Below, in pieces: positions 1 to 64,000 of a stretch of DNA of 64,000 nucleotides (position 1 is its first letter; each line of letters begins with the position of its first letter). The DNA lies in contig NZ_JANUCA010000001.1 in the NCBI RefSeq assembly GCF_024807145.1, forward strand, positions 496,001 to 560,000. Reading direction: 5' to 3'. Source of the stretch: Microbacterium sp. AK031. Lineage in GTDB: Bacteria > Actinomycetota > Actinomycetes > Actinomycetales > Microbacteriaceae. Made by a program: the position numbers and the translations under genes. The notes under the pieces were generated by a model. It saw only the letters and a list, made by a program, of their open reading frames with translations, was not told the origin of the DNA and searched no databases.

Positions 1-1
1 G

Positions 2-133
2 GCGCAGGGTGACACGGGTCGCGCCTGGCAGCACATCCTGAGCAAAGTGCACACGTACCGCGATCTCGAGCCGGCGCTGCTCGGCCGGGTCGAGGAGCTG
101 ATCGACTTCGTCACCGAGCCCGCCGGGCGCTGA
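2..133 (+). CDS. 3' end of a CDS, possibly DUF3097 family
   Basis: Only the last 43 codons are present, ending with TGA at 131-133. The fragment has a C-terminal helix ending in ALLGRVEELIDFVTEP, with a Trp-Gln-His segment near its start. This tail resembles the C-terminus I associate with the actinobacterial DUF3097 family, but the fragment is too short to be sure. The gene enters from the left edge and reads toward trmB, which begins 31 bases later behind its own -10 box. No function can be assigned. Confidence 0.5.
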   Translation, partial: AQGDTGRAWQHILSKVHTYRDLEPALLGRVEELIDFVTEPAGR

Positions 134-164
134 GACACGCAGGCCCGCCGGTTAAGATCGAGGT

Positions 165-890
165 ATGCCCGAAACCCCCGTCTTCCGTGAAGAACCGGTC
201 TCGTTCGTGCGCCGGAGCGGGAGGATGTCGGACGCACAGGATCGTGCCTTCGATGAGCTCGCCCCGCAGTATCTGCTGGATGTCCCGCGTGGCATCGCCT
301 CCACGAGCGTGCACGCCGATGCACGCATGGATCCGGTGGCCGAATACGGCCGCGACGCGCGCCTGTTCGTCGAGATCGGGTCAGGGCAGGGGCACGCGAT
401 CATCTCCGCGGCCGTCTCACGGCCGGACGACGACTTCCTCGCGATCGAGGTGTTCCGAGCCGGACTCGCCCGCACGATGCTCGACGCGGACAAGGTCGGG
501 GTTCGCAATCTTCGACTCGTCGAGGCCAATGCCCCTGAGATCCTCGCTTCCTACCTGCCGGAGGGCTCGGCATCCGAGGTCTGGATCTTCTTTCCGGACC
601 CCTGGCACAAGAAGCGCCACACCAAGCGGCGGCTGGTGCGTGCGGGCTTCGGCGACGCTGCCGCACGCGCGTTGGAGGACGGCGGCCTGCTCCGGCTCGC
701 GACGGACTGGGAGGACTACGCGCTGCAGATGCGCGAAGTGCTGGATGCCGAGCCGGAGTTCGAGCGTGCGTTCGAGGGCGAATGGGCCGAACGCTTCGAC
801 GGACGGGTCATGACGGCGTTCGAACGGAAGGGCATCGCCAAGGGACGCGACATCCGCGAACTCCTGTATCGACGTAAGACGCGCGCATGA
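165..890 (+). CDS. trmB: tRNA (guanine-N7-)-methyltransferase TrmB
   Basis: This 241-residue cytoplasmic enzyme uses S-adenosylmethionine to make m7G46 in the variable loop of tRNAs. The SAM-binding loop FVEIGSGQGHAI lies at about residues 68-80. The family signature FPDPWHKKRHTKRR lies at about 142-156. Its length is normal for bacterial TrmB. A TAAGAT hexamer at 153-158 sits exactly six bases before the ATG and there is no Shine-Dalgarno, so the mRNA is probably leaderless. The stop overlaps the next start by four bases (ATGA), so the two genes are translationally coupled. Confidence 0.95.
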   Translation: MPETPVFREEPVSFVRRSGRMSDAQDRAFDELAPQYLLDVPRGIASTSVHADARMDPVAEYGRDARLFVEIGSGQGHAIISAAVSRPDDDFLAIEVFRAGLARTMLDADKVGVRNLRLVEANAPEILASYLPEGSASEVWIFFPDPWHKKRHTKRRLVRAGFGDAAARALEDGGLLRLATDWEDYALQMREVLDAEPEFERAFEGEWAERFDGRVMTAFERKGIAKGRDIRELLYRRKTRA

Positions 891-1714
891 CGCGTACCGC
901 GGTCGCCTGGGCGCCATCGGTGGTCCCGGCGCTGCTCGTCTGCCTCGCGGCTCCGGCATTCTTCGTCGCGGAGTGGACCTGGCTGGGCTGGGCGCTGCTC
1001 GCGGCCGGCGTCGGCACGGCCTGGTTGATCGAGCGAGGAGCGGTGACGGCATCCGCCCCTTCGCTTACTCGCGATCTCTCGCTGATCGCGCTCGGACTGC
1101 TCATCGTCAGCGTGATCCCGCTCGCTGCCGAGCTCGACAACATGGCGATGCTGCGATTCACACTCGCCCTCGGGGGTGCAGTGGCAGTGCCGTATGCGAT
1201 CTCGCGGTTCGTCTTTCGCGACAGGGCGATCAGCTTCCCATGGCGTACGCATCGTCGGTGGGGACGGCTGCAGTGGGGATGGCTCATCGCCGTGCTCGTC
1301 CTCGGCTGGCTGATCCTGCCGTTCTACTTCATCACCAGCGGCGTATATCTGAACTGGCCGGTCGTCGACAGCCCGGAGTTGATCGCGCGGCTCTTCGTCG
1401 GCGTCGGTGCGGTGGGGATCTGGGATGAATTGTTCTTCATCTGCACGGTCTTCGCATTGTTGCGAAGGCACTTCCCCGATGCGCTCGCGAACGTGCTGCA
1501 GATGATCGTGTTCGTGTCGTTCCTGTGGGAGCTCGGGTACCGCGAGTGGGGGCCGGTGCTGACCATTCCGTTCGCACTGCTGCAGGGGTACATCTTCCTG
1601 CGGACCCACTCGCTCGCCTACGTGGTCACGGTGCATCTGCTGTTCGACGCCGTGGTGTTCGCGGTGCTCGTGCACGCGCACAATCCGGGGCTGTTGCCGA
1701 TCTTCCTCATCTGA
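887..1714 (+). CDS. CPBP-like (CAAX protease family) membrane protein
   Basis: A 275-residue integral membrane protein with about eight hydrophobic segments. The stretch WDELFFICTVFALLRR followed by HLLFDAVVF resembles the EExxxR and HxxxN/D motifs of CPBP intramembrane proteases. However, the first Glu of the usual Glu-Glu pair is Asp here, so catalysis is uncertain. The start overlaps the trmB stop by ATGA. The substrate is unknown. Family assignment is by motif resemblance only, and it could be a non-proteolytic paralogue. Confidence 0.65.
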   Translation: MTRTAVAWAPSVVPALLVCLAAPAFFVAEWTWLGWALLAAGVGTAWLIERGAVTASAPSLTRDLSLIALGLLIVSVIPLAAELDNMAMLRFTLALGGAVAVPYAISRFVFRDRAISFPWRTHRRWGRLQWGWLIAVLVLGWLILPFYFITSGVYLNWPVVDSPELIARLFVGVGAVGIWDELFFICTVFALLRRHFPDALANVLQMIVFVSFLWELGYREWGPVLTIPFALLQGYIFLRTHSLAYVVTVHLLFDAVVFAVLVHAHNPGLLPIFLI

Positions 1715-1739
1715 CGGCGCCAGGTGGAAGAATCAACCC

Positions 1740-2132
1740 ATGCTCATCTTCGGTCTGGTCCTCGCGGCGGCTGCCGCTGCCTTCCACGTCTTCATCTTCG
1801 CGCTCGAGTCTTTGAGATGGACGGAGCCCGAGACGCGCAAGATCTTCGGCGTGGCCAGCGAAGCGGATGCTGAGACCACCAAGTCGCTGGCCTTCAACCA
1901 GGGCTTCTACAACCTGTTCCTCGCTCTCGCGACGCTGCTGGGTATCGCCCTGCTGCTCTCCGGGCTGACGACGGTCGGGCTCACCCTTGTGTTCGCAGGC
2001 ACCGCGATGATGCTCGCCGCCGCGCTCGTGCTGGTGCTGTCGAATGTGAAGATGGCGAAGTCCGCGGCTATGCAGGGCGGGCTGCCGCTGCTCGCGGTCG
2101 TCGTGACCGCGGTGGCCGTCGCGATGAACTGA
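1740..2132 (+). CDS. DUF1304 family membrane protein
   Basis: A small 130-residue protein with four hydrophobic helices. The N-terminal HVFIFALESLRW and the central LAFNQGFYNLFLA segment are typical of DUF1304 proteins, whose biochemical role is not known. An AAGAAT hexamer at 1728-1733 lies six bases before the ATG, so a leaderless transcript is possible. The gene follows the CPBP-like gene by 25 bases on the same strand and converges with the GyrI-like gene, with only five bases between the stops. Confidence 0.8.
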   Translation: MLIFGLVLAAAAAAFHVFIFALESLRWTEPETRKIFGVASEADAETTKSLAFNQGFYNLFLALATLLGIALLLSGLTTVGLTLVFAGTAMMLAAALVLVLSNVKMAKSAAMQGGLPLLAVVVTAVAVAMN

Positions 2133-2137
2133 CCGGC

Positions 2138-2758
2138 TCAGACAGCGGCAACCGGCTGGCGGAGGATCGTGCGTCGTCGCTCTGGTGCACCCTTGCGGGG
2201 GTCGCTGAAGTAGATCTCGTGATGCTTCCCCGTCAGCTGCAGGCCGTTCTGGGGGATGAACACGTCGTGCATCTCGGCGAGCACCGGTGCCTCGTCATCG
2301 AATGCTCCGACGTGGAGCGTCTGCACGCACCGGCCCTCGGCGTAGGAGCCGAACCGCACCTCGTGCACCCGTGCGTCGGGATTCTTCGCGGAGGCGGTGG
2401 CGACGGCATCCGCGAACATCTCGTGATCGATCCAGTCGGGCTGCATGATCATCAGCGTCCAATCCCATTTCGACTTGTCGCGGGAGTCGGTGAACGCGGC
2501 GTGGTCGTCAGCCCACCACAGGCCCTCGAGCGGCATGACCGTGTAGTCGCGATCCAGAGTGCGCTTGCTGGCGAACTTCAGCGTGTAGGCGAGCGGGTAG
2601 AGGGCCTCGACGGCAGTGCTGAACTCGGGCGAGCTGTTCGGGTCGCCGTGCCCGTCGATCATGAGATAGTTCAGTTCGGGCACGTCGATGATGTCGAAGC
2701 GGCCCTTTCGGGCGCGGTAGGCGTCGATCGTCTTCTTGAAGTCGGTCTTGTCCGGCAT
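2138..2758 (-). CDS. GyrI-like small-molecule-binding domain protein
   Basis: A 206-residue cytosolic protein made of a single GyrI-like (SHS2-fold) domain. The opening segment FDIIDVPELNYLMIDGHGDPN and the internal YTVMPLEGLWW are characteristic of the stand-alone GyrI-like family. Stand-alone members bind or hydrolyse small amphipathic molecules, but the ligand here cannot be read from sequence. There is no DNA-binding domain. TATCCT on the minus strand (2770-2765) is six bases upstream of the ATG, indicating a leaderless promoter. Confidence 0.8.
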   Translation of the reverse strand: MPDKTDFKKTIDAYRARKGRFDIIDVPELNYLMIDGHGDPNSSPEFSTAVEALYPLAYTLKFASKRTLDRDYTVMPLEGLWWADDHAAFTDSRDKSKWDWTLMIMQPDWIDHEMFADAVATASAKNPDARVHEVRFGSYAEGRCVQTLHVGAFDDEAPVLAEMHDVFIPQNGLQLTGKHHEIYFSDPRKGAPERRRTILRQPVAAV

Positions 2759-2853
2759 GATCCGAGGATAGGGCGCCCTCGGAGCGAGCCCGAGCCTTTG
2801 ACAGAAGGATTTCGGGGGTTCATCACGGGCAATGTCAAGTCGGATGCTGAGGA

Positions 2854-4329
2854 TCAGCCCAGGGCACGCTCTGCGATGTACGCCCGCAGCTGCTGCTCGT
2901 CGTGCGGCATCTTCGTCACGTGCTGCGGGGCGTCGAGCATCGACTGCGTCTCAGCATCCGGCTCGACCGTCGTGCCGATCGCCTCGATGATGAGATCTGC
3001 GAACTTGGCGGGCTTCGCCGTCTCGAGCACCAGCATCGGGATGCCGGGTTCCACGTGTGCGCGGGCGACCTTCGCGCCGTCTGCGGTGTGCGGGTCGAGG
3101 ATCACTCCGTTCTTCTCGGAGAACTCGCGGATCGTCGTGATGCGGTCGGCGTGCGCGCTGGTGCCGCTGACGATTCCGAATTCGGACGCGAACCGGTCGA
3201 GTTCGCCGGAGAGGTCGATCTCGTCGCGCTCCTCGAGTTCGTGCCAGGCCGCGGCCGTGCGCTCGGGGTCGCGCCCGAGCAGATCGAAGACGAACCGCTC
3301 GAGGTTGGAGGCGCGAGAGACATCCATGGAAGGACTCGACGTCGCCAGCGTGTTCGCGGCGCTGCGCGGACGGTAGTGTCCGGTGCGGAAGAACTCGTCG
3401 AGGACGTTGTTCTCGTTCGAGGCGAGCACGAGTTTGCGGATCGGGACGCCCATGCTCTTCGCGTAGTGGCCGGAGAGGATGTTCCCGAAATTGCCCGATG
3501 GCACCGCGAACGAGACCTCGAAGTCCGCACGCTCGCCTTCGGCCACATCATCCGTGACGCGCAGCCACGCCCACACGTAGTAGGCGATCTGCGCCGAGAT
3601 GCGACCGAAGTTGATCGAGTTGACGGCGCCAAGGTTGTGGGCGCGCTTGAACTCGAGGTCGGTCGCGAGGCGCTTGACGAGGTTCTGGCAGTCGTCGAAG
3701 ACACCCTCGACGGCGATGTTGTGCACGTTCTCGTCCTGCAGCGAGTACATCTGTGCGCGCTGGAACGCACTCATCCGGCCCTGCGGGGAGAGCATGAAGA
3801 TCGAGACGCGGTCACGGCCGCGGAGGGCATGCTCGGCGGCTGATCCGGTGTCGCCCGAGGTCGCGCCGAGCACGTTCAGCACCCGGTCGCTCTTCTCGAG
3901 CACATACTCCAGCGCTTCACCGAGGAACTGCATCGCCATGTCCTTGAAGGCGAGCGTCGGACCCTCTGACAGGCCGACGAGCGTCATGCCCTCGCCGATC
4001 TCGCTGAGCGGGACGATCTCCTCAGCCGCGAATTTGCCTCCACCGTATGCCGCCGCGGTGAGGCGGGCGAGGTCTTCACGCGGAATATCGGTGGCGAAGA
4101 GGCCGATGATCTCGGTCGCGAGCTCTGAGTAGCTGAGCGGACGCAGGCGCTCGAGGTCGTCTGCGCTGAGCTGTGGCAGCGTCTCAGGGACGGCGAGGCC
4201 GCCGTTGGGTGCGAGTCCTTCGAGGAGGACATCACTGAACTGTCCGAGTGTGCCGCCGCGTGTGGAGATGTACTGCAAGTCTCGAACCTCGATTGTGCTG
4301 TGGGTGGGTGTCGGGATCGTCGGTTCCAT
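2854..4329 (-). CDS. thrC: Threonine synthase
   Basis: A 491-residue PLP enzyme that converts O-phosphohomoserine to threonine, the last step of threonine synthesis. The N-terminal YISTRGG and the LAFKDMAMQFLG segment, with the PLP-binding Lys near residue 128, identify the long (yeast/E. coli-type) threonine synthase class. GATSGDTGSAAEHAL is the phosphate-binding loop region. The gene stands alone, about 10 kb from hom-thrB (14.6-16.9 kb), so the pathway is split. The start chosen is the first ATG. About 12 residues precede the conserved region and could be an overcall. Confidence 0.95.
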   Translation of the reverse strand: MEPTIPTPTHSTIEVRDLQYISTRGGTLGQFSDVLLEGLAPNGGLAVPETLPQLSADDLERLRPLSYSELATEIIGLFATDIPREDLARLTAAAYGGGKFAAEEIVPLSEIGEGMTLVGLSEGPTLAFKDMAMQFLGEALEYVLEKSDRVLNVLGATSGDTGSAAEHALRGRDRVSIFMLSPQGRMSAFQRAQMYSLQDENVHNIAVEGVFDDCQNLVKRLATDLEFKRAHNLGAVNSINFGRISAQIAYYVWAWLRVTDDVAEGERADFEVSFAVPSGNFGNILSGHYAKSMGVPIRKLVLASNENNVLDEFFRTGHYRPRSAANTLATSSPSMDVSRASNLERFVFDLLGRDPERTAAAWHELEERDEIDLSGELDRFASEFGIVSGTSAHADRITTIREFSEKNGVILDPHTADGAKVARAHVEPGIPMLVLETAKPAKFADLIIEAIGTTVEPDAETQSMLDAPQHVTKMPHDEQQLRAYIAERALG

Positions 4330-4397
4330 CGTAGAGCGTGAGGCGGGCGACGTTACATCGGTGGTTGCCGGTCAGCCGTTCGGGGCACAATGGGGCG

Positions 4398-5264
4398 ATG
4401 GGAGCGAAGGCGCACATGACGATTGACGACATCGCCGGCGAACTCTATGCGCTCCCGCCCCAGGAGTTCACGCAGGCGCGAAATGCTCGCGCCAAGGAAC
4501 TGGACGATGCGCGATTGGCCGCCCAGGTCCGCGCTCTCCGCAAACCGCTGCTGGCCGCGTGGGTGGTGAACCTCTTCGCGCGCGAGCGCGTGAGCAGTCT
4601 CCGAGAGGCGCTCGATCTCGCCGGCGAGCTGCGCGAGGCACAAGCCGAGCTGGATGCAGCGGCGCTCACGAAATTGAATCGTCAGCGACGCGCGCTCATC
4701 CGTGCCCTCGCTCAGCAGGCGGAAGAGCTTGCTGCAGAGCATGGCGAGTCCATCACGCGGTCGACGGCGGATGCCGTGGAACAGACATTGAACGCGGCGA
4801 TGTTCGACGCCGATGCGGCAGCAGCGGTGGCATCCGGAAGGCTGGTGAGACCGCTCGAGGTCGGCGGCGACTCGGCCGAACTCGTGGATGCCGTCGCTGG
4901 AGGTCTTGGGGACGCTCCCGTGACCTCGCCGAGCATCCCCGTGGATGAGGTGAAAGCGCGAAGGGAGCGCAAGGACGCCGAACGCGCACTGCGCACAGCG
5001 GAGACTGCGCTCGCCCAGGCAGAGCGCGAGAGAGATGAACTCGACCGCACCTCGAAGAAACTGAGCGATCAGGTCGATCGGCTGGACGACCGGGTTGGCG
5101 AGCTCGAATCGGAGCTCGCGCGAGCTGGTCAGGAAGCAGATCGTGCCAGGCGAGAGCGGGATGCGCTCGACGGCGGTCTGGCCGAGGCGGGGGCGCGCGT
5201 CGAAGAGGCGCGTGCTGCAGCGGCTGCCACCCAAGCCGCGCTCGATCGTCTTCGGGCAGAGTGA
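4398..5264 (+). CDS. Hypothetical coiled-coil protein
   Basis: A 288-residue Ala/Glu/Arg-rich protein that I do not recognise beyond having seen similar actinobacterial hypotheticals. The N-terminal half contains a conserved-looking helical domain (LYALPPQEFTQARNARAKE, then VRALRKPLLAAWVVNLFARE). The C-terminal ~110 residues form a long coiled coil with heptad-like Leu and charged residues. There is no signal peptide or membrane segment. The ATG at 4398 is chosen because CACAAT at 4386-4391 lies exactly six bases ahead of it, the pattern seen at many neighbouring genes. A further in-frame ATG lies at 4416. It is divergent from thrC. Confidence 0.7.
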   Translation: MGAKAHMTIDDIAGELYALPPQEFTQARNARAKELDDARLAAQVRALRKPLLAAWVVNLFARERVSSLREALDLAGELREAQAELDAAALTKLNRQRRALIRALAQQAEELAAEHGESITRSTADAVEQTLNAAMFDADAAAAVASGRLVRPLEVGGDSAELVDAVAGGLGDAPVTSPSIPVDEVKARRERKDAERALRTAETALAQAERERDELDRTSKKLSDQVDRLDDRVGELESELARAGQEADRARRERDALDGGLAEAGARVEEARAAAAATQAALDRLRAE

Positions 5265-5289
5265 ATCTGATCGAACGACGTCAGGGTCG

Positions 5290-5898
5290 TCACGCTTCGA
5301 GCAGCGGGGCGAGGATGCCGTGCGCCTGGAGCACCCTGCGCAGTCCTGTGACTCCTTGGTAGAGGTGGGTCCAGATGCCCAAGCCCTTGGCTCCGACGAG
5401 CTTGCCGGGTGAGTCGTCGGTGAAGAAGACCTCGTGCGGGACGACGTCGAGTTCGTCGAGAACCGCGTGGAATGCGCGGGCGTCAGGCTTCGCGTGGCCG
5501 ATCTCGGCGGAGTTGAACACGGCCTCGAAGTGATCATGGAGTCTCATCTGCTCGGCCTCGGCAGGGATCGTGTCCGTGCCGTTGGTGAGGATCGCGGTGC
5601 GCAGCCCGGCCGCGCGCAGCTGGTCTGCGATCGCGACCACCTCCGCATCCACTCGATACGGCTGCCGTGACCATTCCTCGGCTGCTGCAGGGTTGCCGAG
5701 GTGCTCGGCGATCCGATCGACCCACTCCGCCCGGCGCAGCTTCCCGGTCGTGACCTCCCGCAGCAGGGGAGCGGCGAAGGCGAAGCCCTCGATGGTTCCG
5801 GGGTCGATGCCATGGCGGCGTTCGATCTCGCCCACGGCATCCGGATCGAAGTGCCGAATTACCCCGTCGAGATCGAACAGAACAGTTGTGATCGTCAT
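5290..5898 (-). CDS. HAD-family hydrolase (subfamily IA)
   Basis: A 202-residue cytosolic phosphatase-like protein. Motif I is FDLDGVIRHF near residues 8-17, motif II is LTNGT, a Lys follows in HAKPD (motif III), and motif IV is FTDDSPGKLVGA. All catalytic positions of a HAD IA hydrolase are present, including a helical cap between motifs I and II. The substrate is unknown. It begins 10 bases after the MFS gene stop on the same strand, so it is probably the last gene of the MerR-MFS-HAD operon, where it might act on the exported compound or its precursor (inference). Confidence 0.85.
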   Translation of the reverse strand: MTITTVLFDLDGVIRHFDPDAVGEIERRHGIDPGTIEGFAFAAPLLREVTTGKLRRAEWVDRIAEHLGNPAAAEEWSRQPYRVDAEVVAIADQLRAAGLRTAILTNGTDTIPAEAEQMRLHDHFEAVFNSAEIGHAKPDARAFHAVLDELDVVPHEVFFTDDSPGKLVGAKGLGIWTHLYQGVTGLRRVLQAHGILAPLLEA

Positions 5899-5908
5899 GA
5901 TCCCTGCG

Positions 5909-7108
5909 TCATCGTCTCATCGTGAAGGTCCGCAACGCCCTGTCGGTGACGACGATGAGCGTCGCGAGCGTTGCGACCAATCCTGACACGGCGAGCACCG
6001 GCCCCGTCCCGACCGGTGCGACGAAGAACCCGATCATCGGGCTCACGACGAGCTGCGGCGCCTGCTGCACGAGGATCAGCAGAGCCTGAAACCTCGAGAC
6101 CATCGGCGACGGTGCGAGCAGAACGTACGTCGGGAAGACATGAGCGGTGAACACGACCACGCCGACTCCGACGGCGGTTGTGCCTGCCAACGCGACGAAC
6201 CAGTCGGAGGTGACGGCGAGCAGCCCGAGACCGAGGGCGATGATCAACGGACCGAGCGCCATGGGACGCCACGCCTTCGCCGCCGTCCCTCGCCACGCGA
6301 ACCATGCGCCGCAGGCGAGGCCGCCTGCGATCCAGCCGGCCTCGATGACACCGGCATCGGAAGCTGACCATCCGCGCTCTCGTGCGGCGAGAGGTATCCC
6401 GAGCAGGACTGCGGGGATGACGGCGCCTGCGACGATCGCGACGCATGCCAGCAGTGCTGGGACACCGTTCGTGCTGCGAGCTGTCGTGACGCCGGTGACG
6501 ATCCCACGGAGAGTCATCGCCTCACGGGCCGGGTGATGCGCGCGCGGAGGTCTGATCAGCAGCAACACGACCAGCATCACGATCCCTCCGAGCACGTCCA
6601 CGAATGCCACGCCGCTCAGTGCTACGAGTCCGACCAGCAGCCCGCCGACCGGAGGAGCGATCGTGCGCGCGAACTGGCTCGCCATCCCGACTCGAGCCAT
6701 CGCGGTTCCGAGGTCAGTGTCCGCGACGAACAGGCGTGGGAAGACGCCCGCTGCCGGCCGTTGGAAGGCGGCGACGGTGCCGATAAGCGTTGCAGTGATC
6801 ATCAGGAGAGCGGCAGCCGGCGTCCAGAGGATCACCGCGACGCCGAGGCCCGCACTGATGAGGACCATCGTGAGCGTACCGACGATCATGACACGACGTG
6901 GTCCGAACCTGTCAGCGACTGCGCCGCCGAGAAGCGCCAGCGCTACGGATGGGGCAACGGTCAGCGTGAGCACCGCCGACGCGACGTGCGGACCGAGCCC
7001 GGATGCTGTCCAGGTGAGGGCGAACGCGAGAATGCCGGAGCCGAGTTCTGAGCCGACCGTCGCCGCGACCCAGGCGTTGAATCCACGCGGCGTTCTGAGC
7101 GAGGTCAT
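5909..7108 (-). CDS. MFS transporter, probable drug or metabolite exporter
   Basis: A 399-residue protein with about 12 hydrophobic segments typical of the major facilitator superfamily. The MFS signature appears as GGAVADRFGPRRVMI after helix 2. The start MTSLRTPRG at 7108 overlaps the stop of the upstream MerR gene by ATGA, so it is co-transcribed and translationally coupled. A longer in-frame start at 7192 would lie inside the regulator gene and is rejected. The MerR control suggests induction by the exported compound, as in multidrug MerR-exporter pairs. Confidence 0.88.
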   Translation of the reverse strand: MTSLRTPRGFNAWVAATVGSELGSGILAFALTWTASGLGPHVASAVLTLTVAPSVALALLGGAVADRFGPRRVMIVGTLTMVLISAGLGVAVILWTPAAALLMITATLIGTVAAFQRPAAGVFPRLFVADTDLGTAMARVGMASQFARTIAPPVGGLLVGLVALSGVAFVDVLGGIVMLVVLLLIRPPRAHHPAREAMTLRGIVTGVTTARSTNGVPALLACVAIVAGAVIPAVLLGIPLAARERGWSASDAGVIEAGWIAGGLACGAWFAWRGTAAKAWRPMALGPLIIALGLGLLAVTSDWFVALAGTTAVGVGVVVFTAHVFPTYVLLAPSPMVSRFQALLILVQQAPQLVVSPMIGFFVAPVGTGPVLAVSGLVATLATLIVVTDRALRTFTMRR

Positions 7109-8214
7109 GCCCAGGGCATCACCAGTGCGACGAAGTCCGGCTGGCTGGGGGCGCGCCACACCAATGCACGGTCGGAGCCGTGCATGTCGCACGTGAGTTC
7201 CTGGCCGACGGCGGCGTCGGCGATGCGGCGCAGAACGGGCCGAGACAGTGTGATCGCCATAGGCGCCCCGATGCCGGCTCCTGAGAGACTGCGGCCGGCC
7301 GAGGTGAGTCGTGCCGCGCTCTCTTCGACAGAGAGGAGCACAGCGTCGCGCTGTTGCGCGGAAGTGAGGCGCCGCACTCGATCCAGCAGGAAGAGCGCCT
7401 TGGTAGGCGAGAACGCAGCCGTCTGGAGCATTCGATCCACGCTGGGGAAGAGGTCCGCTCGAGTCGGCAGCGAAAGCTCTTGACCGTGTTCGTCGCAGAA
7501 TCGACTGACGGCGCTCGCCGAATCGCCGTCACGCCCGGCCGGGACATCGATGACGAGATCCGCCGATCTGCGACGTCCAAGCCACTCGAGCACCGGCGCC
7601 GGCGCGAGTCGCACTCTTGCGGGTGGACCATCGATCACAGAGGGGACGTCTGTCCGAGCCATCAGTACGTAGCAGTCTGTTGCGACGACCGACACAGATG
7701 CGGGACCGACCTCGATCAGTACCCCGTCATGGTTGCCGTCCCCATCGGCATCCGCACTGGCAGTCGCGATCTGCCGAATGGCGGATGCCAGGGCTGCCGC
7801 ATCGAAGTGAGCCGTCGTCCGTCTTGCCGGATTGCTGTCCATCTGCGCGCGCAGGACGAGCGTCAGATCGTCCACGAGCGCGGTGATCACCTCTGAGCGC
7901 TCGCGCGCATCGACGCGCCAATCGTTCAGGATGCCCTCTGCGTCGGCGACGTCGCTCTCGAACACCGCCCTGATGCGTTCAAGGGAGAGCCCGGCATCCC
8001 TCAGGCGTCGAATCCATATCGCGCGCTGCTGCTGATCCAGCGAGTAGTAGCGGTATCCAGTTCGCTCTTCGACGTCGGCGGGTGCGAGCAGACCGGTCTC
8101 CCCGTACTGACGCAGCGCACTCGCGCTCAGGCCGGCTGAGCGAGCGAACGCACTGATCGTCTGCAACGGCGGCTGTTCGACCTCGCGGCGGTCGGACTCC
8201 TGGGACTGCCTCAT
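7105..8214 (-). CDS. MerR regulator fused to a beta-sliding-clamp-like domain
   Basis: A 369-residue cytosolic protein. Residues about 17-90 form a MerR winged helix (ISAFARSAGLSASALRQY, then YRYYSLDQQQRAIWIRRLRDAG), followed by a dimerisation helix. From about residue 135 to the end the sequence looks like the second and third domains of DNA polymerase III beta. DLFPSVDRMLQTA matches the clamp's FPDY segment, then comes a domain with an LLSVEESAARLTSAG strand pattern, and the end is FVALVMP, like the clamp C-terminus. It probably senses a ligand with the clamp-like module and activates its own operon with the MFS exporter. The start at 8214 is chosen because the promoter occupies the sequence upstream (-10 at 8226-8221). 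The longer ATG at 8235 would lie within that promoter. Confidence 0.82.
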   Translation of the reverse strand: MRQSQESDRREVEQPPLQTISAFARSAGLSASALRQYGETGLLAPADVEERTGYRYYSLDQQQRAIWIRRLRDAGLSLERIRAVFESDVADAEGILNDWRVDARERSEVITALVDDLTLVLRAQMDSNPARRTTAHFDAAALASAIRQIATASADADGDGNHDGVLIEVGPASVSVVATDCYVLMARTDVPSVIDGPPARVRLAPAPVLEWLGRRRSADLVIDVPAGRDGDSASAVSRFCDEHGQELSLPTRADLFPSVDRMLQTAAFSPTKALFLLDRVRRLTSAQQRDAVLLSVEESAARLTSAGRSLSGAGIGAPMAITLSRPVLRRIADAAVGQELTCDMHGSDRALVWRAPSQPDFVALVMPWA

Positions 8215-8220
8215 GGTCCC

Positions 8221-8251
8221 ATGATCGACTCTCACCCTGGCTGAAGGTCAA
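8221..8251 (-). promoter_or_regulatory. MerR-type promoter with 19-bp spacer and operator dyad
   Basis: On the minus strand TTGACC (8251-8246) and GATCAT (8226-8221) are separated by 19 bp, the over-long spacer that MerR-family activators correct by DNA distortion. Within the spacer an inverted repeat (GACTCTCA at 8227-8234 and TGAAGGTC at 8242-8249, six of eight positions symmetric, 7-bp centre) is the likely operator. The -10 box ends six bases before the ATG at 8214, so the regulator mRNA would be leaderless and autoregulated. Confidence 0.75.
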
Positions 8252-8303
8252 GCGCGTGCGGGAATCATCCCGCACCAGGTGAGATCGGCCGTACTCTGAC
8301 CAC

Positions 8304-8534
8304 ATGGACAACGGCTCGATCGTATTCGCGTTCTTCGGTCTGCCACTAGGACTGGGGCTGCTCGTGGGAAGCGTGATGGTCGGAGTCGGGGTTCTCATGT
8401 GCCTGGCATGGAGCTTCAACAGGCTGGCGGGATTTCTGACCGCCACGATCCTGTCTCGGTTTCGCGCCCGGCAGGCGGAGCTTGAAGAAGACCCGAGTAT
8501 GCGGACGAGTGAATTGATGACTCCCGACCAGTGA
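8304..8534 (+). CDS. Small membrane protein, unknown
   Basis: A 76-residue hypothetical protein. Residues 4-45 form one or two hydrophobic helices rich in Gly, Leu and Val. The C-terminal ~30 residues are charged and cytoplasmic-looking (RARQAELEEDPSMRTSE). TACTCT at 8292-8297 lies six bases before the ATG, matching the local leaderless-promoter pattern and supporting that this short frame is real. It is divergent from the MerR gene and ends 16 bases before the tRNA. No function can be proposed. Confidence 0.6.
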   Translation: MDNGSIVFAFFGLPLGLGLLVGSVMVGVGVLMCLAWSFNRLAGFLTATILSRFRARQAELEEDPSMRTSELMTPDQ

Positions 8535-8550
8535 TATCGTCGTTCGGTAC

Positions 8551-8623
8551 GCCTCCGTAGCTCAGTGGATAGAGCGCCGGTTTCCGGTACCGTAGGTCGC
8601 AGGTTCGACTCCTGTCGGGGGCA
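8551..8623 (+). tRNA. tRNA-Arg (CCG anticodon)
   Basis: The cloverleaf can be drawn by eye: acceptor GCCTCCG/CGGGGGC with one G-U pair, D stem GCTC/GAGC, anticodon loop TTCCGGT giving CCG (reads CGG), T stem GCAGG/CCTGT with loop TTCGACT, and discriminator A at 8623. CCA is not encoded. The outermost anticodon-stem pair is a C-U mismatch as I fold it. The gene is about 950 bases from argS, whose product charges it. Confidence 0.93.
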
Positions 8624-8630
8624 CGATCAA

Positions 8631-8668
8631 ACGCGCGAGGCCCGTCCAGATGGACGGGCCTCGCGCGT
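8631..8668. terminator. Strong bidirectional hairpin terminator after tRNA-Arg
   Basis: A near-perfect inverted repeat with arms at 8631-8647 and 8652-8668 (17 bp, four-base loop). It lies between the tRNA and the converging SGNH hydrolase gene. There is no long U-tract, as is common in high-GC actinobacteria. It would serve both directions. Confidence 0.85.
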
Positions 8669-8698
8669 TGCGGTCCTGCGGCCATGACACGTTGCGCA

Positions 8699-9499
8699 TC
8701 ACTGCTCTGGCGACGTCTCCGCACCGCCGGCCTCGGTCACGGGAGCGGCCACGAGTTCGGCAAGCGCCGCAGCGACGCTCTCAGCGAGGTATCGATGGCC
8801 GTCGGTGGACGGATGCTTCGTGCCGAGGTCGACGTCGATCACGGCGAGGTAGTTCTGATCGGTGATCCAATCCTCCTGCACGGGGGAGATGTACCACCAG
8901 CCTCGGCCGCCCGCGAGAGCTGCGAGATCCTGATCGATGCGCGCTGTCGCGTCGCCGACTGGCAGCTCGTGCGGCGCCGGCCCCAGCACCACGATCGTGG
9001 CGTCCGGATACGTCGCAGCCAGCGCGTCCCACGCCGCAGTCACGGCCTCGCGATATCCCGCAGCGCCCGCGGCGCGATCGTTGATCGACCCCTGGATGAT
9101 CACGAGGTCGGGATCGAGCGATGGATCAAGCGCAGCGATTCGCTCACCGAAGGTGGGCCCGTCGACACCAGGCTTCAGATATCCGCTTCCGCGCACGCCG
9201 TCTACCGTCGTCTCGCCGCCCAGCAGATCCGCCAGCAGGTACGCATATCCGAGCGTCGGGTCGCTCGCCGCGGAGCCGTAGGTCCATGAGTCTCCGAAGA
9301 CGAAGACACGCGGATGCTCCGGCATCACGAGCGGCGCAGGAGCCACAGTGACGACCTCCTCAGACGCGAGAACAGGAGATTCGATCGGCGCAGGAACCCA
9401 AGGGCGCCAGACGCCGAGGACGATGGCCGTGGCTGCCGCCGCGAACACAACGAACAGCGCCGTCGCGCGGGTGCGCCGTCGCATCCTCCCCAAAGCCAT
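8699..9499 (-). CDS. SGNH/GDSL-family hydrolase, membrane-anchored or secreted
   Basis: A 266-residue protein with one N-terminal hydrophobic segment (about residues 10-32) after an Arg-rich start, so it is probably anchored outside the membrane. Block I is FVFGDSWTYG with the nucleophilic Ser. Block III is QGSINDR with Asn. The C-terminal TKHPSTDGHRY supplies the Asp-x-x-His of block V. SGNH enzymes are esterases or acyl-hydrolases, and the substrate is unknown. On the minus strand TACCCT (9511-9506) is six bases before the ATG, indicating a leaderless mRNA. Confidence 0.85.
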   Translation of the reverse strand: MALGRMRRRTRATALFVVFAAAATAIVLGVWRPWVPAPIESPVLASEEVVTVAPAPLVMPEHPRVFVFGDSWTYGSAASDPTLGYAYLLADLLGGETTVDGVRGSGYLKPGVDGPTFGERIAALDPSLDPDLVIIQGSINDRAAGAAGYREAVTAAWDALAATYPDATIVVLGPAPHELPVGDATARIDQDLAALAGGRGWWYISPVQEDWITDQNYLAVIDVDLGTKHPSTDGHRYLAESVAAALAELVAAPVTEAGGAETSPEQ

Positions 9500-9570
9500 G
9501 GCATGAGGGTAAGCGACGACGGCCCGAACGGAAAATTCCGGCGTGCGACGCGCCGTAGACTTGACGGGAT

Positions 9571-11235
9571 ATGAACCCCGATACCCTCGCCGAAGCCCTC
9601 CTCGCCGTTGTCACGCCGATCGCCGCGTCCTTGCGACCCGATGAGGCGCTGGGCATCGATGCATCCGACATCGCGCTGGAGCGTCCGCGCAACCGGGACC
9701 ACGGCGACTGGGCGTCCAACATCGCGATGCGACTCGCGAAGAAGCTCGGCACGAACCCCCGTGAACTCGCACAGCGCATCGCCGACGAGATCGTCGCCGT
9801 CGACGGCGTGAAGAGCGCAGAAGTCGCCGGCCCAGGGTTCATCAACTTCCGCCTCGATGCCGCTGCGGCAGGCGTCCTCGCCAAGACGATCGTCGATACC
9901 GGCATCGCGTACGGCACCAACGACTCGCAGGCCGGCGTCAGCGTCAACGTCGAGTTCGTGTCGGCGAACCCGACAGGTCCGCTCCACATTGCCCACACCC
10001 GCTGGGCCGCACTCGGCGACTCGATCGTCCGCCTGCTGCTCGCCAGCGGCGCGAACGCGATCCGCGAGTATTACATCAACGATGCCGGCGCGCAGATGCA
10101 GCGTTTCGCGAGCTCGATAGTCGCGGCGGCGAAGGGCGAGCCGACCCCCGAGGGCGGCTACCCGGGCCAGTACATCGTGACGCTCGCGGAGCGCGTGGTC
10201 GAGGCGCGCCCTGATCTGCTCGAACTGCCCGATGCAGAGCAGCTCAAGGTCGCCGAGGACTTCGCGTACGACTTCCAGCTCGCTGAGATCAAGCGCTCGC
10301 TCGACCGCTTCAACGTTCCCTTCGACGTGTGGTTCTCGGAGCGGACGCTGCATGAGAAGGATGCCGCGGGCGTGAGCCTCATCGATCAGGCGGTGGATCG
10401 CCTGCGCGAACAGGGGCATGTCTTCGACGAGGAGGGCGCCGTCTGGGTGCGCACCACCGACTTCGGCGACGACAAGGACCGCGTCATCCGCCGGTCCAAC
10501 GGCGAGTACACGTATTTCGCCGCCGACGCCGCGTACTACCTGAACAAGGGCGACCGCGGGTTCGAGAACAAGATCTACCTGCTGGGCGCCGACCACCACG
10601 GGTACGTGCATCGTCTCAAGGCGGTCGCCGGTGCCGCAGGTCAGAATCCGGAGAAGAATGTCGAGGTGCTGATCGGCCAGATGGTGTCGATCAACGGCGC
10701 CCGGCTCTCGAAGCGCGCGGGCAACATCATCGAGATGGACGATCTGCTCGACTGGCTCGGCACCGACGCGCTGCGATACTCGCTGGAGCGCTCGCCTGCG
10801 GACTCACCGCTCGACCTCGATCCTGAGCTGCTGCAGAAGCGCACCAACGACAACCCTGTCTTCTACGTGCAGTACGCGCACGCCCGCACGCACAACGTCG
10901 GGCGCAACGCCGCAGACTCCGGCGTCGATCGCTCCGAGTTCGCCCCCGAGACACTGACTCACGAGACCGAGTCGGCGCTTCTCGGTGCGCTGCAGGAGTT
11001 CCCGCGCATCGTCGCCTTCGCCGCGCAGGTGCGCGAGCCGCACCGTGTCGCCCGCTACCTCGAGGAGCTCGCGGGGCTCTACCATCGCTGGTACGACAAC
11101 TGCCGCGTAACTCCGCTGAGCGACGACCCGATCGAGAGCGTGCACCGTACGCGCCTGTGGCTCAACGACGCCACCGGCCAGGTTCTGCGCAACGGGCTCG
11201 GCCTGCTCGGCGTGTCTGCTCCGGAACGCATGTGA
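9571..11235 (+). CDS. argS: Arginyl-tRNA synthetase
   Basis: A 554-residue class I aminoacyl-tRNA synthetase that charges tRNA-Arg. The HIGH-type motif reads GPLHIAHTRW at about residues 137-146. The KMSKS region is replaced by GARLSKRAGN at about 377-386, as is usual in ArgRS. The C-terminal DALRALEY-like segment and helical anticodon-binding domain (VQYAHART) are intact. TAGACT at 9556-9561 lies nine bases before the ATG, giving at most a few leader nucleotides. Its stop overlaps the following DUF2993 gene by GTGA. Confidence 0.97.
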   Translation: MNPDTLAEALLAVVTPIAASLRPDEALGIDASDIALERPRNRDHGDWASNIAMRLAKKLGTNPRELAQRIADEIVAVDGVKSAEVAGPGFINFRLDAAAAGVLAKTIVDTGIAYGTNDSQAGVSVNVEFVSANPTGPLHIAHTRWAALGDSIVRLLLASGANAIREYYINDAGAQMQRFASSIVAAAKGEPTPEGGYPGQYIVTLAERVVEARPDLLELPDAEQLKVAEDFAYDFQLAEIKRSLDRFNVPFDVWFSERTLHEKDAAGVSLIDQAVDRLREQGHVFDEEGAVWVRTTDFGDDKDRVIRRSNGEYTYFAADAAYYLNKGDRGFENKIYLLGADHHGYVHRLKAVAGAAGQNPEKNVEVLIGQMVSINGARLSKRAGNIIEMDDLLDWLGTDALRYSLERSPADSPLDLDPELLQKRTNDNPVFYVQYAHARTHNVGRNAADSGVDRSEFAPETLTHETESALLGALQEFPRIVAFAAQVREPHRVARYLEELAGLYHRWYDNCRVTPLSDDPIESVHRTRLWLNDATGQVLRNGLGLLGVSAPERM

Positions 11236-11987
11236 TCTCGGCCGAACGAACCCGCCGCGCGCGCTGGCCATGGGTTCTGCTCGTCGTCGTGATTCTTGCG
11301 GTGCTGGTCGTCGCCGCGGAGCTGATCGCACGCGCCGTCCTGCCAGGCGTCGTACGCGGCATCGTCATCGAGCAGCTCGAGCTTCCGGCCGACCAGCAGC
11401 TCGACGTCGATGCAGCCGGCATCCTGCTGCCGCAGCTGATCGGCGGCAGGCTCGACCAGCTGCATCTCACCACCGGGTCCGTCACGATCGGCGGCGTCAC
11501 CGGGGCGGCTGATGTCACAGCGACCGGAATCCCGCTGCGCGGGGGAGATCTTGAAGACGCGTGGGGCACGGTACGTATCGACGACGAGCAGTTCACTGCG
11601 CTCGTCGCGGCATCCGATCTGCCGATCGATACTGTCGAATTCGACGAGCCCGACGTAACCGTATCGGGCAGCGTTCCCGTGTTCGGCATCTTGCTGCCGC
11701 TCGCCTTGACGGTCACGCCTGGCGCAGATGCAGGAGAACTGCTGCTGACTCCCGTCTCGCTGCAGGTGGCGGGCACCACGCTGAACGCCCAGCAGGTCGC
11801 CGACCGCTTCGGCTCGATCGCCGAGCAGCTCACTCAGACGCAGCGCATCTGCATCGCAGATCAGCTTCCGGCGGGACTCACCATGACCGGCCTCGCCGTA
11901 GACGGCAACGAGGTGGTGGTCGACGTTCAGGTCGACGGCGCGATCGTGACCGACGAGACGCTGCAGGAGAACGGCGTCTGCCCTTAG
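11232..11987 (+). CDS. DUF2993 (LmeA-like) membrane-anchored protein
   Basis: A 251-residue protein with one N-terminal transmembrane helix (WPWVLLVVVILAVLVVAAELIAR) and an extracytoplasmic domain of beta-rich repeats. This matches the actinobacterial DUF2993 family. A mycobacterial member, LmeA, takes part in cell-envelope glycolipid maturation; the role here is unknown. The start is GTG at 11232, overlapping the argS stop by four bases. An upstream in-frame ATG lies inside argS and is rejected. The stop overlaps the converging BrkB-like gene by four bases. Confidence 0.8.
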   Translation: MISAERTRRARWPWVLLVVVILAVLVVAAELIARAVLPGVVRGIVIEQLELPADQQLDVDAAGILLPQLIGGRLDQLHLTTGSVTIGGVTGAADVTATGIPLRGGDLEDAWGTVRIDDEQFTALVAASDLPIDTVEFDEPDVTVSGSVPVFGILLPLALTVTPGADAGELLLTPVSLQVAGTTLNAQQVADRFGSIAEQLTQTQRICIADQLPAGLTMTGLAVDGNEVVVDVQVDGAIVTDETLQENGVCP

Positions 11988-13030
11988 GCCTCGCGCTCGG
12001 CGGCTGCGGCCTTCTCCGCGGCGCGCAGCGCATCCGTTGCGATCTGCACATCCTGCTGGGCGCGCCGTACTCGTCGTTGCGCGAACGTGCGTGCGCCCTC
12101 CCTGGCCGACACGCGATCGTGCTTCTCCTCGACGCCGGTGACGATGTACGCGCAGGCGACGAGGATGACCTGAGCGCTGAGGTTCAGCCAGATCAGCAGC
12201 GCGAGCAGCGAAGCGAAGGATGCGAGCAGCGGGTTGGAGGTCGCACCTCCCACGAACAGACTCGACAGCTCCTGAAGCCCGAGCAGGCCCACCCCACCGA
12301 GGAGTGCGCCTGGCAAGATCACGCGTGCCGAACCGCGCTGCCCTGACAGCAGCCGGAACACGCCGAAGATCAGGAGTGCATCCAGCGCGAAGACGATGAG
12401 AAGCGACACGGTCCGGATGCCCCAGACCGCCGGCACGGCATCCTCGGGCAGGCCGAGCAGATCCGTGACGAAGCCGATTCCGATGCGGGCGACGAACGTG
12501 ATCGCCGCCGCGACCAGGAAGGACAACCCGATTCCGATCGCCAGGGCGAGGTTGCGAAGTATGACCCAGAGCCAGAACACGTCGTCGAGGACGGTGCCGG
12601 CGATGCTGCGCACGGCGGTGCGCAGTGAACCGATCGCGCCCAGCGCGGCACCTATCAACGCGATCAGTGAGATGATTCCCGCGATCGAGAGTCCTCCGAC
12701 GGCGTCGATCGCCGATGGATCCTCTACGACGCCCCCTTCTCCCACCAGGCCGGGAATCGCGGAGTCGATCGCCGTGATGATGGCCGCCCACGCCTCATCG
12801 TTGCCCGCGAGCCAGATGGTGGCGATCGAGAATCCGAGCAGCAGGCCGGCGAACACGCTGAAGAGCGCGCGGTATGTGACGCTGTCGGCGAGCATCGGAC
12901 CGCGCCGCTCGACGTAGAGGAGCGCGGCACGTACGAGCTTCCGCTCCAACGCCCAGGCGATGACGGACTTCATGAGTCCTGCCATCCCGCTCGGCTTCTT
13001 GTCTGAGTCGGTCTTGTGCGCGCTCTGCAT
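11984..13030 (-). CDS. YihY/BrkB-family membrane protein
   Basis: A 348-residue protein with a cytoplasmic N-terminus, a family-typical entry segment (LADSVTYRALFSVFAGLLLG) and six predicted membrane helices. A charged coiled-coil tail of about 45 residues ends in AAEKAAAAEREA. YihY/BrkB proteins are of uncertain function; 'ribonuclease BN' annotations are historical errors. TACGGT (13042-13037, minus strand) is exactly six bases before the ATG, so the mRNA is probably leaderless. It converges with the DUF2993 gene with overlapping stop codons. Confidence 0.87.
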   Translation of the reverse strand: MQSAHKTDSDKKPSGMAGLMKSVIAWALERKLVRAALLYVERRGPMLADSVTYRALFSVFAGLLLGFSIATIWLAGNDEAWAAIITAIDSAIPGLVGEGGVVEDPSAIDAVGGLSIAGIISLIALIGAALGAIGSLRTAVRSIAGTVLDDVFWLWVILRNLALAIGIGLSFLVAAAITFVARIGIGFVTDLLGLPEDAVPAVWGIRTVSLLIVFALDALLIFGVFRLLSGQRGSARVILPGALLGGVGLLGLQELSSLFVGGATSNPLLASFASLLALLIWLNLSAQVILVACAYIVTGVEEKHDRVSAREGARTFAQRRVRRAQQDVQIATDALRAAEKAAAAEREA

Positions 13031-13165
13031 GACTCCACCGTAATGATTCGTGATCTGCGTCCGGGAAGGGCTTGCGTATGCGGGCCGGGCGTTCTAGGTG
13101 CCTTAGAATCGGGGCAACCTCGTATGGCGCGATCCTGCCCGAGGATCCCTCCCGACGATTGGTGT

Positions 13166-14578
13166 GTGGTGCATCCTTCTGCTGTCTCGCTCGCCCCTGA
13201 GTGGCTCATCGCGCCCGAAGACCCGAATGCGCTGGCGCCGTCGGTGTGGCCGGCATCCGCTCGTCGCGACCGCGATGGCGTGCTCGCGATCGGCGACATG
13301 TCCGCGACCGAGCTCGTTCGCTCGTACGGCACTCCGCTGCTGGTCCTCGATGAGGAAGAGGTGCGTGCTCGTGCTCGCGCATTCCATGACTCGTTCGCGG
13401 CGGCAGCGGCCGCGCATGAGACCACGGCGCGGGTGTACTACGCGGGCAAGGCCTTCCTCTCCACCGCGGTCGCCCGCTGGGTGACCGAAGAGGGCCTCAA
13501 CGTCGACGTGTGCACCCGGGGCGAACTCGAGGTCGCACTCGCGGCAGGTGTCGAGCCCGCGAACATCGGATTCCACGGCAACAACAAGTCGGTCGACGAG
13601 ATCGAACGGGCGGTGCAGGTCGGCATCGGTTCGATAATCGTCGACAGCGCGATCGAGATCGAGCGCATCGCCGCGGTGGCAGTGCGCACCGGCGCAGTGC
13701 AGCGCGTGCTCGTACGCGTCAACAACGGCGTGCACGCCGAGACCCACGACTTCCTCGCGACGGCCCACGAGGATCAGAAGTTCGGCATGACATTCGCGGA
13801 TGCTGAGGTGGCGGTCGCCCGCATCAGAGAGCTGCCTGGACTGGAGTTCGTCGGTCTGCATTGCCACATCGGGTCGCAGATCTTCGGGGTCGCCGGATTC
13901 CGCGAGTCCGCGTCACGGGTGCTGGAGCTGCATGAGAAGCTGCTCGCCGGCGGCGACATCCCGCTGCTGAACCTCGGCGGCGGCTTCGGAATCGCGTACA
14001 CGAGCGTCGACGACCCGACGCCGATCGAACAGCTCGCCGCCGAGATCGTCACTGCGGTCGCAGAGGGCTGCGCGGCGCGAGGCATCGCTCTGCCGAGCCT
14101 CGCCTTCGAGCCGGGACGCGCGATCGTCGGCACAGCAGGCGTCACGCTGTACGAGGTCGGGACAACCAAGGAGGTGCGTCTCGACTCCGGTGCGAGCCGC
14201 CTCTACGTCAGTGTCGACGGCGGGATGAGCGACAATGCGCGCACGGCCCTCTACGGAGCGCAGTTCTCCGCGCGTCTCGCGTCCCGCATCGGATCTGGTG
14301 GTCCTGCCCTGGCGCGCGTCGTCGGCAAGCACTGCGAATCGGGCGACATCGTCGTCGACCACGAGTACCTTCCCGCCGACATCGCACCGGGTGACCTTCT
14401 CGCCGTCCCCGCCACCGGCGCGTACTGCGCCTCGCTGTCGAGCAACTACAACCATGTCCCCAGACCTCCGGTCGTCGCGGTCTCAGGCGGTCATTCCCGC
14501 GTGATCGTGCGCGGAGAGAGTATCGACGACCTGTTGGCCCGGGATGCCGGGATCAGCGCGAACGAAGGAGCACGATGA
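13166..14578 (+). CDS. lysA: Diaminopimelate decarboxylase
   Basis: A ~470-residue PLP enzyme that decarboxylates meso-diaminopimelate to L-lysine. The PLP Lys is in YYAGKAF (about residue 94). LHCHIGSQI, the glycine-rich GGGFG, EPGRAIVG and the CESGD segment are all present. The start is uncertain. GTG 13166 or 13169 fits the domain start, whereas ATG 13124 is 14 bases after a TAGAAT box (13104-13109) but would add residues with atypical codons. The stop overlaps hom by ATGA, making lysA-hom-thrB one coupled operon for the aspartate family. Confidence 0.94.
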   Translation: MVHPSAVSLAPEWLIAPEDPNALAPSVWPASARRDRDGVLAIGDMSATELVRSYGTPLLVLDEEEVRARARAFHDSFAAAAAAHETTARVYYAGKAFLSTAVARWVTEEGLNVDVCTRGELEVALAAGVEPANIGFHGNNKSVDEIERAVQVGIGSIIVDSAIEIERIAAVAVRTGAVQRVLVRVNNGVHAETHDFLATAHEDQKFGMTFADAEVAVARIRELPGLEFVGLHCHIGSQIFGVAGFRESASRVLELHEKLLAGGDIPLLNLGGGFGIAYTSVDDPTPIEQLAAEIVTAVAEGCAARGIALPSLAFEPGRAIVGTAGVTLYEVGTTKEVRLDSGASRLYVSVDGGMSDNARTALYGAQFSARLASRIGSGGPALARVVGKHCESGDIVVDHEYLPADIAPGDLLAVPATGAYCASLSSNYNHVPRPPVVAVSGGHSRVIVRGESIDDLLARDAGISANEGAR

Positions 14579-15909
14579 CCCACCTCCAGGGGAGCAGTTC
14601 AGGGCAGTACCGACGACTGAGGGTGGCGCTGCTCGGCGCGGGCGCTGTGGGATCGCAGGTCGCCCGCATCCTGCTGCAGCACGGTGACGAACTCGCCGAC
14701 CGGTCCGGAGCCTCCCTCGAACTCGCCGGCATCGCAGTGCGTGACGTCGATGCGAAGCGCGACGTCGATCTCCCCAAGGAGCTGTTCACGACCGACGCGG
14801 AAAACCTGATCGTCGGCAGCGACATCGTGATCGAGCTGATGGGCGGGATCGAGCCCGCACGCGAGAACCTGCTGCTGGCGCTGAAGTCCGGCGCTGACGT
14901 GGTCACCGCCAACAAGGCGCTGCTCGCGACGCACGGCCCTGAACTGTTCGAGGCCGCCGATCAGGTCGGTGCTTCCGTCTATTACGAGGCGGCAGCGGCC
15001 GGCGCCATCCCGATCATCCGTCCGTTGCGTGATTCTCTGGCAGGGGACCGCGTCGTGCGCCTGATGGGCATCGTCAACGGCACCACGAACTACATCCTCG
15101 ACCGCATGGACGGCGAAGGTGCCGATTTCGGCGAGGTGCTCGCCGATGCGCAGCACCTGGGCTACGCGGAGGCGGACCCCACTGCGGATGTCGACGGCTA
15201 TGACGCCGCGCAGAAGGCCGCGATCCTCGCCTCGCTCGCCTTCCACACGGCGGTTCCGCTGGATGCCGTGCATCGAGAGGGCATCACGCAGATCACGCCG
15301 TCGATGATCGAGGAAGCCCGCGCCGCCGGGTTCGTGATCAAGCTGCTCGCCGTATGCGAGCGCCTCGACGTCGGTGGTGCCGAGTCGATCTCGGTGCGGG
15401 TCTACCCGGCGCTGGTCGCACGCACGCACCCGCTCGCATCGGTGCACGGTGCGAACAACGCGGTGTTCGTGGAAGCAGAGGCCGCCGGCTCGCTGATGTT
15501 CTACGGCGCAGGCGCAGGCGGCGTGCAGACCGCGTCAGCCGTGCTCGGCGACGTCGTCTCTGCCGCACGTCGCCACATCGCTGGCGGCGTCGGCGTGGGC
15601 GAATCGACCCGCGCGAACCTGCCGACGGTTCCGATCGGCAACGTCATCACCCGCTATCAGATCACGCTCGAGGTCGACGATCAGCCTGGCGTGCTCGCGG
15701 CGGTCGCCGGCATCCTGAGCGAGGGCGGCGTCTCGGTGGCGACGGTCGTGCAGACCGTCGAAGGGGAGGGCGACGAAGACGCGACCGCGCGTCTCATCAT
15801 CGGCACCCACAAGGCCACCGAGCAGGCGCTCAGCGACACCGTCGCGCAGCTCGCTGCGAGCGCTGTCGTCGAGCGCGTCGTCTCGGTTCTGCGCGTGGAA
15901 GGCGAATGA
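14575..15909 (+). CDS. hom: Homoserine dehydrogenase with ACT domain
   Basis: A 444-residue NAD(P)-dependent enzyme that reduces aspartate semialdehyde to homoserine. The Rossmann motif LLGAGAVGSQVARILL is near residues 18-33. The substrate-domain signature NGTTNYILDRM lies near 166. The C-terminal ~85 residues (YQITLEVDDQPGVLAAVAGI) form an ACT domain that usually mediates threonine feedback. The start ATG lies within the lysA stop (ATGA) and the stop overlaps thrB the same way. Confidence 0.97.
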   Translation: MTHLQGSSSGQYRRLRVALLGAGAVGSQVARILLQHGDELADRSGASLELAGIAVRDVDAKRDVDLPKELFTTDAENLIVGSDIVIELMGGIEPARENLLLALKSGADVVTANKALLATHGPELFEAADQVGASVYYEAAAAGAIPIIRPLRDSLAGDRVVRLMGIVNGTTNYILDRMDGEGADFGEVLADAQHLGYAEADPTADVDGYDAAQKAAILASLAFHTAVPLDAVHREGITQITPSMIEEARAAGFVIKLLAVCERLDVGGAESISVRVYPALVARTHPLASVHGANNAVFVEAEAAGSLMFYGAGAGGVQTASAVLGDVVSAARRHIAGGVGVGESTRANLPTVPIGNVITRYQITLEVDDQPGVLAAVAGILSEGGVSVATVVQTVEGEGDEDATARLIIGTHKATEQALSDTVAQLAASAVVERVVSVLRVEGE

Positions 15910-16859
15910 TGGTCGTCGCGGTCTCTGAGCCTGTCGAAGGGCGCACCGTCACAGTGCGGGTACCGGCGACGAGTGCGAATCTCGGTCCTGGATTCGACAC
16001 GCTCGGCCTCGCGCTCAGCGTCTATGACGAGCTCGCCGTCTCCGTTCTCTCCGACGACCGTCTCGAGATCGAGGTGACGGGATCCGGCGCCTCCGAGATA
16101 TCCCGCGACGAGTCGAACCTCGTCGTCCGCTCCATCGAGCACGTGTACAACGACGTGGGGCGCGTGATGCCGGGGCTGCGGATCACCGCGCACAACGGCG
16201 TGCCGCACGGCCGTGGACTCGGCTCCTCCGGCGCCGCTGTCACAGCGGGAGTCCTTGCGGCCAAAGGGCTGCTGGAGGGTGAAGTCGACTTCTCGGACAT
16301 CGACCTCCTGCGCCTCGCCACCGAACTCGAAGGGCATCCGGACAACGTCGCGCCGGCGCTGTTCGGCGGGCTCACGATCGCCTGGACGGGGGAGCGCGGT
16401 CCACAGCACAAGAAGCTGCTCGTGCACCGTGGCGTCGCACCGCTCGTGCTCGTTCCCGAGCGCACGATGTCCACCGTTCTGGCGCGTTCGCTGCAGCCGC
16501 CACAGGTGTCGCGCGAGGATGCCGTGTTCAACGTCTCCCGCTCAGCCCTGCTGATCGCTGCGCTCACCCAGAGCCCCGAACTCCTGCTCGACGCGACAGC
16601 TGACCGCCTGCACCAGGATTACCGGGCGGAGGCGATGCCCGAGACCCACGCCCTGGTCCAGACGCTCCGCAAAGCCGGTTTCGCCGCGGTCGTCTCCGGG
16701 GCAGGGCCCAGCGTCCTCGTGCTCGCGGACGGGCCGGGGAGCCGACTCGAAGCCGCTGAACTCGCCGCATCCGCCGTCGACACCCCGTGGGAGGCTCTCA
16801 TGCTCGCCGTCGACGTGCGTGGTGGTACAGTAAGGGATCGAGCGGAGGGCTCCACGTAA
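15906..16859 (+). CDS. thrB: Homoserine kinase
   Basis: A 317-residue GHMP-family kinase that phosphorylates homoserine for ThrC. VRVPATSANLGPGFDTLGLAL opens the fold and PHGRGLGSSGAAVTAG (about residues 98-113) is the ATP-binding motif. Two adjacent ATGs (15906, 15909) are possible starts, and the first overlaps the hom stop. The first ~12 residues (MMVVAVSEPVEG) precede the usual family start. They are encoded by a copy of a repeat-like sequence, CTGAGCCTGTCGAAGGG (15925-15941). Confidence 0.96.
   Translation: MMVVAVSEPVEGRTVTVRVPATSANLGPGFDTLGLALSVYDELAVSVLSDDRLEIEVTGSGASEISRDESNLVVRSIEHVYNDVGRVMPGLRITAHNGVPHGRGLGSSGAAVTAGVLAAKGLLEGEVDFSDIDLLRLATELEGHPDNVAPALFGGLTIAWTGERGPQHKKLLVHRGVAPLVLVPERTMSTVLARSLQPPQVSREDAVFNVSRSALLIAALTQSPELLLDATADRLHQDYRAEAMPETHALVQTLRKAGFAAVVSGAGPSVLVLADGPGSRLEAAELAASAVDTPWEALMLAVDVRGGTVRDRAEGST
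16826..16831 (+). promoter_or_regulatory. Candidate rho promoter (-10)
   Basis: TGG-TACAGT near the end of thrB resembles an extended -10 element. It would give a leader of about 185 bases before rho, long enough for autogenous control. No convincing -35 is visible, so this is tentative. Confidence 0.35.
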
Positions 16860-17025
16860 TTCGTGAATCTGGCCCCCATCGCAATTCTGCGAGATCCGCA
16901 CGCAACCGCCAGAACCTCTTTCCTGGTCCTGGCCGGCAGGTGCCGAGCATCTGCCCGTGCGATCGCGCGCAGCACCCGTTGTGCGCGAGACATGCTCATT
17001 TCCCACGACATATGAGGGAGTACTC

Positions 17026-19062
17026 GTGGAGAATTTCTCCGAGACCCAGAACCACCAGGCATCGACCGCTGTTGAGGCGCCCGCTGCCGTAGCAGACGCT
17101 GCGCCCGCAGCTTCTGAGACCGCCGTGGCCGAGAAGGCACCGCCGCGCAAGCGTGCGCCTCGCCGGGCGAACACCGCGACCGCGGCCGCCAAGGCCGAGC
17201 AGGCAGAGGCCGCTTCGGCGGCTGAAACCGCGCCGGCCGAAGCTGCCCCTGCCGCAGAGGCGCCTGCCGAGCCCGTCGCGCCAAAGGCGAAGGCCCCCCG
17301 CCGCAGCCGTGCGAAGAAGGCAGACGCTGACGCCGCACCCCCATCAGACGCACCCGCCGACGCCGAACAGACCGCGTCCGCGGAGGCCAAGACCGAGCAG
17401 GCAGAGGCCGCTCCGACCGACAGTGCACCGGCGAAGGCTGCGCCGAAGACCACTGGTCGCGGACGCCGCGGTGCCAAGAAGACTGAACCCGCGGCAGAAG
17501 CCGCGGCTGCAGCAGCAGATGCATCGTCCGACAGCTCCGCCACGGACAAGCCCGCCGATGGCGCTCAGGACGAGAAGCCGGCCAGCAAGGATTCCGACGC
17601 CACCCAGTCCGACAGCAAGCAGTCGCAGAACAGGCAGCCGGCCGCGAAGGCCGACTCCGGCGACAGCAACGGCGCTGAATCCAGCGAGGGTGAAGAGGGC
17701 ACCGGCCGTGGACGGGGCCGCAACCGCAGTCGCAACCGTGGTCGTAACGGTGGTCAGGACGCACCGCAGCAGCAGCAGAACGGCCCCTCCTCCGACGACG
17801 AGAACGGCAACGGTCGTGGACGTCAGCGCAACAAGCGTCGCAGTGGCACGACCTCCGACGAGTTCGAGACCGAGATCGGCGAGGACGACGTCCTCATCCC
17901 GATCGCCGGCATCCTCGATGTGCTCGACAACTACGCCTTCGTGCGCACCACCGGCTACCTCGCCGGCTCCAGCGACGTGTACGTCTCGCTCGGCCAGGTG
18001 AAGAAGTACAACCTGCGCAAGGGCGACGCGATCGTCGGTGCCATCAAGCAGCCTCGCGAGAACGAGCAGCAGGGCCGTCAGAAGTACAACGCCCTGGTGA
18101 AGGTCGATTCGGTGAACGGCCTCTCGGTCGAGGACGCCGCCACGCGCGTCGAGTTCGGCAAGCTCACACCGCTCTACCCGCAGGAGCGTCTGCGCCTGGA
18201 GACGGCGCCCGAGAAGCTGACGCAGCGCATCATCGACCTGGTCGCGCCGATCGGCAAGGGCCAACGCGGCCTCATCGTCGCGCCGCCGAAGGCCGGCAAG
18301 ACGATCGTGCTGCAGCAGATCGCCAACGCCATCGCTCAGAACAACCCCGAGGTCCACCTCATGGTCGTGCTGGTCGACGAGCGCCCCGAAGAGGTCACCG
18401 ACATGGAGCGCACGGTGAAGGGCGAGGTCATCGCCTCGACCTTCGACCGCCCGGCCGAAGACCACACCACGGTCGCAGAACTCGCCATCGAGCGCGCGAA
18501 GCGCCTGGTCGAGTTGGGACGCGACGTCGTCGTGCTGCTCGACTCGATCACGCGCCTCGGCCGCGCCTACAACATCTCCGCCCCGGCATCCGGTCGAGTC
18601 CTCACCGGAGGCGTCGACGCTTCGGCGCTCTACCCGCCGAAGCGCTTCTTCGGAGCCGCGCGCAACATCGAGAACGGCGGATCGCTCACGATCCTCGCCA
18701 CGGCTCTCGTCGAGACCGGATCCAAGATGGACGAGGTCATCTTCGAGGAGTTCAAGGGCACCGGCAACAGCGAGCTGCGCCTGTCGCGTCAGCTGGCGGA
18801 CAAGCGGATCTTCCCGGCCGTCGACGTCAACGCGTCGAGCACCCGTCGCGAGGAGATGCTCCTTTCTGCAGACGAGGTCAAGATCACCTGGAAGCTGCGT
18901 CGCGCCCTTGCGGGTCTCGACCAGCAGCAGGCTCTCGAGGTCGTCCTCGGCAAGTTGAAGGAGACGAACTCCAACGTCGAGTTCCTCGTGCAGATGCAGA
19001 AGTCGATGCCTGCACCCGTCGCAGGCGGCTCGAGCCACAGCCACGAGAACAACATCCGCTGA
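17026..19062 (+). CDS. rho: Transcription termination factor Rho, long N-terminal extension
   Basis: A 678-residue hexameric RNA helicase. The first ~285 residues are a low-complexity region: Ala/Glu/Lys/Pro-rich repeats, then an Arg-Gly-Asn tract ([16 protein letters not shown]) and a poly-Gln run. The RNA-binding cold-shock-like domain begins at [20 protein letters not shown]. The ATPase follows, with Walker A PPKAGKT near residue 420. GTG 17026 is chosen because GGGAG lies about eight bases upstream. An in-frame ATG at 16957 has no ribosome site. The long basic extension is typical of high-GC actinobacterial Rho and adds RNA-binding capacity. Confidence 0.95.
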
Positions 19063-19088
19063 TCCGACGCTGATCGGAGCATAGGCGC

Positions 19089-20168
19089 GTGTTCGAATCC
19101 GTCCAGGCCCTCATCGACGAACACCGCCGGGTGCAGGAGGAACTCTCCGACCCGGCGGTGCACGCCGATGCGGCTCGCGCGAAGCGGGTCAACCGTCGCT
19201 ACGCCGAGCTCAGCCGCATCGTCTCCGCGTACGACGCGTGGGTCGAGGCGACCGATGACCTCGAGGCCGCACGCGAGCTGGCCAAGGAGGACGACGCGTT
19301 CGCCGAGGAGGTGCCGAGCCTGGAAGCAGGCCTGGCGCAGGCTCAGGAGAGGCTGCGCCGACTCCTGATCCCGCGCGATCCTGACGATGCGCGCGACGTG
19401 ATCATGGAGATCAAGGCGGGGGAGGGTGGCGCCGAATCGGCGCTGTTCGCCGCCGATCTGCTTCGTATGTACATGCAGTACGCCGCGCACAAGGGCTGGA
19501 AGACCGAGCTTCTGGATCGCAATGAATCCGACCTGGGCGGTTACAAGGACGTCCAGATCGCGATAAAGGGCTCATCTTCCGACCCCGCGCAGGGCGTGTG
19601 GGCGCACCTCAAGTACGAGGGTGGCGTGCATCGTGTGCAACGGGTGCCGGCGACAGAGTCGCAGGGACGCATCCACACCTCGACCACCGGTGTGCTGGTG
19701 TTCCCGGAAGTCGACGAGCCGGACGAGGTCGAGATCAGCCAGAACGATCTCAAGATCGATGTGTACCGCTCATCCGGCCCTGGTGGGCAGTCGGTCAACA
19801 CGACGGACTCGGCCGTGCGCATCACCCACCTTCCGACCGGCATCGTCGTGTCGATGCAGAACGAGAAGTCGCAACTTCAGAACCGTGAGGCCGGCATGCG
19901 CGTGCTGCGCGCACGCATCCTCGCCAGGCGACAGGAGGAGCTGGATGCTGCGGCATCCGATGCCCGCAAGTCGCAGATCCGCGGCATGGACCGCTCAGAG
20001 CGCATCCGCACGTACAACTTCCCCGAGAACCGCATCGCAGATCACCGCACCGGGTTCAAGGCCTACAACCTCGATCAGGTGATGGACGGCGCGCTCGATC
20101 CGATCATCGACAGCGCGATCGCAGCAGACGAAGAGGCTCGCCTCGCCGCCGTCGGTCAGGACTCCTGA
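19089..20168 (+). CDS. prfA: Peptide chain release factor 1
   Basis: A 359-residue factor that recognises UAA and UAG and triggers peptide release. The GGQ loop ([17 protein letters not shown]) is at about residue 232. The codon-recognition region [14 protein letters not shown] carries the PxT-type tripeptide as PAT. The start is GTG, 26 bases after rho, and the two are probably co-transcribed. In related genomes prmC usually follows directly; here 3.1 kb of other genes intervene. The stop lies 14 bases before a 64-bp palindrome that may terminate the rho-prfA transcript. Confidence 0.96.
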
Positions 20169-20182
20169 TCGCACCCTCAAGC

Positions 20183-20246
20183 CCGTCTATGTGGCACAAG
20201 CCTCCGCATTTTCCCGCTGAAGCGCAGGTTTGCGCCACATAGACGG
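20183..20246. repeat. 64-bp palindromic element, left copy
   Basis: An imperfect palindrome with perfect 13-bp outer arms (CCGTCTATGTGGC at 20183-20195 and its complement at 20234-20246). Further inner pairing gives about 27 bp of stem with a few mismatches. It shares 54 of 64 positions with the copy at 21273-21336, in the same orientation. The two copies bracket the nuclease-like gene. As RNA it would also act as a terminator after prfA. Confidence 0.9.
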
Positions 20247-20297
20247 AGGCTGTGGAGAACTGGAGCCGGCGTCGTGCGGGTCGGGCAGGGTGAGGGG

Positions 20298-21290
20298 ATG
20301 CCGTGGCCAACTCCACCACTTCCAGAAAGCCTTCCCGAGTCGTTCTCAATCGCCGACGCGCGAATGCGTGGGGTGTCTGAACGAAGGCTGCGCGGTATCG
20401 ATCTGGAGGCGCCGTTTCGCGGAGCGCGCATCGTGGTAGCAGCGGACGCGCCTGGCGATGCCGACCTGTGGGAGCAACGTCGCAATGCACACCTCCGACT
20501 GATGACCGCCTACCTCCCGGTTCTCGCACCGAACGCGTTCTTCTGCGGTCCGAGTGCGGCAGTGGCATGGCACATCCCGCTGCCGTCGTATGCGTGGCCG
20601 GACACGCACGTGCACGTGGGGACTCACCGGCCCGAGCGTGCACCGCGCCGACCGGACGTCCAAGGCCACAAGTTCACGCGCGGTTTCATCCACCTGGGCG
20701 AGTGCGCAGGCTTCCCCGTGACGGATGCTGCCAGCACATGGGCGACGCTCGGCAATCGTCTGGGGCTCTACGATCTGATCGCGGCAACCGACGCGGTGCT
20801 CAGGGTGCCGCGCCATCCGGGCGGCTTCAGACCGGTGACCGACGGTCCGATGGCCACTCGTGAAGAGCTCTTCGCGCTGAGTGAGAGAAAGGGTCGACCG
20901 GGTGCACCGAAGCTGCGTGATGCGTTGCAACTGGCGCGCATCGGCGCATCGTCACCGCCTGAGACCCGAATTCGCTTGCTGATTCGTGACGCGGGACTAC
21001 CGGAACCCGTTCTCGACTTCGACGTCTACGACGAGTTCGGTAGGTTTCTCGGTTGCAGCGAGCTTGCGTACCCCGATCTGAAGATCGCAATCGAGTATGA
21101 GAGTGACGGACACTTGGTCCGAAAGCAGCTGCAGCGGGACATCGACAAGTACCAGTCGTACGCGGAAGCGGGGTGGACGGTCGTGCGCCTCACCCTGGTG
21201 CACGTCTTCCGAGCTCCGTCCGAGGCGGTTCGCAGGATCCGACAAGCGCGTGCCGCGGCTTCCGATCCCCGCCCGTCTATGCGGCGCTAA
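20298..21290 (+). CDS. AbiEi-like N-terminus with DUF559/Vsr-like nuclease domain
   Basis: A ~330-residue protein. Residues about 13-45 (FSIADARMRGVSERRLRG, then GARIVVA) resemble the short winged-helix start of AbiEi-type proteins. The C-terminal ~90 residues look like a DUF559/very-short-patch-repair endonuclease fold: ETRIRLLIRDAG, VLDFDVYDEFGRFLG, then DLKIAIEYESDGH, a downstream Arg-Asp pair, and AGWTVVRLT. The Glu and Asp residues fit a PD-(D/E)XK centre. ATG 20298 is chosen because GGTGAGGGG immediately precedes it; GTG 20274 is an alternative. The last six codons and the TAA lie inside the right palindrome. No toxin partner is adjacent. Activity is inferred, not known. Confidence 0.75.
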   Translation: MPWPTPPLPESLPESFSIADARMRGVSERRLRGIDLEAPFRGARIVVAADAPGDADLWEQRRNAHLRLMTAYLPVLAPNAFFCGPSAAVAWHIPLPSYAWPDTHVHVGTHRPERAPRRPDVQGHKFTRGFIHLGECAGFPVTDAASTWATLGNRLGLYDLIAATDAVLRVPRHPGGFRPVTDGPMATREELFALSERKGRPGAPKLRDALQLARIGASSPPETRIRLLIRDAGLPEPVLDFDVYDEFGRFLGCSELAYPDLKIAIEYESDGHLVRKQLQRDIDKYQSYAEAGWTVVRLTLVHVFRAPSEAVRRIRQARAAASDPRPSMRR

Positions 21291-21336
21291 CCTCCGCATT
21301 TCCTCGATGAAGCGGAGGTTCGTGCCACATAGACGG
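21273..21336. repeat. 64-bp palindromic element, right copy
   Basis: A second copy of the palindrome. Arms are at 21273-21285 and 21324-21336 (one mismatch), and an inner AACCTCCGC/GCGGAGGTT pair is at 21289-21297 and 21312-21320. It contains the stop codon of the nuclease-like gene (21288-21290) and abuts the truncated membrane-protein remnant that begins about three bases later. Confidence 0.9.
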
Positions 21337-21338
21337 GG

Positions 21339-21672
21339 TTGGTGAAGCCGGGTTTCCAGATCCAGTGGGACAAGTGGTGGGGCTTCGTCGTCTGCATCGT
21401 AATCTTCGCGATTCTGCAGAGCATCCTGAGTCCTCTGATCGCCAAGCTCGCCGACCGCTACGCACCGGTGCTGATGGGCGGGATCGGCGTCTTCTCGACG
21501 CTCGTGGCGCTCATCGTCGTCGTGCTGCTGCCGGATCGGCGGCCTGCGCATCATCGACCTCACCGGCTGGCTGCTCGGCGTGTTGATCGTCTGGTTGACC
21601 TCGGCGCTCGGCACTGTTCTTCTTCCGCTGATCTTCCTGAAGCGCGACGCCGAGGAGCGACGGAAGGCCTGA
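21339..21672 (+). pseudogene. Membrane protein remnant, 5'-truncated and frameshifted
   Basis: Reading from TTG 21339 gives VKPGFQIQWDKWWGF and two or three hydrophobic helices ending at VVVLLP (about 21530). After four extra bases (GATC-like) the protein continues in the next frame as GGLRIIDLTGWLLGVLIV and ends KRDAEERRKA with TGA at 21670-21672. Together these look like the C-terminal part of a multi-helix phage-holin-like membrane protein. The 5' part is missing and is not found upstream. The truncation point coincides with the right palindrome. Confidence 0.7.
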
Positions 21673-21677
21673 CCTGT

Positions 21678-22250
21678 TCAGATCGAATAGTCGGACACGA
21701 CGCGCAGGTCGGAGAAGTCGTCGTGATCGCTTCGCCGCCGCGCCTTGGCGGGGACACCTACGAGGATGCTTTCGCTCGGCGCGTCCTTCGTGACGACAGC
21801 GTTGGCGCCGATGACGGTATTGGTGCCGACCGTGATCGGCCCGAGGATCTTCGCGCCGGCTCCGACCACCACGCCGTTCGAGAGTGTCGGGTGGCGCTTG
21901 CCGGTCGCGTCGCGCGTGCGCCCGCCGAGGGTGACCCCGTGGTACAGCATCACATCGTCGCCGAGTTCCGCGGTCTCGCCGATAACGACGCCCATCCCGT
22001 GATCGATGAAGAAGCGCCTTCCGATCTTCGCCCCTGGGTGGATCTCGATCCCGGTGAGCAATCGCGAGATCTGCGAGCCGGCACGCGCGAGCAGGCGGAT
22101 GTCACGCCGCCAGAGCCGGTGCCACACGCGATGCCACCAGATCGCGTGCAGTCCGGGGTAGAGCAGCACCAGTTCGACTCCGCTGCGCGCAGCGGGGTCG
22201 CGAAGGCGCGCAGCCGCGACATCCTCGCGCATTCGGCCGATCGTGCCCAT
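21678..22250 (-). CDS. cysE: Serine O-acetyltransferase
   Basis: A 190-residue enzyme that makes O-acetylserine from serine and acetyl-CoA for CysK. The left-handed beta-helix hexapeptide region runs from [25 protein letters not shown] to [11 protein letters not shown], with the catalytic His in the DHG segment. This is the short form lacking the long N-terminal helical domain of E. coli CysE, as is usual in Gram-positives. The start [10 protein letters not shown] lies seven bases after the cysK stop, so cysK-cysE is one operon. Confidence 0.95.
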
Positions 22251-22257
22251 GTGCGCG

Positions 22258-23196
22258 TCAGCTCTCGCGCAGATCCTCGAACAGCGCGGTCGAGATGTAT
22301 CGCTCGCCGGTGTCCGGCATGACCACGACGATCGTCTTGCCTGCGTTCTCAGGCCGCGCGGCGACCTGAAGGGCCGCGGACAGCGCGGCACCCGAAGACA
22401 TTCCGACGAGCAGGCCTTCCTTGGCGGCGAGTTCACGCGCCAGGCGCAGCGACTCGTCGAACTCCACCGCGATGACCTCGTCGAGCACATCACGATCGAG
22501 CACGTCCGGAACGAAGTTCGGACCGATGCCCTGGATCTTGTGCGGGCCGGGGTGTCCCTCACTGAGGACGGGGGAGTCCTTCGGCTCGACGGCGATGACC
22601 TTCACATCGGGCTTCACGGCCTTCAACGCCTGGCCGGTGCCGGTGATGGTACCGCCGGTGCCCACGCCGGCGATGAAGATGTCGATGTCGCCGTCGGTGT
22701 CGCGGAGGATCTCCTGCGCGGTCGTCTCGCGGTGGATCTGGGGGTTCGCGGCGTTCTCGAACTGCTTGATCCAGACGGCACCCGGTGTGTCGGCGACGAT
22801 CTTCTTGGTCTCCTCGATCGCACCGCTCATGCCCTTGGTCGGGTCGGTGAGCACGATCTCGGCGCCGAACGCCTTGAGCAGCACTCGGCGCTCCTTCGAC
22901 ATCGACGCCGGCATCGTCAGGATGACCTTGTAACCGCGTGCTGCACCGACCATCGCGAGGGCGATGCCGGTGTTGCCGCTGGTCGACTCCACGATCGTTC
23001 CGCCCGGCTTCAGCTCACCGGATGCCTCGGCCGCGTTGATCATCGCGATGCCGATGCGATCCTTCACGCTGGATGCAGGGTTGTAGTACTCGAGCTTCGC
23101 CAGGACAGTCGCTCCGACGCCCTCGGTGACGCGGTTCAATCGAACCAGCGGCGTGTTGCCGAAAGCGGTCGTGATGTCGGAATGGATGCCGGACAT
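22258..23196 (-). CDS. cysK: Cysteine synthase A (O-acetylserine sulfhydrylase)
   Basis: A 312-residue PLP enzyme joining O-acetylserine and sulfide to cysteine. The PLP Lys is in SSVKDRIG (about residue 43). The substrate loop [11 protein letters not shown] and the C-terminal [10 protein letters not shown] phosphate loop are present. The start at 23196 has a GAAAGG ribosome site just upstream, unlike the many leaderless neighbours. The open frame continues far upstream of this start across prmC, but that part is antisense noise. Confidence 0.97.
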
Positions 23197-23304
23197 GTGC
23201 TGGCCTTTCGTACGCGGAACGTTGCACCGCAAGCCTATTCGAGTCGATGCACCGCCGGGACAATGTGTCGGGGGAGGGCGAGTGCGACACCGTACGCTGA
23301 AGGG

Positions 23305-24165
23305 ATGGCCGAAGTGACCCTTGCAGCAGTCGTCCGCGCCGCAGCAGAGCGTCTTGCCGCAGCCGGAGTGCCCGACCCCCTCGTGGATGCCGAGCTGCTC
23401 GCCGGCCACGTACGGCGGCTGCGCCGAGGCGAGGTGCAGGCCGCCATCGTGCGTGGTGACACGATCGGCGAGCAGGACGTCACAGCGCTCGACGCGCTCG
23501 TGGTCCGTCGCGAGGCGCGCGAGCCGCTGCAGCACCTGACCGGCGTCGCGCCCTTCAGGCACCTCGAACTCGCGGTGGGACCCGGCGTTTTCGTTCCGCG
23601 GCCCGAGACCGAGACCGTCGCTCAGTTCGCGATCGATGCGCTTTCGAATGCCCCGGACCCGGAGCCGATCGGGGTCGACCTCTGCACCGGGAGCGGCGCG
23701 ATCGCGCTGGCGATGGCCACCGAGGTGCCGCACTCCCGCGTCTTCGCGGTCGAACTCTCGCCCGACGCGCATGCGTGGGCCGCCCGCAACACGGCGGATG
23801 CCGAGAACCTCACGCTCGTGCAGGGCGATCTCGCCGATTCGCTGGGAGAACTCGACGGCACGGTGTCCGTCGTGATCTCGAATCCACCGTACGTGCCGGA
23901 CGACGCGATTCCCCGGGATCCGGAAGTCCGACTGTTCGACCCAGCCATGGCGCTGTACGGCGGAGCGGACGGCCTCGACATCGTGCGAGTGCTCAGTCGC
24001 AGAGCCATGGCGCTCCTGCGCCAAGGAGGACTGCTCGTGATCGAGCACGGCGAGCTCCAGGGCGAGGCGATTCGCAGTCTGCTGGCGAGTGACGGATGGC
24101 GGGCACCGAGAACGCATCCTGATCTGACGCATCGAGACAGGGCGACGACCGCACTGCGGCCCTGA
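23305..24165 (+). CDS. prmC: Release factor glutamine N5-methyltransferase PrmC
   Basis: A 286-residue SAM-dependent enzyme that methylates the Gln of the GGQ loop of RF1 and RF2. The SAM site is [15 protein letters not shown] and the catalytic SNPPYVPDD lies at about residues 192-200. The N-terminal helical substrate domain ([19 protein letters not shown]) is intact. TACGCT at 23293-23298 is exactly six bases before the ATG, so it has its own leaderless promoter. That fits its separation from its partner prfA by the inserted block. Confidence 0.95.
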
Positions 24166-24196
24166 CGACCCGCAGGTCGACACCCGCGCATACACC

Positions 24197-24202
24197 TAGA
24201 AT
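24197..24202 (+). promoter_or_regulatory. -10 box for the Sua5/YrdC gene
   Basis: TAGAAT lies nine bases before the ATG at 24212, with a GTCGAC-like -35 at 24176-24181. The transcript would have at most about three leader bases. Confidence 0.55.
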
Positions 24203-24211
24203 GGTGTGGTC

Positions 24212-24901
24212 ATGTCCTCTGTCTTCGATTGCCGCGATGAGGCACAGCTGCTCGCCGGAATGCGCCATGCTCGTCAGGCGATCGCCCGAGGCGAGCTCAT
24301 CGTCATGCCCACCGACACGGTCTACGGCATCGCCGCCGACGCGTTCACACCCGCTGCGGTGCAGAGACTGCTCGATGCCAAGGGACGCGGCCGCGATCAA
24401 CCGCCACCCGTGCTCGTCGCAGGCCAGGCAGCTCTCGCAGCGCTCGTGGAGGAGATCCCTGAGCCGGTGCAGAAGCTTGTCGACGCGTTCTGGCCCGGCG
24501 GACTGACCATCGTCCTACCTGCCCAGCCGTCGCTCGCATGGGATCTGGGGGACACGCTCGGCACCGTCGCAGTGCGGATGCCGGACCAGCGCGTGGCGCT
24601 CGAACTCCTCGAGGAGACCGGGCCTCTCGCTGTCTCGAGCGCGAACCTCACCGGCGAACCCGCCGCCACCTCAGCGCAGGACGCCGAGCGGATGTTGGGA
24701 GACAGCGTCTCGGTGTATCTCGACGGTGGCATGAGCGAGACGGGCGTGGCATCCACGATCATCGACGCCACGTCGCTCGTGCGTCGCGGCGACGACGCGG
24801 GAGAGCCGCGTATCCGGCTTCTGCGCGAAGGTGCGGTGACGATGGAGCAGCTGCGCGGCGTCGTCGGTGAACTGCTTGACGCGCCGGACGGCGCGGCGTG
24901 A
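24212..24901 (+). CDS. L-threonylcarbamoyladenylate synthase (Sua5/YrdC family)
   Basis: A 229-residue enzyme that makes threonylcarbamoyl-AMP from threonine, bicarbonate and ATP for tRNA t6A37. The YrdC core shows MPTDTVYGIAADAF, a basic phosphate region (DAKGRGRDQPPPVLV), WPGGLTIVLP and the GPLAVSSANLTGEPA segment. There is no separate Sua5 C-terminal domain, so it is closer to YrdC/TsaC in size. ATG 24212 is preferred over GTG 24206. It overlaps the WecA-like gene by GTGA. Confidence 0.93.
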   Translation: MSSVFDCRDEAQLLAGMRHARQAIARGELIVMPTDTVYGIAADAFTPAAVQRLLDAKGRGRDQPPPVLVAGQAALAALVEEIPEPVQKLVDAFWPGGLTIVLPAQPSLAWDLGDTLGTVAVRMPDQRVALELLEETGPLAVSSANLTGEPAATSAQDAERMLGDSVSVYLDGGMSETGVASTIIDATSLVRRGDDAGEPRIRLLREGAVTMEQLRGVVGELLDAPDGAA

Positions 24902-26064
24902 AGCAGTACCTCTTCACGATCATCCTCACGGCGACCGTCACGCTCATGATGTCGTGGGCGGTCTGGCAGCTCAGTCTGCGCTTCAAGCTCTACCCCCGCA
25001 TCCGAGAACGCGACGTGCACACGACGCCGACGCCACGGCTCGGGGGCGTGGCGATATTCCTCGGCATCGCCGCAGCCATCGCCGTCTCTGCGGCCAATCC
25101 CTTCTTCAGCATCATGTGGGTGCCGCCCCAGACCATGTGGGCCGTGCTGGGGGCGGCACTGCTCATCGCGATAATCGGTGTGATCGATGATCTGTGGGAC
25201 ATCGACTGGTTCATCAAACTCGGCGTGCAGTTCCTTGCGGCCGGCATCATCACAGTGTTCGGGGGGTTGCAGATACTCTCACTCCCGCTCGGCGAGATGG
25301 TCATCGTCTCCAGCTGGCTCAGCATCGCCGTGACGATGTTCGCGATCGTCGTCGTGATGAACGCCATTAACTTCATCGATGGGCTCGACGGACTCGTCAC
25401 CGGCGTCTGCCTCATCGCCAACGGCGTGTTCTTCGCATACTCGTACATCCTCACGCGTGACACCGGCACGAGCAGCTACTTCAACCTGGCATCCTTCCTC
25501 GCCGCTGTCGTGATCGGCGCCTGCATCGGCTTCCTGCCGCTGAACTGGAGCCCGGCGAAGCTGTTCATGGGCGATTCCGGAGCTCTGGTGCTGGGCCTTC
25601 TGATGGCGACCTCCGCGATAGCTCTCACTGGCCAGATGTCCTCCAGCGCGTTGGATCCGGAGGAATTCGGTCGCTCGCAGCTGCTCGGAGCGTTCATCCC
25701 GATCCTGCTCCCGCTCGTGGTCGTCATGCTGCCGCTGCTCGACTTCGGCCTGGCCGTGTTCCGCCGCATGCGGGCCGGGAAGTCGCCGTTCTCGCCCGAC
25801 CGGAAGCATCTGCATCACCGGATGCTCGACCTGGGGCATCGGGATCGCGACGCCGTCCTGATCTTCTACGCGTGGACGGCCGTGATCTCTCTCGCCGTCC
25901 TTCTCATGTACATCGGCTCCAGGGAGGACTGGCCGGGCCAGTACCTTCCTGGAGTCGCCTTCGGCGTGGTCGGCGTCGCAGCCTGCCTCGTCGTCACCCT
26001 GCTGCCCACCCCACGCGCTCAGCGAGCGCCCACCGAGCCGACACAGTCTGCGGAGACCCGATGA
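24898..26064 (+). CDS. MraY/WecA-family glycosyl-1-phosphate transferase
   Basis: A 388-residue polytopic membrane enzyme that transfers a sugar-1-phosphate (likely GlcNAc-1-P) to polyprenyl phosphate, starting cell-wall linkage or teichoic-type polymer synthesis. Family motifs are TPTPRLGGVAIFLG, the Asp-rich GVIDDLWDIDW, NFIDGLDGLVTG, LFMGDSGALVLG and the cytoplasmic HLHHRMLDLGH. Length and topology fit WecA/TagO rather than MraY. The GTG start overlaps the Sua5 stop, and the stop overlaps the AtpI-like gene. Confidence 0.92.
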   Translation: MKQYLFTIILTATVTLMMSWAVWQLSLRFKLYPRIRERDVHTTPTPRLGGVAIFLGIAAAIAVSAANPFFSIMWVPPQTMWAVLGAALLIAIIGVIDDLWDIDWFIKLGVQFLAAGIITVFGGLQILSLPLGEMVIVSSWLSIAVTMFAIVVVMNAINFIDGLDGLVTGVCLIANGVFFAYSYILTRDTGTSSYFNLASFLAAVVIGACIGFLPLNWSPAKLFMGDSGALVLGLLMATSAIALTGQMSSSALDPEEFGRSQLLGAFIPILLPLVVVMLPLLDFGLAVFRRMRAGKSPFSPDRKHLHHRMLDLGHRDRDAVLIFYAWTAVISLAVLLMYIGSREDWPGQYLPGVAFGVVGVAACLVVTLLPTPRAQRAPTEPTQSAETR

Positions 26065-26543
26065 GCGATACACCAGAACGTCAGATGCCCGCAATCACCT
26101 CGATGCTGAGGAAGGTGCTGATCTGGACCGGCATCGCCGCTATTGCTCTCGTCGTGCTCGGCGGGGGCATCGGCTACCTCGCAGCGGGCACGGACGGTCT
26201 GTGGAGTGGGCTGGCCGGCGTCGCACTGGCCATCGTGTTCCTCGCGCTGACTCCGCTGAGCGTGCTGATCGCGAACCGCTGGTACGGCAGAGAGATGTTC
26301 GCAACGGTCTTCTTCGGAATCGTGATGGGGAGCTGGCTGCTCAAGCTCGTGGTGTTCGTCGTCGCCATCGTCATCCTTCGCGGACAGGACTGGGTGGTTC
26401 CGCTCGTCATCTTCCTCGCGCTCGTCGCGGGGATCGTGGTGAGTCTGGTCATCGATGCCGTCGTGTTCACGCGGATGCGCATGCCTTACGTGTCGGAGAT
26501 CGCGCTGCCGGAAACCGACCCGGAAGACCGCGAGGATTCGTGA
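26061..26543 (+). CDS. AtpI-like small membrane protein
   Basis: A 160-residue protein with four hydrophobic helices and an acidic C-terminal tail. It occupies the position directly ahead of atpB, where AtpI-type proteins lie. AtpI helps c-ring assembly or Mg2+ supply in other bacteria, but sequence resemblance here is only in size, topology and place. The ATG overlaps the WecA-like stop (ATGA). The atp promoter lies in the 137 bases after it. Confidence 0.65.
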   Translation: MSDTPERQMPAITSMLRKVLIWTGIAAIALVVLGGGIGYLAAGTDGLWSGLAGVALAIVFLALTPLSVLIANRWYGREMFATVFFGIVMGSWLLKLVVFVVAIVILRGQDWVVPLVIFLALVAGIVVSLVIDAVVFTRMRMPYVSEIALPETDPEDREDS

Positions 26544-26560
26544 CGATGGAAAAATATTGA

Positions 26561-26566
26561 TAGTGT
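26561..26566 (+). promoter_or_regulatory. Candidate atp operon promoter
   Basis: TAGTGT sits in a short A/T-rich patch unusual for this sequence (26549-26566), with a weak -35-like TCGTGA 17 bp upstream. It would give a leader of about 110 bases before atpB. Confidence 0.45.
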
Positions 26567-26680
26567 GAATCCGGGTTCGCTGGGCGAGCTTCCGCGTTGT
26601 GCGAGATGCTCCGACTCAGCTAGAACTCCCCACCCAATCGTCGCGTCGATCTCGGTCGATGCCCCGAAGCTGGAGCAACG

Positions 26681-27481
26681 TTGACTCACGCCGCGAGCCT
26701 CCTCGTCCGTCTCGCCACGGATGAATTCCACCCACCGTCGATCGCAGAGTTCTTCCCGGAGATCCTCTTCAGCATCGGCCCGCTCTCGGTGCACCGCATC
26801 CACCTTGTGCAGTTCCTCGCGACCATCGTCGTCGTCCTGATCCTCTGGCTCGGCACACGCAAGCTCAAGCTGATCCCCGGCCGCGGCCAGGGCATCATCG
26901 AGATGCTCTTCGACATCGTTCGAGTGAACGTCGCACACGACATGATGGGCAAGAAGGACGGCGATCGCTTCCTGCCGCTGCTGACGACCATCTTCTTCAT
27001 GGTGTTGTTCTTCAACATCACCGGCGTCATACCGTTCCTGAACATCGCAGGAACGAGCATCATCGCCGTGCCGCTGATGCTCGCAGTGATCACCTACGTC
27101 ACGTTCATCTACGCCGGACTGCGCAAGAGCCCATGGGGCTTCATCCGCAACTCACTCTTCCCGCCCGGAGTCCCGCCTGCGCTGTACATCATCGTCGCGC
27201 CGCTGGAGTTCATCTCGACCTTCATCGTGCGACCGGTCACGCTCACGCTGCGACTGCTGATGAACATGATGGTCGGCCACCTCATGCTGGTGCTGTTCTT
27301 CGCGGCGACTCAGTTCTTCATCTTCTCGATGGGCGGCTTCTGGACGGTTCTCGGAGCGGGCACACTCGCCTTCGGCTTCGCGTTCACGGCCTTCGAGATC
27401 CTGGTGGCCTTCCTCCAGGCATACGTCTTCACCATCCTCACCGCGGTCTACATCCAGCTTGCAGTCGCGGACGAACACTAA
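26681..27481 (+). CDS. atpB: ATP synthase Fo subunit a
   Basis: A 266-residue membrane subunit that forms the proton half-channels. Helices 4-5 carry the essential Arg in TLTLRLLMNMMVGHLM (about residue 190) and the C-terminal helix reads AFLQAYVFTILTAVY. The start is TTG 26681 with GGAG six bases upstream. It is the first gene of the complete operon atpBEFHAGDC. Confidence 0.96.
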   Translation: MTHAASLLVRLATDEFHPPSIAEFFPEILFSIGPLSVHRIHLVQFLATIVVVLILWLGTRKLKLIPGRGQGIIEMLFDIVRVNVAHDMMGKKDGDRFLPLLTTIFFMVLFFNITGVIPFLNIAGTSIIAVPLMLAVITYVTFIYAGLRKSPWGFIRNSLFPPGVPPALYIIVAPLEFISTFIVRPVTLTLRLLMNMMVGHLMLVLFFAATQFFIFSMGGFWTVLGAGTLAFGFAFTAFEILVAFLQAYVFTILTAVYIQLAVADEH

Positions 27482-27508
27482 TCGGGGCGCGCCAGCACCC
27501 CTCAATGA

Positions 27509-27769
<261 letters not shown>

Positions 27770-27797
27770 TCCTCTCACCCACACGTAAGGAGACAGG

Positions 27798-28349
27798 ATG
27801 CTGAACGCTCTTGTCACGCTCGCAGCCGAGGAGGCGGAGCACAATCCGCTTCTTCCGGCGATGTACGACATCGTCTGGTCCGCGGTCTGCTTCGTCATCA
27901 TCCTGGTCGTGGCCTGGAAGGTCGCGCTTCCGAACGTGGCGAAGATGCTCGACGCGCGGTCCGCCGCGATCGAGGGCAACATCGCCAAGGCCGACGAAGC
28001 GCAGAAGCAGGCGGAGGCGGCTCTTGAGGAGTACACCCGCCAGCTCGCCGAGGCGCGCACCGAAGCCGGTGAGATCCGTGAGGCCGCCCGTGAGGACGGC
28101 AAGAAGATCGTCGCAGAGGCCAAGGAGTCCGCGACCGTCGAGGCCGCACGCGTCACCGCGGCAGCGCAGGCGCAGATCGAGGCAGAGCGCAAGACGACGC
28201 TGGTCGCGCTCCGCTCTGAGGTTGGAACGCTCGCGATCGACCTCGCCGGTGGCGTGGTCGGTGAGACGCTCTCCGATGACTCCCGCGCGACCGCTGTCGT
28301 CGATCGCTTCCTCGCAGACCTCGAGGCATCAGAAAAGGCGGCCAAGTAA
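27798..28349 (+). CDS. atpF: ATP synthase Fo subunit b
   Basis: A 183-residue stator stalk subunit. One N-terminal membrane helix (IVWSAVCFVIILVVAW) is followed by a long charged amphipathic helix with Ala/Glu/Lys/Arg heptads and a C-terminal delta-binding segment. AAGGAGACA precedes the ATG. The stop overlaps the atpH start (TAATG), keeping b and delta in step. Confidence 0.95.
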   Translation: MLNALVTLAAEEAEHNPLLPAMYDIVWSAVCFVIILVVAWKVALPNVAKMLDARSAAIEGNIAKADEAQKQAEAALEEYTRQLAEARTEAGEIREAAREDGKKIVAEAKESATVEAARVTAAAQAQIEAERKTTLVALRSEVGTLAIDLAGGVVGETLSDDSRATAVVDRFLADLEASEKAAK

Positions 28350-29137
28350 TGGGCAGCGCGACCACTCAGGCACTCGCGGCTTCGACGGCGGCCCTCGCTC
28401 AGGCGAAGGACGTCACCCTCGACACGGCCGGTGAGTTCTTCACCGTGGCGCGTCTGCTGGGCGAATCCGGTCAGCTGAGCGGCGCGCTGGCGGATCCTGC
28501 TGCTCCTGAGGGTCTGCGTGAGCAGGTCGTCGCGACGGTCTTCGGCGGGTTGTCGAACACCACGCGTCAGGTGCTGTCGGCCGCTGTCGGCGAGAGGTGG
28601 TCCAACGAGGACGGCCTCATCTCCGGGATCGAGGAACTCGCGATCCGCGCCGCAGCCATCGCCGAGCCAGCGACGGATATCGAAGGAGAGCTGTTCTCGT
28701 TCCTTCGGGTCGTTGCGGCTAATCCTGAGCTCGAACTCGCTCTCGGAACCCGTTTGGGTGATGACGCGGCGAAGGGCGTGCTCGTGGAGAAGCTGATCGG
28801 CAGCAGGGCGAGTGCACCGACCACGCTGATCGTCTCATCGCTCGTGCGTCAGCCCCGCGGCCGCCGCGTGCGCCAGCTGCTCAATCGTGCGATGAAGATC
28901 GTGTCGGCGCAGGGAGATCGCATCGTCGCCACCGTGCACACGGCTGCGACGCTCTCCGCCGCGCAGCGCACCAGACTCGGCGACGCGCTGGCCGGGCGTT
29001 ATGGCGGCCAGGTATCGATCAACGAAGTGATCGACCCCACCGTCGTGGGCGGACTGCGCGTGCAGATCGCCGATGACATCATCGACGGCAGCATCTCCGC
29101 GCGGCTCGCCGATCTTCGACAGAAGCTCGCGGGCTAA
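28349..29137 (+). CDS. atpH: ATP synthase F1 subunit delta
   Basis: A 262-residue stator subunit linking b to the alpha3beta3 head. It is longer than the ~180-residue E. coli delta, as in other actinobacteria. The conserved C-terminal part reads [19 protein letters not shown], then [17 protein letters not shown]. It begins within the atpF stop codon. Confidence 0.94.
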
Positions 29138-29189
29138 TACGACTTCGCGCGGGGAACCGCGCAGACTCTCTCAATACAAAGGGAAGACA

Positions 29190-30830
29190 ATGGCAGAACT
29201 ATCGATCAGCCCCGACGTCATCCGTGACGCGCTGAAGGACTTCGCCGCTGCGTACGAGCCCACCGGCGCCGCAGCGACCGAAGTCGGCACCGTCATCGAC
29301 GCGGCAGACGGCATCGCCCACATCGAGGGCCTGCCCGGCGTCATGGCGAACGAGCTCCTGACGTTCGACAACGGCACGCAGGGCCTCGCGCTCAACCTCG
29401 ACGAGAGCGAGATCGGCACCGTGGTGCTCGGCGACTTCGCCGGCATCCAGGCCGGTCAGGAAGTTCGCCGCACAGGCGAGGTCCTCTCGGTCGCTGTGGG
29501 CGACGGCTACCTCGGACGCGTGGTCGACCCGCTCGGCAACCCGATCGACGGTCTCGGCGAGATCGCCTCGGAGGGTCGTCGCGAGCTCGAGCTGCAGGCA
29601 CCCGGCGTCATGCAGCGCAAGAGCGTGCACGAGCCGATGCAGACCGGCATCAAGGCCATCGATGCGATGATCCCCGTCGGCCGTGGCCAGCGTCAGCTCA
29701 TCATCGGCGACCGCCAGACCGGTAAGACGGCCATCGCGATCGACACGATCATCAATCAGAAGGACAACTGGGCGTCGGGCGACGTCGACAAGCAGGTTCG
29801 CTGCATCTATGTCGCCATCGGCCAGAAGGGCTCGACGATCGCCTCCGTCAAGGGTGCGCTCGAGGATGCCGGCGCGATGGAGTACACCACGATCGTCGCT
29901 GCTCCCGCTTCTGACCCGGCCGGCTTCAAGTACATCGCGCCCTACACTGGTTCCGCGATCGGTCAGCACTGGATGTACGGCGGCAAGCACGTCCTGATCA
30001 TCTTCGATGACCTGTCGAAGCAGGCCGAGGCCTACCGTGCCGTGTCGCTTCTGCTGCGTCGTCCGCCGGGACGCGAGGCGTACCCCGGTGACGTCTTCTA
30101 CCTGCACTCCCGTCTGCTGGAGCGTTGCGCGAAGCTGTCCGACGAGCTCGGTGCCGGTTCGATGACCGGTCTCCCGATCATCGAGACCAAGGCGAACGAT
30201 GTCTCGGCGTACATCCCCACCAACGTGATCTCGATCACCGACGGCCAGATCTTCCTGCAGTCCGACCTCTTCAACGCCAACCAGCGTCCGGCGGTCGACG
30301 TGGGTATCTCGGTCTCGCGAGTCGGTGGTGACGCTCAGGTCAAGTCGATCAAGAAGGTCTCCGGAACGCTGAAGCTGGAGCTGGCGCAGTACCGCTCGCT
30401 CGAGGCGTTCGCGATGTTCGCGAGCGACCTGGACGCGACTTCGCGTCGTCAGCTTGACCGCGGTGCGCGCCTGACCGAGCTGCTCAAGCAGCCGCAGTAC
30501 TCGCCGTACCCGGTCGAAGACCAGGTCGTCTCGATCTGGGCCGGCACCAAGGGCAAGCTCGACAAGCTCGAAGTCTCCGACGTGCTGCGGTTCGAGCGAG
30601 AGCTTCTGGACCACTTGCGACGCAACACCAAGGTGCTCGACACCCTGCGTGAGACGAATGTCCTGGATGACGACACCGCTGCTGAGCTCGAGAAGCAGGT
30701 CGACGCCTTCCTTCTCGAGTTCCAGGGCGGCAAAGGCCAGTCCATCGGCGCCGTAGGCCATGAGGAGCACGCGGCCCAGGATGTGGACGACGTCAACCAG
30801 GAGAAGATCGTCAAGGGTCGTCGCGCGTAA
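29190..30830 (+). CDS. atpA: ATP synthase F1 subunit alpha
   Basis: A 546-residue non-catalytic nucleotide-binding subunit. The Walker [10 protein letters not shown] lies at about residues 173-181, and the signature [14 protein letters not shown] is present. The C-terminal ~35 residues after the family core are acidic and probably flexible. The start MAELSISPD is preceded by AAAGGGAAG. An upstream in-frame start would run back into atpH and is rejected. Confidence 0.98.
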
Positions 30831-30849
30831 TCGCGTGAGGTACTGAAAC

Positions 30850-33226
<2,377 letters not shown>

Positions 33227-33228
33227 TC

Positions 33229-33489
33229 ATGGCGTTGCATGTCAGCCTCGTCTCCGCTGATGCGGAGGTCTGGACGGGGGAGGCCACGCTCGTCGTCGCC
33301 AAGACCGTCGAGGGCGAGATCGGCATCATGAGCGGTCACGAACCGATTCTGGCGATTCTCGCCGAGGGGCAGGTCCGCATCACGCAGGCCGATGGCAGCA
33401 AGGTGCTCGCGAACGCGCAGGACGGCTTCCTCTCCATGGAGGGCAGCCAGCTCACGATCGTCGCAGGCAACGCGGCACTCATCGCCTGA
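33229..33489 (+). CDS. atpC: ATP synthase F1 subunit epsilon
   Basis: An 86-residue subunit consisting of the beta-sandwich domain only (LHVSLVSADAEVWTGEA, then IGIMSGHEPILAIL). The long inhibitory C-terminal helical pair of E. coli epsilon is absent, as in many actinobacteria, so inhibition of ATP hydrolysis must rest elsewhere. The ATG lies two bases after the atpD stop. Confidence 0.94.
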   Translation: MALHVSLVSADAEVWTGEATLVVAKTVEGEIGIMSGHEPILAILAEGQVRITQADGSKVLANAQDGFLSMEGSQLTIVAGNAALIA

Positions 33490-33502
33490 ACACATATCGC
33501 GG

Positions 33503-33543
33503 ACGCGCCCACCTGTCAGCCGAGAGCTGATGGGTGGGCGCGT
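33503..33543 (+). terminator. Terminator of the atp operon
   Basis: An 11-bp perfect stem ACGCGCCCACC (33503-33513) with GGTGGGCGCGT (33533-33543). It has an inner CAGC/GCTG pair and is followed by a T-rich stretch. It lies 14 bases after the atpC stop. Confidence 0.85.
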
Positions 33544-33577
33544 TCTCGCCTGTTCTCACTCGGAGCCCATGAGCCCC

Positions 33578-34324
33578 ATGAAGATCCTTCTTCCTCCCTC
33601 CGAGACGAAGCGTCCCGGAGGAACCGGCGCGCCGGTGTCGCTCGGCGCCCTCGCGCTCCCCGCTCTCGCCGCTGAGCGAGACGCGGCGGCGGCGGCGCTC
33701 GTGGCACTCGCGGCGGATCCGGCCGCGGCCGCACGCGTGCACAAGCTCAGCGAGCGTCAGCTCGGCGACATCGACCACAACGCGGCCCTGCGATCGGCGC
33801 CGACGATGGCTGCGGTCGACAGGTACACCGGCGTTCTCTATGACGCGCTCGACGCGGCGTCACTGGATGCCGGGGCCAGAAGATGGCTGAACGCACACGT
33901 GTGGATCCACTCGGCGCCGTTCGGTCCGATCGCGGCGCTCGATGCGATCCCGACGTATCGGCTCGCCGCAGGCACAGCGCTTCCCGGGATCGCGCCGTTG
34001 CGGCGACACTGGGCACGTGCGACGTCAGAGGCGATGGCCCAGGAAGCACCGCCGTTCGTCCTCGACCTGCGCAGCGAGGCCTATGTCGCGCTGGGTCCAG
34101 TACCGGCATCCGTGCCTTCCGCCTACGTACGCGTGGTCACGACCGAGGGGCGCGCACTCAACCACTTCAACAAGAAGGCGAAGGGCGAACTCGTGCGAGC
34201 GCTGGCTGAGGACCGACCGCGTGTGCGTTCGTTCTCGACCCTCCGTGAATGGGCGGCGAAGCGGTCCATCACGATGCGGCGGGGCGAGCATATCGGCGTA
34301 GTCGAGCTCGTTACGGAGACGTGA
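33578..34324 (+). CDS. yaaA: YaaA family (peroxide stress) protein
   Basis: A 248-residue protein of the DUF328/YaaA family, which binds DNA and limits iron-driven oxidative damage in E. coli. It opens with KILLPPSETKRPGG and contains YTGVLYDALD, IHSAPFGPI, the FVLDLRSEAYV segment and HFNKKAKGELVRAL, all family marks. ATG 33578 matches the family start; ATG 33569 would add MSP and is closer to a GGAG. The atp terminator lies just upstream. Confidence 0.88.
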   Translation: MKILLPPSETKRPGGTGAPVSLGALALPALAAERDAAAAALVALAADPAAAARVHKLSERQLGDIDHNAALRSAPTMAAVDRYTGVLYDALDAASLDAGARRWLNAHVWIHSAPFGPIAALDAIPTYRLAAGTALPGIAPLRRHWARATSEAMAQEAPPFVLDLRSEAYVALGPVPASVPSAYVRVVTTEGRALNHFNKKAKGELVRALAEDRPRVRSFSTLREWAAKRSITMRRGEHIGVVELVTET

Positions 34325-34388
34325 CCGCTGCGCCGGCACATGACGTGCAACGGTGCGCGTGTCGTTGCCAGCGGGCGAACGACCCCGC

Positions 34389-34420
34389 TACCATGGCCAA
34401 TGCGCGAAGCGAAGGCTTCG
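34389..34420 (+). promoter_or_regulatory. Possible -10 and 5' leader hairpin for the DUF5684 gene
   Basis: TACCAT (34389-34394) would start a ~70-base leader whose first structure is a perfect 6-bp hairpin, CGAAGC/GCTTCG with a GAAG loop (34405-34420). It may stabilise the mRNA. This is weak evidence by eye. Confidence 0.3.
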
Positions 34421-34469
34421 TTCTTGGGGGGCGAGGTACGCTTCCTCTGTCAAAAGGAATGTGAGTCTC

Positions 34470-35231
34470 ATGTATTCCGCCTATTCCGCCTATTCCGACT
34501 ATTCCGGCCTGAGCGCCGGACTTCTCGCTGTGACTGTCCTTGTCAGCTTGCTGTTCGCCGCTGTCGGCTACGTTCTCACCTCGCTCTTCCTGATGAAGAT
34601 CTTCGAAAAGGCGGGCGTGCAGGGCAAATGGCGTGCATGGGTGCCCGTGTACAACAGCATGATCTTCCTCAAGCTCGGTGACCTCAGCCCGTGGCTGATC
34701 CTCTATGGGATCGGTGCATCGCTCCTGCTCGGCTGGATACCGTTCATCGGACAGCTTGTGATCCTCGCATCCGCGGTGCTTATGGTCCTCGCGGCATACC
34801 GGGTCGGTCAGAAGTTGCAGAAGGAAGGCGCTTGGGTCGTCTTGTACATCTTCCTGTCACTTGTCTGGCTCGGCATCATGGCTTTCGACAAATCACGCTG
34901 GAACCCGCAGATCCCGCCAGCAGCCTGGGCAGGCAACGCCTTCTTCGGTGACCGCACCGCTTGGGACGGCATCCCCGTGCAGCCTTCGGCACAGGTCGCG
35001 CCCGGTGCCGCGCCCGGTTACGGCGCAGCCCCGCAGGGATACGCACCGCCCCAGGGCTACCAGCAGCCCGCTCCCGGCTACCAGCCGCCGGCAGCGCCCG
35101 CGACGCCCCCTGCCGGACCGGCTTCGCCTGTGACGCCACCGCCCGCGCCGTCTACGCCGCCCGCGGCTCCGACCCCGCCGCCCACTGCTCCGCCGGCACC
35201 GCCTGCGGACCCGCCGCGGCCCCCGGCCTGA
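34470..35231 (+). CDS. DUF5684 membrane protein with Pro-rich tail
   Basis: A 253-residue protein. Residues 1-13 are a tandem Tyr-Ser-Ala/Asp repeat. Four hydrophobic helices follow, including YNSMIFLKLGDLSPWLIL, typical of DUF5684. From about residue 165 the protein is a disordered Pro/Ala/Gly/Gln/Tyr-rich tail (GYAPPQGYQQPAPGYQPP). Function is unknown. A TACCAT box at 34389-34394 and a short hairpin (34405-34420) precede it. The ribosome site is AAAGGA. Confidence 0.8.
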   Translation: MYSAYSAYSDYSGLSAGLLAVTVLVSLLFAAVGYVLTSLFLMKIFEKAGVQGKWRAWVPVYNSMIFLKLGDLSPWLILYGIGASLLLGWIPFIGQLVILASAVLMVLAAYRVGQKLQKEGAWVVLYIFLSLVWLGIMAFDKSRWNPQIPPAAWAGNAFFGDRTAWDGIPVQPSAQVAPGAAPGYGAAPQGYAPPQGYQQPAPGYQPPAAPATPPAGPASPVTPPPAPSTPPAAPTPPPTAPPAPPADPPRPPA

Positions 35232-35240
35232 TGAGCTGAC

Positions 35241-35274
35241 CGAAGGGCCCCCGATCATGATCGGGGGCCCTTCG
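35241..35274. terminator. Perfect palindromic terminator
   Basis: A 34-bp perfect palindrome with 17-bp arms (CGAAGGGCCCCCGATCA and complement), nine bases after the DUF5684 stop. There is no U-tract on the plus strand. It insulates the next gene. Confidence 0.85.
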
Positions 35275-35308
35275 TCGTGGACGGACGAGATTCCGATAGC
35301 GTGGACAC

Positions 35309-36292
35309 ATGGTCATGTCGTTGCGTCGGGTCGGAGCATCCGGTCTTCTCGTCTCTCCGATCGGTCTCGGATGCAACAACTTCGGACGTGCTGGCACACC
35401 CACTGAGACGCGTGAGGGCACTCGCGAGGTCATCGATGCGGCGCTCGCGAATGAGGTGACATTCTTCGACACCGCCGACATGTACGGCAGGGACCCCGGG
35501 CTCAGCGAATCGCTGATGGGGGAGGCCTTGCAGGGGCGCCGTGACCGGGTCGTGCTGGCCACGAAGTTCGGCCAGGAGCGTGACATGGGGTACGACTTCC
35601 CGGCAGGGCGCGGGTCACGCAGGTACGTCCGCCGTGCGGTCGAGGAATCGCTTCGCCGTCTGCAGACGGACTGGATCGACCTCTATCAGCTTCATCTTCC
35701 TGATCCCGAGACGCCCATCGCCGAGACGACGGATGCTCTCGACGAACTCATTCGCGAAGGCAAGATCCGCTACTACGGCCATTCGAACCTCCCCGGCTGG
35801 CAGATCGCGGAAGCCGAGCTCACGTCGCAGCTTCGCTCGACGGGACGATTCGTCTCGGCGCAGAATCAGTATTCTCTGCTCGCCAGAGCCGCAGAACGTG
35901 AGGTTCTGCCGGCAGTCGAGCGTTACGGCCTCGGGTTCTTCCCGTACTTCCCACTGCACAACGGTCTGCTCACCGGCAAGTTCTCGCGCGAGGGCGGGCC
36001 GAAGGAGAGCCGGATCATGTCCACCCGGCGGCATGTGTGGGAGAACGCGTCGTGGGATGCGCTGGACGCGTACCGGCAATTCTGCGCCGACCGGGGAGTC
36101 ACCATGATCGAAGCGACCTTCGGATGGCTCCTCGCGCAACCGACAGTCTCCAGCGTCATCGCCGGGGCCACGTCGGCCGCTCAGATAGAGACCAACGCGG
36201 AAGCCGCCGAAGCCTGGGCACCCACGGCGGACGATCTCGAATCCATCGACAAGATCTTCCCGCTTCCCGTCGACCCCGGCGCGCGGGTGTGA
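35309..36292 (+). CDS. Aldo/keto reductase
   Basis: A 327-residue NADPH-dependent TIM-barrel oxidoreductase. FFDTADMYG contains the conserved Asp and catalytic Tyr. VLATKFGQE holds the Lys. The catalytic His is in LYQLHLPD, and the C-terminal VSSVIAGATSAAQIETNAEA contacts cofactor. It resembles the YghZ/Tas-like branch; the substrate is unknown. TAGCGT (35297-35302) is exactly six bases before the ATG, so it is leaderless. A second ATG is at 35315. Confidence 0.93.
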   Translation: MVMSLRRVGASGLLVSPIGLGCNNFGRAGTPTETREGTREVIDAALANEVTFFDTADMYGRDPGLSESLMGEALQGRRDRVVLATKFGQERDMGYDFPAGRGSRRYVRRAVEESLRRLQTDWIDLYQLHLPDPETPIAETTDALDELIREGKIRYYGHSNLPGWQIAEAELTSQLRSTGRFVSAQNQYSLLARAAEREVLPAVERYGLGFFPYFPLHNGLLTGKFSREGGPKESRIMSTRRHVWENASWDALDAYRQFCADRGVTMIEATFGWLLAQPTVSSVIAGATSAAQIETNAEAAEAWAPTADDLESIDKIFPLPVDPGARV

Positions 36293-36362
36293 CGCAGTTC
36301 CACTACGATGTGTGAGAATCCTGCGGCCGTTCGTATCGCCGCATCCAACCCGGAGGAACCCT

Positions 36363-37199
36363 TTGTCTGAGACGTCCACGCAGACCCATCGCGTCGCGGC
36401 CCCGGACGGCGGCGAGATCGTTCTGACCTGGGCTGGAGTGACGGATACCGGGCGTCGCCGCGATAACAACCAGGATGCTTTCCTGGCCCAGTACCCGTTG
36501 TTCGTCGTCGCAGACGGAATGGGCGGCCACGCGGGTGGGGAGATCGCCAGCCAGAGCACGATCGCCCGCCTGCAGGACGTCGTCGATGCGGATGCCGTGG
36601 GCACTGCCGCCATAGAGAACGCCCTCGCCCAGGCAGTGAGCGACATCGCTGCGCATCCTGAGACCACAGACGAGGGCACCGGCACGACGCTCACCGGCGT
36701 CTTCTTCGATGTCTCCGACGACGAGCCCAGGTGGGTGTCGCTCAACATCGGCGACTCTCGTGTCTATCTGCTGCGCGATGAGCGACTGGTGCAGGTCACC
36801 ACCGACCACTCAGTTGTACAGGAGCTGATCAGCTCGGGCCGGCTCAGCGCGGAAGAGGCGGAGAGCCACCCGTACAGCAACGTCATCACACGCGCCGTCG
36901 GGGCGAGCGAACTCACGCCGCCGGACTATCTCGGGATCGAGGTGCAGGACGGCGACCGGTTCGTGATCTGCTCCGACGGGTTGACCAAGGAACTCACCGA
37001 CTACGGCATCCAGCACTTCCTGCGGGAGGAATCCGACCCCGCGGTGGCCGCTGACGCGATGCTGGCCGCCGCCCTTGAGAACGGTGGGCGGGACAACGTC
37101 ACACTCATCATCGTGCAGGTGGAGCGCACCGGTCACTCCCGCCCGGCCGACGAGACTTCAGCCGAGTCGTCCTCCACAGTGGAGAACACGGCCGAATAG
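36363..37199 (+). CDS. PP2C-type Ser/Thr protein phosphatase
   Basis: A 278-residue Mg/Mn-dependent phosphatase with all metal-binding Asp motifs: RRDNNQDAF, VADGMGGHAGG, GTTLTGVFFD, ICSDGLTKEL and GGRDNVTLIIV. There is no membrane helix, unlike PstP. The start is TTG 36363 with GGAGGAA just upstream; ATG 36312 lacks a ribosome site. It lies 56 bases before the FtsK/EccC-like gene on the same strand, so it may regulate that ATPase or its partners through phosphorylation (inference). Confidence 0.92.
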   Translation: MSETSTQTHRVAAPDGGEIVLTWAGVTDTGRRRDNNQDAFLAQYPLFVVADGMGGHAGGEIASQSTIARLQDVVDADAVGTAAIENALAQAVSDIAAHPETTDEGTGTTLTGVFFDVSDDEPRWVSLNIGDSRVYLLRDERLVQVTTDHSVVQELISSGRLSAEEAESHPYSNVITRAVGASELTPPDYLGIEVQDGDRFVICSDGLTKELTDYGIQHFLREESDPAVAADAMLAAALENGGRDNVTLIIVQVERTGHSRPADETSAESSSTVENTAE

Positions 37200-37255
37200 T
37201 CTGTCGAGCTGTGGATAACGGCATCCGTGGTTCGTGAATGCCGTGCAATGGGGCC

Positions 37256-40066
37256 ATGGATCTCGAGCCTCTCACGCTCCCCGCAGCTGCCGCGGAGCCG
37301 CATCGCCAGCCGATCCCGGTGCTCGCCGCCGTCGTGCCGATCGTGGCGGGGGTCGTCCTCTGGCTCGTCACAGGATCGATCTTCTCGCTCTGCTTCGCCG
37401 CTCTCGGCCCGCTGATGATCGGGGCCTCATTGCTGGACGGGCTGCGCAACCGACGTCGAGAGCGGCGCGCCGCTGCGGATGATGAGACGGCGGGATGGCG
37501 CCGTGCCGAGCAAGACCTGCTGCGTCGGCATCAGAGCGAGCGCCGCGAGCTGCGACGTGCTCATCCCGACGCCGCGGCCTGCCTCCAGGACGCACCTCTG
37601 AGAGACCTGCAGCCTGTCGACGAGTCGACACCGATCGTCGTCGGTTCCGGTGCCAGACGCAGCGCGCTGAGGGTGACAGGTGACGACAGCGAACGCGCAC
37701 GCGGGTTCCGAAAGCGCGCGGCCCACGTGACGGATGTGCCGATCAGCGTGCCGATGGGGCGTGGCATCTGCCTCAGAGGGCCGGCGCCCGTGGTGGCCGC
37801 TGCCGCGAGGGCCTTGGTCGTTCAGCTGTGCCTGCGTCATGCGCCAGGGCAGCTCGCACTCGTCGGCGGGGGACTGGAGACTCTGGGGCTGGCCGACTTC
37901 CCGCATGCCGGACGACCGCGACGCGGAGCATGGCGCCTCGCCGTCGTGATGGGGGATGAGGACTGCACGGATGCCGCCGCTCAGGTGCGCGTCTGCGAGA
38001 CGGGGCAGGAGGTACCGGAGGGCGTGACGACGCTCATCGATTGCGTGGACCCGAGCAGCGCACGGCTGCGGACGTCAGCCGGTGTCGAGGACATCGCGGT
38101 GGAGTGCCTCTCTCGTGCGCAGGCTGCGGCGATCGCCGCGAGCAGCATCGAACGCGAAGGTGAGTCTGCGCATCTGCCGGACACCGTGACGCTGGGGGAG
38201 CTGACACCACCCGATGGTGCGGGAATCTCCGGCCTCGCTGCGGTGATCGGCCGCACGGAGAGCGCGGATATCGTGCTCGACCTGGTGGAGGACGGCCCGC
38301 ACGCCATCGTGACGGGGATGACCGGTTCGGGCAAGAGCGAACTCCTCGTGACCTGGATCACGTCGATGGCGCGCACGCACCGGCCGGATGAGGTGTCGTT
38401 CGTGCTGGCCGATTTCAAAGGAGGAACGGCTTTCGACCCGTTGCGCGCGCTCCCGCATGTTGCGGCCGTGATGACGGACCTCGACGAGGAAGGGGCGCGC
38501 CGTGGGGTCGAGAGCCTGACCGCAGAGCTTCGTCGCCGTGAGTCGGCGCTGGCCGAGTGTGGCGCGAGGAACATCACGGAGGCAGCAGGGCGACTGGGGA
38601 GGCTGGTGATCGTCGTGGACGAGTTCGCCGCCCTGCTGCAGGAGCATCACGATCTCGGTGCGGTGTTCACCGATGTCGCCGCTCGAGGACGCGCGCTCGG
38701 TATGCACCTGATTCTCGGCACACAGCGCGCGGCCGGTGTGATCCGCGACGGACTCGCCGCCAACTGTCCTCTGAGAGTGAGCCTGCGCGTGACGGAACCT
38801 GCGGACAGCCGGCTCGTCATCGGATCGGATGACGCAGCAGAGCTGCCCGGCGGCGCATCCTCACGTGGCCTCGCCTTCGTCCGGCGACCGCAGGACATGA
38901 CAGCCGTGGCCGTGCGCGTGGCGCTGACCGGCGCGGCCGATCTGCGTGACATCGGGTCACGCTGGCCGGATGCCGCCGTTCCGGCGAGCCCTTGGCATCC
39001 TGCGCTGCCCCTGCGTCTCGATCTCGCCGCGCTGTCGGCCGCGCACCCACCGGGAGCCTCGCTGCTGGTCGGACTCACGGATGTGCCCGAGCGCCAATGC
39101 CAGACGCCGATGCTGCTGCGGCCCGGCATCGACCGCGGCCTCGCAGTGATCGGAGGCAGCGGTTCAGGGCGCACGGCGGCTCTGCGGACCCTGGCCGAGC
39201 AGGCTGCGCAGCCCGTGCTGCTGGGAGCAGATCCGGAGCGTGCGTGGGACGTGCTGGCCGATGTGCTCGATGCTGCAGGAGACACGCCGAAGCTCGTGCT
39301 GTGCGACGATCTCGACCAGCTCGTCGCGTCGTTTCCAGTGGAGTATGGTCAGGTGTTCCTGGAGCGCATGGAGAAGCTGGTGCGTTCGGCGGCGGCACGT
39401 GGATGCACAGTGGTCGTCGCCACGGGACGGGCATCCGGCCAGACCGCTCGCGTGATCGAGGCGCTGCCCACGCGGATGCTGCTGCGAATGGGCACCAAGA
39501 TGGAGCACCTTGCAGCAGGTGGAGACGCTGACGGATACCGTCGCGACCGTCCAGCAGGGAGAGCGAGGGTCGGACGGCATGAGGTGCAGGTGGCCTGGAC
39601 GGATGAGGCCGCGCGGGTGGAGGCCGCAGTCGCAGGGGTGGAGCGCTGGACGCCCGCGGCACAGGTCGTCGGTGTGATCGCCCTGGGAGTCCGGCGTGTC
39701 GTCGAGGGGCTGCGAGGCGCCTATCCCGACCACGCCGTCGTGCCGGTCACCGACCGTGCACAGGAGCCGCCGACGTCAGCACCTCAGGCAGGCGCATCGG
39801 CCCTCGCCCACGCGCCCGACCCGGCGCCGACGATCCTGGTCGGAGATGCAGACAGCTGGCAGCGGCAGTGGCCGTTGTGGCAGCGGATCCGACTCGAAGG
39901 CGAGATGCTGTTCCTCGCCGAGTGCGCGGGGGAGCTGCGCTCCTTCGCCGGTAGCCGCGAGCTGCCACCCTATGCGAAGCCCCACGTCGGTCGGGCCTGG
40001 ACGATCCATGAGGGCCTCACGCCACGGCGGGTGGTCATCCCCGAGCTCGATGCGACAGCGCGATGA
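37256..40066 (+). CDS. FtsK/SpoIIIE (EccC-like) membrane ATPase
   Basis: A 936-residue protein. Two N-terminal membrane helices (PVLAAVVPIVAGVVLWLV, then a second segment) are followed by a linker. The first FtsK/SpoIIIE ATPase has Walker A GMTGSGKSE near 355 and Walker B LVIVVDEFAAL near 450. The second, degenerate ATPase has GGSGSGRTAAL near 635 and VLCDDLDQL near 680. The layout resembles EccC of type VII secretion, but no WXG100 or other Esx gene is nearby. TGCAAT (37244-37249) is six bases before ATG 37256, supporting this start over 37238. Partner and cargo are unknown. Confidence 0.85.
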   Translation: MDLEPLTLPAAAAEPHRQPIPVLAAVVPIVAGVVLWLVTGSIFSLCFAALGPLMIGASLLDGLRNRRRERRAAADDETAGWRRAEQDLLRRHQSERRELRRAHPDAAACLQDAPLRDLQPVDESTPIVVGSGARRSALRVTGDDSERARGFRKRAAHVTDVPISVPMGRGICLRGPAPVVAAAARALVVQLCLRHAPGQLALVGGGLETLGLADFPHAGRPRRGAWRLAVVMGDEDCTDAAAQVRVCETGQEVPEGVTTLIDCVDPSSARLRTSAGVEDIAVECLSRAQAAAIAASSIEREGESAHLPDTVTLGELTPPDGAGISGLAAVIGRTESADIVLDLVEDGPHAIVTGMTGSGKSELLVTWITSMARTHRPDEVSFVLADFKGGTAFDPLRALPHVAAVMTDLDEEGARRGVESLTAELRRRESALAECGARNITEAAGRLGRLVIVVDEFAALLQEHHDLGAVFTDVAARGRALGMHLILGTQRAAGVIRDGLAANCPLRVSLRVTEPADSRLVIGSDDAAELPGGASSRGLAFVRRPQDMTAVAVRVALTGAADLRDIGSRWPDAAVPASPWHPALPLRLDLAALSAAHPPGASLLVGLTDVPERQCQTPMLLRPGIDRGLAVIGGSGSGRTAALRTLAEQAAQPVLLGADPERAWDVLADVLDAAGDTPKLVLCDDLDQLVASFPVEYGQVFLERMEKLVRSAAARGCTVVVATGRASGQTARVIEALPTRMLLRMGTKMEHLAAGGDADGYRRDRPAGRARVGRHEVQVAWTDEAARVEAAVAGVERWTPAAQVVGVIALGVRRVVEGLRGAYPDHAVVPVTDRAQEPPTSAPQAGASALAHAPDPAPTILVGDADSWQRQWPLWQRIRLEGEMLFLAECAGELRSFAGSRELPPYAKPHVGRAWTIHEGLTPRRVVIPELDATAR

Positions 40067-40081
40067 GCATACGCCGCGACG

Positions 40082-41194
40082 TCACATCACGGAGTCGACG
40101 GTGCGAGCCGTCAAGCCGTGTGCCACTGCGACGCCCTCGTTGACCACGACACCCTTCGCCGTGTTGAGGCCGCCGGCGAGCGCAGAATCGGCCTTCAACG
40201 CATCCCGCCATCCGCGACCCGCGATCTGACGCACGTAGGGCAGCGTCGCATTCGTGAGCGCCGACGTCGAGGTGTTCGGCACGGCGCCCGGCATGTTCGC
40301 CACGCAGTAGAACACGGTGTCGTGCACGGGGAACGTCGGGTCGTCATGCGTGGTCGGGTGCGTGTCCTCGAAGCAGCCGCCCTGGTCGACGGCGATGTCG
40401 ACGAGCACACTGCCCGGTCGCATCTGGGCGACCATCTCATTGGTGACGAGCTTCGGCGCGCGCGCCCCGGGAATCAGCACCGAGCCGATGACGAGGTCGG
40501 AGCCGATCACGGCGCGACGCAGATCCAATGGATTGGAAGCCGCCGTCTTGACCCGGCCGGCGAAGTGATCGTCCAGCATGCGGAGGCGGGGGATGTTCGT
40601 GTCGAAGATCGTGACGTCGGCGCCCATCCCGCTGGCGATGACCGCCGCATTCGCTCCGGCCACGCCACCGCCGATCACCGTCACGGTGGCCGGCCGCGTG
40701 CCGGGCACACCTGACATGAGCAAGCCCAGCCCGCCGTTCGAACGCAACAGGGTGTTCGCGCCGACGAGGGGAGCCAGTCGTCCGGCCACCTCACTCATGG
40801 GCGCGAGCAGGGGGAGTCCGCCGCCAGGCAACTGCACGGTCTCATAGGCGATCGCCGTGACGCCGTCAGCGAGAAGTCTTTCGGTCAGCGGTCGATCCGC
40901 CGCAAGGTGCAGATAGGTGAACAGAGTGAGGTCGTCGCGGAAGTTGTCGTACTCACTCGCGATCGGCTCTTTCACCTTCAGCAGCAGCTCGGCACGGGAC
41001 CAGACCTCAGCCGCATCATCCAGCAATGTGGCGCCGGCCTCGGCATACTCCGCATCAGGCATCGATGAGCCCGCACCGGCTCCTGACTGCACGAACACCT
41101 CGTGTCCGGAGCGCACCAGGTCGTGCACTCCTGCCGGCGTCAGGGCGACGCGGTACTCGTTGTTCTTCACCTCGGTGGGGACGCTGATCCTCAT
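40082..41194 (-). CDS. ald: Alanine dehydrogenase
   Basis: A 370-residue NAD-dependent enzyme interconverting alanine with pyruvate and ammonia. PTEVKNNEYRVALTPAGV, LLKVKEP with the substrate Lys, the catalytic-His region FTYLHLAADR, and the NAD loop IGGGVAGANAA are all present, as is DQGGCFEDTHPTTHDDP. It has a GGAG ribosome site, unlike many neighbours. It converges with the FtsK-like gene. Confidence 0.97.
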   Translation of the reverse strand: MRISVPTEVKNNEYRVALTPAGVHDLVRSGHEVFVQSGAGAGSSMPDAEYAEAGATLLDDAAEVWSRAELLLKVKEPIASEYDNFRDDLTLFTYLHLAADRPLTERLLADGVTAIAYETVQLPGGGLPLLAPMSEVAGRLAPLVGANTLLRSNGGLGLLMSGVPGTRPATVTVIGGGVAGANAAVIASGMGADVTIFDTNIPRLRMLDDHFAGRVKTAASNPLDLRRAVIGSDLVIGSVLIPGARAPKLVTNEMVAQMRPGSVLVDIAVDQGGCFEDTHPTTHDDPTFPVHDTVFYCVANMPGAVPNTSTSALTNATLPYVRQIAGRGWRDALKADSALAGGLNTAKGVVVNEGVAVAHGLTARTVDSVM

Positions 41195-41247
41195 CGTGGC
41201 TCCTCTCCTCCCTCGGCATTGAGGGAATACAACCCCGGGTCAGGGCA

Positions 41248-42240
41248 TCAGACGGCGGCGCCAGGACGGATCATCCCGACGTCGCTCCCTCCGCCGAGGA
41301 CGGCGAGGGGAAGTGCGTTGGCGAGCGTAGCCAGATCGGCCTCACTCAGAGCCCCGGCGCGAGCGAGCAGCGTCGCCGCGACGATCGTGAGGGCCCGAGC
41401 GCTGCCGTCGAGCATCTTGAGCGCGACGGTGGTGCCGTCAGGGGCGACCATGACCATGATCCCCTCGGCACCGCTCTTGGCGAAGACACCGAGGGTCTCG
41501 ATCGCGATCGTGTCAGGTCGTCCTCGGCCCTCGATCGTCCACGGGTTCTCCTTGACTGCTCTCACGAGCGTGCCGGCTACGCGATGCAGTGCGAACGGAG
41601 AGCGTTCGGAGGCGGAGCCGATGCGGTGGATGGCTCGGCCGAGGCCGGCAAGGGTGATCGCGTGGACCGGAGCACCGCATCCGTCCACGGCGGTGTGCGC
41701 GATCTTCTCGCCGGTGAGCCGCTCGACGACTTCGCGGATGTGCAACTGCAGGGGATGAGTCGGGTGGAGATATCCCTCGGTCGGCCAGCCGGTCGCGACG
41801 CAGGCTCGCAGCATCGCCGCGTGCTTGCCTGAGCAGTCCATCCGGATGCGCGCGGTCTGTCCGTGCTCACGCACGAGCTCGTCGCGGGTCGCGGTGTCGC
41901 GGGGCCATACCGAGGGGCAGCCGAGATGGTCCTCCGTCAGACCGCCCGCGGTGAGGATCTCGCGGATGACTTCGACATGACGATCCGTTCCGACATGGCT
42001 CGCTGTCGCGATCGCGAGCTGTTCACCGGAAAGCTCCGCTCCTGCCGTGACGCACGCCACGGCCTGGAGCGGCTTCAGACTGGAGCGGGGAAGGATCAGT
42101 GCGTCCGGGTTGCCCAGCCGCCTGACGACATCTCCATCCGGCGAGAGCACGATGGCCGAGCCGGCATGGCGCGATTCGATGAAACCGCTGCGCTCGACGA
42201 TGGCGAGTTCGACGGCATCCGCGACAGTGAGAGTCTCCAG
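41248..42240 (-). CDS. L-asparaginase II family protein, apparent CTG start
   Basis: A ~330-residue asparaginase/DUF-type hydrolase of the asparaginase II family (PF06089-like). Marks are LPRSSLKPLQAVA, MDCSGKHAAML, VDGCGAPVHAITL and the C-terminal GMIRPGAA. The conserved N-terminus (ADAVELAIVERSGFIESRHAGSA as two segments) lies upstream of the first canonical start, GTG at 42150. Between the in-frame TAG (42255-42253) and 42150 there is no ATG, GTG or TTG. CTG at 42240 is the best start, nine bases after a TAGGCT box. Using GTG 42150 would remove 30 conserved residues. Confidence 0.85.
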   Translation of the reverse strand: METLTVADAVELAIVERSGFIESRHAGSAIVLSPDGDVVRRLGNPDALILPRSSLKPLQAVACVTAGAELSGEQLAIATASHVGTDRHVEVIREILTAGGLTEDHLGCPSVWPRDTATRDELVREHGQTARIRMDCSGKHAAMLRACVATGWPTEGYLHPTHPLQLHIREVVERLTGEKIAHTAVDGCGAPVHAITLAGLGRAIHRIGSASERSPFALHRVAGTLVRAVKENPWTIEGRGRPDTIAIETLGVFAKSGAEGIMVMVAPDGTTVALKMLDGSARALTIVAATLLARAGALSEADLATLANALPLAVLGGGSDVGMIRPGAAV

Positions 42241-42304
42241 CGCCCGACCAGCCTATCGCCGACGTCCGCATCGGCGCCGAGCCGCACCGTGTCAGACTGA
42301 GTCC

Positions 42305-42796
42305 ATGACCCTCGGCGAGCACCGATACGCACTCACAGCCACGTGGCACGGCAACCGTGGAACCGGAACCAGCGGTTATCGGGACTATTCCAGGGACGTC
42401 ACGATCGAGATCGACGGCAAGCCGGAGCTGCTGGCCTCAGCGGACAAGCCTTTCCGGGGCGACCCCGCCCGCTGGAATCCGGAGGATCTGCTGATCGCGT
42501 CGCTCTCCGAGTGCCATCTGCTCTCGTTCCTGCATGCGTGCGTGAGCGCGGGCGTCGTCGTCGTCTCGTATAGCGACAGCGCGAGCGGCGTGATGCGCGA
42601 AGACGGCAGAGGCGGGGGAGCCTTCACCGAGGTGCTGCTGCGGCCGGAGGTGGTGGTGGCTGAGGAATCGATGGTCGCGGCGGCAGAGCGAGCGCACGAT
42701 GACGCGCACCGGATGTGCTTCATCGCGAACTCCGTGAACTTCCCCGTCCGCCATGAGGCGAGCGTCAGCGCCGCTCGTGCGGAAGAGCCTGCTTGA
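42305..42796 (+). CDS. OsmC/Ohr-family protein
   Basis: A 163-residue thiol peroxidase-like protein against organic peroxides. The two redox Cys lie in SLSECHLLSFLHACV and in RMCFIANSVNFPV, the standard pair of the OsmC fold. It resembles the YhfA/OsmC branch seen in actinobacteria. CAGACT (42293-42298) is six bases before the ATG. Its 3' end overlaps the converging acyltransferase gene by 32 bases. Confidence 0.92.
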   Translation: MTLGEHRYALTATWHGNRGTGTSGYRDYSRDVTIEIDGKPELLASADKPFRGDPARWNPEDLLIASLSECHLLSFLHACVSAGVVVVSYSDSASGVMREDGRGGGAFTEVLLRPEVVVAEESMVAAAERAHDDAHRMCFIANSVNFPVRHEASVSAARAEEPA

Positions 42797-43568
42797 GCTT
42801 CTCGATCGGCCCTTGGGCCGGCGGCTCGTTGTAGACACCGGCGAGCTCCTGACCGCTCAACGCGTGGATCGCCGTCATGATCTGGTCGGTCGCGAGTCGT
42901 CTCGCCTTGCCGCTGCCGGCCGCACCGTGCACCGTCACGTCGATCGGGTCGCCGAATCGCACGGTGATGCGCTCGCTCAGGGACGGAACCTTCGCGCCTT
43001 TCGGCATGGCCTTGTCGGTGCCGATCAGGCCGACCGGCACGACTGGCGCGCCGGTCTGCAGGGCGAGGAAAGCCGCACCGGTCCGACCCTTGTACAGGCG
43101 GCCATCCGTAGAGCGGGTGCCCTCGGGATAGAGCGCGACGGCCAGTCCGTCATCGAGCAGCTGGCGCTGCTGATCCAGGGCGTCGAGCGCGGCCTGACCG
43201 GCGCCGCGGTTCACAGGGATGGCACCGATGGACTGGAAGAACGTCCGCGAGACGGCGCCCGTGAACCCAGTGCCTTCGAAGTATGCCGACTTGGCGAGGA
43301 AGTGCACGGGACGAGGAGCTGCGACCGGGATCGCGATGGAGTCGATGAACGACAGATGATTGCTCGCGAAGATGACAGGGCCGTCGAGCGGAACGCGATC
43401 ACGTCCTTCGATGTGCGGCCGGTAGACGAACCGTGCCAGCGAGCCGATCACCGCACGACCGAAGGCATACGTGGCACCTGCGCGGCGAGGGCCGGATGAT
43501 GCTTCAGCTGTCTGCTCCTGGTCCGATTCTTCGGTCGGCTCGGGGAGGGCAGACTGCTCAGAGGTCAT
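42765..43568 (-). CDS. 1-acyl-glycerol-3-phosphate acyltransferase (PlsC family)
   Basis: A 267-residue membrane-associated acyltransferase that makes phosphatidic acid. The catalytic HX4D is NHLSFID at residues 70-76. YPEGTRSTDGRLYKG is the glycerol-phosphate-binding motif. The first ~35 residues are acidic and unstructured. TAGCCT (43580-43575, minus strand) is exactly six bases before the ATG, so it is leaderless. A paralogue acting on other lipids cannot be excluded. Confidence 0.93.
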   Translation of the reverse strand: MTSEQSALPEPTEESDQEQTAEASSGPRRAGATYAFGRAVIGSLARFVYRPHIEGRDRVPLDGPVIFASNHLSFIDSIAIPVAAPRPVHFLAKSAYFEGTGFTGAVSRTFFQSIGAIPVNRGAGQAALDALDQQRQLLDDGLAVALYPEGTRSTDGRLYKGRTGAAFLALQTGAPVVPVGLIGTDKAMPKGAKVPSLSERITVRFGDPIDVTVHGAAGSGKARRLATDQIMTAIHALSGQELAGVYNEPPAQGPIEKLKQALPHERR

Positions 43569-43714
43569 CAGATCAGGCTACTCCGCGATTCATGCCATCC
43601 GTGGAATGCGACCGCATCGCTGTGGTGGTGCGTCGAGTGCAGGCGCTTCTCAGCGCGGGCAAAGGCGAATACGACAGTATGGAGTGTCCCTCCCCACGAT
43701 CACGAGGTCTCACT

Positions 43715-44662
43715 GTGCGCAATCGCTCGATCATCGCTCTGTCCACCATCACCGTCGCGACCATGTTGCTGGCCGGGTGCGCTGGGACCGAGGGCTCGAC
43801 AGGCGACGACGCCGAGACGCTTGCTGCGGATCTCTGCTCGGCGGCAGTCGAGTCAGGCGACGCCTCTGACGGCGTGAGTGTCGAGGGCGATTTCGGCACC
43901 GCCTCGACAGCGACCTTCGAGCTGGGCACGAAGGTCGACGCGGCCGAGCGCACTGTACTCAGCGAGGGCGACGGAGACACGATCGCCGAAGGCGACTACG
44001 TCAGCTACGCGCTGAGCGCGTTCGACGGCGACACGGGCGAACGCCTCGGCGACGCCGGCTACACGGAAGGGGAGCTCCTCCCGGCCGCGCTCACCGCAGA
44101 CGCGCCGCTCGGGCAGCTCATCGGGTGCGCGAGTGTCGGTTCGCGACTGTCCGTCGTCTTCCCGACGACGGAAGAAGCGGCCGCGCAGTACTACATCCTC
44201 GACGTGCTCGACATCGTCCCCACGGCGGCATGGGGCGAGGAGCAGGCGCCGGTCGCAGGCATGCCGGCCGTCACGCTCGATGACGACGGTGCCCCGACGG
44301 TTGAGATCCCGGATGCTGCCGCTCCCACGGAGGTGCAGATCTCAGTGCTCAAGCAGGGCGACGGAATCGCGGTGGGCGACGGCGACACGACGCTCCTCCA
44401 GTACCACGGCGTGGGCTGGGAGAGCGGCGAGACCTTCGACTCCTCGTGGGCCAATGGCGCGCCGATCACCAGTGAGGGCAACGGTTACGTTCCCGGGTTC
44501 GTCCAGGCGCTGGCAGGGCAGAAGGTCGGCTCTCAGGTGCTGGTCGTCATCCCGCCGGCGGCAGGATACGGCGAGGGCGAGATCAACGATGCGGATCTCA
44601 AGGGCCAGACGCTGGTCTTCGTGATCGACATCCTCGCAACGATGCACCCGGCCGCGGCGTAA
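43715..44662 (+). CDS. FKBP-type peptidyl-prolyl isomerase lipoprotein
   Basis: A 315-residue exported lipoprotein. The signal peptide ends in a lipobox LLAGC with Cys22. The C-terminal ~110 residues form an FKBP domain (LLQYHGVGWESGETFDSSW, FVQALAGQKVGSQVLVVIPP, AAGYGEGE). Residues about 75-175 look like a second, diverged FKBP-like unit (GDYVSYALSAFDGDTGERL, then IGCASVGSRLSVVFP). It probably folds secreted proteins. GTG 43715 with CGAGG upstream is preferred; ATG 43679 would put extra residues before the signal peptide. Confidence 0.88.
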   Translation: MRNRSIIALSTITVATMLLAGCAGTEGSTGDDAETLAADLCSAAVESGDASDGVSVEGDFGTASTATFELGTKVDAAERTVLSEGDGDTIAEGDYVSYALSAFDGDTGERLGDAGYTEGELLPAALTADAPLGQLIGCASVGSRLSVVFPTTEEAAAQYYILDVLDIVPTAAWGEEQAPVAGMPAVTLDDDGAPTVEIPDAAAPTEVQISVLKQGDGIAVGDGDTTLLQYHGVGWESGETFDSSWANGAPITSEGNGYVPGFVQALAGQKVGSQVLVVIPPAAGYGEGEINDADLKGQTLVFVIDILATMHPAAA

Positions 44663-44712
44663 GCGATCCCGGCCTCGCGGCGAAGGGCGCACCCGCACAA
44701 TAGGCTGGCGGT

Positions 44713-45795
44713 ATGCGTCGCATCATCGTCCTCGGCTCCACCGGTTCCATCGGCACACAGGCACTGGATGTGATCCGCGCCAATCCTCGTCGTTTCGAGC
44801 TGGTCGGACTCGCTGCAGGCAGCAACGCCGAGATGCTCGGCCAGCAGGCCGAGCAGTTCCAGGTCGAGGACACGGCGCTGGGCGCTGAGCAGGCCGAGCA
44901 GTTGGTCCGCGACGTCGAAGCGGATGTCGTGCTCAACGCGATCACCGGATCGATCGGGCTGGGGTGCACGCTCGCAGCGCTGAAAGCCGGACGCACGCTC
45001 GCGCTCGCGAACAAGGAGTCTTTGATCGTCGGCGGCGAGCTGGTGAAGTCCGCCGCGGCTGAAGGGCAGATCGTGCCGGTCGACTCCGAGCATTCCGCTC
45101 TTGCCCAGGCGCTGCGCTCAGGTATGCACGGTGAGATCAGGCGCCTGGTGGTCACGGCCTCCGGTGGCCCTTTCCGCGGACGCACGCGTGACGAGATGGC
45201 GGCGGTCGCGCCCGCTGAGGCGCTCGCGCACCCGACCTGGGCGATGGGGCGCGTGGTCACGACGAACTCCGCCACGCTCGTGAACAAGGGGCTCGAGGTG
45301 ATCGAGGCGCACCTGCTCTTCGACGTCGAGTACGAGGACATCCAGGTGGTCGTCCATCCGCAGTCGATCGTGCACTCGATGGTCGAGTTCATCGACGGCT
45401 CGACGATAGCTCAGGCATCGCCGCCTGACATGCGGCTGCCGATCTCGCTGTCACTGGATTGGCCGCACCGCATCGGGGGCGTCGGCCGTCCGTTGGACTG
45501 GACGAAGGCGGCCAGCTGGGACTTCGAGCCGCTCGACGATACGGCGTTCCCGTCCGTGGCCCTGGCGAAGAGCGTCGGGCGCGCCGGACGCACCTTTCCC
45601 GCCGTCTTCAACGCCGCGAACGAGCAGGCTGTGGATGCGTTCCACGAGGGCCGGCTGCCGTTCCTGGGGATCGTCGACACGATCGCCGGGGTCGTAGATG
45701 CCCATGAAGGGCCCGACCAGCTCACGATCGAGTCGCTCGCGGAGGCCGAGACCTGGGCGCGTGCGACAGCAGACCGCCTGATCGCCGCGTCCTGA
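44713..45795 (+). CDS. dxr: 1-deoxy-D-xylulose-5-phosphate reductoisomerase
   Basis: A 360-residue NADPH enzyme of the MEP isoprenoid pathway. The NADPH loop LGSTGSIGTQALDVI opens the protein. ANKESLIVGGELV, PVDSEHSALAQAL, ASGGPFRG and HPQSIVHSMVEF are family motifs with the metal-binding Asp and Glu. TAGGCT (44701-44706) is six bases before the ATG, so it is leaderless. rseP and ispG, which normally follow, are 3 and 7 kb away. Confidence 0.97.
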   Translation: MRRIIVLGSTGSIGTQALDVIRANPRRFELVGLAAGSNAEMLGQQAEQFQVEDTALGAEQAEQLVRDVEADVVLNAITGSIGLGCTLAALKAGRTLALANKESLIVGGELVKSAAAEGQIVPVDSEHSALAQALRSGMHGEIRRLVVTASGGPFRGRTRDEMAAVAPAEALAHPTWAMGRVVTTNSATLVNKGLEVIEAHLLFDVEYEDIQVVVHPQSIVHSMVEFIDGSTIAQASPPDMRLPISLSLDWPHRIGGVGRPLDWTKAASWDFEPLDDTAFPSVALAKSVGRAGRTFPAVFNAANEQAVDAFHEGRLPFLGIVDTIAGVVDAHEGPDQLTIESLAEAETWARATADRLIAAS

Positions 45796-45801
45796 TCAGC
45801 C

Positions 45802-47418
45802 TCAGTCGGGGTACGGCACCGGCCAGTGCGGCTCGGGAACGGGCCATCCTGCATCACGCAGTGCCCGGCGGGCGAGTTCGCGTGCGGAGTACGGGGTGCG
45901 GACGCCGCGGATGTCCCGGTAGTCCTGATGGCCGGGACCTGCCCAGAGGATCGCGTCGCCGTCGCCGACGAGGTCCACCGCGGCGATGATCGCCTTCTCC
46001 GGCGGCGAGTACTCATGGATCTCGGCATCCGGTCGCGCCATTCGCGCGCCCTCGATGAGCATCGCCCTGATCGACTCCGGATCCTCGAATCGGGGGTGGT
46101 GGTCGGTGATGACGAGGACGTCGCTACCCAGCACGGCTGTGCGCCCCATGTCGTGCCGCTTGGTGGCGTCGCGGTCGCCGTCGGCGCCGAACAGCATCAG
46201 CGTGCGGCCAGGCGTCACACGGCGGATCGCCGCGAGGGTCTTCTCGAAGGCGTCTGGTGAGTGGCCGAAGTCGACGAATACTGCCGGGCCCCGTTCGCCG
46301 GAGACGAGTTCGGTACGCCCCGGCAAGTAGGCGTCGATGCGGCCGTCGCGCTCGAGGGCGGCGGCGATGCGCTCCCACTCGTATCCGCCCTCGAGCAGCA
46401 TGACGATCGCGAGGGCGGCGTTCGCTGCCATGTGCGGGCCGATCACCGGAACGACGGTGGTCAGAGTGCGACCCCCGGGACCGGCCATGGTGAAGCGGGT
46501 TCCGCGCTGACGCTCTTCATCGATCGTGACCACCCAGTCGGCGCCCGCAGCGACCGACGCATCCGTGGCGATCGCGGGTGTGCCGACGGTGACGACCGGG
46601 ATCTCAGCTGCGGCGACCACATCGACGCCGGAGGCGGAATCGAGGCATATCACCGCGCGTCGAGCGCGATCGGGCTTGAACAGGGGGAGCTTCGCGGCGA
46701 AGTACTCCTCCATGTCCGCGTAGTCGTCGAGGTGGTCGTGGCTGAGGTTCGTGAAGCCGGCGACGTCGAACACGAGTCCGTCGACGCGCTTGCGCGACAG
46801 GGCCTGTGCGCTGACTTCGACAGCGACCGCTTCGACTTCGCGCTCTCGCATGAGCGCGAGGAGTGCGTGCATCTCGGATGCTTCCGGCGTGGTCAGCCGC
46901 GAGACGATGACCTCGCCGGCGATATGCCGCTCGGCAGTGGACGACAGTCCGGTGACGACGCCGAGCTGATCGAGGATGCCCTCCAGCAGATGAGAGACGC
47001 TCGTCTTGCCGTTCGTGCCGGTGGTGGCGAAGAGCAGCGGCAGGTCGTCATCGGCGCCGGTGCCGTACACCCAGGCGCTGAGCGCGCCGAGCACCCCGCG
47101 AGGGTCCTCCACGATCACGATCGGCAGCCCGATGTTGCCTGCAATGTCGGCGCCTGCCTCATCGGTGATGACGGCGACGGCGCCCTTCTCTGCGGCAGCG
47201 GCGGCGAACACCGCTCCGTGCTGGTTGACCCCCTGGATGGCGACGAATGCCTCTCCGGCGCGGAGATCGGAGGTCGCGAGGGTGATGCCGGTCAGAGTGA
47301 CATTCGCGGTGTCTCCGCGGGTGTCGGTGGCGAAAAGGGCGGCGAGATCCGTCAGATTCCGCTGTGGCGGAGCATCCGGACGGAGCACGGGAGGAAGGCT
47401 GGGCTGTGTGGTCGACAT
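45802..47418 (-). CDS. MurE-like Mur ligase with altered substrate motif
   Basis: A 538-residue ATP-dependent amide ligase. The P-loop ATTGTNGKTS is at residues 131-140. FTNLSHDHLDDYADMEEYF, IDAYLPGRTELV and VDFGHSPDAFEKTL are MurE-type. The motif that recognises diaminopimelate (DNPR in DAP-adding enzymes) reads HHPR here (ITDHHPRFEDPES, about residue 440), and the usual AHTPD is GHSPD. It probably adds a third amino acid to the muropeptide or is a specialised paralogue. The gene is not in a division/cell-wall cluster, so the canonical murE may be elsewhere. Confidence 0.85.
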   Translation of the reverse strand: MSTTQPSLPPVLRPDAPPQRNLTDLAALFATDTRGDTANVTLTGITLATSDLRAGEAFVAIQGVNQHGAVFAAAAAEKGAVAVITDEAGADIAGNIGLPIVIVEDPRGVLGALSAWVYGTGADDDLPLLFATTGTNGKTSVSHLLEGILDQLGVVTGLSSTAERHIAGEVIVSRLTTPEASEMHALLALMREREVEAVAVEVSAQALSRKRVDGLVFDVAGFTNLSHDHLDDYADMEEYFAAKLPLFKPDRARRAVICLDSASGVDVVAAAEIPVVTVGTPAIATDASVAAGADWVVTIDEERQRGTRFTMAGPGGRTLTTVVPVIGPHMAANAALAIVMLLEGGYEWERIAAALERDGRIDAYLPGRTELVSGERGPAVFVDFGHSPDAFEKTLAAIRRVTPGRTLMLFGADGDRDATKRHDMGRTAVLGSDVLVITDHHPRFEDPESIRAMLIEGARMARPDAEIHEYSPPEKAIIAAVDLVGDGDAILWAGPGHQDYRDIRGVRTPYSARELARRALRDAGWPVPEPHWPVPYPD

Positions 47419-47440
47419 GGCATACCAATGATCTCATGAG

Positions 47441-47480
47441 CGGCTGCCAGGGACGCGCTCAGGCGCGCCCCTGGCAGCCG
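47441..47480 (-). terminator. Terminator after ycnI
   Basis: A 12-bp perfect stem CGGCTGCCAGGG (47441-47452) with CCCTGGCAGCCG (47469-47480) and inner GCGC pairing. It lies seven bases after the ycnI stop on the minus strand. Confidence 0.8.
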
Positions 47481-47487
47481 TGAGAAC

Positions 47488-48159
47488 CTACGCCGAGCGA
47501 CGGTAGGCGAGCACTGCGACCACGAGGGCTGCGATGCCGGTCAGCAGCCCGGCGCCACCGAGAACGGCGCCTGCGGGGAATGCCGCGGCCGTCGGCTCCT
47601 GCGTCTGCCCCTGGGCCTGTGAGTCCGAGTGCTCTGCATGCGCAGCATCCGTTGTGCCCTCACCGTCGGCGGTGATCGCCACGACCGGCGCCGGTGAGTC
47701 GAGGTCATGCGGGTCGGCGCCGTCCTCTGCGATCTCCACCCATTCATTGACGCCGCTCTCGCATGTCTGCTTCACGGGGAACGCCAGGGAATCCGGGGCA
47801 TCCTCGCCGAGTCGGACGGCCATACTCGCGGCTCCTCGCAAGTCCGAGGGGATCGGGGAGACGGCGGTGTAGGTGACTGCCGAGACGAGGCCGTTGTCCG
47901 CGCGCTCGACGGCGATGTCCCAGTTGCCGTCGACTGTCGGGGAGACGGATGTCAACCCTTCCGGCATCGTGACTCGCAGTGCTGTGGTCGGTGAGTCCTC
48001 GCAACCATGGGTGAACGAGAAGGTCAGCACGGCGGAGCCGCCGGGTTCGATGGCATCGGGGCTGACTCCGACGTGCGCCTGCGCTGCGGTAGGCGCGGCG
48101 AAGACGAGGCCTGCAGCGAGGGCGGCGATGAGTGCGCCGCGACGGGTGATTCGAGACAT
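47488..48159 (-). CDS. YcnI-like (DUF1775) exported copper-associated protein
   Basis: A 223-residue protein with an N-terminal signal (TRRGALIAALAAGLVFAAP, twin-Arg-like) cleaved before AHVGVSP. The mature N-terminal His followed by the DUF1775 beta-sandwich is the copper-binding arrangement of YcnI. A linker rich in His, Asp and Gln and a C-terminal membrane helix (GLLTGIAALVVAVLAY) anchor it outside. The start at 48159 has AGGAGA; an upstream ATG at 48258 is rejected. It follows a membrane-protein gene on the same strand. Confidence 0.87.
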   Translation of the reverse strand: MSRITRRGALIAALAAGLVFAAPTAAQAHVGVSPDAIEPGGSAVLTFSFTHGCEDSPTTALRVTMPEGLTSVSPTVDGNWDIAVERADNGLVSAVTYTAVSPIPSDLRGAASMAVRLGEDAPDSLAFPVKQTCESGVNEWVEIAEDGADPHDLDSPAPVVAITADGEGTTDAAHAEHSDSQAQGQTQEPTAAAFPAGAVLGGAGLLTGIAALVVAVLAYRRSA

Positions 48160-48282
48160 GAGTTCTCCTGTGTTCAGGTGCAGATCAGATTCTGCGTGCG
48201 GGCGCGCCGACGGCGCGCGGAACCGCGGGTGGTGAGCCGTGAGACGGTGTCGTTTCATACGGCAGTGAGCACGTGCGGCTTG

Positions 48283-48852
48283 TCAGCCGCAGGAGAGCGC
48301 GGGCGGTCCGCGGCGAGATATGTCGCCGGTATGGACGCGCGAGGTGAAGCAACGCGCCGTGATGGGCAAGGATGCCGGAACGAGCCAGCCTGCGTGCACT
48401 CGCGGCATGCGCGTGCGCAGTGCGGCGCGAACCCAACGTCGGATGACGCCCACAAGCTGTTCGCCGCGCCAGAGCACAGCGATAGTGAGGGCGGCGGCCA
48501 CGACGTGCGCACCGAGCATGCCGGCATCCGGCGTGACTGTCGACGACAGTGGCTCCAGAGTCATGACGTGATGGTGCCCTGTCACGACAGCGGACGACGC
48601 GGTGGCGCCGAGCGCCACGAACAGCACGTGGAAGACCGTCTGCGACACCAGGACCGTGGCGCTCAACCGACCGATGCGCTGCGTACGCCCGACCATCAGT
48701 GCTGCAAGCGGAGTGAGGAAGACGCTCAGGGCGATGATCAGCAGCGGGTGCGGGGGAGCGCCGCCGCCGATCGTGTGCGAGACAGCGGCGATGATCGTCG
48801 CGATCGACGATGCAGCGGCTCCACGAAGGAGTCGCAGCTGCCGAGAGGTCAC
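48283..48852 (-). CDS. Integral membrane protein upstream of ycnI
   Basis: A 189-residue protein with four or five hydrophobic helices and a His-rich loop (VVTGHHHVMTLEP) that could bind metal. I do not recognise the family with certainty. Proteins of this size often sit beside ycnI and copper genes, so a role in copper handling is plausible. The start is GTG at 48852, exactly six bases after TAGGCT (48864-48859, minus strand). It shares a short divergent promoter region with rseP. Confidence 0.75.
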   Translation of the reverse strand: MTSRQLRLLRGAAASSIATIIAAVSHTIGGGAPPHPLLIIALSVFLTPLAALMVGRTQRIGRLSATVLVSQTVFHVLFVALGATASSAVVTGHHHVMTLEPLSSTVTPDAGMLGAHVVAAALTIAVLWRGEQLVGVIRRWVRAALRTRMPRVHAGWLVPASLPITARCFTSRVHTGDISRRGPPALSCG

Positions 48853-48903
48853 GACTCCAGCCTATGCGGCGGATTCCTAGTTCGCGCGCAGTAGCGTTGG
48901 GAC

Positions 48904-50214
48904 GTGGAAATCCTGCTGTACGTCGCCGGCATCTTGTTCATGCTGGTCGGGCTCAGTCTGTCGATCGGTCTGCATGAAGTCGGCCATCTGGTGCCGGCCA
49001 AGCTGTTCGGCGTGCGCGTTGGTCAGTACATGATCGGTTTCGGGCCTCGGCTGTGGTCCAAGAAGATCGGCGAGACCGAGTATGGATTCAAGGTTCTGCC
49101 GCTCGGGGGATTCATCTCGATGTCCGGCATGTACCCGGCATCCGACGGCAAACCGGTGCGTGGACTGTTCCGCACCCTCGTGCAGGACGCGCGCTCCGCG
49201 AACGATGAGACGATCGCGGAAGGAGCGGAGGAGCGTGTCTTCTACAAGCTGCCGATGTGGAAACGGATCGTCGTGATGCTCGGTGGACCGGTGATGAATC
49301 TAATCCTCGCCGTCATCATCTTCACCGTGCTGGCATCGGGTATCGGCCTTCAGCAGGGCACGACGACGATCGCCGGTGTCAACGAGTGCGTGCTTCCGGC
49401 CGGCACGTCGCAGACCGAGTGCGAACCAGGCGATCCGGCGACTCCGGCTGCGGAGGCCGGCGTGATGCCGGGGGACGTACTGGTCTCGATCGCCGGAACA
49501 CCGGTGTCGACGTTCGCCGAGGCGACCGAGATCGTGCAGGCGGCTCCGGGGGACCGCTTGGACATGGTCGTCTCGCGTGACGGCGAGAACGTGGATCTGA
49601 CGATCACTCCCATCCCCGCGGAACGCGAACTCACGGATGCCTCAGGACAGCCGCTGCTCGACGAGGACGGCGAACAGATCGTCGCCGAAGTGGGTTACGT
49701 CGGAATGCTCTCCCAGATGGGCTACGTCCCGCAGCCGCTCGGGGTGGGGCCCGAGCTCGCGGGCGAGAACGTGAGCCGCGTTGTGGGTCTGATCGCAACG
49801 CTGCCGGTGAAGCTGTGGGATGTCGGGGTATCGCTGTTCACCGGCACGGATCGAGATCCGGACGGCCCGCTCAGCGTGGTGGGTGTCGGCCGGCTCGCCG
49901 GTGAGGTAGCCGCGACGGATGCGCCGGTACTGAACCGCTTCGTCGTTCTGCTGAACCTGCTCGGCTCGCTCAACATCGCCCTGTTCGTCTTCAACTTGAT
50001 TCCGCTGCTGCCGCTTGACGGCGGGCACGTCGTCGTCGCCCTGTGGGACGGGATCCGGCGCGCGTGGGCGAAGCTGTTCCGTCTTCCGCCGCCCGCTCCC
50101 GTGGATGCTACGCGTCTGGTGCCGCTGACTGTGATCGTGGCGGTTCTGTTGATCGGAATGGGCGCGTTGCTCATGATCGCGGATGTCGTGAATCCGATGG
50201 ATCTGCTGGGTTAG
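48904..50214 (+). CDS. rseP: Site-2 protease, M50 family (RseP/Rip1-like)
   Basis: A 436-residue intramembrane zinc metalloprotease that cleaves anti-sigma factors or similar clients. The zinc motif is GLHEVGHLVPAKLFGV, with HExxH near residues 24-28. One PDZ domain follows (GDVLVSIAGTPVSTFAEA), and the C-terminal helix has NLIPLLPLDGGHVV with the third zinc ligand Asp. The start is GTG, six bases after TAGCGT (48892-48897). It belongs to the usual dxr-rseP-ispG trio, split here by inserts. Confidence 0.95.
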   Translation: MEILLYVAGILFMLVGLSLSIGLHEVGHLVPAKLFGVRVGQYMIGFGPRLWSKKIGETEYGFKVLPLGGFISMSGMYPASDGKPVRGLFRTLVQDARSANDETIAEGAEERVFYKLPMWKRIVVMLGGPVMNLILAVIIFTVLASGIGLQQGTTTIAGVNECVLPAGTSQTECEPGDPATPAAEAGVMPGDVLVSIAGTPVSTFAEATEIVQAAPGDRLDMVVSRDGENVDLTITPIPAERELTDASGQPLLDEDGEQIVAEVGYVGMLSQMGYVPQPLGVGPELAGENVSRVVGLIATLPVKLWDVGVSLFTGTDRDPDGPLSVVGVGRLAGEVAATDAPVLNRFVVLLNLLGSLNIALFVFNLIPLLPLDGGHVVVALWDGIRRAWAKLFRLPPPAPVDATRLVPLTVIVAVLLIGMGALLMIADVVNPMDLLG

Positions 50215-50352
50215 CGACGCGTCCGCGCCTTCGGCTGGCGCGTCTGCTGCCTTATCGGATCACTGGTGGAGGAACGAGCTCACGAACCCGTGTGGAACGC
50301 CTGGTGATGGTCGGTTCGCCGATGTCCTCTGCTGATCAGGCGAATGCACCGA

Positions 50353-52263
50353 TCAGGCGAATGCGTTGCTGATCAGGCGCTCCAGCGTGCGGATGCCGTC
50401 GCGAGACAGGATGGATTCGAGGTGCCCCTGCACCGACGCGAACGACGATCCGCGTAAGGCGTAGACATCGCCGTTCGTCGGGTCGGCTGACACTTCGGCC
50501 TCACCCGCGGTGGTCGTTCCGGGAGAGACTCGAGCGGTGAACGTGTTGTAGAACCCGATCGAGGCATCCTCTCCGAACACCGGCACGACCTTCTGCAGTC
50601 CCTGGTGCGGTGCGGCGAGAGGGGCGAGATCGATTCCGAGCTGGTCCGCCAGAATCTGGTGGCTGAGGCATACGGCGAGAAGCGGCGCGTCGCTCGCGAG
50701 GCGACGGGCGACGATCTCACGCATGCGGGCGATGCGGCCGATCGTGGCATCACGAGGATCTCCGGGGCCCGGACCTGCGACGAGCAGTTCTGCGGCATCG
50801 ACATCTGCATCGGTGACGTCGTTCCACGGCATGATCCTCGCGTCGAGCCCGAGATGGCGCAACTGGTGAGCGAGCATCGTCGTGAAGCGGTCCTCGGCGT
50901 CGATGACGAGCGCGCTTCGCCCGGCGAAGGGCCCAGCGGTGCCGTCTTCCTGCGGATTCAGCCAGAACTCGGCGAGGCGGGAATTGCGTGAAGCGAGCAG
51001 TTCGGCGACCTCGGGGTCGTCTGCGAGAGAGGTCTCGACGGCCGGAGCGTCAGGGTCGAGTTTGATCTCCGCCGCTATATCCCGGGCGATCGCGCCGATG
51101 GCGCCGAGCACACCGGCGGCCTTGCCGTGGGTCTCGCTGACCTCGCCGTAGGGATCGGAATGCCGCACGAGCGTCGCGCCGACCGGTACACGGAGCTGCC
51201 CGCCCTCGAGATACACGGTGCGGATCAGAATGGGCGCGTCGACGTCGTGGCCGCCCTCGGCGTTCGGAGCGAAGAGTGCTGCGACTCCCGAGTAGTAGCC
51301 GCGCGGTTTGGTCTCGTGGCGACGGATGACCGCGCAGGCGTTCTGCATGGGGGAGCCTGTGACAGTCGGGGCGAACATGGTCTCGCGGAGGATGTCGCGC
51401 GGGTCGAGACGGCTGCGCCCGCGCAGCATGTACTCGGTGTGGGTGAGGCGCGACATCTGTTTGAGATGCGGTCCGGTGATCCGGCCACCGTCCGAGCAGA
51501 CGGCACTCATCATCTTCAGCTCTTCATCGACCACCATGAAGAGCTCCTCGGTCTCCTTGGTCGAGGAGAGGAACTCGACCAGAGTCTCCTTGGTCGCACC
51601 GCCTGCAGGGTGGCGGAACGTGCCGGAGATCGGATTCATGGTGACGATGCCGTCGCGCGCCACGACGTGCGCCTCAGGGCTGGCGCCGACAGCGATGTGC
51701 CCTGGCGTGATGACGGCGAACGTCCAGTAGGCGCCACGTTCATGGGTGAGCAGCGCGCGGAACCAGGTGAGTGCGGCGGTGCGCTCGTCGCGCACCGGGT
51801 CGTCGGATCCGAGGTCTATGGTCGCCGTGTAGTCACGGCGGATGACGAAGTTCGCCCCTTCGCCGCGTCCGATCTCGTCGGCGATCACCCGGGTGACCAC
51901 CTGCGCGTAGTCCTCATCGCTGATGTCGAAACCGGCGTCTTTCAGCGGCACGGCATCCTGAGGCAGTGCATCCAAGACCGCGCCGAGCGGAAGGTGCTCG
52001 TGCCGGTCCACGAGAAGACAGCGCAGTGGAGCAGCGTCATCCTGTGCCTCGAAGCCCCGCTCGCGCACCTGACGATAAGGCACCATCGCGAAGACCTCGC
52101 GAGCGGCGCCGTCGACCGTGAGCGGGATGTCAGCGAGCAGGTCGACATCTTCGACATCGCCGGTGAGCAGTTCGACACTCTGCGCTCCGTCGCGGGCGAT
52201 CAGCACGAAGGATGCGTCCGGATTCCACACGAGTGCGGCGAGCAGGGCTGCGGTATCGGTCAT
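50353..52263 (-). CDS. Fused anthranilate synthase, PhzE-type (TrpE-TrpG)
   Basis: A 636-residue bifunctional enzyme. Residues about 1-420 are a chorismate-binding domain (MNPISGTFRHPAGG, ELFMVVDEELKMMS, FAPTVTGSPMQNAC, VGATLVRHSDPYGEV). Residues about 440-636 are a class I glutamine amidotransferase with nucleophile Cys in LLAVCLSHQ and His-x-Glu in QGHLESILSRDG. The details are closer to PhzE/TrpEG fusions than to separate TrpE. The ribosome site is AGGAGA. A complete trp attenuator lies directly upstream, so tryptophan supply, not phenazine, is the likely role. Confidence 0.9.
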   Translation of the reverse strand: MTDTAALLAALVWNPDASFVLIARDGAQSVELLTGDVEDVDLLADIPLTVDGAAREVFAMVPYRQVRERGFEAQDDAAPLRCLLVDRHEHLPLGAVLDALPQDAVPLKDAGFDISDEDYAQVVTRVIADEIGRGEGANFVIRRDYTATIDLGSDDPVRDERTAALTWFRALLTHERGAYWTFAVITPGHIAVGASPEAHVVARDGIVTMNPISGTFRHPAGGATKETLVEFLSSTKETEELFMVVDEELKMMSAVCSDGGRITGPHLKQMSRLTHTEYMLRGRSRLDPRDILRETMFAPTVTGSPMQNACAVIRRHETKPRGYYSGVAALFAPNAEGGHDVDAPILIRTVYLEGGQLRVPVGATLVRHSDPYGEVSETHGKAAGVLGAIGAIARDIAAEIKLDPDAPAVETSLADDPEVAELLASRNSRLAEFWLNPQEDGTAGPFAGRSALVIDAEDRFTTMLAHQLRHLGLDARIMPWNDVTDADVDAAELLVAGPGPGDPRDATIGRIARMREIVARRLASDAPLLAVCLSHQILADQLGIDLAPLAAPHQGLQKVVPVFGEDASIGFYNTFTARVSPGTTTAGEAEVSADPTNGDVYALRGSSFASVQGHLESILSRDGIRTLERLISNAFA

Positions 52264-52300
52264 CGAGGTCTCCTGTGCAGGGCTCCGGCTCGGCTCAACG

Positions 52301-52324
52301 AAAAGACCGCCCCGGAGGCGGTCT
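52301..52324 (-). terminator. trp attenuator terminator (segments 3:4)
   Basis: On the minus strand AGACCGCC pairs with GGCGGTCT around a five-base loop and is followed by TTTT, an intrinsic terminator 38 bases before the anthranilate synthase ATG. Its 5' arm (CCGCCT) can instead pair with AGGCGG of the upstream hairpin, giving an antiterminator. Confidence 0.88.
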
Positions 52325-52347
52325 GGATTCGTGGGATCGCGAACACA

Positions 52348-52362
52348 CCGCCTAAGAGGCGG
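52348..52362 (-). promoter_or_regulatory. trp leader hairpin (segments 1:2)
   Basis: CCGCCT and AGGCGG (6 bp, three-base loop) overlap the last codons and stop of the leader peptide. A ribosome stalled at the two Trp codons would cover segment 1 and free segment 2 (AGGCGG) to pair with CCGCCT of the terminator, allowing read-through. Confidence 0.82.
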
Positions 52363-52387
52363 GCCACCAGGTGAAGTTCGCGAGCAT
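52352..52387 (-). CDS. trpL: trp leader peptide, MLANFTWWPAS
   Basis: An 11-codon open frame with tandem Trp codons (MLANFTWWPAS, stop TAG), too short for normal gene calling. It is immediately followed by mutually exclusive hairpins and an intrinsic terminator before the anthranilate synthase gene, the standard arrangement for transcription attenuation by charged tRNA-Trp. TAGTTT (52399-52394) is six bases before its ATG, so the leader itself is translated from the first base of the mRNA. Such leaders are known in Streptomyces and Corynebacterium trp genes. Confidence 0.9.
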   Translation of the reverse strand: MLANFTWWPAS

Positions 52388-52393
52388 GGGCCG

Positions 52394-52399
52394 AAACTA
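52394..52399 (-). promoter_or_regulatory. -10 box of the trp leader transcript
   Basis: TAGTTT on the minus strand ends six bases before the leader-peptide ATG at 52387. No clear -35 is seen. Confidence 0.6.
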
Positions 52400-52498
52400 T
52401 CACAATGCGACGGCCGGCTCCGACGCTGCGGCATCCGAAATCCGGCGCATGGAGCCGGGTTCCAGCCTCCGGCGACCAGGGCGGCGTAACCTTGAGAT

Positions 52499-53650
52499 GT
52501 GCCTGCAGTGAATCTTGGGATGCCGCGCGTCCCCGACGTCCTGAGTCCTCGACGCAAGTCCCGACAGATCAAGGTGGGGAAGGTGCTCGTCGGCGGTGAT
52601 GCCCCCGTCAGCGTCCAGTCGATGACGACGACGAAGACGACCGACATCAATGCCACGCTTCAGCAGATCGCAGAGCTCACGGCCTCCGGCTGCGAGATCG
52701 TGCGCGTCGCGGTGCCGCACCAAGATGACGCGGACGCGCTGAAGATCATCGCGATGAAGAGCCAGATCCCCGTCATCGCCGACATCCACTTCCAGCCGCG
52801 CTACATCTACACGGCGATCGATGCGGGCTGCGGTGCCGTGCGTGTGAACCCGGGCAATATCCGAGAGTTCGACGGCAACGTCGGCAAGATCGCTGAAGCG
52901 GCGAAAGCCGCAGACGTATCCCTCCGCATCGGCGTGAACGCAGGCTCGCTCGACAAGCGCATCCTGCAGAAGTACGGCAAGGCGACCGCTGAAGCACTGG
53001 TGGAGAGTGCCGTGTGGGAAGCCTCGCTGTTCGAGGAGCACGACTTCCACGACTTCAAGATCTCGGTGAAGCACAATGACCCGGTCGTCATGGTGAAGGC
53101 CTATCGTCTGCTCGCCGAGCGGGGCGATTGGCCGCTGCACCTCGGCGTCACCGAGGCCGGACCCGCGTTCCAGGGCACGATCAAATCGGCGACCGCGTTC
53201 GGCATCCTGCTGTCCGAAGGCATCGGCGACACCATTCGCGTCTCGCTGTCAGCCCCGCCGGCCGAAGAGGTCAAGGTCGGACACCAGATCCTGCAATCGC
53301 TGAATCTGCGCGAACGCAAGCTCGAGATCGTCTCGTGTCCGTCGTGCGGGCGGGCGCAGGTCGATGTGTACACGTTGGCCGACAACGTGACCGAAGGTCT
53401 CAAGGACATGACCGTTCCATTGCGGGTCGCCGTGATGGGCTGCGTCGTGAACGGACCGGGTGAGGCGCGCGAGGCGGACCTCGGCGTGGCATCCGGCAAC
53501 GGCAAGGGTCAGATCTTCGTCAAGGGCGAGGTCATCAAGACCGTCCCAGAGGCAGACATCGTCGCGACGTTGATCGAAGAGGCCAACCGCATCGCCGCCG
53601 AGATGGGACCGGACGCCAAGCCCGGCACCGCCCAGGTCGTCACGGTGTGA
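52499..53650 (+). CDS. ispG: 4-hydroxy-3-methylbut-2-enyl diphosphate synthase (flavodoxin/ferredoxin)
   Basis: A 383-residue [4Fe-4S] enzyme of the MEP pathway that converts MEcPP to HMBPP. The TIM-barrel part has [22 protein letters not shown] and RVNPGNI. The cluster ligands are Cys in SCPSCGR (about 279 and 282) and [14 protein letters not shown] (about 315) with the conserved Glu. The start is GTG, six bases after TAACCT (52487-52492), so it is leaderless. It is divergent from the trp leader. Confidence 0.97.
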
Positions 53651-53691
53651 TCCGCGCAGGCGAACACGAACCCGACTGAGAAGAGGACCCC

Positions 53692-54024
53692 ATGGCTGAG
53701 ACCATCCTTCCCGCGCCCGCACAGGCGCTCGTGGACGCGATCAATTCCGCAGACACGGAGGCGTTCGTCGATGCGTTCACGCCCGAAGGCTTCGTGAGCG
53801 ACTGGGGGACGGTCAGATCCGGCCCCGACGGAGTCCGCGCCTGGGCCGGGTCCGATGCAATCGGAGCCGGTGCGAAGATGACGGTGCTGTCCGCTGAGAC
53901 GGAGGGCGATACGACGCGCATCCGGTTCGGGTGGTCCAGCAGCGTCTTCAACGGAGAGTCAGACGGAATCTTCGTCGTCGAGGGTGACAAGCTGGCGAGC
54001 TTCACGATCCCTCCGGCGCACTGA
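53692..54024 (+). CDS. NTF2/SnoaL-like protein
   Basis: A 110-residue single-domain protein with a SnoaL-like fold pattern: an N-terminal helix (QALVDAINSADTEAFVDAFTPEGFV), a strand-rich core, and a C-terminal VEGDKLASFTIPP. Such proteins bind small hydrophobic ligands or act as isomerases, and no catalytic residue can be named here. AAGAGGACCCC precedes the ATG. The stop overlaps the AlaX-like gene by one base, so they are co-translated. Confidence 0.78.
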   Translation: MAETILPAPAQALVDAINSADTEAFVDAFTPEGFVSDWGTVRSGPDGVRAWAGSDAIGAGAKMTVLSAETEGDTTRIRFGWSSSVFNGESDGIFVVEGDKLASFTIPPAH

Positions 54025-54890
54025 TGAGGGCGACGAACGTCACGTTCGCGACTGGTGTCACAAGCGGCGAAGGGCTGGTCACACGCGTCGAGCGGACGCC
54101 GGCGGGCGCAATCGTCGTCGTGGACACGACACCGTTCCACCCCGTGGATCACACATGGCCGGATCAGCCAGGGGATGCCGGCGTGCTGAGCTCGAACGGT
54201 CAGCAGGTCGCCATCACCGAAGCCGTGATGGCGGCGGTCAGCGATACCGGTGACTTCGCAGTCGGTGTCGACATCCCGGTGAGGCGCGGCGCTGAAGGGT
54301 GGACGTGGTTCGTCGGCCATCGCCTCGACGGTGATGCACCGGCGTGGCTCGTCGACGGCGACGCGGTGCGACTCGAGGTCGATGCCGTGCGCCGCAGCGG
54401 CCTGAGCCGAGGACACACCGCGTGTCATCTCGCTTCGCTGGCGTTGGACCTCGCGGTGGCTGACCTGTGGCGCAAGGATCCCGGTGCGGACGCGCTCGGC
54501 AGCCCCGACTTCGAGAGTCGCGCGAGTCAGACCAGCCGCATCCAAGAGGACGCCAGCGTCGACGAGTATCGGCTCGGGAAGAGCCTTCGCAAAGCGGGAT
54601 TCGACACTGAGGGGTTCGCTGCCAGCCTGGCCGATCGTGAATCGCAGATCAACGCACAGCTGGCGACGTGGGTGGCGTCGGGGGCGGACAGTCGGATCGA
54701 GGTCGACGGTCCCACGATCGTGGATCGCCGCCGGTGGCATTGCGACTTGCCCGAACGCGAGGCGGTGATCCTCTGCGGCGGGACTCATGTGTCGTCGCTC
54801 GCCGAGTTCGCTCAGATCTCCGTCGCGCTCGACCTCAGCGACCCGCAATTGCTGGTGATGACGACGACGGTCGATGGCGTAGCGGTCTGA
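54024..54890 (+). CDS. AlaX-like alanyl-tRNA editing protein
   Basis: A 288-residue stand-alone version of the AlaRS editing and C-Ala regions. TPFHPVDHTWPDQPGDAG corresponds to the substrate-binding opening. SRGHTACHLASLAL carries the HxxxH zinc/editing motif, and CGGTHVSSLAEF carries the Cys-x-x-x-His motif. It probably hydrolyses mischarged Ser- or Gly-tRNA-Ala. No synthetase catalytic domain is present. The identification rests on these motifs and their spacing. Confidence 0.8.
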   Translation: MRATNVTFATGVTSGEGLVTRVERTPAGAIVVVDTTPFHPVDHTWPDQPGDAGVLSSNGQQVAITEAVMAAVSDTGDFAVGVDIPVRRGAEGWTWFVGHRLDGDAPAWLVDGDAVRLEVDAVRRSGLSRGHTACHLASLALDLAVADLWRKDPGADALGSPDFESRASQTSRIQEDASVDEYRLGKSLRKAGFDTEGFAASLADRESQINAQLATWVASGADSRIEVDGPTIVDRRRWHCDLPEREAVILCGGTHVSSLAEFAQISVALDLSDPQLLVMTTTVDGVAV

Positions 54891-54900
54891 GACGACGCGA

Positions 54901-55041
54901 TCACAGCGAACGCGTCATGAAGACCGACAGCGGATCATCGACATAGTCCGCGAAAGGCTCGCATTCGACGAATCCTTCGCTGAAATAGAGGCTGCGGGCC
55001 GCTGTGAAACTGTCTTCCGCGCCGGTCTCGAGCCACAGCAT
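54901..55041 (-). pseudogene. GNAT acetyltransferase C-terminal remnant
   Basis: A 46-residue open stretch reads LETGAEDSFTAARSLYFSEGF and continues VECEPFADYVDD to MTRSL, the typical C-terminal third of a GNAT acetyltransferase (motif B region). The acetyl-CoA-binding N-terminal part is missing. Its 5' edge coincides with the 3' break of the HTH remnant, indicating a deletion join. It is not expected to be functional. Confidence 0.75.
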
Positions 55042-55165
55042 CCTGTCCAGCCTCCAACCTCTGGACGGTGCGTATGCCAACGCCGCTTTCGTTCGCGAGC
55101 CGTTCCTGCGTCCAGCCCTGTGCCTGTCGGAGTTCGATGATTCGTGTCTTGTTCACGGAATTCAT
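54935..55165 (-). pseudogene. XRE-family HTH remnant joined out of frame to GNAT remnant
   Basis: From ATG 55165 the frame encodes an XRE/Cro-type helix-turn-helix (RIIELRQAQGWTQERLANES, then GIRTVQRLEAGQD) for about 42 residues. It then runs into GNAT-derived DNA in the wrong frame, giving an Arg-rich tail that stops at 54935. The helix-turn-helix is cut before its last helix. This looks like a relic of two neighbouring genes fused by deletion. Confidence 0.7.
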
Positions 55166-55217
55166 GCTCGCCTCATATCTCCCGTCAGCACCACGTCAGC
55201 ATCCCGCCAGTCGGCCG

Positions 55218-56657
55218 TCAAGGACCCGCCACCAGAGCATCCGCGCCGGCGAATTCCACTTCGCCCTTGCCGATATCAGCGCGCACCAAGCGAACTGACA
55301 CGGTGTCACCCGGCTTCGCGCCCGCAGGCAGCGGAGCGGATGCCGTCACGGCAGGATCCGCGATCTGAATCGTCGCGCGGTCTTCACGCACTTCGATGAC
55401 GGTGGCCTCGATGGCGGAACCGACCAGCGGCGTGAGCAGAGCGGCCTCCACGCGATTGACGGTGTCGGCGTTCAGCCGCGAGGCGCGCTGACCCGATTCC
55501 CGCATGAGTGCCGGCAGCTCACCCAGCGACTCGCGCGCCCACGCGGGCACCTCTTCACCGCGAGACACGGCGAGGCAGATCGCGAGCGCCCAACGATCCA
55601 CCAGCCGCCGCAGCGGAGCGGTGGCATGGGCGTACGGCGCTGCGATGGCGGCCTGTTCGATTTCGGTGGGGACCGACCCGTCGAACGTCACGTAGCCCGC
55701 GCCCCGGAACAGCGACGCCGCCGCCTCCAGAACAGGCTGCGTGAGCGGGTCGTCGCGATCCAGGGAGCGGAGGTACTCGCCGTACTCGCCGTCCTTCCAC
55801 GGCCTTCCCAGAGCCTCGATCTGCAGGCGGAACGCCGTGAACGCCTTCTCGTCGGGTTCCGGCATCGTACGAAGCACACCGACCTTCGCGTCGATCATGA
55901 GCGATGCCGCGGCCATCCCCGTCATCAGCGAAAGCTGCGCGTTCCAGTTCTCAAGGGGCAGCGGATGCTGACGGTCGATTCCGTAGGTGCCGTCCTCACG
56001 CTGCACGACTTCTGCGTCGGGAAGGTTCAGGCTGGCGCCTCCGCGCTGGGCTTCGAGGTCCTGGCGCAGGCCGCCGATCACGGGAAGCAGCGACAGGGCC
56101 GACTCCTCGCCGCGGTCGAGCGAGTCCTGCGCGCTGACGTAGTCCAGCTGTGCACGCGAGCGGATCAGTGCACGCTCCAGTCGGAACTCCGACACGACGC
56201 CTGCCGCGTCCAGCTCGAACGTCCACACCAGCGCCGGACGATCTTGCTCCGGCAGCAGAGATGCGCGATCCTCGCTCAGTACCCGGGGATGCAACGGGAT
56301 CGACCCATCGGCAGCGTAGAGCGTCTGGCCTCGTCGTCGGGCCTCGGCATCCACCGCGCCACCGGGTACGACGAATGCGGGGACATCCGCGATCGCATAG
56401 CGAACCTCATACCCCGCACCGCGGCGAGCGAGATGCATCGCCTGATCAAGATCCTTCGCGCCCAGCGGGTCGAGCGTGACGAACGGCACATCCCTCAGAT
56501 CGAGATCGGGTTCCGGTGCGGTGGCAGCCTCGGCTTCGGCGACGGCCTCGGGGGAGAACTCCGTCGGCGCGTCCAGGTCTTCGCGCAGCGCGGTGAGCGC
56601 GGCGGCGAGTTCGCTCTCGACGGCGGATGGGGCGATATGTGATCGACGCTGAGGCAT
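55218..56657 (-). CDS. RNB-domain ribonuclease (RNase II/R family)
   Basis: A 479-residue 3'-5' exoribonuclease-like protein. The RNB catalytic segment is LDPLGAKDLDQAMH (residues about 61-74) with the metal-binding Asp residues. Later come YAHATAPLRRLVDRW and a C-terminal S1-like beta domain (IEATVIEVREDRATIQI). It lacks the N-terminal cold-shock domains of full RNase II/R, as in the compact actinobacterial form. TAGGGT (56669-56664, minus strand) is six bases before the ATG. It is divergent from the PEP-mutase-like gene. Confidence 0.92.
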   Translation of the reverse strand: MPQRRSHIAPSAVESELAAALTALREDLDAPTEFSPEAVAEAEAATAPEPDLDLRDVPFVTLDPLGAKDLDQAMHLARRGAGYEVRYAIADVPAFVVPGGAVDAEARRRGQTLYAADGSIPLHPRVLSEDRASLLPEQDRPALVWTFELDAAGVVSEFRLERALIRSRAQLDYVSAQDSLDRGEESALSLLPVIGGLRQDLEAQRGGASLNLPDAEVVQREDGTYGIDRQHPLPLENWNAQLSLMTGMAAASLMIDAKVGVLRTMPEPDEKAFTAFRLQIEALGRPWKDGEYGEYLRSLDRDDPLTQPVLEAAASLFRGAGYVTFDGSVPTEIEQAAIAAPYAHATAPLRRLVDRWALAICLAVSRGEEVPAWARESLGELPALMRESGQRASRLNADTVNRVEAALLTPLVGSAIEATVIEVREDRATIQIADPAVTASAPLPAGAKPGDTVSVRLVRADIGKGEVEFAGADALVAGP

Positions 56658-56709
56658 GTCTTCACCCTAAGCCGCCCCGTGCTCTCTCCAGCGGCATTAG
56701 CGTGGTGGG

Positions 56710-57480
56710 ATGACCGCTGCACACAAGGCTCAGAGCCTCATCTCCCTTTACAACGCACCGGAGATCCTCCGCGTCGTCAACGTGTGGGATGTGATCTCCG
56801 CGAAAGCGATCGCCGATGTCTCACAGACCACAGCCCTTGCCACCGCGGGGCACTCCATCGCCGCGTCCTTCGGCTACGCCGACGGCCAGATCCCGCGCGA
56901 ACTCATGATCGACATGGTCGGCCGGATCGCAGCATCCACCGAGCTGCCCGTCTCCGCCGACCTCGACGACGGTTACGACGACGCGGGTGAGACCACTCGC
57001 CTCGCGATCGCGGCCGGCATCGTCGGCGCGAACGTGGAAGACCGCCTGAAGCCGCTCGCAGAGTCGGTCGCCGTCATGGAGGCGATCGTGAAGGCGGGCG
57101 AGGCCGAGGGCGTGCCGTTCGCTCTCAACGCCCGCACCGATGCATTCGTGCGCGGCGGCGACCGCCCCGTCGAGGCGAGCATCGCGGATGCCATCGAGCG
57201 TGGCCGTGCCTTCCTCGATGTCGGTGCGACCTGCGTGTTCATCCCCGGCCCGCTCGATGCCGATGTCACCCGCCAGCTCGTCGAAGGGATCGGCGAGCGC
57301 AAGATCAGCGTCATCGGCGTTCCCGGCGCCCTGACCGCCGCAGAGTATGAAGCACTGGGCGTCGCGCGCATCTCGTACGGCCCGATGACTCAGAGAGTCG
57401 CGCTCACCGCGCTGCAGGATGTCGCCGCCGACCTGTATGCGGACGGCGTCATCCCCGCCGGCACCCGTGCACTGAACTGA
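56710..57480 (+). CDS. Isocitrate lyase/PEP mutase family protein
   Basis: A 256-residue TIM-barrel enzyme of the PEP mutase/oxaloacetate decarboxylase branch. VVNVWDVISAKAI opens it. SADLDDGYDDAGE holds the metal-binding Asp pair, GANVEDRLKPL is the equivalent of the usual GIEDQ/N loop, and INARTDAF-like LNARTDAFV follows. The lyase loop Cys motif (KKCGH) is absent, so it is not isocitrate lyase. TAGCGT (56698-56703) is exactly six bases before the ATG. The substrate is unknown. Confidence 0.88.
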   Translation: MTAAHKAQSLISLYNAPEILRVVNVWDVISAKAIADVSQTTALATAGHSIAASFGYADGQIPRELMIDMVGRIAASTELPVSADLDDGYDDAGETTRLAIAAGIVGANVEDRLKPLAESVAVMEAIVKAGEAEGVPFALNARTDAFVRGGDRPVEASIADAIERGRAFLDVGATCVFIPGPLDADVTRQLVEGIGERKISVIGVPGALTAAEYEALGVARISYGPMTQRVALTALQDVAADLYADGVIPAGTRALN

Positions 57481-57493
57481 TCGCTGAGAACGG

Positions 57494-57513
57494 GTGACCA
57501 CGGTCACTAGACT
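57494..57513 (+). promoter_or_regulatory. proS promoter with overlapping dyad
   Basis: TAGACT (57508-57513) is six bases before the GTG start of proS. Directly ahead is a perfect inverted repeat GTGACC-AC-GGTCAC (57494-57507), placed where a repressor or activator would contact RNA polymerase. Confidence 0.5.
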
Positions 57514-57519
57514 TGGCGC

Positions 57520-59274
57520 GTGGTCACTCGTCTCTCGAAATTCTTCCTCCGCACGCTCCGTGAAGACCCCGCTGAAGCGGAGGTCATAGGTCACAAGCTG
57601 CTGTTGCGCGCCGGGTACATCCGTCGCGCAGCGCCTGGAGTGTTCACCTGGCTGCCGCTCGGGTTGAAGGTCAAGGCGCGCATCGAAGCGATCGTCCGCG
57701 CCGAGATGGCGAACGCCGGTGCGCAGGAAGTGCATTTCCCGGCGCTGCTGCCACGTGAACCCTACGAATTGTCCGGTCGGTGGGAATCCTACGGCGACGG
57801 CATCTTCCGCCTCCACGATCGCAAGGGCGCTGACTATCTGCTCGCGCCGACGCACGAGGAGATGTTCACGCTGCTGGTGAAGGATCTGTACTCCTCGTAC
57901 AAGGATCTTCCGCTGACGATCTATCAGATCCAGGACAAGTATCGCGACGAGGCGCGACCGCGTGCCGGCCTGCTGCGCGGCCGCGAGTTCACGATGAAGG
58001 ATGCCTACTCCTTCGACTCTTCGGATGCCGGACTCGAAGTCAGCTACCAGCAACAGCGCGATGCCTACGAGCGTATCTTCCAGAAGCTCGGTCTTGAGTA
58101 CGTGATCGTCAATGCCGACAACGGATTGATGGGTGGCGCACGCAGCGAGGAGTTTCTGCACCCCACCCCGGTGGGAGAAGATACCTTCGTGCGCAGCAAC
58201 GGCGGATACGCCGCGAACGTCGAGGCGTTCACGACGGCTGTGCCGGATGCCGTCGCCTTCGATGCTGATGCTGTTCCGGTCGTGTTCGATTCACCCGACA
58301 CACCCACGATCGAGACGCTCGTTGCACACTCGAACGCCGTCCTGGATGGTGAGTACACCGCTGCCGACACGTTGAAGAACGTCGTGCTCGCACTCACCCA
58401 TGTCGATGGCTCACGCGAACTCGTCGTCGTCGGCATCCCTGGCGACCGCGATGTCGACGAGAAGCGCGCTGAGGTGGCGTTCGCTCCCGCCGAGGTCTCG
58501 ACAGCGAGCGATGACGACTTCGAGAACAACCCGCTTCTCGTGAAGGGCTACATCGGTCCCTGGACACCGACGGGCGCTGTACTCGGCGAAGACTCTGCCA
58601 CCGGCATCCGCTATCTCGTCGACCCCCGCGTCAGCGAGGGCACGACCTGGATCACCGGGGCGAACATCGACCAGAAGCATGCGCATTCGGTCGTCGCCGG
58701 CCGGGACTTCTTCGCGGACGGAATCGTCGAGATCGCCAACGTGCGCGCCGGTGACCCCGCCCCGGACGGGTCAGGCCCTGTCGAACTCGCCCGTGGCATG
58801 GAGATCGGACACGTCTTCCAGCTCGGCCGCTTCTTCGCGGAAACACTGGGTTTGAAGGTTCTCAATGAGAACGGCAAGCTCGTCACCGTCACCATGGGCT
58901 CCTACGGCATCGGCATCACTCGCATCCTCGCGATCATCGCCGAGCTCCATAACGACGACAAGGGCCTCATCTGGCCGGCCTCGGTCTCGCCCTTCGACGT
59001 GCACGTCGTCGCGGCGGGTCGCGATCAGATCGCATACGACGTCGCGGAGACGGCCTCGGCCGCACTGGAGGCTGCCGGGCTCGACGTGCTCTACGACGAT
59101 CGCCCCAAGGTCTCGCCCGGTGTGAAGTTCGGCGACGCCGAGCTCGTCGGCATCCCGCAGGTGCTGGTCATCGGTCGCGGTGCCGCCGATGGTCAGGTCG
59201 AACTCTGGGATCGTCACTCAGGGGAGCGCGACGCGCTCTCTCTGGACGACGCGATCGAGAGATTGACGTCCTGA
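57520..59274 (+). CDS. proS: Prolyl-tRNA synthetase, bacterial type
   Basis: A 584-residue class II synthetase. Motif 2 is [20 protein letters not shown] and motif 1 is in the GVFTWLPLG region. An inserted editing (INS) domain spans about residues 225-390 and lacks the usual Lys-rich stretch by eye. The C-terminal anticodon-binding domain begins at [10 protein letters not shown]. It charges tRNA-Pro. The start is GTG, leaderless by position. It overlaps closely (one base gap) with the LOG-family gene. Confidence 0.96.
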
Positions 59275-59275
59275 C

Positions 59276-60307
59276 ATGATCGACGCGCAGCCGGACGAAC
59301 TCACCGCGGCCGTCGACGAGATCATGGCCGACGCCGGGATCACGAGAAACCGCGCGCTGATCCGACGGATGCTCAGCACCGGCATCCTGCTCGGCCAGGA
59401 GGACACCGACCGGCTCGATCTCAAGATCGCTTCCGTGGCGCTCGTGGAGATGCGAGATGCGTTCCGTCTCTTCCAGCCGTATGCCGGGGTGCCGAAGGTC
59501 ACGGTATTCGGCTCGGCCCGCACGACTCAGGACGACCCGCTATACGTGCAGGCGCGCTCGGTGGCATCCGTGCTCGCGGAACGCGGCTGGATGGTCGTCA
59601 CGGGCGCAGGCCCCGGCATCATGCAGGCAGCGGCCGAGGGCGCGGGGGAGAAGATGGCGCTCGGCGTCTCGATCCGCCTTCCGTTCGAGGAGAAGCCGGA
59701 TGCCGTCGTCGCCGACGACACGCATCGCGTGGAGATGAAGTACTTCTTCACCCGCAAGCTCATGCTCGTCAAGGAGTCCACCGGATTCATCTGCCTCCCC
59801 GGCGGTTTCGGGACATTGGACGAGATGTTCGAACTGCTGACGTTGCAGCAGACCGGCAAGGCTGAGCCCATGCCGATCGTGCTCCTCGACCAACCGGGTG
59901 GCACCTTCTGGAAGGGTCTTGAGCGGTTCATCGTCGAGAGCCTGATCCCGGCAGCGGTCATCTCCGCTGATGACTTCGACCGCGTGCTCGTGACCGATTC
60001 CGCAGAGGAAGCCGTCGCCGAGATCACCGGATTCTGGCGCAACTACGACTCCCTGCGCTGGGTGGATGACCTGCTCGTCCTGCGGCTGAAGTACTCGCCG
60101 ACGGATGCCGAGATCGACATGCTGAACGCCGAGTTCGCGTCGCTTCTCCTGGAGGGTCGGATCGAACGGATCAGTGCCCTCCCGATCGAGCAGGCCGACC
60201 GTGACCGAGTGGATCTGCCGCGGCTGGCGTTGCGCCTGCGTCAGCGTGAGGTCGGCGGACTCTACCGCCTCATCGACGCGATCAACGCGCTGAATTCCGC
60301 GGTCTGA
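59276..60307 (+). CDS. LOG-family / TIGR00730-like Rossmann-fold protein
   Basis: A 343-residue protein. The central domain has VTVFGSARTTQDDP, GAGPGIMQAAAEGA and the PGGFGTLDEMFELLTLQQ signature of the lysine-decarboxylase-like LOG fold, whose best-studied members release cytokinin-type bases from nucleotides. N-terminal (about 75) and C-terminal (about 90) helical extensions mark the long form. It starts one base after the proS stop and is co-transcribed. Its true substrate is unknown. Confidence 0.88.
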   Translation: MIDAQPDELTAAVDEIMADAGITRNRALIRRMLSTGILLGQEDTDRLDLKIASVALVEMRDAFRLFQPYAGVPKVTVFGSARTTQDDPLYVQARSVASVLAERGWMVVTGAGPGIMQAAAEGAGEKMALGVSIRLPFEEKPDAVVADDTHRVEMKYFFTRKLMLVKESTGFICLPGGFGTLDEMFELLTLQQTGKAEPMPIVLLDQPGGTFWKGLERFIVESLIPAAVISADDFDRVLVTDSAEEAVAEITGFWRNYDSLRWVDDLLVLRLKYSPTDAEIDMLNAEFASLLLEGRIERISALPIEQADRDRVDLPRLALRLRQREVGGLYRLIDAINALNSAV

Positions 60308-60318
60308 CGCGATCACGA

Positions 60319-60357
60319 CGATCGCCTGCCCTCACGCAAGGCGAGAGCAGGCGATCG
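60319..60357. terminator. Bidirectional terminator between LOG gene and phosphoesterase
   Basis: An 11-bp perfect stem CGATCGCCTGC (60319-60329) with GCAGGCGATCG (60347-60357), between two converging genes. Confidence 0.8.
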
Positions 60358-60374
60358 GTCATCGCTCCGGTCGA

Positions 60375-62918
60375 TCAGACGCGCATGCGTCGACGTGCAC
60401 GGACGGCGATCGTCGCGCCGACCGCGAGCAGCGCGCCGCCCAGCGCGAGCAAGGACATCCAGACACCCTGATCGAGCCCGGTGGCGGGCAGTGCTCCTTC
60501 CGCCGTGCCTGCGGAGCCGTTCCCGGAATCCGAGCCCGATCCACCGCCCTCTCCTGGTGCGGTCGGGATCGGCGTCGGGGTCGGTTCGACGACCGCCGTG
60601 ATCGAGAACTGCGCCGTCACGGGGTCTGACGCGCGTGCGCCCAAGGACTGCGTGACCTGCGCATCGTACGATCCTGCGGAAAGCCCGGTCATGGTGATCG
60701 TCCATCGGCCGTCCGGGTCCACGACAGCGGCAGTCGTGGCGGCGGCCGTGGTAGTCGAAGCGACCGCGGCCGCGACAACCTCCGACGCCGACTCCGACGT
60801 GGCGACGACGACGTCAGCACCCGGCAGACCTGTGCCGCTGAAGGTCACGGATTCCGTCCCGGCGGGAAGCACGCCGCTGGGTGCGGAGGAGATCTGCAGC
60901 CCACTCAGATCAGCTCGCTGTGTCAGCCAATCGGCCGGCGTGGTCGCCCGATCGATGATGCGTGTCTCACCGATGCAGCCGTGCCAGCCGTTGCGCGCGG
61001 CATCGTCGACCCAGTCCGCCCCGAGGATCCACGGCATCCCTTCGTTCCACGTCATGCCGACGGTGTCCACGGCGTTGCGGAGAACGGGGGCGCCGTCGAC
61101 ATACATCGTCGTGGTCTGGGTCTCAGGGTCGTTCACGATCGCGACGTGGGACCAGCTTCCGGTCATGATCTCTCCCGACCAGTTGACGCGATCGCCCTTC
61201 GCGGCGTCCGCGGAGAGAGATGAATACTGGAACTCCCGAAGGTTCGAGATGCCCAAGGCCGTCGGCGACGCGGTGTAGTCCCATCGGCTGGGCGGCATCT
61301 CGGTCCAGGAGCGGTTGCCGGTGCGCACCAGCGCCTTGGACCAGCCGTTCTGCGCCGCGTTCCAATCGGCATCCAGCTTCACGAATGTCTCGATCGTGTA
61401 GCCGTCAGAGAGATCGACGTCGTTGACGACGGCATCGGGAGCGGTGCTCAAGTAGCTGTAGCGGGTCGCAGATGAGTCGGCGAAGCACACGGCGGCCCCG
61501 TCGGACGAGAAGCCGTGCACGTCGGTGCTCTCGACGGTGACGTCACCCCACTCGGCACCGACTGCGTCGGTCGAGGCCGGATCCACCCGCCGCAGGTCGT
61601 TGTCTCCGGCGACGTCTTCGATGACGGTGTCGGCGTCGACCACGCCGTCGAGCCCGTTGAATCGCCAGTGAGCGACCGTGCCTTCTGCCTCGACGAAGTC
61701 GCGTTCGTCGCCCGGAAGCTCGGTCGAGATCGGATCCGGGCCTTCGAAACCGTCCAGGAGGATGTCTCTGGCTCGTTGCGTCAGAGAGTGCTCGTCCGGC
61801 GTGGTGCCCTCACCGAACGTCGGATTGAACCCGGCGAAACGCTCTGCGAAGTCGATGTCGATGCTGTACTGCTGCTGAGCACCCTCCAGGAACGGCTGAT
61901 CGTAGCTGGCGAGGGTCTCCTGCGGTTTGGACACCACCCACGGCGAAGCGGTCTGGGCGTTGATCTGCCCGTTCGTCAGATCGAACTCGAGGAGGCCGAG
62001 ATAGCCGTTCCCGCCCTCGTACGCCATCTGATAGTCGATCAGCACCTCATGCACCTCGTGACCGAAGTCGTTGATCTTCGTCAGCCGCGACGCGCCGTGG
62101 AAATGGCCGTTGAAGGTGAGGAAGATCTGGTCGTTGCCAGCGATGAGCTTGTCCCAGAGCATGAGCCCGTAAGCCGTCTCGCGGGGAGTCGCGCCGTCAG
62201 CCTCGACGTTGAGCACCTCGTGGCTGGTGAGGATCACCGGCAGTGTCGGATGCGCGGCCATCACCGAATCGGCCCATGCGAGGGTGGCGTCGGAGACTCG
62301 CCAGGGGAGGGTCAGCACCATGAACTCCTGACCCTCGGCTTCGAAGACGTGGTATCTGCTGAATCCGGTCGGATCGCTGCCCTGATACGAAGGGTCAGCG
62401 GCGGCGCGTTCTGTCCCGAACCATCTCAGGAACGGCTCGGCGGTCAGGTCGTAGTCGGTGTCGACGAGCGCGTCGTTGCTGTCGAGCACGTCGTGATTGC
62501 CCGTGAGGATCGAGTACGACGCCCCCGCCGCTTCCAGATTCTTCATGGCGTTGTCCGCGGCCTGCCATTCCGCCTCGACCGATGCGCGGTCGACGACGTC
62601 GCCTATGTGAGCGGTGAACGGGATGCGCAGCGCGTCCGCATTGTCAGCGATCCACTGTGTCTGGGTGGCGAACGGATCTGTGCCGTAACGAGGCTGGAAC
62701 TGCTCGGCGGAGTACCGCGAATAGAACTGCGTGTCCGGCAGGACGGCGAAGGTGAAGCGCGACGCCAGGTCGGCACCGTCGTCGACCGTGGATTGCGCCG
62801 AAGCCGGCGGCGTTGCCGCCAGGAGCAGACTGGTCGCGACGCCGATGGCAAGAGCGCCGGCTGTGCATCGAGCCGCCAGCCGGGCGCGGCGCATGGAAAG
62901 GGAGTGTGGAGAGCGCAA
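60375..62918 (-). CDS. LPXTG-anchored metallophosphoesterase with LamG domain
   Basis: An 847-residue cell-wall protein. A signal peptide (about residues 10-41) ends near PPASAQ. A calcineurin-like phosphoesterase follows, with LPDTQFYS, HIGDVVDR, TGNHD, SHE and NGHFHG metal motifs. Then comes a LamG/concanavalin-like domain (WSHVAIVNDPETQTTTMYVD), an Ig-like domain, a Pro/Gly/Ser spacer, and the sorting signal LPATG (about residue 810) with helix and RARRRMRV tail. The start is TTG 62918 with AAGGA eight bases upstream; ATG 63002 is rejected. It probably releases phosphate from external esters. Confidence 0.88.
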   Translation of the reverse strand: MRSPHSLSMRRARLAARCTAGALAIGVATSLLLAATPPASAQSTVDDGADLASRFTFAVLPDTQFYSRYSAEQFQPRYGTDPFATQTQWIADNADALRIPFTAHIGDVVDRASVEAEWQAADNAMKNLEAAGASYSILTGNHDVLDSNDALVDTDYDLTAEPFLRWFGTERAAADPSYQGSDPTGFSRYHVFEAEGQEFMVLTLPWRVSDATLAWADSVMAAHPTLPVILTSHEVLNVEADGATPRETAYGLMLWDKLIAGNDQIFLTFNGHFHGASRLTKINDFGHEVHEVLIDYQMAYEGGNGYLGLLEFDLTNGQINAQTASPWVVSKPQETLASYDQPFLEGAQQQYSIDIDFAERFAGFNPTFGEGTTPDEHSLTQRARDILLDGFEGPDPISTELPGDERDFVEAEGTVAHWRFNGLDGVVDADTVIEDVAGDNDLRRVDPASTDAVGAEWGDVTVESTDVHGFSSDGAAVCFADSSATRYSYLSTAPDAVVNDVDLSDGYTIETFVKLDADWNAAQNGWSKALVRTGNRSWTEMPPSRWDYTASPTALGISNLREFQYSSLSADAAKGDRVNWSGEIMTGSWSHVAIVNDPETQTTTMYVDGAPVLRNAVDTVGMTWNEGMPWILGADWVDDAARNGWHGCIGETRIIDRATTPADWLTQRADLSGLQISSAPSGVLPAGTESVTFSGTGLPGADVVVATSESASEVVAAAVASTTTAAATTAAVVDPDGRWTITMTGLSAGSYDAQVTQSLGARASDPVTAQFSITAVVEPTPTPIPTAPGEGGGSGSDSGNGSAGTAEGALPATGLDQGVWMSLLALGGALLAVGATIAVRARRRMRV

Positions 62919-63114
62919 CGGGAGTGTCCTTCGAATGGGAGGGATGAGAGACGACGAGGATCGGCCAGTGCCGAGCCGAGAGCGCCTGAGTGACTCGCTC
63001 ACGATCGTGCGCAGGGGTTGACGGATGGTTGCCGTTCGGTCGACGTCGTGTGGCTCCTTGGCGACTAACGAGATGTCACTGCGGGCGCTGCGGAATGCAG
63101 ACGTGCACGGAACG

Positions 63115-63130
63115 GTTCAACGGCCGTTCA
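63115..63130. promoter_or_regulatory. PHO-box-like direct repeat
   Basis: GTTCA at 63115-63119 and 63126-63130 are repeated at 11-bp spacing, with a weaker GTCACC at 63138-63143. This is the spacing and core of PhoP direct-repeat units in actinobacteria. It lies between the two divergent phosphatase genes, 56 bases before phoX. Confidence 0.55.
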
Positions 63131-63186
63131 TGCATCCGTCACCTGACGCGAGGATGCTGACCGAATCACCAGACGAGGAGGATTCG

Positions 63187-64000
63187 ATGACCATTGCAGA
63201 CAACATCCGTCGCCCGCTTCCCATGGCCGACCACGTCCGCGGCAAGCGCTCCGCTGTCACGTGCGAGCTGAAGTGCGCGAACGCGTGCCTCGGGCCGGAA
63301 TGCAACACCTCGACGAACCAGGACTTCCGATCCATCGCTTCGGCGGTGTTCTCCCGCCGCGCACTGTTCGGACTCGCCGCTGCGGCAGCCGTGGCGATCG
63401 CCGTCGGCGTCGACCGCACCGCACCGGTCTCGGCCCCTGGCGCTGTCGGCGTGGGTGGCCTCGGCGTCTCCAGCGGTAAGCCGGGAACCGCCGGACTCTC
63501 TTTCGGCCCGATCGCCTCAGTGCCTGCCGAGGTCGACGCCTTCACCGTGCCGGAGGGCTACACCTGGCGGCCGTTGATCCGTTGGGGCGACCCGCTTTTC
63601 TCGAAGGCGCCCGCGTTCGACATCCTCGCGCAGACCGCTGAGGCGCAGAGCGGCCAGTTCGGCTACAACAGCGACTACCTCGACATCATCCCCGACTCGA
63701 ACGGCAAGACCGGCGTGCTGGTGAACAACCACGAGTACGTCAATCCGAACCTCATGTTCCCGGCCACGACGGACGCTGCAGAGCTGCAGCGCCGCGGCGA
63801 CATCTACAAGGCCGCTCAGGGCATGTCCGTCGTGGACATCGCACGACGCAAGGTCGGCGAGCCGTGGGCCTACGTCGTCGATGGACGCCGCAACCGCCGC
63901 ATCACGGTCGAGACCGTGTTCGAACTCACCGGTCCTGCTGCCGGGTCAGACCTCGTCAAGACCGCAGCAGACCCCGAAGGACGTTGGGTTCACGGCACAC
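63187..64000 (+). CDS. phoX: PhoX-family alkaline phosphatase (5' part)
   Basis: The first 271 codons of a DUF839/PhoX protein; the gene runs off the right edge. The N-terminal CELKCANACLGPECN segment and a twin-arginine signal (FSRRALFGLAAAAAVAIAVG) are characteristic, and mature sequence such as GFTVPEGYTWRPLIRWGDPLF-like elements follows. PhoX is a Ca/Fe enzyme that frees phosphate outside the cell. The ATG has GAGGAGGA upstream. It pairs functionally with the divergent phosphoesterase and the PHO-box-like repeat. Confidence 0.9.
   Translation, partial: MTIADNIRRPLPMADHVRGKRSAVTCELKCANACLGPECNTSTNQDFRSIASAVFSRRALFGLAAAAAVAIAVGVDRTAPVSAPGAVGVGGLGVSSGKPGTAGLSFGPIASVPAEVDAFTVPEGYTWRPLIRWGDPLFSKAPAFDILAQTAEAQSGQFGYNSDYLDIIPDSNGKTGVLVNNHEYVNPNLMFPATTDAAELQRRGDIYKAAQGMSVVDIARRKVGEPWAYVVDGRRNRRITVETVFELTGPAAGSDLVKTAADPEGRWVHGT

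Follow-up and report, generated by a model that had tools for sequence, protein, structure and literature searches.

The closest described relatives of the locus studied here come from Streptomyces. The leader trpL1 (MFAHSTRNWWWTAHPAAH) of S. lividans TK24 is reported, from RNA-seq, to start a leaderless transcript ahead of a monocistronic trpE (PMC8079986). TrpEG of S. venezuelae closely resembles PhzE and, according to the title of Ashenafi 2008, is an anthranilate synthase and not an ADIC synthase (PMC3111181), while reference entries to Lin 1998 assign a trp attenuator to the S. venezuelae anthranilate synthase gene (PMC4833913, PMC1262725). The passages of Seliverstov 2005 on trp report such attenuators for Corynebacterium and Streptomyces only; Leifsonia xyli, a member of the family to which our organism belongs, was surveyed too, and these passages name no trp attenuator for it (PMC1262725). 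TrpEG genes with a trp attenuator are a known, little-studied group, best known from Streptomyces.

We analysed a window of 64,000 nucleotides, the whole stretch of DNA under study, from Microbacterium sp. AK031. The window contains a gene for a fused, PhzE-like chain with a chorismate-binding and a glutamine amidotransferase domain, for which S. venezuelae TrpEG, as described in the sources above, is the closest precedent. We take the gene of the 1998 attenuator work to be this same S. venezuelae trpEG. Like S. lividans trpL1-trpE as reported, the window combines a putatively leaderless Trp leader, two hairpins, a U-rich stretch and a monocistronic gene, the S. lividans leader being supported by RNA-seq (PMC8079986) and the window element by sequence comparison. 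With the trp operon attenuators described for Corynebacterium and Streptomyces it shares tandem UGG codons, a segment common to antiterminator and terminator, and a GC-rich terminator (PMC1262725). Leaders in Streptomyces exceed that of the window in length: they have three Trp codons followed by about 10 residues, compared with WW and three residues in the window; the leaders of two Streptomyces-like loci in our set (L109, L110) resemble S. lividans trpL1. It is highly likely that the window element is a ribosome-mediated trp transcription attenuator on a leaderless mRNA, controlling a one-gene transcript for an anthranilate synthase of the S. venezuelae TrpEG type.

The element can be read directly from the letters of the minus strand, where a preceding sequence-only reading had placed a trp attenuator (Table 1). 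As that reading had claimed, an 11-codon leader with tandem Trp codons is present, and no SD-like sequence lies upstream of it. The 6-nt gap between TAGTTT and the ATG means that +1 would fall on or beside the A of the leader start codon. The 1:2 hairpin, given earlier as 52348-52362, was found with the pairing CCGCC to GGCGG, and its stem is in fact two-part and longer, with an additional outer 7-bp helix that joins the leader's first codons to 52344-52338. The terminator, described earlier as having four Us, does have four in a row if the last stem base is counted. Terminator and antiterminator exclude each other as had been proposed: positions 52322-52317 take part in both, and the 7-bp antiterminator takes the 5' arm of the terminator.

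Table 1 Parts of the candidate attenuator and of the gene downstream, in window coordinates
Feature	Position	Strand	Details
Candidate -10 box TAGTTT	52394..52399	-	6 nt (52393-52388) before leader ATG
Leader ORF MLANFTWWPAS*	52352..52387	-	ATG 52387-52385
Tandem Trp codons of leader ORF	52369-52364	-	
Leader stop codon	52354-52352	-	
Segment 1, outer arm CGCGAAC	52376..52382	-	Pairs with GUUCGCG 52344-52338, 7-bp helix
Segment 1, inner arm CCGCC	52358..52362	-	Just 3' of Trp codons; pairs with GGCGG 52352-52348
Segment 2	52338..52353	-	(A)GGCGGU 52353-52347 and GUUCGCG 52344-52338
Segment 3, AGACCGCC(U)	52316..52324	-	52322-52316 is the antiterminator arm
Antiterminator	52353-52347 with 52322-52316	-	AGGCGGU with ACCGCCU, 7 bp
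Intrinsic terminator	52301..52324	-	8-bp stem, AGACCGCC 52324-52317 with GGCGGUCU 52311-52304, and short U run, UUU to 52301
Shine-Dalgarno AGGAG of structural gene	52270..52274	-	6 nt upstream of gene ATG
PhzE-type fused anthranilate synthase, putative trpEG	50353..52263	-	636 aa; Pfam, 3r74 match

The arrangement suggests how the leader would work, very probably switching the PhzE-type gene on when tryptophan is scarce. RNA polymerase would start at or beside the leader ATG, and a ribosome would load on the 5' end. With ample charged tRNA-Trp the ribosome would reach the stop codon and cover segment 2, the 3:4 terminator would form, and transcription would stop near 52301. When charged tRNA-Trp is scarce the ribosome would stall on the Trp codons and cover segment 1, including the CCGCC arm, leaving most of segment 2 free to pair with segment 3, so that polymerase would read through into the gene. 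If the leader is not translated at all, the long 1:2 stem would form and the terminator would win. Our comparisons support these parts of the reading: the presence of all four segments, pairing that is mutually exclusive, conservation in actinobacteria, and a genome in which we found no other trpE-type gene.

To characterize the element itself, we compared its folding with that of shuffled sequences. The whole leader folds at -37.7 kcal/mol (z -2.7), a value reached by 0 of 200 shuffles; the terminator (z -3.4) and the antiterminator (z -3.6) are equalled in 1/200 and 0/200 shuffles, respectively, and the 1:2 piece (z -2.5) in 4/200. A pattern scan detects the terminator (1 found against 0.1 expected). 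The scan rule for sigma-70-type promoters, which requires a -35 element too, gave none ahead of the leader, and no -35 was found. At gathering thresholds, Rfam reports only a tRNA, and no trp leader, in the whole window. Our own attenuator model R1, built from 23 leaders among which is that of the window, gives one strong match in the 3.4-Mb genome, the window site (E 1e-18). The next best match (E 0.02), a tRNA-like sequence followed by a hairpin, was discarded as an attenuator. Against a chance origin of the element, the strongest argument is its conservation in relatives, described below.

We then considered the gene that the leader precedes. Its 636-aa protein shows PF00425 (chorismate-binding) and PF00117 (glutamine amidotransferase) only, and Anth_synt_I_N (PF04715) is not among the Pfam matches listed. 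The best solved relative is Burkholderia PhzE (3r74, E 2e-149), which matches it in two-domain architecture along almost the whole chain. The protein scores 88.5 bits against TIGR00564, the canonical TrpE equivalog, whose cut-off is 517.7, and none of the 25 NCBIfam equivalogs listed reaches its cut-off. Nearest named relatives are from Microbacterium (M. aerolatum, 84%). The sequence-only reading had expected such a sequence to be often annotated as phenazine biosynthesis; this was not borne out, as 17 of the 20 plasmid-borne relatives listed are called 'anthranilate synthase family protein'.

The resemblance to PhzE nevertheless raises the improbable alternative that the window gene is a stray phenazine or other secondary-metabolism gene whose protein makes ADIC, with a leader that is incidental or borrowed. 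Besides the solved relative, this draws on the existence of unattenuated PhzE-type copies, some of them beside PhzF or isochorismatase-family genes on plasmids; in the Rhodococcus plasmid matches H2-H6 a PhzF family gene directly adjoins the PhzE-type gene, a plausible phenazine-type contrast. The window gene is flanked instead by ispG (GcpE), which is divergent, and by a site-2 protease (M50/PDZ), which is convergent, so that it stands alone on its strand; there are no phz genes beside it and hence no phenazine-gene context. A search for PhzA/PhzB found no match in the genome, and none in 14 controls either. Elsewhere in the window, 47488-48258 on the minus strand encodes a DUF1775 protein with a signal-like start, with a Mur ligase nearby at 45802-47418.

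Sequence residues were dropped as a discriminator between anthranilate and ADIC synthases, as just two conservative columns differed between them in our comparison. This agrees with the statements on PhzE in PMC5958127, by which the enzyme makes ADIC and its sequence gives no reason why it stops there. That the window enzyme makes anthranilate rather than ADIC is our inference, drawn from the pathway and the enzyme reported for S. venezuelae.

The pathway argument rests on the rest of the genome. A search for another trpE, proposed with the sequence-only reading, found no canonical TrpE. Three genes carry PF00425: the window gene, a PabB-like gene that barely passes the pabB cut-off (329.0 against 328.4), and a third that scores above the isochorismate synthase cut-off. 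Both trpD (PF00591) and trpA are present, and a phenazine role for the window gene would leave the genome without an anthranilate synthase in spite of them. The genome's own operon runs hisF-hisI-trpTM-trpC-trpB-trpA, with an empty trpE slot, compared with hisF-hisI-trpE-trpTM-trpC-trpB-trpA in the relative G118 (in our operon hisF, hisI, trpC and trpB were recognised by eye and trpTM by PF09534; in relatives trpC was recognised by PF00218). With tblastn, the slot is empty in 10/10 genomes that have the PhzE-type gene only (9/9 and G558) and filled in 6/6 genomes with canonical trpE (G118 and five others); the former make up 10 of the 21 family members with a PhzE-type gene and no canonical TrpE. 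The window gene thus appears to be this Microbacterium's only enzyme starting tryptophan synthesis. The earlier proposal that it feeds tryptophan is well supported by the conserved attenuator, the lack of a canonical trpE among the genes found, the empty his-trp slot and the presence of trpD and trpA.

The position of the protein among its relatives was assessed in a tree of 108 rows, a quick tree without bootstrap and with some long branches, on protein sequences taken by alignment-guided extraction. A branch with SH-aLRT 95 separates all 75 attenuated rows, together with 12 unattenuated ones, from PhzE 3r74 and 20 unattenuated rows. The window copy groups with the attenuated copies, away from PhzE, and shares its clade with the attenuated Streptomyces-like copies. 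Together with the neighbours and the missing canonical trpE, this argues against the phenazine reading. Two copies, L023 (G148) and L029 (G053), were left out of the tree: each has an intact leader and an in-frame TAG or split match in the PhzE-type copy, and as their genomes also have canonical trpE, they may be decaying duplicates.

At class level, a PhzE-type gene occurs in 147/394 genomes, and the contrast sets show what the leader can and cannot indicate. In Streptomyces-like genomes (f26, named from the leader peptide), 13/13 examined have one attenuated copy; seven second copies were fetched, all without a leader, and each of these is placed either on a long branch or apart from the main clade of attenuated copies. 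The genomes examined retain canonical trpE beside the attenuated copy, whereas none was found in the window genome. The leader also occurring with canonical trpE, its presence by itself is no proof that a gene is the main supplier. In family f24 there is no leader at 13/13 loci in 10 genomes, and these genomes (10/10), like the unattenuated f34 genomes, have no canonical trpE at E < 1e-100. We had considered as a general rule that leader-less copies belong to secondary metabolism, and rejected it on account of these two families; as the PhzE-type genes of some families come without a leader in genomes that also lack canonical trpE, leader absence proves nothing.

Conservation of the leader was examined at 109 PhzE-type loci, comprising 24 Microbacteriaceae copies and the upstream DNA of 85 further class-level loci (60 class-level loci were chosen by hand for spread and are non-random). 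Of the 109, 77 have a WW leader preceded at 6-8 nt by TANNNT, compared with a box at that spacing ahead of 3/479 control short-ORF starts in the same regions. None of the 77 leaders counted, which by definition all have the box, has an SD-like motif. Within the family, the leader is found in 23/24 copies, the exception (L025) being in a 1.4-Mb genome. Among named relatives, 80 loci were listed, 78 had sufficient upstream DNA and 74 of these have the leader; the four without are from Serinicoccus and Ornithinimicrobium. As a control, we took the 30 best-scoring canonical trpE loci, and a leader of this kind occurs in 0/30 (29 are sound; L058 lies near a contig end and its offset is wrong). In 114/151 leaders the peptide ends exactly three residues after the last Trp; this set holds a few loci under two names (e.g. 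L009/L289, L011/L290, L028/L320), and the spacing fits the ribosome-position geometry proposed above. A -10/ATG spacing that is conserved through the genus, its family and a number of further actinobacterial families supports the earlier suggestion that the leader peptide is leaderless by position. The range of the leaderless trp attenuator, known from Streptomyces, extends to Microbacterium, Plantibacter, Agromyces, Humibacter, Jiangella, Micromonospora and other named genera.

Individual loci depart from this pattern. L145 (upstream of L205, G516) has the leader VIARMSSWRPATVAAHFFRA, in which the frame is kept and W-R replaces WW; the sister copy L186 retains WW. L025 (G027), L131, L133 and L141 are without an attenuator; in these, only a few bases separate a TANNNT-like box from the structural ATG, which looks as though loss of the attenuator had left the gene itself leaderless.

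The RNA structure is conserved as well. In 20 distinct family leaders, 96.9% of cells of the inner 1:2 hairpin and terminator are paired, and the covariation score of these helices is equalled by 0/500 shuffles; changes on both sides occur at 2/13 pairs, a number matched by 22/500 shuffles. In the outer helix, which was tested by swapping segments between leaders, segments 1 and 2 change together: among 28 dissimilar leaders, out of 83 with a perfect terminator, the duplex of a leader's own segments reaches -16.1 kcal/mol against -13.2 (sd 0.5) for permuted segments, with 0/5000 permutations as low. For the antiterminator we found no covariation in relatives: 80% of its cells are paired, with the inner pairs holding and the two outermost pairs failing in most cases, and 340/500 shuffles do as well; this is expected for bases tied by two partners, yet it is no positive evidence for the helix.

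These data also bear on how the leader acts. It is unlikely, to about the same degree as the phenazine reading, that the leader works chiefly through translation or Rho, by access to the start site or to rut, with little intrinsic termination. Such a mode of action would suit the short U run and the broken or imperfect terminators of some relatives. By a strict rule, the perfect hairpin with a T-rich tail is missing in 26/109 distinct short-type leaders, many of which fail just through a long loop or few Ts. The terminator pairs are, however, the best kept part of the element (97.5% of cells paired in 20 distinct family relatives), and the AGGAG of the structural gene lies about 27 nt past the terminator end. 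In L020 (G003), leader and segment 2 are retained and the terminator has decayed; this genome also has canonical trpE.

Least probable of all is a further action in trans of the short terminated RNA or of the 11-aa peptide, as is reported for rnTrpL and peTrpL of Sinorhizobium (PMC7298713): outside WW and the stem-encoded residues the peptide is free to vary, as expected if the RNA and the Trp codons alone matter.

Finally, we assessed the relevance of the element in the context of the family. A full PhzE-type gene is present in 24/199 family genomes, and canonical TrpE, called at TIGR00564 E < 1e-100, is missing in 11 of these 24; among the remaining 175 genomes it is missing in 11, several of which are incomplete (Fisher p 2e-6, kinship ignored). 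In the genus of the window, canonical TrpE is missing in 12/12 genomes examined. All three states occur among the six genomes examined of genus g80: canonical trpE only (G194, G405), both genes (G079, G142, G481) and the PhzE-type gene only (G558). Searches of open-licence PMC papers turned up neither a trp attenuator described in Microbacterium nor an account of trpE displacement by a PhzE-type gene.

Our evolutionary reading is tentative, and somewhat less likely than not in our own estimate: in Microbacteriaceae, an attenuated, monocistronic PhzE-type TrpEG would first have stood beside canonical trpE and then have replaced it several times, with a shift in control. The N-terminal domain of canonical TrpE carries the tryptophan feedback site. 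If this reading is true, loss of trpE from the his-trp operon would have moved control of the committed step from allostery, together with the operon, to a single remote attenuator, and TrpEG, being without the feedback-site domain, would have changed feedback control. The three states within genus g80 make the order of displacement events testable, and the genus is a natural experiment on the replacement of a regulated primary enzyme.

To a specialist, a trp attenuator on trpEG would be no surprise, though its presence on the apparently sole anthranilate synthase of a Microbacterium might be, and loss of the operon trpE with all three stages in one genus may be unexpected; the proposed repeated displacement of canonical trpE is the newer aspect of the finding. 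The attenuator can guide annotation in practice: a PhzE-type gene that carries it should not be labelled phenazine biosynthesis. Within the limits of sequence evidence, the PhzE-looking gene of this Microbacterium belongs to tryptophan synthesis.
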